From a virus, in IMG/VR virus record IMGVR_UViG_3300024335_000053, positions 1 to 22,168 of that record: a stretch of 22,168 bases of DNA; one strand, written 5' to 3'. Numbering within the stretch: the first letter of the stretch is position 1; every line of letters starts with the position of its first letter. The notes below the pieces were generated by a model. It saw nothing but the letters and a program-made list of their open reading frames with translations. It ran no database searches and was not told the origin of the DNA. The position numbers and the translations under genes were made by a program. This document shows, one piece after another, positions 1-22,168 of this stretch.

Positions 1-590
1 GGCCGTGTCGTCTCAATAGTATCACCTTCGTATCGAAACTTAGTGATACCTGCCTCTGCCGCCGCCGCCTGCTGTATGGACGAGCTAAACTCGAAAAGCG
101 AGTCATGTAACATGGTCTTCGAGTATCGTTGCAGGTCAGCGTCTAGCAGGTTGTTAAGCTCAGACAAGCTTGCAGAGAATGGCGTGCCCGACAGCGTGTT
201 GTTGTACACCTGCTGATATAGCGCCTCTGCGAACTCGTCAGCCAGTGCCTCATGTCCCGTAAAGCTAAACTGCTGAAGCTGGCCGATGACTGACTGCGGT
301 ACACGGAAGTCGGCGAACTGCTCCATGAACTCTTGCGTCAGTGCTACGGCGTCGGGATACTCGCGAATAATGTCGTCAATGACCGTCAGGTACTCATCGC
401 GCACAAGGCCGTCTATTTGCGCTCTAAGGGCGAGTGCGGCATCTAGGTCAAACAACACACCATCACGTAGAGGAAGGCCAGCAAGCGCGTCTGTGAGCCT
501 TAAACGCAATGACTCCATAGCACGCAAAAGACGACGCTCATGTGCAGAGGTCGCCCCTTCTAATGCGCGTGTGAGTTCCTCACTGTTCAT
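1..590 (-). CDS. Phage head morphogenesis / minor capsid protein (partial, C-terminus outside window)
   Basis: The reading frame is open from an ATG at 590 to the window edge, giving about 196 residues and no stop, so the C-terminus is missing. The visible part is mostly helical and charged. It ends in a segment reading F-R-Y-E-G-D-T-I-E-T-T-R-P, which resembles the conserved part of the SPP1 gp7 / Mu gpF family of minor head proteins, where a Y-x-G...D...R-P stretch precedes a cysteine. These proteins sit next to the portal in many phage genomes and help build the procapsid. The start overlaps the end of the portal gene by 11 bases with no clear Shine-Dalgarno sequence, so it is probably translated by coupling. 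The family call rests on the short terminal motif plus position and is moderately sure. Confidence 0.65.
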   Translation of the reverse strand, partial: MNSEELTRALEGATSAHERRLLRAMESLRLRLTDALAGLPLRDGVLFDLDAALALRAQIDGLVRDEYLTVIDDIIREYPDAVALTQEFMEQFADFRVPQSVIGQLQQFSFTGHEALADEFAEALYQQVYNNTLSGTPFSASLSELNNLLDADLQRYSKTMLHDSLFEFSSSIQQAAAAEAGITKFRYEGDTIETTR

Positions 591-1971
591 CTTCTGGCGC
601 TACTGTAAAGTCACCAAGTGCCTGTTGGCCTTGCTCAATCTCAGTGTGTGCCTGTGCAAGCATTTCATCATCAAGCAACAGGTCTGCAATCTGCTTATCG
701 ACAGCCTGTGCGAATGTAGTAGATCGAACGCCTGACGCCTTAGCTTGTTGCAGGTAGCGCAACTCGCTTTCGTAGTCACGAATATCGAAGCTGTCAGGGT
801 AGCTTATCTCTACCTCATGCAAGTTATGCCCCTGCCATGTACACCACAACTGCCACAATTGTTCTTCGGCTAGTTCCAATATGTCAGCCTTCTCAGAAAG
901 CTTGGCGTTAAGCATCTGAAACTCTGTTTGCATTGCCACGCCTGACTGCGTAATTGCCTCTGTGCCACGTACTGCGCCCATGTGCGACATGCGGTTGATA
1001 GCGTCTATCTTGTCAGTAATGGAGGCACGGATAGCATCAAGGTTAGCGCCTGACGGTTGCATCTGGTACGGCTTCAGTGCGCCGTCCATGTCATCGCTGA
1101 TATTGATTACAGCGCCAGCACCTGCACTTGCATCGGTGTCGTAGGTCTTAACCAGTGTTGGGTGGTTAGAGATGCGGATAAGTTGCTCGATCTCAGAAAG
1201 CTCTTGGTAGATAGCGCGTTGCATATAGGCCACGTCGCTAATGTCACTGACACCAATGCCGCGCACGATGGATCGGTTAGAGGGCAGGTGTACTGCGGGA
1301 ATCTTCCCAATGGGGTTGTCGATAGTCTCAACCACCTGCGCCTCATCACCACGGTAGCGGACTAGCTGTATCTTCTCGCGATCCCAGATACGGAAATACG
1401 TCTCGGTCGTTGTGCCGTCGATACGATTAACAGACTCGCGCACCTTCATGTAAGTCAGCTCATGACGACCACTAGGCATCCGCTCGTACTTCCAGTCGTA
1501 GACGTTCTCGGGCGTGATTAGCGTGACATAGGGGCGTATCTCTTGCGCAAGCTCCTCTGCCCTCGTGCCTGCTGTCGACTGCGGCTTATCAAGCATAATC
1601 CAGACGTGGCCGTATACACTCGACCATATCTGCGCCTCACGCATAAAGCTGTTAAAGCTCTGCCCGTCGAGGTTGCTGTCCTTCAGAAACGCCTCAAGGT
1701 CGGCACTGCCTTCCATCTGCTGATAGTTACGCGTAGGCGGTACACGCCAAAGAAACGAGCTGTAGACGTGGACGACGTTGCGGCAGTGGTTGTCTAGGGG
1801 TGTAAGCTCTAAACGCCGTGCATAGGCGTTCTTGTCTTCGTTGAGGTAGCTAGTGAGGTACGATCCATCTTGGTAATCCTGCCCGCCCATGTAACTCCTG
1901 ACGTAGAACTCCCATCGGGCTACGTTGTTCTCATAGTCGGGGTGCTGATACTCGATGTCTTCGTAATACAT
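580..1971 (-). CDS. Portal protein
   Basis: This 463-residue protein should form the dodecameric ring at one capsid vertex through which DNA is packaged and ejected. Evidence is its length (within the usual 400-550 range), its place directly between the large terminase and a head-morphogenesis gene, and its composition. A soluble N-terminal alpha/beta part with many aromatic residues is followed by a helix-rich middle (about residues 245-345, with Y-M-Q-R-A-I-Y-Q-E-L-S-E-I-E and later I-T-D-K-I-D-A-I-N-R-M) like the stem and tunnel region of portals, and then a glutamine-rich tail. It starts with ATG immediately after the terminase TAA (TAAATG), with GAGGTGG about seven bases upstream, so the two genes are co-translated. 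It resembles DUF4055-like portals, but the subfamily is not certain. Confidence 0.8.
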   Translation of the reverse strand: MYYEDIEYQHPDYENNVARWEFYVRSYMGGQDYQDGSYLTSYLNEDKNAYARRLELTPLDNHCRNVVHVYSSFLWRVPPTRNYQQMEGSADLEAFLKDSNLDGQSFNSFMREAQIWSSVYGHVWIMLDKPQSTAGTRAEELAQEIRPYVTLITPENVYDWKYERMPSGRHELTYMKVRESVNRIDGTTTETYFRIWDREKIQLVRYRGDEAQVVETIDNPIGKIPAVHLPSNRSIVRGIGVSDISDVAYMQRAIYQELSEIEQLIRISNHPTLVKTYDTDASAGAGAVINISDDMDGALKPYQMQPSGANLDAIRASITDKIDAINRMSHMGAVRGTEAITQSGVAMQTEFQMLNAKLSEKADILELAEEQLWQLWCTWQGHNLHEVEISYPDSFDIRDYESELRYLQQAKASGVRSTTFAQAVDKQIADLLLDDEMLAQAHTEIEQGQQALGDFTVAPEDEQ

Positions 1972-3183
1972 TTACGTCCACCTCTGCGGGGATTGCGGCG
2001 CATTCGCCTTTCTAATTGGGAATAGATACTCCACCGCATAACCAAGTGCATCATTCATGTGGTCGAAGCCGTCTTTCTCAGGCTGGCTCGTTCCATCTTT
2101 GTAGGTGTGGCGTTCCAATGACTCGATCACCTTCTTGCACTTAGGGTCAACGTATAAACGTCGGACGCCATCGTTAGACAGTAGCCGACTATTTACCGCG
2201 TTAATCCTGTCCCGTACTGCCGCATGTGAGTTTCGGACGCGTACCTCGAAACCCGCGTTTTGCAATATGGACAAGTCTGTCCTTCCACCTGCGCTTGTCT
2301 TACGTTGACGAGACGCAGGGTCAGGGTATATCACTATTGTACCATTTCCGTAGCGTTCGCGAAGCTCTGCAACCATCTCATCGGTGTTGCTACCAAACAT
2401 GACGATTTCATCGAATACGTGGAGCGTGTCGCCCTTGCGCGTCATCAGTACCGCACTCATCGGGTCGAGGTTAAAGTCCATGCCTACGTGTATGACTGAT
2501 AGGTCACCATCGTGCCGTACTACTGACTCTTCCCGCTTGAATGCGTAGTAGATGATGCCGCTGTAGTTGATGAATCTTGCTTCGTATTCTTGCTGGAAGG
2601 TTCGTTCGTCCAAGTCCGCTTTAGCTGACTCAATTTCTGTCGGTGCAACATTTCCGCCTTCAACCGTGGTGTATTGATGTGAACTCCATCCGTCATCGCC
2701 GTCTGCTCCTTTGCCATACAGATCGTAAAAATGGTTTCTTCCGCGAGGTGTCCCAATGAAAAGTGAGCTTCCGTTTCGGTCGCTGAGGCTGGGTCTGACC
2801 ACCTCGAACCACGCTTCCTTGCGCATGTCGGCGAACTCATCCAGCACAACGAAGTCTAAAGAACGTCCGCGCAAATTGTCAGGCTTCTCAGCTCCCTTTA
2901 GCGAGACGCTCGACCCGTTCTTTAGGTTGATGGTCAGCGACGTTTCGTTGGTCTTCGCTATGTACTCAACGGGTATCTGGCTTGCCAGCATGTCCCAAGC
3001 GATTTCCTTGGCCGCCTTATAGGTGGGAGCCACATACCACACGTTCTGGTCAGGCTTGCGCAATGCCCTGTGTAGTAGCTCTGCCGTGCTTAGGAATGTC
3101 TTTCCAAAACGCCTGCCAGCAACGACAACTCGGAAACGGGTATCGTCCGTGAATATCTTTGTCTGCGCTTTAGTCAGTCGCAT
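1972..3183 (-). CDS. terL: Terminase large subunit (ATPase-nuclease)
   Basis: This is the DNA-packaging motor: it hydrolyses ATP to pump DNA into the procapsid and cuts the concatemer. At 403 residues it is on the short side for the family but has both domains. The ATPase domain shows a Walker A motif AGRRFGKT (residues 22-29), a Walker B motif FVVLDE (111-116) and a coupling motif IGTPRGR (143-149). The C-terminal RNase H-like nuclease domain shows an acidic strand GMDFNLDP, a second acidic site IYPDPAS and a final D-G-F-D-H-M-N-D-A segment, the usual three acidic clusters. The ATG at 3183 lies inside the end of the upstream gene (14-base overlap) without a clear ribosome site, so translation is probably coupled to the small subunit. 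This is one of the safest calls in the window. Confidence 0.95.
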   Translation of the reverse strand: MRLTKAQTKIFTDDTRFRVVVAGRRFGKTFLSTAELLHRALRKPDQNVWYVAPTYKAAKEIAWDMLASQIPVEYIAKTNETSLTINLKNGSSVSLKGAEKPDNLRGRSLDFVVLDEFADMRKEAWFEVVRPSLSDRNGSSLFIGTPRGRNHFYDLYGKGADGDDGWSSHQYTTVEGGNVAPTEIESAKADLDERTFQQEYEARFINYSGIIYYAFKREESVVRHDGDLSVIHVGMDFNLDPMSAVLMTRKGDTLHVFDEIVMFGSNTDEMVAELRERYGNGTIVIYPDPASRQRKTSAGGRTDLSILQNAGFEVRVRNSHAAVRDRINAVNSRLLSNDGVRRLYVDPKCKKVIESLERHTYKDGTSQPEKDGFDHMNDALGYAVEYLFPIRKANAPQSPQRWT

Positions 3184-3523
3184 CAGAGGTAAGCTGAATA
3201 ACTACAGGCGGTAGATCTCTCACGTCTTGCTGTACCTGATCGCTCTGACCGAGCACATTCTTTCCTAGCCATATCAGCATGGACGGGTTGCCCGACAATG
3301 CCACTTCATACTGTTTTCGGCGAAGGCTCATTTTCCCGCCAGATGACGCCTTTTTATAGTAGTCCGAAAAATTAACCCCATAATCTTCATTGCATCGGTT
3401 GTTGAGGGTGTCGTAATGCACCTCTAGGATCGAGCTAATTTCGTCCCCAGTGCATTGAATCGAGCACAGCTTCTCTACTAGAGCCCAGTCGATAGGTTTC
3501 TTTGGTCTGCCAACGTCAGACAT
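3170..3523 (-). CDS. Putative terminase small subunit (DNA-recognition protein)
   Basis: This is a 117-residue basic protein. The N-terminal half looks like a helix-turn-helix region: G-R-P-K-K-P-I-D-W, then L-C-S-I-Q-C-T-G-D-E-I-S-S-I-L-E-V-H-Y-D-T-L. It is followed by S-S-G-G-K-M-S-L-R-R-K-Q and N-P-S-M-L-I-W-L-G-K-N-V-L-G-Q, a pattern I recognise from many phage proteins encoded directly before terL. Such proteins are taken to bind the packaging site and present the DNA to the large subunit. It overlaps terL by 14 bases and the oxygenase gene upstream by 8 (ATGTCTGA), so all three are made from one transcript with coupled translation. The small-terminase role is inferred from position, size and HTH character. 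Confidence 0.7.
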   Translation of the reverse strand: MSDVGRPKKPIDWALVEKLCSIQCTGDEISSILEVHYDTLNNRCNEDYGVNFSDYYKKASSGGKMSLRRKQYEVALSGNPSMLIWLGKNVLGQSDQVQQDVRDLPPVVIQLTSDATD

Positions 3524-4262
3524 TGAGAAACGCCTTTAGCGGATAGAACACAAGGCTATTGCGATACCCACCCTCAAAAGTCGGAACAATCGGAGTAACG
3601 CCGTGGACATTGCGCCACGCTGGGTATACAAGCAGGCTGTTATCGCATTGATCTATTACAGCGTTGTAGTCAGGTACGCACAGGTTTCCGCCCGTTGAAT
3701 TTTTCCGTTTAGTGATGATCGCGTTCACCGTATTCGGAATGTTGGCGGTGTCTCTATGGAACGGTGCACTGATGTTGTAATTGCTAATCGAGCTACTGAA
3801 CAAGCGACCGACTTTGTACTTGTCGTCGACCTTACTGAATACCTTCATCTGAGACTCGTATTGCTCGGGCATGATGTCCGCAATGATCTGCTCTGACTCG
3901 CGCGCCAGTAAGTCCATGGCCTTAATGAAATTCTTAGCTGAAGGCTTTGCGTGAACACTGCTCACCGAGTTATACGGCCTTCTCATGTGGGGCTTCGCTG
4001 GTACGCCACCAATGATACAAGAGTACTGCTCTACGCCTGATGCTCTTACCATAGCCGTTTTCGGAACCCGTTTGCTCCTTAGTTCGTGGTTGGCTAGGTT
4101 TGCCAGCTTTGCCGCTTTCTCGGGTAGCTCACGCAGAAAGAAGCCTACAATCTGATCGCCCGCCGTAAATATGCAATCTTCTGTGATCGTAGAATCCATG
4201 TCGCCGCAGACATCGCCTACCTTGATGCTGTGCTCGACTTCTACTAACTCAATTCGCTTCAT
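3516..4262 (-). CDS. 2-oxoglutarate/Fe(II)-dependent oxygenase, possibly TET/JBP-like
   Basis: This 248-residue protein has the residue pattern of the double-stranded beta-helix dioxygenases. H169-R-D171 (in S-A-P-F-H-R-D-T-A-N) and H220 (in W-R-N-V-H-G-V-T-P-I) would be the iron ligands. R234 (in G-G-Y-R-N-S-L-V-F-Y) would be the 2-oxoglutarate salt bridge, and G-G-N-L-C-V-P-D-Y lies between them. The GG-x-L-x-x-P-x-Y...HG-x-T-P-I...R-x-S-L-V-F-Y layout resembles TET/JBP-type oxygenases, which oxidise methylated pyrimidines in DNA. The N-terminal 90 residues are unassigned. The gene overlaps a ParB-like gene (14 bases) and the small-terminase gene (8 bases), so DNA is a likely substrate. A protein or small-molecule hydroxylase cannot be excluded. 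The ATG at 4262 has AGGAG ten bases upstream. Confidence 0.65.
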   Translation of the reverse strand: MKRIELVEVEHSIKVGDVCGDMDSTITEDCIFTAGDQIVGFFLRELPEKAAKLANLANHELRSKRVPKTAMVRASGVEQYSCIIGGVPAKPHMRRPYNSVSSVHAKPSAKNFIKAMDLLARESEQIIADIMPEQYESQMKVFSKVDDKYKVGRLFSSSISNYNISAPFHRDTANIPNTVNAIITKRKNSTGGNLCVPDYNAVIDQCDNSLLVYPAWRNVHGVTPIVPTFEGGYRNSLVFYPLKAFLNV

Positions 4263-4842
4263 GCTTCTTGCGCTCCTTTCTAAGGTGGTCGAGGATCATG
4301 TAGCCGACATAAGCGTCTTGCGATCTCCACCACTTAAAAAGCTCATAAGCCTCTTCATAGTGCTCAAGCTCAAAATCCACCATGATGGCTTTCTTTACGC
4401 CGTCGCTAACGTCCATGTCTTCGCCGTCGAGAAGCGAGTAGTCGACGTCATCGTCAAGATCGGGCAAGTCATCGAATCCTGTGATCGAGATATCAAAGTC
4501 CATCTCTTTTAGCGATTCAAGCTCTGCTGTGAGCAAGTCAGCGTCCCACCCCGCATTCAAGGCGAGCTTGTTGTCTGCGATGACATACGCCTTTTTCTGC
4601 GCCTGAGTAAGGCCAGAAAGCAAGATCGTCGGAACTTCGGGCAGATCAAGTCTCTGCGCCGCCAGTAAACGACCGTGACCAGCAATCACCGTGGCTTTCT
4701 CGTCAATCAGTATAGGGTTAGTGAATCCAAACTCGTGGATACTTGCGGCTATCTGAGCCACTTGTGTATCTGTATGCGTTCGTGAGTTTAGGGCGTACGG
4801 AATCAGGTCCGCTGTCGGTAGATAGTCGATTGATAGACTCAT
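4249..4842 (-). CDS. ParB-like N-terminal domain protein with C-terminal extension
   Basis: This 197-residue protein starts with a ParB/Srx-type domain: L-I-P-Y-A-L-N-S-R-T-H-T-D-T-Q (residues 13-27), then I-A-G-H-G-R-L-L-A-A-Q-R-L (53-65) and A-D-N-K-L-A-L-N-A-G-W (89-99). This pattern is typical of ParB domains fused to or associated with DNA methyltransferases, more than of chromosome-partition ParB, and no ParB HTH region follows. Such domains can bind or cut nucleotides and DNA. After an acidic linker (124-146) comes a short alpha/beta segment, A-I-M-V-D-F...E-A-Y-E-L-F-K-W-W, in place of a methyltransferase. It starts three bases after the previous stop without a clear ribosome site and overlaps the oxygenase gene by 14 bases. 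A role in preparing or modifying DNA before packaging is inferred. Confidence 0.8.
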   Translation of the reverse strand: MSLSIDYLPTADLIPYALNSRTHTDTQVAQIAASIHEFGFTNPILIDEKATVIAGHGRLLAAQRLDLPEVPTILLSGLTQAQKKAYVIADNKLALNAGWDADLLTAELESLKEMDFDISITGFDDLPDLDDDVDYSLLDGEDMDVSDGVKKAIMVDFELEHYEEAYELFKWWRSQDAYVGYMILDHLRKERKKHEAN

Positions 4843-4845
4843 AGA

Positions 4846-5046
4846 TCATAAAGGTGACGGTAAGCCTTCGGCCCAATAGAGGCCATGTGTTTGCCCGTCT
4901 CTTACTTCTCCGCGTTTGATGTCTTGGTCTGACATGGGGTATGTCTCCACTGCCCCGTCGTCAAATGCGACGAGGTAAGTGCCTTCATTCCTTGGCATAC
5001 TGCCCTGTACTACGGGCCGCCAATCTATAGTTACCGTTTGCAACAT
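4846..5046 (-). CDS. Small DUF551-like hypothetical protein
   Basis: This 66-residue protein opens the packaging operon. It has the layout of DUF551-type small phage proteins: a tryptophan near the start (D-W-R-P-V-V-Q-G), M-P-R-N-E-G-T-Y-L-V-A-F-D-D-G in the middle, and a terminal Y-W-A-E-G-L-P-S-P-L resembling the W...P-x-P ending of that family. Function is unknown. The ATG at 5046 is preceded by a G-rich ribosome site (GGGGGAA, 5053-5059), and the extended -10 promoter at 5066-5074 leaves a leader of only about a dozen bases. The family match is by pattern only. Confidence 0.6.
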   Translation of the reverse strand: MLQTVTIDWRPVVQGSMPRNEGTYLVAFDDGAVETYPMSDQDIKRGEVRDGQTHGLYWAEGLPSPL

Positions 5047-5061
5047 ATAGTGTTCCCCCGT

Positions 5062-5082
5062 GCATATTATACCAATATATGC
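5062..5082 (-). promoter_or_regulatory. Extended -10 promoter for the packaging operon, inside an inverted repeat
   Basis: On the minus strand the sequence TGGTATAAT (5066-5074) is a perfect extended -10 element (TGnTATAAT). No good -35 box lies at 16-18 bases, which fits extended -10 promoters. The predicted start is near 5059, just before the gene at 5046. The element lies between inverted arms GCATAT (5062-5067) and ATATGC (5077-5082), which could be an operator. It sits directly downstream of the intrinsic terminator at 5125-5149, so the packaging genes appear to have their own start of transcription. Confidence 0.6.
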
Positions 5083-5124
5083 GATTAGCGTGCGGACAAT
5101 AAATAACGCCTATTTATTTGGGGT

Positions 5125-5149
5125 AAAAAAAAGCCCGCTAGGTGCGGGC
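5125..5149 (-). terminator. Intrinsic terminator of the middle operon
   Basis: On the minus strand a 6-bp GC stem GCCCGC/GCGGGC (5144-5149 with 5133-5138) and a 5-base loop are followed by eight T residues (5125-5132). It lies ten bases after the stop of the gene ending at 5159. This is a textbook rho-independent terminator. It separates the small middle genes from the packaging genes. Confidence 0.85.
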
Positions 5150-5158
5150 AATGCGTCT

Positions 5159-5380
5159 CTACGCTGGAAATTTGTACCTGACTATTTCTAGTGGTGGCTC
5201 GTCGTTGTCCTTAAGTGCCACTATGCTGTAGTCAGATAATATCGCCATGTCCTCCTTGTGTCTGTTAGCCATAGCGTGTGCGGCTTTGACTGCGATGATC
5301 GTGTCCTCAATCTCGTCGCTGTCCATCTGTGCAAGCCGTTTCGTAAATCCCTCTAAAGTCAGGATGACCGTCTCTACCAT
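5159..5380 (-). CDS. Small hypothetical protein
   Basis: This 73-residue protein is not one I recognise. It is acidic and helical in the first two thirds (L-E-G-F-T-K-R-L-A-Q-M-D-S-D-E-I-E-D-T-I-I-A) with a short strand-like end (P-P-L-E-I-V-R-Y). No signal peptide, membrane segment or metal motif is seen. The ATG at 5380 has a G-rich site (GGGGGC) upstream. It overlaps the preceding small membrane-protein gene by 74 bases in another frame and is the last gene before the intrinsic terminator at 5125-5149. Confidence 0.55.
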   Translation of the reverse strand: MVETVILTLEGFTKRLAQMDSDEIEDTIIAVKAAHAMANRHKEDMAILSDYSIVALKDNDEPPLEIVRYKFPA

Positions 5381-5534
5381 TTGTTTGCCCCCATAAGTCT
5401 ACAAATTCGCAGTAAATGTCTTGTTGCGCTACCGCATCGTCGTAATCACTGCGCCCTACTATCCCCAGAATGAACACTAATAAAATCATGCCCACTAGCA
5501 CCACTGCCCATGCGTCCGTCGATAATTCCTTCAT
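5307..5534 (-). CDS. Small single-pass membrane protein
   Basis: This 75-residue protein has one strong transmembrane segment near the N-terminus (about residues 8-27, W-A-V-V-L-V-G-M-I-L-L-V-F-I-L-G-I-V-G) and a soluble tail with Y-C-E-F-V-D-L-W, D-G-H-P-D-F-R-G-I-Y and a terminal cysteine. The YC-x-x-V-x-L-W...G-x-P-D-[FY]-x-G-x-Y...C pattern resembles a family of tiny phage proteins of unknown function, so I regard it as real despite its overlaps. Those are 89 bases with the sigma-like gene and 74 with the next gene, both in other frames. AGGGG lies a few bases before the ATG at 5534. A role at the host membrane is inferred from the segment only. Confidence 0.6.
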   Translation of the reverse strand: MKELSTDAWAVVLVGMILLVFILGIVGRSDYDDAVAQQDIYCEFVDLWGQTNGRDGHPDFRGIYETACTDGQRRD

Positions 5535-5670
5535 ACAAACCCCTAACCTTTGGATTCTTCCGTAGCTTCTCTAGTGCTACCGTTTCGATCTGCTTTACAC
5601 GCTGACGAGAGATACCGAGAACCTCGGCCACCTCCGTCAGTGTCATTTGCTCCGAGTAGCGATTGCTCAC
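5446..5670 (-). CDS. Stand-alone sigma-70 region 4-like protein
   Basis: This 74-residue protein consists of a single helix-turn-helix, M-T-L-T-E-V-A-E-V-L-G-I-S-R-Q-R-V-K-Q-I-E-T-V-A-L over residues 9-33, followed by E-K-L-R-K-N-P. This is the signature of sigma-70 region 4, the part that reads the -35 box and touches the RNA polymerase beta flap. Regions 1-3 are absent, so it cannot act as a normal sigma factor. It may instead compete with or redirect host sigma, or act as a DNA-binding regulator. The last 30 residues are glycine- and serine-rich and overlap the next gene. The start is GTG at 5670, overlapping the previous stop as GTGA, with GGGGGTGAA upstream. Its place in a unit with its own promoter and terminator suggests a role in timing of gene expression. 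Confidence 0.75.
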   Translation of the reverse strand: MSNRYSEQMTLTEVAEVLGISRQRVKQIETVALEKLRKNPKVRGLYEGIIDGRMGSGASGHDFISVHSGDSRAQ

Positions 5671-5951
5671 TTCACCCCCGCCAGAACCTTGAACATCTCT
5701 TTTTCATCGACCTCGTTGTACGAGATCACTGTCATGAACGCCTTGCAAAACTGCTCGATAGCATGCTCTCGACACATGCCGTAAAACATCGAGTTACCAA
5801 AGGTCGAGACCATTAACCAGCAAACCTCTTCGGGCTCTAACGTCGAGTCAGTGCAGGCGTCGAAGACATCGTCCATAAGCGCGGCGGCTTCTATCGACAT
5901 CTCGTCGTCTTCCACCTTCTGCTTGCTGTCAAAATCAATAACATCACCCAT
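5667..5951 (-). CDS. Hypothetical acidic protein
   Basis: This 94-residue protein is not one I recognise. It is acidic (M-G-D-V-I-D-F-D-S-K-Q-K-V-E-D-D-E at the start), then helical, with three cysteines and hydrophobic faces (V-C-W-L-M-V-S-T-F-G-N-S-M-F-Y-G-M-C). I chose the ATG at 5951 because AGGGGG lies about seven bases upstream. The longer frame, from 6014, would run deep into the preceding gene. It lies between the VYLHGH-type small protein and the sigma-like gene and overlaps the latter by four bases (GTGA), so it belongs to the middle operon. Confidence 0.6.
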   Translation of the reverse strand: MGDVIDFDSKQKVEDDEMSIEAAALMDDVFDACTDSTLEPEEVCWLMVSTFGNSMFYGMCREHAIEQFCKAFMTVISYNEVDEKEMFKVLAGVK

Positions 5952-5961
5952 GATAGCCCCC

Positions 5962-6237
5962 TTAGTCGATCGCTTCGCCGTTAACGAATGTAGTGCCCTT
6001 TCGCGTGTAAACATCTACGCCCAACGCACGAAGTCGCGACTTTGTGGTCATAGTCGGCCACCGTCGAATAGTAGGAATGTAAGGTTGCGCCTCACGATCC
6101 ACAATCGACGCGATCAGATGGCCGTGCAGATACACGCCCTGAGAGCCGCCGTCGTATTCAGTAACTTCAGTGTTACCGCTGATTAATGGCTCACGATCCG
6201 CAATCGCCTCTACCATCTGCTCTTCAATCTTGCGCAC
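5962..6237 (-). CDS. Conserved small phage protein of unknown function
   Basis: This 91-residue protein contains I-S-G-N-T-E-V-T-E-Y and G-V-Y-L-H-G-H-L-I-A-S-I, then W-P-T-M-T-T-K-S-R-L-R-A-L-G and a terminal G-T-T-F-V-N-G-E-A-I. This N-T-x-V...VYLHG-x-x-IA...T-T-x-S-R-L-x-A-L order is one I have seen in many uncharacterised short phage proteins, and no biochemical role is known to me. The start is GTG at 6237 with AAGGAG seven bases upstream. A promoter with phased A-tracts (6282-6342) lies before it, so it may be expressed both from there and from the promoter at 6574. Confidence 0.65.
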   Translation of the reverse strand: MRKIEEQMVEAIADREPLISGNTEVTEYDGGSQGVYLHGHLIASIVDREAQPYIPTIRRWPTMTTKSRLRALGVDVYTRKGTTFVNGEAID

Positions 6238-6281
6238 TACCCTTCTCCTTGTTGATGGCTGTGTCTCCAGCCGATGAACAG

Positions 6282-6342
6282 ATTATTGACAGGCACGATC
6301 ATCTAGATCAAGTCTTTTTTTGATCTTTTTGCGATTTTTTTT
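6282..6342 (-). promoter_or_regulatory. Candidate promoter with phased A-tract upstream element
   Basis: On the minus strand TTGATC (6306-6311), an 18-base spacer and AATAAT (6282-6287) form a possible sigma-70 promoter. Directly upstream are three A-tracts of 7, 5 and 8 bases (6315-6321, 6326-6330, 6335-6342). Their centres are about 10 bases apart, one helical turn, so the DNA should be curved and may act as an UP element. A 7-bp inverted repeat AGATCAA/TTGATCT (6305-6311, 6320-6326) overlaps the -35 box and may be an operator. The boxes are imperfect, so the promoter call is moderate. Confidence 0.4.
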
Positions 6343-6353
6343 CGGGTTTATGC

Positions 6354-6548
6354 TCAAGCGGCAGAGTAGTGGCGAGCGATCTCGGCGATAAATTGGTCTT
6401 CGTTTGGGTGACGTGAGAGGCGCTTCAGGTAGTCTTCTTCGTTCACCCCCTGATCTCTGCCCAGTCGCGCTAGTAGTTCGGTAAGCTTGTCAGTAACGAC
6501 GATGTGATGCCGCTCTGCAAAAAACTGTCGCTGGCTCTGTACACACAT
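6354..6548 (-). CDS. Small hypothetical protein
   Basis: This 64-residue protein is not one I recognise. It is predicted to be helical and charged (Q-R-Q-F-F-A-E-R-H-H-I-V-V-T-D-K-L-T-E-L-L-A-R-L-G) with an ending E-I-A-R-H-Y-S-A-A. No membrane segment or metal motif is visible. The gene is certain as an expressed unit more than by homology: a consensus AGGAGG (6557-6562) lies eight bases before the ATG at 6548, and a perfect extended -10 promoter lies at 6574-6582. It is the first gene of the middle operon. Confidence 0.6.
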   Translation of the reverse strand: MCVQSQRQFFAERHHIVVTDKLTELLARLGRDQGVNEEDYLKRLSRHPNEDQFIAEIARHYSAA

Positions 6549-6573
6549 AACAACATCCTCCTGTTGCTACATT

Positions 6574-6582
6574 ATTATACCA
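6574..6582 (-). promoter_or_regulatory. Extended -10 promoter of the middle operon
   Basis: The minus strand reads TGGTATAAT, an exact extended -10 element, within an 11-base string TTGGTATAATA that is also present at the packaging-operon promoter. No good -35 box is seen. The predicted start is near 6567, followed by AGGAGG and the ATG at 6548. It begins twelve bases after the stop of the NinG-like gene. Confidence 0.6.
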
Positions 6583-6593
6583 AAAACGCGCAA

Positions 6594-6977
6594 CTAATTG
6601 TACGAAACAATCACGTAGTCAGGGTTCTGCTCTTTCTTGCGAACTTCTTCGCGGTAGTGCTTGGCAATCTCATCCCGCACGGCTTTGTTGTCTTTCATGA
6701 ACCCACGCGCTTTCTCGCGCAATATGTCCATGTGGCCTTCGCCTAGATACTCGTTGCAGAAATCAGCAAACATAATCGGCGACTCTGTAAACAGGCGGTG
6801 GCAGGTGTAACAGCCAGTTAACAAATTGTCTAAGGAATAGCGAATCACCTTATTTCTGCGGCCATATATGTGCATGGCCTGATTCGTTTCTGTGTTGCCA
6901 CATCGGACACAAGCGCCGTCACGCAGGCGTACCGCTTTACTGCACCAGATATCAGCGTTTGTGCGCTTGATTGCCAT
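6594..6977 (-). CDS. NinG/HNH-like zinc-binding recombination protein
   Basis: This 127-residue protein has a cysteine/histidine core: C23-V-R-C26 (G-A-C-V-R-C-G), H36 (Q-A-M-H-I-Y-G-R-R), I-R-Y-S-L-D-N51 and C56-Y-T-C59-H60. The order C-x2-C...H...R-[FY]...N...C-x2-C is that of phage NinG (Rap) proteins and related HNH-type endonucleases, which bind zinc and process recombination intermediates such as Holliday junctions. A lysine/glutamate-rich helical tail follows. I prefer the ATG at 6977, because the longer frame would need a GTG at 7034 deep inside the upstream gene. The overlap with that gene is then 26 bases. Together with NinB, the SSB-like protein and the nuclease it forms a recombination set. 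Nuclease activity is inferred, not shown. Confidence 0.6.
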   Translation of the reverse strand: MAIKRTNADIWCSKAVRLRDGACVRCGNTETNQAMHIYGRRNKVIRYSLDNLLTGCYTCHRLFTESPIMFADFCNEYLGEGHMDILREKARGFMKDNKAVRDEIAKHYREEVRKKEQNPDYVIVSYN

Positions 6978-7116
6978 AGTAGGTCTCTTTAGTAAATTGA
7001 CGCTCGCGCAGTATGGCCTTTTCCCAGTTGCCACACTCGCAAAACCAGCCTCGTAGTTTGCCGTTGTCGCCAGTGAATTGAGGATTCATACCCTTACCGC
7101 AGTCAGTGCATTTCAC
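6952..7116 (-). CDS. Small zinc-ribbon protein
   Basis: This is a protein of about 54 residues with C-T-D-C-G-K-G-M near the start and W-F-C-E-C-G-N-W in the middle, two cysteine pairs spaced as in a zinc ribbon. The rest is basic. The start is uncertain: the GTG at 7116 overlaps the end of the upstream gene by 14 bases and begins just before the first cysteine pair, while an ATG at 7191 would give 79 residues but overlap the upstream gene by 89 bases. I chose the shorter form because the extra N-terminus looks like a shadow of the neighbour. It could bind DNA or another protein, and no function is known. Confidence 0.55.
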   Translation of the reverse strand: MKCTDCGKGMNPQFTGDNGKLRGWFCECGNWEKAILRERQFTKETYYGNQAHKR

Positions 7117-7348
7117 GGTCGAGTCGCCAGTCGTCAACAGTTGTGAGAAGCGCCGTAAGCCATGACGTTGTAAAAGAGTCAATATCGACATCTATTGTGA
7201 TCCCCTCGGGACAAGCAACGTCAATATACACGTCGGTCATATCTTCGTTGCGCATGTTAGTTGTAGCCGCTGTTATCGCATCTACCCTACAAACCACTTG
7301 CCCGCCGTCAGGTAGTGGCATTGAGAGGATGGGCATTTTTTCTATCAC
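7103..7348 (-). CDS. Small hypothetical protein
   Basis: This 81-residue protein is not one I recognise. It reads as a beta-rich N-terminal half (M-P-I-L-S-M-P-L-P-D-G-G-Q-V-V-C-R-V) and an acidic helical end (D-S-F-T-T-S-W-L-T-A-L-L-T-T-V-D-D-W). I chose the GTG at 7348, which overlaps the stop of the metallophosphoesterase gene as GTGA and has GAGG seven bases upstream. A longer frame would extend into that gene. It sits between the phosphoesterase and the zinc ribbon in the DNA-metabolism operon. Confidence 0.6.
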   Translation of the reverse strand: MIEKMPILSMPLPDGGQVVCRVDAITAATTNMRNEDMTDVYIDVACPEGITIDVDIDSFTTSWLTALLTTVDDWRLDREMH

Positions 7349-8505
7349 TGTAGTGCCTCGATACCTACCTTGAAGCGGCTGAATTCGCCGTGCTCTTTGT
7401 CTAATACTACACAACTAATCGACCGCTGTGAGCCATAGCCAGCACCTGAGTGCCAAGAATCTGGAGGCGGGAGTACAGACCAGCTCTCCCACGTAAGACC
7501 GCCTAGCTCTTCTGATTGCTTATGGTGAATATGGCCTGTCCATGCAAAGCGATACTTGGTGCGCCCCCACTCCTGCGCATAGTCGCGTGTGATTGCCTCA
7601 TACAGTTGGCGAGTGCGTATCTTGTCGCCGTGATGCGTAATCACAAAGTTATTGCCCCATTCAAAGTGGATGAACTTGCTGAAGTTGTCGAACACCTTCA
7701 CGCGCTTGTCTTTCTCATAGTACATGCGGAGCATTTCGTTTAGCCACAAAGAGGCGTCAGGGTCGTGGTTACCGCGAGCGTTGATCAGCCATACCTCATC
7801 GTACTGCTGAAGCATACGGGTGACGATAATCTGGAATAAATTGCCTGCGGCGCGTATGGTCTTGCCCGCTCTGCCGTCTACGTCCAAGGCTGTTCCTGCG
7901 CCCGTCTCGCCTTTTAAGTTATTAGCGTGAATCATGTCGCCGACGTTTAGCAAAACCCCTACAGAGCAATCGCCTGTGCTCTCCATAAGCTTATCGACGC
8001 CCTTGATGAGTGTGTCTTGCGCTATCTGCAAATCCCACGGGTCGCTACCTGTTTCGGGTGACCATGCCAGCATCCCAAGGTGATGGTCTCCAACGATGGT
8101 GACGGCCATGCGGTCTTTCTGCTTCTTGGCTTTGCTTTTCTTTACAGGCTTTGCAAGTCCCTGCAACTCGTCTTTAAGCCCAGCTTTAAAGTGGTCAAGT
8201 GCAACTTGTAGTGCGTGCTCTGCGTCTAACTGGCTCTTGACCCACTGCCCGACAGGTTGCCCCGCGTCGTTGTAGTACGTCGAGACACCCCTGACTGTGA
8301 AGCCGTCAGGTACTGGGTGCGTGTAGTCATGCTCGGGGCTGTATCCTTGTTTCGCGGCTACTGCCCTAACCGCTTCAAGGTGCCCTCTTACAGTGCCACG
8401 ACCTAAGCCCATCTCTCTAGCTATATCTCGCTGGCTCTGGCCTTCTTCTACTCGGCTGACAACTTCTCTCTGCCTTTCGGTTTTGCAAAACTGCAATAGG
8501 CTCAT
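7345..8505 (-). CDS. HTH-metallophosphoesterase fusion (putative DNA nuclease/phosphatase)
   Basis: This 386-residue protein has two parts. Residues about 9-50 form a helix-turn-helix (R-Q-R-E-V-V-S-R-V-E-E-G-Q-S-Q-R-D-I-A-R-E-M-G-L-G-R-G-T-V). After a lysine-rich linker (118-131) comes a calcineurin-like metallophosphoesterase domain with all five metal motifs: GDHH (139-142), GDMIH (189-193), GNHD (245-248), HHGD (291-294) and GHIH (324-327). Enzymes of this fold, such as SbcD/Mre11 and lambda phosphatase, use two metal ions to cleave phosphoesters in DNA, nucleotides or proteins. The attached DNA-binding domain favours a DNA substrate. The ATG at 8505 follows a run of eight G that doubles as ribosome site, two bases after the NinB stop. 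Confidence 0.85.
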   Translation of the reverse strand: MSLLQFCKTERQREVVSRVEEGQSQRDIAREMGLGRGTVRGHLEAVRAVAAKQGYSPEHDYTHPVPDGFTVRGVSTYYNDAGQPVGQWVKSQLDAEHALQVALDHFKAGLKDELQGLAKPVKKSKAKKQKDRMAVTIVGDHHLGMLAWSPETGSDPWDLQIAQDTLIKGVDKLMESTGDCSVGVLLNVGDMIHANNLKGETGAGTALDVDGRAGKTIRAAGNLFQIIVTRMLQQYDEVWLINARGNHDPDASLWLNEMLRMYYEKDKRVKVFDNFSKFIHFEWGNNFVITHHGDKIRTRQLYEAITRDYAQEWGRTKYRFAWTGHIHHKQSEELGGLTWESWSVLPPPDSWHSGAGYGSQRSISCVVLDKEHGEFSRFKVGIEALQ

Positions 8506-8507
8506 GC

Positions 8508-8948
8508 CTACCCCCCCCAGTTTTTTGCATACTCCGAATTTTGAGGCTTTGTGAGTTTGACCCCTAGGTCAATGGCCCAAGCCTCCACTTGTGTCATAAA
8601 GTATAGCATTTCTCCCCTGTCTAGCGTCGAAGTGCCGCGAACCTGTGCGGGTATAGTCGTTTTGCCCACCTCAACGTCTTCGGTTCCAAGAAACTTATAC
8701 TTCAGCATGAGCTTTAGATCGTCTTCTGTACCCGTAAACCCGCCTCGCTTTTTAAAGTGCCGAGTCATGTCCCTTACCCACACATGGAAAAGGTCGTTTT
8801 GACTAAGCGAGCGACGTGGCTTGTACTCCTTTACCTGCCACGCTACAGGTTTTTCCCAGCACCATTCCGTTTCAAGAAATTTCTTGAAGGCTTCAATGCG
8901 GTCTTTGATTTCAATCGGGTCTTTTATCAGCCAAAACTCGCCCATCAT
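8508..8948 (-). CDS. NinB-like recombination protein
   Basis: This 146-residue protein matches the NinB (lambda Orf) pattern: a W-E-K-P-V-A-W-Q-V-K-E-Y segment, then R-R-S-L-S-Q-N-D-L-F-H-V-W (residues 45-57), which is the hallmark R-S-x-x-Q-N-x-x-x-[HW] stretch, and a C-terminal helical region. In lambda this protein binds SSB and single-stranded DNA and helps load the annealing protein, acting as a recombination mediator. The window also encodes an SSB-like protein with the matching acidic tail. The ATG at 8948 overlaps the previous stop as ATGA. The last codons pass through a run of eight G before the TAG. Confidence 0.75.
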   Translation of the reverse strand: MMGEFWLIKDPIEIKDRIEAFKKFLETEWCWEKPVAWQVKEYKPRRSLSQNDLFHVWVRDMTRHFKKRGGFTGTEDDLKLMLKYKFLGTEDVEVGKTTIPAQVRGTSTLDRGEMLYFMTQVEAWAIDLGVKLTKPQNSEYAKNWGG

Positions 8949-9319
8949 CGCGTCACCCTCTGCCCGTCATACGTCACATACTGCCCGTACTTATCTAGGC
9001 ATGACTTTCGGAAGCGTTCGTTTTGCATAAAGTCGTGCGTCAGATCGTCGAGTTGTGACCATTGCTTCATAGGCTTTTTGCCTGTTTGCTCTTGCTCCTG
9101 CTGTGCAAAGGGACTGCCGCCTTTCTGATTTGCGCGTGAGAGCCATGAGTTAACAAAGCGAGGCATTCCCCGCTCAGTCTTACGCTTAGGCTCGTTAGAG
9201 TCTAACCACACAGCCATGACGTTAAGCTCTGCGAATACGTCTACCTCGGGGTACGCGTGTTGCCATCCTAGAAGTTGCTCGTCTGTTGGTTGCCAGTCTG
9301 TGCCATCTTTGCAAATCAT
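8945..9319 (-). CDS. Conserved early phage protein, possibly replication-related
   Basis: This 124-residue protein contains W-Q-H-A-Y-P-E-V-D-V-F-A-E-L-N-V-M-A-V-W-L-D-S-N and R-K-T-E-R-G-M-P-R-F-V-N-S-W-L-S-R-A. The order A-Y-P...E-L...M-x-x-W-L-x-x-N...G-M-x-R-F-V-x-x-W-L-x-R is one I associate with accessory parts of phage replication proteins, but I cannot name a function with certainty. The C-terminal third is glutamine-rich and charged. I chose the ATG at 9319, which overlaps the upstream stop as ATGA and has AGGTGG five bases before it, over a GTG three codons earlier without a ribosome site. Confidence 0.55.
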   Translation of the reverse strand: MICKDGTDWQPTDEQLLGWQHAYPEVDVFAELNVMAVWLDSNEPKRKTERGMPRFVNSWLSRANQKGGSPFAQQEQEQTGKKPMKQWSQLDDLTHDFMQNERFRKSCLDKYGQYVTYDGQRVTR

Positions 9320-9750
9320 GCGAGCCACCTAATTTCGCTTTTGTCGATCATATACATTGGCTCGATGTCGTCAGGTAAAGCCTTGCGGCCTTTCTGCGTA
9401 CCGCCAGCAATTTTTAGCGTTGCTTCACAATCAGACCATGCGCCTCCACCATGCACTTTCACAAAACCAATCTGAGCATTGTGGCGAAACACAAGGAAAA
9501 ACGGCTTGCCTGTCTCCTGCGCTAAATTGCACCCCTCTAAATACTTAGGCACGTTTAATCCTAAGAACAGGCTTTTTTTGTAGTCTTTCACTTCCGCCCA
9601 TGCCGCAACTTCCGCATCACGATAAAGCACTGCGTCGATGCGATACTTGCCGCCGTTACCTAACTTGTGCCAGTTGCATTTAAACGTCTTCGCAAACACG
9701 TCGAGAATTTCTGCCTCATTTGATAGATCTTGCGCTGTTTCTCTAAGCAT
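9316..9750 (-). CDS. PD-(D/E)XK-type nuclease
   Basis: This 144-residue protein has the core of the restriction-endonuclease-like fold. D39 (Y-R-I-D-A-V-L-Y) begins a strand and E53-V-K55 (A-A-W-A-E-V-K-D-Y) ends the next, which gives the D...E-x-K metal site. An N-terminal helix carries a glutamate (N-E-A-E-I-L) of the usual kind. The remainder is a mixed alpha/beta region with F-F-L-V-F-R. Proteins of this size and position often act as phage recombination nucleases or resolvases, but substrate and specificity cannot be told from the sequence. The ATG at 9750 overlaps the previous stop as TAATG with GAGGTGA upstream, so it is translated together with the gene before it. Confidence 0.65.
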   Translation of the reverse strand: MLRETAQDLSNEAEILDVFAKTFKCNWHKLGNGGKYRIDAVLYRDAEVAAWAEVKDYKKSLFLGLNVPKYLEGCNLAQETGKPFFLVFRHNAQIGFVKVHGGGAWSDCEATLKIAGGTQKGRKALPDDIEPMYMIDKSEIRWLA

Positions 9751-9995
9751 TACGCGTCACCTCGCACTATCTGAAAGTAGTCATCTGTCAGCTCAATAAA
9801 TTGCACGCCTGTTGCATTCTTACGGCCCATGTCTAACAGGGCATCGCTGTACAACTCTGTGAGGTCGCCAATCCAATCTCTTACAACATCAGCACGCCAT
9901 AACGCATCTTTTTCTTCCCAGCCATCAGCTACAACAATGTCGCCTTCGCCGCTCCATGCGTCTAACCTTAATCTTACTTCGTTCGTTAGTTTCAT
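9750..9995 (-). CDS. Small acidic hypothetical protein
   Basis: This 81-residue protein is not one I recognise. It is acidic and likely alpha/beta (L-R-L-D-A-W-S-G-E-G-D-I-V-V-A-D-G-W-E-E; W-I-G-D-L-T-E-L-Y-S-D-A-L-L-D-M). A consensus AAGGAG lies eight bases before the ATG at 9995. It is the first gene after the 390-base non-coding stretch and is followed, with a one-base overlap, by the PD-(D/E)XK nuclease gene. Confidence 0.6.
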   Translation of the reverse strand: MKLTNEVRLRLDAWSGEGDIVVADGWEEKDALWRADVVRDWIGDLTELYSDALLDMGRKNATGVQFIELTDDYFQIVRGDA

Positions 9996-10019
9996 ACCCT
10001 TCTCCTTTTTTTAGACAAT
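9991..10019 (+). promoter_or_regulatory. Candidate plus-strand promoter for the structured RNA
   Basis: TTCATA (9991-9996), a 17-base spacer and GACAAT (10014-10019) match four of six bases at both the -35 and -10 consensus. The predicted start, near 10026, falls two bases before the first arm of the outer stem of the structured region. The boxes are weak and overlap the start of the minus-strand gene at 9995, so the call is tentative. Confidence 0.3.
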
Positions 10020-10025
10020 AGGGAT

Positions 10026-10387
10026 CATTAGAGGCGGTTGTTGCCCTATACAAGTATCTAGCTAGTCCATCATTCATACAGTATCAGTGCAGATCATTAA
10101 CGGCTCTGCCAGACCGCGCCCTTACTACATGGCAACATAACCACTGTTCGTCCCCGCCTCTAAAGGTCGTAGGAATGAATCGGCTTTCTTGAGCGACTGC
10201 ACCTGAGACAGCACTATTTGACTAGGCTCGACTAGGCACTCATTTCGGAGGGATAGGTGAGATAGGTGTACAGACAGCTAGATTGCTGTACAATTCTTCC
10301 TATCCTTCTGAGTGCAATCTAAGGATGCCACAAGCTCCCTTCTCAAAGCAAGTGGTCGGCCCCGTCTCATCAACGGGGCTTTTTTTT
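10026..10387 (+). ncRNA. Candidate ~360-nt structured non-coding RNA
   Basis: This 390-base interval has no plausible gene, yet it holds nested inverted repeats and ends in a strong plus-strand terminator. Domain 1: a perfect 10-bp stem TTAGAGGCGG/CCGCCTCTAA (10028-10037 with 10154-10163) encloses a perfect 7-bp stem TGTTGCC/GGCAACA (10039-10045 with 10131-10137). Domain 2: three nested 7-bp stems, GCACTCA/TGAGTGC (10236-10242 with 10309-10315), GGATAGG/CCTATCC (10251-10257 with 10299-10305) and TGTACAG/CTGTACA (10267-10273 with 10286-10292). Then comes the terminator at 10359-10387. The T-tract is on the plus strand, against the direction of the surrounding genes, which argues for a separate transcript. 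It does not match tRNA, tmRNA or other RNAs I know. An origin of replication or a protein-binding region is the main alternative. Confidence 0.45.
10359..10387 (+). terminator. Intrinsic terminator, plus strand
   Basis: A 7-bp stem GCCCCGT/ACGGGGC (10359-10365 with 10373-10379) with a 7-base loop is followed by eight T residues (10380-10387). On the minus strand no T-run follows the hairpin, so it can end only plus-strand transcription. No plus-strand gene lies before it. Confidence 0.85.
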
Positions 10388-10595
10388 ACCTCCCTAATTT
10401 CAAAAACTCATCAACAGACATGTTGAAGTAAGCCGACAGCTGAACCACTCGACTCACCTTGGCATCTTCCCACTGCCGCCACCTGCTTACCTGCGTAGGT
10501 GTAACACTCATTGCCGACGCTAACTTTTCATTGTCAACGTCAGTGATCGCCTGCGCTCTCTTGATTGCCTTGCCTATCTTAAAATGGCAGATCAT
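10386..10595 (-). CDS. Small Cro/CI-type helix-turn-helix protein
   Basis: This 69-residue protein consists of one XRE-type DNA-binding domain. Helices of about residues 6-17 are followed by N-E-K-L-A-S-A-M-S-V-T-P-T-Q-V-S-R-W-R (22-40), the helix-turn-helix, and then L-S-A-Y-F-N-M-S-V-D-E-F-L, the usual closing helices of Cro/CI domains. It lacks any dimerisation or cleavage domain, so it resembles a Cro-like or CI-like regulator in its smallest form. The palindrome at 11962-11977 is a candidate binding site. The ATG at 10595 has AAGGAG seven bases upstream and lies inside the end of the SSB-like gene (17-base overlap). Confidence 0.8.
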   Translation of the reverse strand: MICHFKIGKAIKRAQAITDVDNEKLASAMSVTPTQVSRWRQWEDAKVSRVVQLSAYFNMSVDEFLKLGR

Positions 10596-10839
10596 CGTCT
10601 AGCTCCTTAGTCTGTAGTGACTGACGCGCCTGTTGCATACCCTGACTATGGACTTGCTCCTTAGCCGTCGTGCTGAGAGACATAAACGTGTTGCCGTTCT
10701 TGTCCTTCTTTAGCCACGCTGACAGCCAAAACTCGGTGCCATTGCCATCGGTATAGCTACCCTTGTAGTCAGGGTGCGTGTCCTTTTCCTTGCGGTCGTT
10801 CTTAAACAAGACTCCGCGATTGCTGTTGTCATACTGCAT
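10579..10839 (-). CDS. SSB-like protein with acidic C-terminal tip
   Basis: This 86-residue protein begins M-Q-Y-D-N-S-N-R-G-V-L-F-K-N-D-R-K, continues H-P-D-Y-K-G-S and F-W-L-S-A-W-L-K-K-D-K-N-G-N-T-F-M-S-L-S, and ends D-D-D-L-P-F. The body matches a common family of short OB-like phage proteins. The last six residues are the typical tip of single-stranded DNA-binding proteins, which recruits recombination and replication partners. A phage substitute for SSB, working with NinB, is the likely role. I chose the ATG at 10839 because GGAGG lies about eight bases upstream and the previous stop is one base away. An ATG at 10854 would overlap the neighbour. Confidence 0.65.
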   Translation of the reverse strand: MQYDNSNRGVLFKNDRKEKDTHPDYKGSYTDGNGTEFWLSAWLKKDKNGNTFMSLSTTAKEQVHSQGMQQARQSLQTKELDDDLPF

Positions 10840-10840
10840 C

Positions 10841-11452
10841 TTACTTCCCTCCATTCGGGTTTTGCTTCATGCACTTAACCTCGTGCGTTGTGAATACCCC
10901 GCCTTTCGTATAGGCGCGGCTAAACTTCTGTTTAACCTCGTTCGGTGTCTCTTCAATAATGCATCGCAACGTGTCCCACTCTTCATTAACTACTGCTGAT
11001 TTAATGCTGGCAACAAAGTCAAAGTGTTTGTCGATTGCATGCACGTAAGCAATCAACTGAGCCTCAATAGAGTCGGTAAATTCGTCTGCCTCCTCCTCTG
11101 AGTAAGTGTCACCAGCAACGCCAAGCAACTTTAAGATAACGCGGTCTTTTGCTCGCTTCTCTGCCATCGCAAACGGATAATCATTGCGACAGTTACGCGA
11201 GGACACCTCACCAATAGACCATTCTTGCCTGTCACCTAAGCGACCTGTCACCTGAATAACCACCTCTTTGCTTGCAGGGTTACTTAGTAAATGCACAGGC
11301 GCATCGAACTGAATGCCCTTGTTGGCGGCAATCTTCTCTAGCGCCTTATGGAGGACAACGGGCGTGCCATGACAATCCCATGTTGCAGACCCTACAGTCT
11401 CGTCAACATCTTTCAGCGCCTTCTCTAGCGCCTCGGGAATTTTATTAGCCAT
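10841..11452 (-). CDS. Conserved early phage protein, possible annealing (ERF/Rad52-like) protein
   Basis: This 203-residue protein contains an alpha/beta region with V-V-I-Q-V-T-G-R-L-G...E-W-S-I-G-E-V-S and then P-F-A-M-A-E-K-R-A-K-D-R-V-I-L-K-L-L-G (residues 93-111) and Y-S-E-E-E-A-D-E-F. The A-M-A-E-K-R-A-x-D-R-x-x-L-K-L-L-G helix is widely seen in phage proteins encoded next to SSB genes. Its position recalls the A-x-T-Y-A-R-R-Y-x-L helix of ERF single-strand annealing proteins. That comparison is by eye and may not mean homology. The context of SSB, NinB, NinG-like and PD-(D/E)XK genes supports a recombination role. A helical C-terminal part follows. The gene overlaps its upstream neighbour by one base. 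Confidence 0.45.
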   Translation of the reverse strand: MANKIPEALEKALKDVDETVGSATWDCHGTPVVLHKALEKIAANKGIQFDAPVHLLSNPASKEVVIQVTGRLGDRQEWSIGEVSSRNCRNDYPFAMAEKRAKDRVILKLLGVAGDTYSEEEADEFTDSIEAQLIAYVHAIDKHFDFVASIKSAVVNEEWDTLRCIIEETPNEVKQKFSRAYTKGGVFTTHEVKCMKQNPNGGK

Positions 11453-11742
11453 TAAATGCCTCCTTGGTTTTCGTAGTCGTAAGAATCGGCGTAACCAGCG
11501 TTGTACGCTTCTGGCATACCGTCGCGGTGTCTGATGCCTTCCTCTTGGTCAGTCCACCCCTTGATATAGTCTTGCTCTGCAAGCTCTAGGAAATCCGCTA
11601 GGCGGGCATCCATTGCCGCTTCGATAATCTGAAACGGCTTAGGCTTGTAGACAGACAGGTTTTTTAGCTGGCCTACCAGAGAATCAAGCTCTTCTATTAG
11701 CTCTCCCTTGATAAGCTGTGGCTCTACAAATTGCTTGGTCAT
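11452..11742 (-). CDS. Hypothetical early protein
   Basis: This 96-residue protein is not one I recognise. The first half is a likely amphipathic helix pair (L-I-K-G-E-L-I-E-E-L-D-S-L-V-G-Q-L-K-N-L-S). The C-terminus is rich in tyrosine, aspartate and glycine (A-Y-N-A-G-Y-A-D-S-Y-D-Y-E-N-Q-G-G). I chose the ATG at 11742 because a perfect AGGAGG (11749-11754) lies six bases upstream. The longer frame from 11829 would overlap the upstream gene in another frame. It is the second gene of the early operon. Confidence 0.6.
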   Translation of the reverse strand: MTKQFVEPQLIKGELIEELDSLVGQLKNLSVYKPKPFQIIEAAMDARLADFLELAEQDYIKGWTDQEEGIRHRDGMPEAYNAGYADSYDYENQGGI

Positions 11743-11753
11743 TTTTATCCTCC

Positions 11754-11945
11754 TCAAAATGATTCGCGTTCGAGATCGAGCAAGTCGCCAATCATGGCGT
11801 CGTAAATTTGCTTTAACTGAATGACGCACTGACCTTGGATGTCGGTCAGGTCGAAATCACGATCAGCCTTGTTAAGCTCTGCTAAAGCCTCGTCAAGCTT
11901 GTCGAGAATCTCGCTGTACTGCACGATTTGGTCATCTAATTGCAT
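11754..11945 (-). CDS. Small coiled-coil hypothetical protein
   Basis: This 63-residue, strongly acidic protein has heptad-like spacing of leucine and isoleucine (I-L-D-K-L-D-E-A-L-A-E-L-N-K-A-D) and is probably helical throughout. It is the first gene of the early leftward operon. GGGAG lies about six bases before the ATG at 11945, and the palindrome at 11962-11977 lies just upstream, so its transcription is probably controlled there. Small acidic early phage proteins sometimes bind host factors, but nothing in the sequence shows a specific role. Confidence 0.6.
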   Translation of the reverse strand: MQLDDQIVQYSEILDKLDEALAELNKADRDFDLTDIQGQCVIQLKQIYDAMIGDLLDLERESF

Positions 11946-11961
11946 AGTTTTCTCCCTTCAC

Positions 11962-11977
11962 TGTTCCACATGGAACA
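11962..11977. promoter_or_regulatory. 16-bp operator resembling a parS site
   Basis: TGTTCCACATGGAACA has perfect 7-base arms (TGTTCCA/TGGAACA) around a 2-base centre. It lies between the leftward early operon and the rightward gene at 12121. It differs at one base, in the centre, from the parS-type sequence TGTTCCACGTGGAACA bound by bacterial ParB proteins. It could be an operator for a phage repressor such as the HTH protein at 10386-10595, or a site for a ParB protein. The palindrome is certain; the binder is inferred. Confidence 0.6.
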
Positions 11978-12023
11978 ATGTAATAATGCACATTAATCTG
12001 ACAAGAAACAACCAATACGCGGG

Positions 12024-12091
12024 AAAAAATTAAAAAAAAGTTGAAAAACTTTGGAAAACGCTTGATAGGCGTTTCGTTTTGACTCGATAAT
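12024..12091 (+). promoter_or_regulatory. Plus-strand promoter with phased A-tract upstream element
   Basis: TTGATA (12062-12067), an 18-base spacer and GATAAT (12086-12091) form a good sigma-70 promoter for the gene at 12121. Four A-tracts of 6, 8, 5 and 4 bases (12024-12029, 12032-12039, 12044-12048, 12055-12058) lie directly upstream with centres 9 to 10.5 bases apart, so the DNA is probably curved and may serve as an UP element. The -35 box lies between inverted arms AAACGC (12056-12061) and GCGTTT (12069-12074), a possible operator. Confidence 0.6.
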
Positions 12092-12120
12092 TGATTCATT
12101 GAAGCAGAGGAGAGACGACA

Positions 12121-12357
12121 ATGTACATAGATAGCTGGTTTATCACTGAGGTTTGGTACTGCGATCAAGAGGGTTGGGAGACTTGGATGGTCACAACCAA
12201 AAACGAAGAGGGCGACTGCCTTGGTGAGTCAGAGTATTTTTACCGCAAAGCTGACGCAGTGGATTTGGCGAAGGCTTATTTAGATTCGGGTCGATGCCGC
12301 TTCATGGCGGTTGAGAAAAAGAACGGCGTACACCAGTACGTCAAGATGGCCGCGTAA
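12121..12357 (+). CDS. Small hypothetical protein, the only plus-strand gene
   Basis: This 78-residue protein is not one I recognise. It has an aromatic beta-like first half (S-W-F-I-T-E-V-W-Y-C-D-Q-E-G-W-E-T-W-M-V) and a helix-strand end (A-D-A-V-D-L-A-K-A-Y-L-D-S-G and R-F-M-A-V-E-K-K-N-G-V-H-Q-Y-V). The arrangement is faintly like small DUF2188-type domains, but this is weak. Evidence for a real gene is strong: a promoter at 12062-12091, an AGAGGAG ribosome site (12106-12112) and an ATG eight bases later. It is transcribed away from the early leftward operon and ends six bases before the convergent endolysin gene. An early regulator or host-takeover factor is a guess from position. Confidence 0.7.
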   Translation: MYIDSWFITEVWYCDQEGWETWMVTTKNEEGDCLGESEYFYRKADAVDLAKAYLDSGRCRFMAVEKKNGVHQYVKMAA

Positions 12358-12363
12358 GAGGCT

Positions 12364-12711
12364 TTAGCCGTAGGTCCACATAACTGGGGTAGTGGTGCGC
12401 ATATCGACGTGTACGAAGCCACGAGCTACCCCGATACCACCGAAGCCCATGTCTAAGGCTTCCTTTACGATCTTCATGCGTTCAACGCCGTTAGACACTG
12501 CGATGTCTGCGGCAATGCCCTGCGTATGAGTGCCGCCTTTTTTCTTGTTACGCTCTGCCGTGTGCTCTACTGAGCGATAGCCGCTCGTCACAGTGAAGCT
12601 AAATCCGCACCGATTCCGAAGCTCATCAAGCATGGCAATAAATTCGGGCTTCATGTCATTTTGACCTGTCTCGCGACAGCGAAATTCTGACTCGTGAAAG
12701 TATTTATACAC
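12364..12711 (-). CDS. Endolysin, M15-type peptidase
   Basis: This protein of about 115 residues has the zinc site of the M15 family of D-Ala-D-Ala carboxypeptidases and phage L-alanyl-D-glutamate endopeptidases. The motif H-T-Q-G-I-A-A-D supplies the first histidine and the aspartate, and G-F-V-H-V-D-M-R supplies the second histidine. The upstream T-S-G-Y-R-S arginine stretch is also typical. It would cut peptidoglycan cross-links or stems at lysis. No signal peptide is seen, so it needs the holin encoded next to it. I prefer the GTG at 12711, which overlaps the holin stop by one base and has AGGTGG eight bases upstream. A GTG at 12723 would add four residues. Confidence 0.85.
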   Translation of the reverse strand: MYKYFHESEFRCRETGQNDMKPEFIAMLDELRNRCGFSFTVTSGYRSVEHTAERNKKKGGTHTQGIAADIAVSNGVERMKIVKEALDMGFGGIGVARGFVHVDMRTTTPVMWTYG

Positions 12712-13055
12712 TAGCTTTTCCACCTAGTAAGGCCACGAATTCCGACGCTTGACGCGACAAGCGCGCCCAAGAGCATTCGGTAATATTCTGGCATGGTTTC
12801 CAGCACCGCGAAACCATCACGAACATAAGGGACGAGAGGTGGAATAAAACAAAGCACAAGAGGAATGCTAAAGAGAATAGAGAAAAACTCATCGCGCCAG
12901 CTATTAGCCGCATTGCTTGCATGGATATTTTCCCAATTGGCGTCCTGCTTAATCGCTTCCATTTTGCGCTCATGCACCGCGCGCTTTTCCTCAGACTTTC
13001 TCTCAAAGTGCCCCCCTACCAGATTGACTACTGGCCCGATCAACGCCTGCCACAT
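12711..13055 (-). CDS. Holin, GTA/3TM type
   Basis: This 114-residue membrane protein matches the pattern of holins named for gene-transfer-agent release. It has a short hydrophobic N-terminus (I-G-P-V-V-N-L-V-G-G), a charged helical segment (18-50), N-S-W-R-D-E-F (51-57), a transmembrane helix (about 57-77, S-I-L-F-S-I-P-L-V-L-C-F-I-P-P-L), G-F-A-V-L-E-T-M-P-E-Y-Y, and a second membrane helix (about 92-108, L-L-G-A-L-V-A-S-S-V-G-I-R). Holins form holes in the inner membrane that let the endolysin reach the wall. The gene lies directly before the endolysin gene with which it overlaps, one base after the previous stop. Confidence 0.8.
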   Translation of the reverse strand: MWQALIGPVVNLVGGHFERKSEEKRAVHERKMEAIKQDANWENIHASNAANSWRDEFFSILFSIPLVLCFIPPLVPYVRDGFAVLETMPEYYRMLLGALVASSVGIRGLTRWKS

Positions 13056-13056
13056 A

Positions 13057-13779
13057 TCAATAATCCTTGATTAAAACGATATCGAAGTTAGCCGTGACTC
13101 GTGCGTCGTTGCCGCTTACCTGATCGACGCGAATGTCTACGTCTGTCTTCTCAGGTAACTTTAGCGGCGCATTGAAGTCGTAGCGATAGTGGCCGTCTGA
13201 CTCTGCAATGTGCGCAATTCGAAATGGCTTGCCAGTCAGTCGGTGATACATAAGTACCTGACAGGTCTTTGTGCCGTCGATAGTGGCATCAAGGGTTGTA
13301 AGATAGCCCGTATAGCCCGCAGGGATCGTGTAGACCGCCATGAGTGTCTGTGAATACGCCGCGTCGATCTGCGCTACAACGGTTCCTGTGCCGCTTGTAA
13401 CGCGAGCTGTGATGTCGCCCACGTTCTCTGCGTCGTAGGTCATGCGGAAAACGCGGATGTACGTGTTCGATGTCGCTACCGCTGTTGTACCCGTCAGCGT
13501 GATCGTCTCGCTCTGTTCATTGTAGTCAGCATCTAGCCCCTCAATCGTCAGCGTCGTCGTGTCGCTGGCGCTGGTCGATAGACAGTAGATAGTTTGGGCG
13601 CTAGAAAGTGACGCCCAAGGATAAAGTCCGCCGCTTGTCCATACGCTTTCGGGGTCGTCAGCTTGGTCGATGTCAAAGTTAGCGCCAAACTTATGAATAG
13701 CGAACGCGTTAGGGATTGCGCCGCGTACAACGTCTAACAAAAACTCGGGCGAGGGTCTCTCATTATGAAACTGGTACAT
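13057..13779 (-). CDS. Virion structural protein (IPN-HKFG type)
   Basis: This 240-residue protein is mostly beta-strand. Near the start it has I-P-N-A-F-A-I-H-K-F-G-A-N-F-D-I-D and then P-E-S-V-W-T-S-G-G-L-Y. The middle has T-L-T-I-E-G-L-D-A-D-Y-N-E-Q-S-E-T-I-T-L-T-G-T and S-N-T-Y-I-R-V-F-R-M, and later Q-T-L-M-A-V-Y-T-I-P-A-G-Y-T-G-Y-L. I have seen this order of motifs in many marine phage proteins annotated as structural or tail-associated. The exact place in the particle is not known to me. It starts at an ATG that overlaps the previous stop (TAATG) with no clear ribosome site, so it is coupled to the XhlA-like gene. Confidence 0.6.
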   Translation of the reverse strand: MYQFHNERPSPEFLLDVVRGAIPNAFAIHKFGANFDIDQADDPESVWTSGGLYPWASLSSAQTIYCLSTSASDTTTLTIEGLDADYNEQSETITLTGTTAVATSNTYIRVFRMTYDAENVGDITARVTSGTGTVVAQIDAAYSQTLMAVYTIPAGYTGYLTTLDATIDGTKTCQVLMYHRLTGKPFRIAHIAESDGHYRYDFNAPLKLPEKTDVDIRVDQVSGNDARVTANFDIVLIKDY

Positions 13780-13973
13780 TAGCGAAGGAACTCTACGATT
13801 GCTAAAGCGATAGGGATGACCGTCATGGTCGCATAGGTCTGGCGAGTGATCGCCGCGTCTAGCTTGTCAAAGCGGGTATTGTGTTCATCTAGCTGGCGCT
13901 GGATGTTTTCGTATCGGATCAGGCACTCTTTTTCGTGCGCCTCTAGCTTTAGCAGTGCTTCATTCATTTCCAT
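13779..13973 (-). CDS. Small XhlA-like coiled-coil membrane protein
   Basis: This 64-residue protein has a helical first part with heptad spacing (L-L-K-L-E-A-H-E-K-E-C-L-I-R-Y-E-N-I-Q-R-Q-L-D-E-H) and a short C-terminal hydrophobic stretch (M-T-V-I-P-I-A-L-A-I-V-E-F-L). The layout of a short coiled coil followed by one membrane anchor is that of XhlA-type haemolysin or holin-accessory proteins. Its place in the lysis cluster supports a lysis role. The family match is by layout only. The ATG at 13973 lies one base after the previous stop, with AGGG eight bases upstream. Confidence 0.5.
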   Translation of the reverse strand: MEMNEALLKLEAHEKECLIRYENIQRQLDEHNTRFDKLDAAITRQTYATMTVIPIALAIVEFLR

Positions 13974-13974
13974 T

Positions 13975-14508
13975 TCATCGCCCTAAAGGGTTGGCTAACT
14001 CGTCCATTGCCGTCCACGCATCATTAATGTCTCGTTGCAGACGTGCCATGCGGTCGTCAATGTTGCCCAATGCCTCTATTTTAGCATTGACTGTTAGGAC
14101 AGTCTCGCTATTAGACTTCTCTACTGCCGCCACCCTATCCCGTAGTGGTAAAAGGTCGCGCTGTAATTCCATAATTTTCGACAGGTTAGTCGATAGCTCT
14201 GCCAGCTTGCCCTGCAATTCCCCGACGTTGTTATCGTCTAGTTGCTGTTGCATGTTGGATATGGTGACTTGATACCCCTGTAAGGTCTCAGATTGCCTTG
14301 TACGCAGGTCTTCAAACCTACCCTGTACAACGGCAGTCTCTGCTGTGGCATCGCTTACAGCGCCTTCTAAGGCTTCTAGGCGACTAAAGAATTCGGAAGC
14401 TGTCCATATACCGCCGCCAATAGTTGAGGCAAATGACAAGACAATAGCAATCCAAACGCCTTTGATCTGCGTCCCGCCGACGTTCAGCTCTAAGTCTTCA
14501 ATCGCCAT
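13975..14508 (-). CDS. Membrane-anchored coiled-coil protein
   Basis: This 177-residue protein has a short N-terminal domain, one transmembrane helix (about residues 17-37, G-V-W-I-A-I-V-L-S-F-A-S-T-I-G-G-G-I-W) and then about 130 residues of coiled coil (heptads such as L-Q-G-K-L-A-E-L-S-T-N-L-S-K-I-M-E-L). An inner-membrane anchor with a long periplasmic coiled coil is the layout of i-spanins, which connect the membranes at lysis, but it also fits other phage proteins. I do not assign a family. It overlaps the secreted-protein gene upstream by 11 bases and lies one base before the XhlA-like gene. Confidence 0.55.
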   Translation of the reverse strand: MAIEDLELNVGGTQIKGVWIAIVLSFASTIGGGIWTASEFFSRLEALEGAVSDATAETAVVQGRFEDLRTRQSETLQGYQVTISNMQQQLDDNNVGELQGKLAELSTNLSKIMELQRDLLPLRDRVAAVEKSNSETVLTVNAKIEALGNIDDRMARLQRDINDAWTAMDELANPLGR

Positions 14509-15328
14509 TAGCGTAACAAGCCTCGGGGTCTGCGGCGAACCAACAACCGCCTTCGGGTGAAGTGTAGAAAAATGGTTGTTCAGCCGACTCGATCAGAACG
14601 TCCTCTACGCTTACATAGTAGTCATCAAGATTAAGTCCTTGAATAGTCTGACCGCCATCAAACGATATCCATACCGACTGAGTGGCGTGGTCAAAAAAAA
14701 CGCTAGCCGCTTCTTGATAGGTAACGCGCAGGTCATAGGCCATCTCGTCAGCTTGCTCTAGCAAAGTCTCATCATTAGCAACTGCCATGTATGCCGCCGC
14801 TACCGCTGTGGCCTCGTGTACGGCTGTGTAGGCATCGTTGTAAGCATCAACCTCTGCATCCTCAAGGGTCACGTCGTTAGCGCCGATATACTCTTGCAAG
14901 GCCATTGCCTGCCGCTCATCGTTTGCGTTCGCCGCGTCCTGCGCCATCTCGTTAACAGTGGCAACCTCAATCAAAACCTGCGCGGCATCGACGTAGATGT
15001 CAATTGCCTCGCTGACAACGTCCATAGCACTGCTAGCCTCGTCAGCAAAATACTGTGAGGCGTTTGGGTCGTATGTGTAGGTCTGTTGCTGAACGGCTAA
15101 GACTGCGGCGTTGTAGGCGTCTTGCTTGGCTTTGTCGAGTAAGCCTTGGTCGACTATACCCTCGGGCGCTATTTGTCCCTGTGAGGCGTAAGACTCCGCC
15201 CCAGCTATGGTTTTAATGCCGTACTTAAACACGTCACGGATATTCTGTGAGGCATCAATGAGGTTATCAATCTCGCTCGCTTGTGCGGTAACGCTCAGAC
15301 AAGCTAGCACTAGGTACATCTGCCTCAT
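14498..15328 (-). CDS. Secreted alpha-helical protein of unknown function
   Basis: This 276-residue protein begins with a short signal peptide (M-Y-L-V-L-A-C-L-S-V-T-A-Q-A, likely cut after A-Q-A) and continues as a very alanine-, aspartate- and glutamate-rich helical protein with no motif I recognise. The last 25 residues carry two cysteines (G-G-C-W-F and E-A-C-Y), perhaps a disulfide. It would act in the periplasm or outside. Overlap with the preceding signal-peptide gene is 62 bases in another frame. A G-rich site lies before the ATG at 15328. Its neighbours are lysis and fibre genes, so roles in lysis, envelope interaction or virion structure are all possible. Confidence 0.6.
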   Translation of the reverse strand: MRQMYLVLACLSVTAQASEIDNLIDASQNIRDVFKYGIKTIAGAESYASQGQIAPEGIVDQGLLDKAKQDAYNAAVLAVQQQTYTYDPNASQYFADEASSAMDVVSEAIDIYVDAAQVLIEVATVNEMAQDAANANDERQAMALQEYIGANDVTLEDAEVDAYNDAYTAVHEATAVAAAYMAVANDETLLEQADEMAYDLRVTYQEAASVFFDHATQSVWISFDGGQTIQGLNLDDYYVSVEDVLIESAEQPFFYTSPEGGCWFAADPEACYANGD

Positions 15329-15929
15329 CTGTCTCTACCCCCATGCCTAAGATTGCGTCGTAAAAGTCTTTGCTGTCTTCGTAGTCAGGAATCAACAACT
15401 CGGGCCGCTGTTTAATTTCCAGCATTGCCCGCTTGCCAACAATTATCTTCCCGTATTTTACCACTGGACAGGGTGTAGCCGCGAGCAACATGGCGCGCCA
15501 CACGTCGGCGTTTTGACACATCAACGAGACTGCCGCAATTTTCATGCCCATATTGGACAAAGTGATCGCGTTACGCCTGCGGTTGCACTCTTCGTCTTGG
15601 ATGTACTTGCCCGTTGACACACCGATGCCAACAAGCTGTAAGCCACCTGATATAGATTGCAGGCATGACTCTGTACCGCTGGACATAAGCGACGGGCTGA
15701 CCGCTGTATTAGCTGGCATCTGTGCGCCAGCATTCGGCCCTGTGTTGTTTGTCGTTCGGTTGTTGTTGTTCGACCCAATCTGATTAGTGTTCAGATCGCC
15801 CTCGTTGCGGATATTGTCAGGTTCGTCTCGGGTAGGTACTGGGTCAAGGTCAGGCTGTGGCGTGATGTCCTGCCCGAAGGCAGGGGCAATGCTACTCAGC
15901 AGAATCAGGCACGTCAGCGTAATCCGCAT
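15267..15929 (-). CDS. Secreted cysteine-containing marine-phage protein
   Basis: This 220-residue protein begins with a signal peptide (M-R-I-T-L-T-C-L-I-L-L-S-S-I-A-P-A-F-G, cut near G-Q-D). A low-complexity, asparagine- and proline-rich linker (24-75) follows, then a domain with four cysteines: E-S-C-L, E-E-C-N-R-R-R, L-M-C-Q-N and T-P-C-P. The end of that domain, G-M-K-I-A-A-V-S-L-M-C-Q-N-A-D-V-W-R-A-M-L-L-A-A, matches a family I recall near the lysis genes of marine podoviruses, all uncharacterised. It may act at the cell envelope. The ATG at 15929 has AGGAAG six bases upstream and overlaps the upstream gene by 38 bases. Confidence 0.65.
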   Translation of the reverse strand: MRITLTCLILLSSIAPAFGQDITPQPDLDPVPTRDEPDNIRNEGDLNTNQIGSNNNNRTTNNTGPNAGAQMPANTAVSPSLMSSGTESCLQSISGGLQLVGIGVSTGKYIQDEECNRRRNAITLSNMGMKIAAVSLMCQNADVWRAMLLAATPCPVVKYGKIIVGKRAMLEIKQRPELLIPDYEDSKDFYDAILGMGVETDEADVPSASLSERYRTSERD

Positions 15930-16137
15930 CGGTTACTTCCTGATCGTCTAAAGCCTTACTCAGCATGTCGACAAACGCCTGACGCGCCACCGCCAACTGA
16001 TCTACGCTAAAACGTGCGTCGGCCAGCTTTGCGTCTAGGTTTGAGATATGTGCGACCATCACGCGCTGTTCATCACTTAGATCAGCAACGTCATGCTCTA
16101 CATCATTCAATACGATTTTTGGGCTTTCTTCAGTCAT
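15892..16137 (-). CDS. DUF6447-like small protein
   Basis: This 81-residue protein has the layout of DUF6447-type marine phage proteins: I-V-L-N-D-V-E-H-D-V-A-D-L-S-D-E-Q near the start, then two helices (V-A-H-I-S-N-L-D-A-K-L-A-D-A-R-F-S-V-D-Q-L-A-V-A-R-Q-A-F). The family is usually found close to tail-fibre genes and has no known activity. I chose the ATG at 16137 with GGAG nine bases upstream. A TTG at 16155 would add six residues. It overlaps the upstream gene by eight bases. Confidence 0.6.
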   Translation of the reverse strand: MTEESPKIVLNDVEHDVADLSDEQRVMVAHISNLDAKLADARFSVDQLAVARQAFVDMLSKALDDQEVTDADYADVPDSAE

Positions 16138-16438
16138 TCCACGGTACTCCGTCAAAGGTTGTTGGTGTCTTCTGACTAGATATATTATCAGTTAGCGCAG
16201 TTTCAACCGTATCACCATCAACTTCTGCTTTTACCCACCCAATAACCGTTGCCTCAGTGAGATCGTCATAGGCAACGAAATCATCTGCGTCAGCATCGGG
16301 CGTGAATGAACAAGTCCCATAAGATGACGCTGTGAATGTGTCGTCACCTACTGTTTCGGAATCGTCACAACGCCAGTGAGCCACGATAACCCCGCCGTCA
16401 GCCTGACGCTCTAAGTTTGCTATTGACCATGTAGCCAT
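16130..16438 (-). CDS. Conserved tail-fibre-associated small protein
   Basis: This 102-residue acidic beta-rich protein begins M-A-T-W-S-I-A-N-L-E-R and contains V-I-V-A-H-W-R-C-D-D, Y-G-T-C-S-F-T-P-D and L-T-E-A-T-V-I-G-W-V-K, ending G-V-P-W-N-D. This W-S-I-x-x-L-E-R...A-H-W-R...Y-G-T...V-x-G-W-V-K...G-V-P-W order is common in marine phages right after fibre genes (the DUF7936-type pattern, as far as I recall). Function is unknown; a fibre or tail component or chaperone is possible. The ATG at 16438 overlaps the fibre stop (TAATG) with AAGGAG eight bases upstream. Confidence 0.6.
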   Translation of the reverse strand: MATWSIANLERQADGGVIVAHWRCDDSETVGDDTFTASSYGTCSFTPDADADDFVAYDDLTEATVIGWVKAEVDGDTVETALTDNISSQKTPTTFDGVPWND

Positions 16439-19400
16439 TAGTTTTCTCCTTCAAGTTGTGCGACTCGCGCACGTAGTGTTTGGATCTCTTTCAACATCAT
16501 CGGTACAAGTTTGGAGTAGTCTACACTCTGCATCTCTTCTGCGTCATCTGGGACGCTTACCGCTTCAGGTGCGACAGTGCTTAGTTCCTGCGCGACCATG
16601 CCGTACTTCTGGTGTGACCCGTCAGCCTTAAAGTCAAACGACCGCACTTTAATAGCGTCAATGTCATCAGAGGCAGAGGGCGCATCGACAATGTTTTCTT
16701 TAGCTCGCTGATCGGATGTGGTGTTGTACGAGGTAGTAGAGCCAGAAATAGAGATTGAGCCGCGAGTCGTGCCGTTTGTGCGGAAGTTAATTAGGGTGCC
16801 GTCGGAGTCGATTCTATTAAAAACGGCTAGGGTATTGCTTGAGCGCACAACCGACATAAAGCCCGATGATCCTAAGAACCGTATGCCCTGCGTCGTGTTA
16901 TCGGCAGAGGTTTTTCCGAGCAAGAGATTGCCGCTAGTATCAATACGCGCACGCTCTGTGGTGTTCGTCATAAACTGAAGAGCATGGTTTGATAACGTGC
17001 CGAATTGAGTGCCACTACTGTTTGGATACATGTAAGAGCGGACTGTTTCGCCTGATGACTCAAGAAGTAACGCGCCTCCTTTAGAATCAACAAGGGCTTT
17101 AATATTGAGCGTGGTGGCGTTGGAGCTTATTTGATCTGGAGCAGTGCCAATACCAACATTCCCGCTCGCATCGATGCGCATGCGTTCTGAGCCATTTGTG
17201 TGAATTTGAAAATCATTTGTACCGTTTCTAAGTCTTGTAACACTGCCACTATTAGCAGACTGCATCGTAACGTCGCAATTTGAGTTATTTGTTGCAAGAG
17301 ACATGACAACAGGAGTTGCTGATATTCCTCCTCCCGCTGTAATTGCACCTGACAGGTAAAGGTCTTTGAAGCGATACGCTGATTGTCCAAGGTCAACTTG
17401 AGCATCAATAGCTGAATTTGTGGTTAAGTTTTGCGGTCTAATAATTTGAGAAGTATTAACAAATTGTAAGCCAGTGTCTGCATTACCAATAGTTAAGTCG
17501 CCACCTTCAGTACCAATACTACCGACTGTGGTGCCGTCTTTGCGGAAACTTAAAATTTCGCCATCTGAGGTTTTACGATTTAAGGCTAAGGTTAAACCGC
17601 CTGAACGTGTAATCCTAGTTTCTCCGCTGGGACTTGTTTGAAATCCAGCAAGGTTGTCGTTAAGGGAAGTTTTACCAACCAGCAAGTTGCCGCCTGCATT
17701 GAGGCGCATGCGTTCAGTGTTTTCTGTTAAAAAAGTAATGCCACGGCTACCAGTGGAGGTTCCTGTAGCAATTTGTAAATTATCAGACGCATCAAAAATT
17801 AATGCTTGTCTATCGTTTCCAGTTGAATCATATAATTGGATTTGCTCTGCAATGACATTTCCTGACAGGTGAAGGTCTTTGAAGCGTCCTCCATTGCGGC
17901 CTATGTTTATGGCGGCATCTCTAACAGAGCCAGCAGTTATTGACCATGGCTCTAGCTCATCGCCTACAGAATCGAAGAATAAACCAACATCACCAGTTCC
18001 AATAGCAAGTCTGTTGCCGCCTACAGAGGCAATACTACCGACTGTGGTGCCGTCTTTGTAAAAAATAGCGATATTGCCATCGTTTGTTTTGCGATTGAGG
18101 TTTAATGCCTCACCACCATCATTTGTAATGTTGACTCGTGAGCCGTTAGAGTCAGCAGAGCTAAAGGCAACAATGCCTTCTGTCGAAAACGTAGTAGCAG
18201 TCTTCCCCACCAGAAGATTGCCGCTCGAATCTAGGCGCATGTACTCAGTAGAGCCACCTTTGTTTCTAAAGATTTGCGTATTTGCATCTTTATACAAAGA
18301 ATCGTTAAAGTTATAAATGTCAGCGTATTCTGCCGCCGCATTTGTTTGTAAGCGTATGTAACCACCAGCAGAAGCATGACTGCTTTGTACGTGTAAAACT
18401 TTGTAGTTAGAAACGGCAGTTGGTGATGTGCCGATACCAACATTCCCGCCAGAGGCTATGCGCATGCGTTCTGAGCCGCCAGTTTCAAATGCTAACTGCC
18501 CATTTGCACTACTTGCATACATTTTACCGACTTGCGTTCCATCTGCTTTGCGAAACTCAATAGCCCCGAAGCCATTGGTAGTATTTGACTGAATAGTTAT
18601 TCCAGCGCCTGTTCCAGACGTGTCGTTTTTAATAACTAAATCATCGTAATAAGTTGAAGTGCCTGAACTAGGGTCAGACGTACCGATTCCAACCCGTCCC
18701 GCTGAGTCGATCCGCATTTGCTCTGTGCCACCATTGGTAGCAAAACGCATAAAATTACTGCCGTGGTTATAAGATAAATAACCAGAGTAACGGTCTGTTC
18801 CAGTAGTACCGTCAGCAAACATTAAATAATTTTCATGTGTAGTGGCGCCGACTAAAGTAAGACCGCCTTCACCACCTGCGTTTACAACTAACTCACTAGC
18901 GTAATATGAGCTAGGAGAAGTAAGACCAATACCAACCAAACCATTAGCATCGATACGCATGCGTTCTGAGCCGCTAGAACCTGTTTCAAAAGACATGTTT
19001 GCAGAGCTATCACATCTTATGCCGCCTCTGTATGTGCTATTAGGTGCGAATCTCCAATTTATATACTGACCATCATATAAACCAACGTCACCGCTAGAGC
19101 TGATGCGCATGCGTTCTGAGCCGCCACCTGTAGCAAAAGCTAAAGCCTGATTGCTGTGGGTATATTGAATGTATCCATCAGCTTTAGCCGCCGCAGAGCC
19201 AGTTCCATCAGCAAAAAACAAAGAACTAGCATTTGCTGTGCCGCTATAAACAGTTATGCCGTTGTTGCCTGAACCAGTTCCAACGACTAAATTATCACCA
19301 GCGGCATCAAAAGATGACGGACTGCTAGTGCCAATACCTACCGACGTTGCGACGTAAGCAGTGCCTGACAGGTAAAGGTCTTTGAAGCGGGCCGTAGAAG

Positions 19401-22098
19401 CGCCTAGATCTAATGCGTTGTCTAAGTTGTCACCGCTTGCGTCACAAGGTCTGATAGCCTGATTGTTTACAAACCTTAAGCCTGCGTGGGTTCCTCCGCT
19501 TGCTCCACCAGCTATGTAATAAAAACTGTTATAACCAATACTACCGACTGCGGCGTTGTCTTTGCGAACATCAAGAATAGTTCCGTCTGATGTTGTTCTG
19601 TTGAAATAGCCTACTGTTCCGCCAGACACAGTACCGACAATCAAGCCCGTAGAACGCAAGCTGATACCTGCGACATTGCCTGTTGTGTCAGTCTTACCAA
19701 CCAGCAAGTTGCCGCTAGCATCCAGCCTAGCCTTCTCACTGCCGCCAACTGTAAACTTGACGGGATTTGCTGAGGTTTGCGACCCAAACTCTACATTTGA
19801 AGCGTCTACATAAAGATTTGCGTACCCTGTTCCGCCAATGCCAAATGACAAGTTAGCAGTTGAAGCGCCGTTAATTGTTGTAGTAGTTCGTGAGGCGGCT
19901 GTGTAAATTGGACTGCTAGTGCCGATACCAACATTCCCGTTGCCTTTAATAGCAAATAAATCAGAGTCAGCCGCCGCATTCCTAACGTACATTGCAAAAT
20001 CTGATGATGTTGAGCCTGCGTCGATTAACAAGCCAGACTTAGAGCCTGATGTGGCATTGTTGTCTAAATAAGCAGTCCAGCCTGATGTAGAGGTGGCTAC
20101 AGTCAAAGGAACAGACGGACTGCTAGTGCCAATACCTACCCGTGTGGTATCAGCAGTAATACGCATGACCTCGCCAAGGTTGTTGTTAAACCTTAGTGCG
20201 CCTGCGTTGTCTGCATCTCGGTAGTGGATCTTAGCGCCGCTGTCGTCAGCCGTTACCGTAATCCGTGTGTTCTTAGTGCCGTCGTTCTTGTAGACGCGCA
20301 TCTGTACGTCAGAGGCTGTGTCGACGATATCTAACTTGGCCTGTGGCGTCGTGCTACCTAGACCTAAAAATTTTGTGCTGGCATCCCAGAACAGAGATTG
20401 GCTTGACCCCGCCGAATCGTAGAAGCTGATGTCTCCGTTGTTGGCGACACCAAATCTTTGAGCTGTATTACCTGAATTGAAAACATCAAAAGAACCATTA
20501 GTGCCACTTAACCTTACATGACCATCACTGTTACCTAAAAGAACTTGTCCAGCACCTATATTATTTGCTCTTCGTAAATCTGCTACATTTGCTGTTGCAC
20601 TTGATATGGTCAAACCATCAGCAACCACTGAGCCAGTTACGTCGAGATTACCGCCCGAAAATAGATTTCCGCCATAAGGCAACAACCGCATCTCATCGGT
20701 CGTTGTGTTGGTCATCCGAATAAATTCTGTATTAGCCACCCAAACGCGCAATCGTTCGTCTTGGTCTTCTGTAATGTAGGTCAGACCATCAGTGTCAAAG
20801 GCTATTTTGTTGCCAGTAGGTATTGTGACATTGCCAGTTACGTCGATGCCTGTGGAGGTTGTGGCTAGTTTAAGGCTGTTGTCGTAATAAAGTTGAACTG
20901 CTCCATCAACATTAGCAACCAACATGTTTTCAAAGGGAGACTTAACAAGTCTTACGCTATCGCCTGCTGTTTCTAAAAGCAGATTGCCAGTTCCTTGGTC
21001 ACTAATGTAGCTATTAGACCCATCATGGTAAATCTGTAGGTCTCCACTAGCGCCGAAGATAGCCTTGTCGTTGTCGCCAAAATTAAGGTTGGCAGAGGTG
21101 GTGCCGCCAGCAAAGGTAATGGTGCTTGCAAAGGTTGCCGCCGCCGCAAACGTGGTTTGCTTGTTGGGCTGAACGGTAAGCCACGTAGCCATGCTTCCAT
21201 TGGACAAGTTGTTTTGTATGCCGAAATAAAGTGCAGACCCGTTGTGACCTATAGCCGCCGCATCGCCCGTGCCGCCGCCGTGAACAAATAGCCCACGCGC
21301 AACCCAGCCACTGCCATCTGCGATAGTGCCAAAGCCGCCTGCATAAGATCCGTAAGCATCGGGATCTAATGTAGAGTTTCCAAATGCGACAGAGCTTGAA
21401 GTTAAAAGGCCGCCAGTAATATTAACCCCGTGGCTGAAATCAAACTCGTCGTTAGTTGCATCCCACAAGATAGTGGCGTTGTTGCTCGCATCCACCGCAT
21501 CTTGGATAGTGATGCCCGCGCCGTCTGCTGATGCTGACGTGTCGCCCGCGCCGTAGTTTAACGTGATGTTCTTGTCTTCAACGTCTAGCGTGGCAGTGTT
21601 GAGCGTAGTGGTGGTGCCGTTAACGGTTAGGTCGCCAGTAATTGTGGCATTGCCGCCGATGTTGGCGTCACCTGACAGCCACAGATGCTCCCACCTGTAA
21701 GAATCTAAACCGAGGCTAATACTGCCGTTCTGTATCGTTCCAGCATTGTTAGTCGATGCAACGTACCCGTTTCCAAGCCGTAACCCTGAATGGCCCGACG
21801 CCGATGAGTAAATAGCAAGGTCACCACTGACTGCCGCAACGACGCCTATCGAGCCACCATCCTTGTAAAACTGTGCAATCGTCCCGTCACTGTTGAGGCG
21901 GTTTAAGGCTAAGGGGACACCACCGTCGCGTGTCGCCCATATATTCCCTACATTGCGAACCTCTGCGCCTGCGGTACTAAAGTTACTGGAGGTCTTGCCC
22001 GTGAGGATGTTGCCAGAGTCATCAATGCGAGCCTTCTCATCGGTCGCTGAAGTCTTGAATATGAACTTTGCCGTGCTTCTGTGGTCGATGAAATCCAT
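16438..22098 (-). CDS. Giant modular tail fibre with S74 intramolecular chaperone
   Basis: This 1886-residue protein is a receptor-binding fibre or spike. Most of it is repeats of the forms S-E-R-M-R-I-D-x-x-G-N-V-G-I-G-T-S-S-P and S-G-N-L-L-V-G-K-T, typical of long trimeric beta fibres. The last 92 residues are a peptidase S74 domain: S1795-D-Q-R-A-K1800-E-N-I holds the Ser/Lys pair of the family, and the chain is expected to cut itself just before S1795 after the trimer folds, releasing the chaperone. K-Y-G-M-V-A-Q-E-L and a C-terminal leucine-rich coiled coil are also typical. The N-terminus starts inside a repeat with no virion-anchor domain, so the protein may attach through another protein. 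The ATG at 22098 is preceded by AAGG and by an in-frame stop 12 bases upstream. Confidence 0.85.
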   Translation of the reverse strand: MDFIDHRSTAKFIFKTSATDEKARIDDSGNILTGKTSSNFSTAGAEVRNVGNIWATRDGGVPLALNRLNSDGTIAQFYKDGGSIGVVAAVSGDLAIYSSASGHSGLRLGNGYVASTNNAGTIQNGSISLGLDSYRWEHLWLSGDANIGGNATITGDLTVNGTTTTLNTATLDVEDKNITLNYGAGDTSASADGAGITIQDAVDASNNATILWDATNDEFDFSHGVNITGGLLTSSSVAFGNSTLDPDAYGSYAGGFGTIADGSGWVARGLFVHGGGTGDAAAIGHNGSALYFGIQNNLSNGSMATWLTVQPNKQTTFAAAATFASTITFAGGTTSANLNFGDNDKAIFGASGDLQIYHDGSNSYISDQGTGNLLLETAGDSVRLVKSPFENMLVANVDGAVQLYYDNSLKLATTSTGIDVTGNVTIPTGNKIAFDTDGLTYITEDQDERLRVWVANTEFIRMTNTTTDEMRLLPYGGNLFSGGNLDVTGSVVADGLTISSATANVADLRRANNIGAGQVLLGNSDGHVRLSGTNGSFDVFNSGNTAQRFGVANNGDISFYDSAGSSQSLFWDASTKFLGLGSTTPQAKLDIVDTASDVQMRVYKNDGTKNTRITVTADDSGAKIHYRDADNAGALRFNNNLGEVMRITADTTRVGIGTSSPSVPLTVATSTSGWTAYLDNNATSGSKSGLLIDAGSTSSDFAMYVRNAAADSDLFAIKGNGNVGIGTSSPIYTAASRTTTTINGASTANLSFGIGGTGYANLYVDASNVEFGSQTSANPVKFTVGGSEKARLDASGNLLVGKTDTTGNVAGISLRSTGLIVGTVSGGTVGYFNRTTSDGTILDVRKDNAAVGSIGYNSFYYIAGGASGGTHAGLRFVNNQAIRPCDASGDNLDNALDLGASTARFKDLYLSGTAYVATSVGIGTSSPSSFDAAGDNLVVGTGSGNNGITVYSGTANASSLFFADGTGSAAAKADGYIQYTHSNQALAFATGGGSERMRISSSGDVGLYDGQYINWRFAPNSTYRGGIRCDSSANMSFETGSSGSERMRIDANGLVGIGLTSPSSYYASELVVNAGGEGGLTLVGATTHENYLMFADGTTGTDRYSGYLSYNHGSNFMRFATNGGTEQMRIDSAGRVGIGTSDPSSGTSTYYDDLVIKNDTSGTGAGITIQSNTTNGFGAIEFRKADGTQVGKMYASSANGQLAFETGGSERMRIASGGNVGIGTSPTAVSNYKVLHVQSSHASAGGYIRLQTNAAAEYADIYNFNDSLYKDANTQIFRNKGGSTEYMRLDSSGNLLVGKTATTFSTEGIVAFSSADSNGSRVNITNDGGEALNLNRKTNDGNIAIFYKDGTTVGSIASVGGNRLAIGTGDVGLFFDSVGDELEPWSITAGSVRDAAINIGRNGGRFKDLHLSGNVIAEQIQLYDSTGNDRQALIFDASDNLQIATGTSTGSRGITFLTENTERMRLNAGGNLLVGKTSLNDNLAGFQTSPSGETRITRSGGLTLALNRKTSDGEILSFRKDGTTVGSIGTEGGDLTIGNADTGLQFVNTSQIIRPQNLTTNSAIDAQVDLGQSAYRFKDLYLSGAITAGGGISATPVVMSLATNNSNCDVTMQSANSGSVTRLRNGTNDFQIHTNGSERMRIDASGNVGIGTAPDQISSNATTLNIKALVDSKGGALLLESSGETVRSYMYPNSSGTQFGTLSNHALQFMTNTTERARIDTSGNLLLGKTSADNTTQGIRFLGSSGFMSVVRSSNTLAVFNRIDSDGTLINFRTNGTTRGSISISGSTTSYNTTSDQRAKENIVDAPSASDDIDAIKVRSFDFKADGSHQKYGMVAQELSTVAPEAVSVPDDAEEMQSVDYSKLVPMMLKEIQTLRARVAQLEGEN
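16717..22035 (-). repeat. Five ~380-bp coding modules within the fibre gene
   Basis: The fibre holds five related modules near 22035-21650, 19745-19360, 18245-17860, 17720-17345 and 16960-16717. Each starts with K-A-R-[IL]-D or E-[RY]-M-R-L, passes G-N-[IL]-L-x-G-K-T, L-x-L-N-R-x-x-S-D-G and K-D-G-x-x-V-G-S-I, and the first four end in R-[FW]-x-[DH]-L-x-L-S-G. The fifth is cut short and runs straight into the S74 domain. Between them lie G-N-V-G-I-G-T units of other types. Confidence 0.7.
17348..19389 (-). repeat. Near-identical short DNA repeats in the fibre gene
   Basis: A 26-base sequence coding for R-F-K-D-L-[YH]-L-S-G occurs at 17348-17373, 17861-17886 (one mismatch) and 19364-19389. 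A 29-base sequence coding for D-G-T-T-V-G-S-I occurs identically at 17514-17542 and 18030-18058. A 17-base sequence CGCATGCGTTCTGAGCC, coding for G-S-E-R-M-R, occurs at 17177-17193, 18461-18477, 18956-18972 and 19106-19122. Identity at the DNA level suggests recent duplication or recombination between modules. Confidence 0.75.
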
Positions 22099-22107
22099 GT
22101 CGTTACC

Positions 22108-22168
22108 TTATGACCAGTTGACTATCAGCTTGTTGTTCAAGCCTTCCATTACGTTAGTGACGCTACTA
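22108..22168 (-). CDS. C-terminal end of an upstream gene (partial)
   Basis: The minus-strand frame ending at the TAA of 22108-22110 is open to the window edge and ends V-M-E-G-L-N-N-K-L-I-V-N-W-S. It lies in the same frame as the fibre gene, which begins nine bases after this stop. It could be the end of a separate tail gene or the N-terminal part of the fibre cut off by a stop codon. Too little is visible to name it. Confidence 0.45.
   Translation of the reverse strand, partial: SSVTNVMEGLNNKLIVNWS

Follow-up and report, generated by a model that had tools for sequence, protein, structure and literature searches.

GOLLD and ROOL, two kinds of structured RNA, often lie in phages. Another type of phage RNA is represented by OOP of lambda, which extends from pO as far as a hairpin terminator, with 52 of its bases overlapping cII (PMC5869508). 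The convergent promoter pO affects lambda replication (PMC3985674). In plasmids, rep is under antisense control (I-complex RNAI with a leader pseudoknot; ColE1, IncF) (PMC10724649).

OOP would be the nearest precedent in position, and RNAI with its leader pseudoknot the nearest in design, for the locus described here, which, judging from its sequence, looks like an RNA switch in a phage replication operon. No description of this RNA locus was found in the open-access literature. By this search and by Rfam the structured RNA locus is new, and its kind, a phage antisense RNA accompanied by a structured leader, is already known.

A conserved non-coding element among minus-strand genes

The window, i.e. 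the whole stretch of DNA that was analysed, is an IMG/VR virus record of 22,168 bases in which all but one of the picks of a simple ORF caller lie on the minus strand. Among 20 minus-strand ORFs submitted to PHROGs, the named matches are portal, terminase, tRNA-ribosyltransferase, ParB-like nuclease, NinG, exonuclease, NinB, SSB, and long tail fibre. The terminase is nearest to those of the Pelagibacter phages HTVC111P, 026P, 202P, and 112P, at 51-54%. The window also encodes a tail fibre-like protein of 1886 aa (16438-22098) and a queuine tRNA-ribosyltransferase-like gene (3516-4262) that adjoins the ParB-like nuclease gene, an arrangement perhaps related to DNA modification.

The original prediction placed a candidate structured RNA in a gap without genes, and this gap was borne out, flanked by minus-strand ORFs at 9750-9995 and 10386-10595 (Table 1). 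The perfect inverted-repeat arms were recovered as described (10028-10037/10154-10163, 10039-10045/10131-10137, 10236-10242/10309-10315, and 10267-10273/10286-10292), and so was the plus-strand terminator, at 10358-10380 with its T run. The part of the observation that did not stand is the promoter immediately to the left of the outer stem, where a consensus scan found none and where no -35 box is recognisable. The RNA had been said to match neither tRNA nor tmRNA, and ARAGORN indeed returned 0 genes. Searching the window with Rfam 15 gave 0 matches at the gathering threshold, and the near-hits were rejected as chance (best E 0.056, for anti-hemB, which scored 18.6 bits where the gathering score is 49.5). 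Extending the search up to E 5 for the element yielded nothing beyond chance-like weak matches, and up to E 1 in six relatives nothing but weak matches far below the gathering score.

Table 1. Coordinates of the features of the locus in the window.
Feature	Position	Strand	Remarks
Gene related to part of a phage replisome organizer	8945-9328	-	tblastn
Whole conserved non-coding element (intergenic gap)	9996-10385		390 bases
Shine-Dalgarno block AAAAAAAGGAGAAGGGT and GACAATAG block, left edge	9996-10027	-	Invariant or nearly so (8 sequences)
Core domain closed by outer stem H1	10028-10163		H1 TTAGAGGCGG/CCGCCTCTAA; H2 TGTTGCC/GGCAACA inside
Pseudoknot helix Pk	10070-10178		10070-10079 with 10169-10178; crosses H1
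Hairpin CTAG-GCTCGA-CTAG	10222-10235		Conserved six-base loop
Long apical hairpin	10236-10315		GCACTCA..TGAGTGC / GATAGG..CCTATC / TGTACAG..CTGTACA; overlaps promoter; arms covary
-10 box TACAAT of predicted internal promoter	10289-10294	+	6-8 nt before start-site stem
Predicted small RNA, about 86 nt	10302-10387	+	Start A10302; three hairpins
5'-terminal stem X'/X'' (start-site stem)	10302-10326	+	ATCCTT 10302-10307 / AAGGAT 10321-10326; covarying
Middle hairpin of the predicted small RNA	10328-10355	+	CCAC/GTGG
Intrinsic terminator	10358-10387	+	T run abuts HTH gene stop codon 10386-10388
Small Xre/Cro-type HTH gene	10386-10595	-	Stop codon abuts terminator

The protein encoded by the adjoining HTH gene has no match in PHROGs at E 0.001. 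Its identification as CII was considered and is not supported, Pfam Phage_CII being detected in 2 of 11 members with a best E of 0.055; the family is of the Xre/HTH_3 type. One relative (L007, 944-1359) carries two different HTH genes of this same family in tandem, adjoining the element. On the other side, the product of the gene at 8945-9328 matches by tblastn, at 34% over residues 8-103 (E 3e-12), a protein annotated as replisome organizer, and the three other tblastn matches are hypothetical proteins; the product may be a split or reduced initiator.

With the neighbouring protein 10841-11452 as query, 18 viral loci were retrieved. In nine of them, the DNA of the gap is 86-94% identical by BLASTN, with an adjoining HTH protein 47-65% identical, and the contig of a tenth (L008) carries the element on another stretch (L036). 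The remaining eight loci (L011-L018) have a different core in the same slot and next to it a right-hand module of the same kind, so that all 18 contigs found through this protein carry one core type or the other. Altogether, about 135 IMG/VR stretches contain the locus. Sixty-five of them belong to class I/II, the one to which the element of the window belongs (60 found with exact patterns, plus L079 and L080, plus the three divergent L081, L082, and L084) and 70, found with exact patterns, to class III. A further candidate, L083 on a 92-kb contig, was rejected, its agreement with the core pattern being judged accidental. The element DNA has no match in INPHARED, PLSDB, or the species genomes searched. 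Counts of copies given below refer to unique sequences and not to independent events, as many copies are near-duplicates; some contigs stand under two locus ids, and the rows of L033, L038, L076, L081, and L082 were dropped from one analysis of relatives.

Two relatives of about 32.4 kb (G001 and G003) have identical 99-bp ends and are probably complete circles. Almost all of their genes share one strand, and the element is found on the opposite one. G003 also contains a small block of plus-strand ORFs at 23124-24635. Several relatives (L009, L028, L054, and others) have small cassettes to the right of the terminator, which separate the HTH gene from the element or lie near it; they comprise an 81-aa protein of unknown kind and, by eye, reductase-like and HNH-like genes.

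The core and its strand

The original prediction had called for compensatory changes in homologues, and covariation is present in the core as well as in the start-site and terminator stems. The outer stem H1 is found in 53/53 scored unique class I/II copies, in the form of 8 distinct helices. Because helix Pk crosses H1, the two together make a pseudoknot. The best Pk pairing lies above threshold in all of the 53 scored unique class I/II copies and comprises 22 distinct helices (L038 and L082 entered this survey without their 5' part). As the Pk score by itself is not strict, swapped-loop and shuffled-loop controls were run. The own pairing of a copy exceeds that obtained with a swapped loop (at least 4 differences) in 793 of 928 comparisons (40 distinct partner pairs), and with shuffled loops the mean own score is attained in 1.6%. 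In the hairpin carrying the GCTCGA loop, the stem becomes AAGAG/CTCTT or GTAGTG/CACTAC in relatives.

The class III core is a second and unlike type found in another clade. One of its helices covaries as CGACG/CGTCG, CGAGG/CCTCG, CGGGG/CCCCG, and CAGGG/CCCTG. Further covarying helices include CCGCT/AGCGG, replaced by TCCCT/AGGGA, and a 5' hairpin.

The edge of the core was surveyed at 115 unique junctions, searched to 150 nt. A start codon follows the core edge on the minus strand within 40 nt in 114 of them, with both core classes, a proximity much of which would be expected from a densely packed minus-strand operon alone; in 110, a Shine-Dalgarno motif accompanies an ATG. The genes placed after the core belong to 16 families by BLASTP, the replisome-organizer relative occupying this position in 42 of the 115.

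Folding energy does not decide the strand, since both strands beat their shuffles. The comparison with shuffled controls proposed originally came out in favour of a structured plus strand, the stretch 10026-10390 folding at -112.4 kcal/mol (z -2.26) with 0/100 shuffles as good, and its minus strand folds at -120.3 kcal/mol (z -2.41) with 1/100 shuffles as good. RNAalifold on 23 representatives gave -147.7 for plus and -160.7 for minus, against a mean of -92.4 for column-shuffled plus alignments (L019, L073, and L084 were lost, their segments having ended early at an inner T run). For the class I/II core, z is -2.29/-2.42. The core of the window alone, folded as minus strand, is no better than shuffles (z +0.13), and the relative L084 reaches z -1.02 as plus strand.

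Wobble pairs, which give mixed indications in class I/II and indicate minus in class III cores, were scored by counting helix variants with G.U on plus against those with A.C on plus, which correspond to G.U on minus. Pk stands at a G.U:A.C ratio of 3:9, class III Ha at 0:6, Hb at 0:1, and Hd at 1:1 (1:3 under a cruder extraction), i.e. 4:17 in sum. Extended by the same rule, H2 (2:7) and H4 (2:4) lean to minus as well, and H1 and Hb2 stand at 0:0. The class I helix Hc is opposite, with 5 G.U variants against 0 A.C (131 cells against 0) and full pairing only on plus; a reading of Hc as a neutral stem of lesser length is also possible, and by eye the divergent copy L209 keeps it poorly. With Hc the ledger becomes 9:17, and with H2 and H4 too, 13:28. 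When all compensating helices are summed, chance ones included, the ratios on plus are 90:130 for class I/II, 74:110 for class I, and 126:184 for class III (top 22, 22, and 19 helices, respectively).

The right-hand part of the element gives another picture by class. The start-site stem has a ledger of 7:3 towards plus. In the predicted 3' module of class I/II, G.U and A.C number 56 and 14 on plus, and 18 and 25 on minus. For class III the same module yields 13 and 17 on plus, and 49 and 17 on minus, which speaks against plus there. L135 and L157 (of 29) are missing both from this structure count and from the strand-neutral helix search. RNAfold of 46 unique right-hand segments produced 190 G.U pairs on plus versus 73 on minus, with the plus energy lower in 30/46 (L019, L038, L051, L082, and L084 ended early at the inner T run). 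In the three stems of the long apical hairpin, G.U cells number 3, 14, and 5, and A.C cells 7, 10, and 1. The unit made of box, stem, and terminator is of the plus strand by nature. For the core, the wobble ledger, with Hc opposing, and the start codons at the core edge together lead to a lean, somewhat better than even, towards a minus-strand leader.

A predicted small RNA on the plus strand

A consensus scan detected a plus-strand promoter match inside the element, TGTACA-16-TACAAT at 10267-10294, whose -10 box is conserved jointly with the start-site stem. The segment downstream of it folds at -28.4 kcal/mol (z -3.29), and 0/200 shuffles are as good. The box followed by the covarying start-site stem occurs in 113/115 unique copies under an anchored rule applied to all classes. 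Thirty-four distinct helices, such as ATCTTC/GAAGAT and GTCTTA/TAAGAC, form this stem over the 113 copies, and a variant ATCATTG/CAATGAT is also found in relatives. The terminator stem is swapped for other complementary stems in relatives, and a hairpin with T run is present in 105 of the 113.

A simpler test of box and stem was passed by 103/111 unique copies, 0/111 reverse strands, and 21/1110 shuffles, both controls using an identical -10 list. The accepted -10 boxes were taken from copies already seen, so the scores of box, stem, and unit are not blind; L014 was unscored in one survey of the start-site stem. Scanned for box, stem, and terminator together, the window contains a single match over both strands, at 10289-10379 on plus. 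Whole-record scans found one unit each in G001, G003, G008, and G015, always against the direction of most genes, and no unit in either Vibrio phage 1.167 or HTVC111P, the one scanned among the four Pelagibacter phages.

The unit was also sought upstream of the replisome-organizer relative, in the best 80 of 125 loci of this gene, from which 16 with less than 700 nt upstream were left out. It lies on the opposite strand in 47 of the remaining 64 and on the sense strand in 0/64. Among the 17 loci lacking it, 10 have a class I/II core yet fail the strict scan. The 7 others of the 64 show neither the exact core pattern nor the unit, even within 3 kb. Conservation, covariation, the strand-specific unit, and its position are computed results.

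These data support the right-hand 86 nt as a predicted plus-strand RNA with an intrinsic terminator. For the earlier proposal of a plus-strand RNA of about 360 nt, it is the right-hand part that is upheld; a start at the left edge is not well supported, as it is within the element that the conserved promoter-like box is found. More generally, a phage non-coding RNA outside Rfam with compensatory changes is supported, and a single transcript of about 360 nt is not well supported.

Possible function and comparison with known systems

The explanation preferred here, to which an even chance is given, is a two-part RNA control locus in which an antisense RNA and a structured leader would together control the replication/recombination operon. 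Transcription of the small RNA would start at the internal promoter, proceed towards the HTH gene, and terminate at the stop codon of that gene. As the small RNA would be copied from the same DNA as the operon mRNA, but from the other strand, it would be complementary without mismatch to the part of that mRNA immediately following the HTH gene. The core (10028-10242) with its pseudoknot would most likely be a minus-strand part of this mRNA, extending right up to the ribosome-binding site of the next gene, whatever its family. By pairing through its hairpins with the operon mRNA, the small RNA may cause the mRNA to be lowered or cleaved, with a tuning of the HTH regulator and of the genes behind the core as outcome; alternatively, its binding may alter the folding of the core. 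Transcription, the minus strand of the core, the antisense action, and the operon as target are what we infer from the computed features.

A more far-reaching version, which is possible but on the doubtful side, is a modular two-strand RNA switch exerting cis control of the replication/recombination operon, in which the antisense small RNA would be conserved in structure and the folded leader exchangeable. At least two unlike core types, one of them pseudoknotted, could then be placed before any of the 16 gene families. Such a switch might also control related co-infecting phages in trans, in the manner of plasmid incompatibility.

The covarying arms of the apical hairpin fall half outside the small RNA, a feature that a short RNA alone leaves unexplained. 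It would be accounted for by a single long non-coding RNA from the plus strand, about 360 nt in length, running from left of the outer stem to the terminator and folding core and hairpins jointly, with the short RNA as a processed or secondary form, since this hairpin extends to either side of the internal box. The block is, moreover, conserved as a whole, most class I/II copies have a GACAAT-like block 7-8 nt ahead of the outer stem, and plus is favoured by helix Hc and by the 3' module of class I/II. However, the left edge has no consensus promoter, class III cores, which precede the same kind of 3' module, are devoid of the GACAAT block (by eye), the class III helices favour minus, and the core ledger of 4:17 points the same way, all of which makes a single long RNA rather unlikely.

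Two further explanations would make DNA the acting molecule, at least in part. The locus could be a replication origin, where a plus transcript activates or primes replication, the folded core acts in single-stranded form (DNA or RNA), and a protein binds, either the HTH protein or the replisome-organizer relative. Its vicinity to the replisome-organizer-related gene and to SSB and recombination genes is consistent with this, and the effect of pO on lambda replication offers a precedent (PMC3985674). Repeated GTAACGAGTTGT-like units, possible operators by eye, lie over the promoter in the hairpin region of L012 and L084. The detrended cumulative GC skew has its minimum 1.5-3 kb right of the element in 3/3 records (G001, G003, and G008; 1.5-kb sampling), but its maximum lies about 5 kb to the left in 2/3 of them; as this is close by and not opposite, the skew provides no clean origin signal. 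An RNA-type pseudoknot kept in 53 scored class I/II copies also argues against an origin, protein-binding origins needing none, and this explanation is unlikely. The same pseudoknot weighs on the idea of a purely double-stranded regulatory region, with HTH-bound palindromic operators over a promoter and a conserved block serving as recombination joint between cassettes. The palindromes do overlap the -10/-35 region, they differ where the HTH type differs (L023, L045, and class III; by eye), and genes are exchanged on both flanks. Operators, however, need no helix such as the covarying Pk crossing H1, and both the start-site stem and the terminator stems covary, so that a region acting as DNA only is very doubtful.

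If the antisense reading is true, RNA control in the style of plasmids and of OOP extends to a broad range of phages in which, apart from this, almost all genes share one strand, and the interchangeable cores form a natural series for mutational tests. Like GOLLD and ROOL, which are large (PMC12286853), the element would be a structured RNA without protein product; unlike them, it is shorter, has no Rfam match, and carries a terminator unit on the opposite strand.

With lambda OOP, the locus shares a short RNA directed against a replication operon, with its own promoter and intrinsic terminator, here as sequence signals only. The setting is also alike, with a small HTH regulator gene adjoining and with the replisome-organizer relative and NinB and NinG homologues downstream. 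Contrary to OOP, whose overlap with cII is given as 52 bases (PMC5869508), the RNA predicted here has its end at the HTH stop codon. The neighbouring gene is of Xre/HTH_3 type instead of cII. To our knowledge, lambda has no such pseudoknotted core. Compared with plasmid control, in which the leader precedes rep, the core is followed by the replisome-organizer relative in only 42/115 unique junctions, and the small RNA would face the region before the core and not the pseudoknot. Defining tests of both the OOP and the plasmid RNAI families came out negative, and the locus is therefore filed as neither. What it would have in common with plasmid RNAI control (PMC10724649) is a structured antisense RNA opposed to a leader, a pseudoknot in this leader, and replication genes under control; here, the helix Pk that would correspond to the plasmid leader pseudoknot covaries strongly, and the strand of the core leans to minus.
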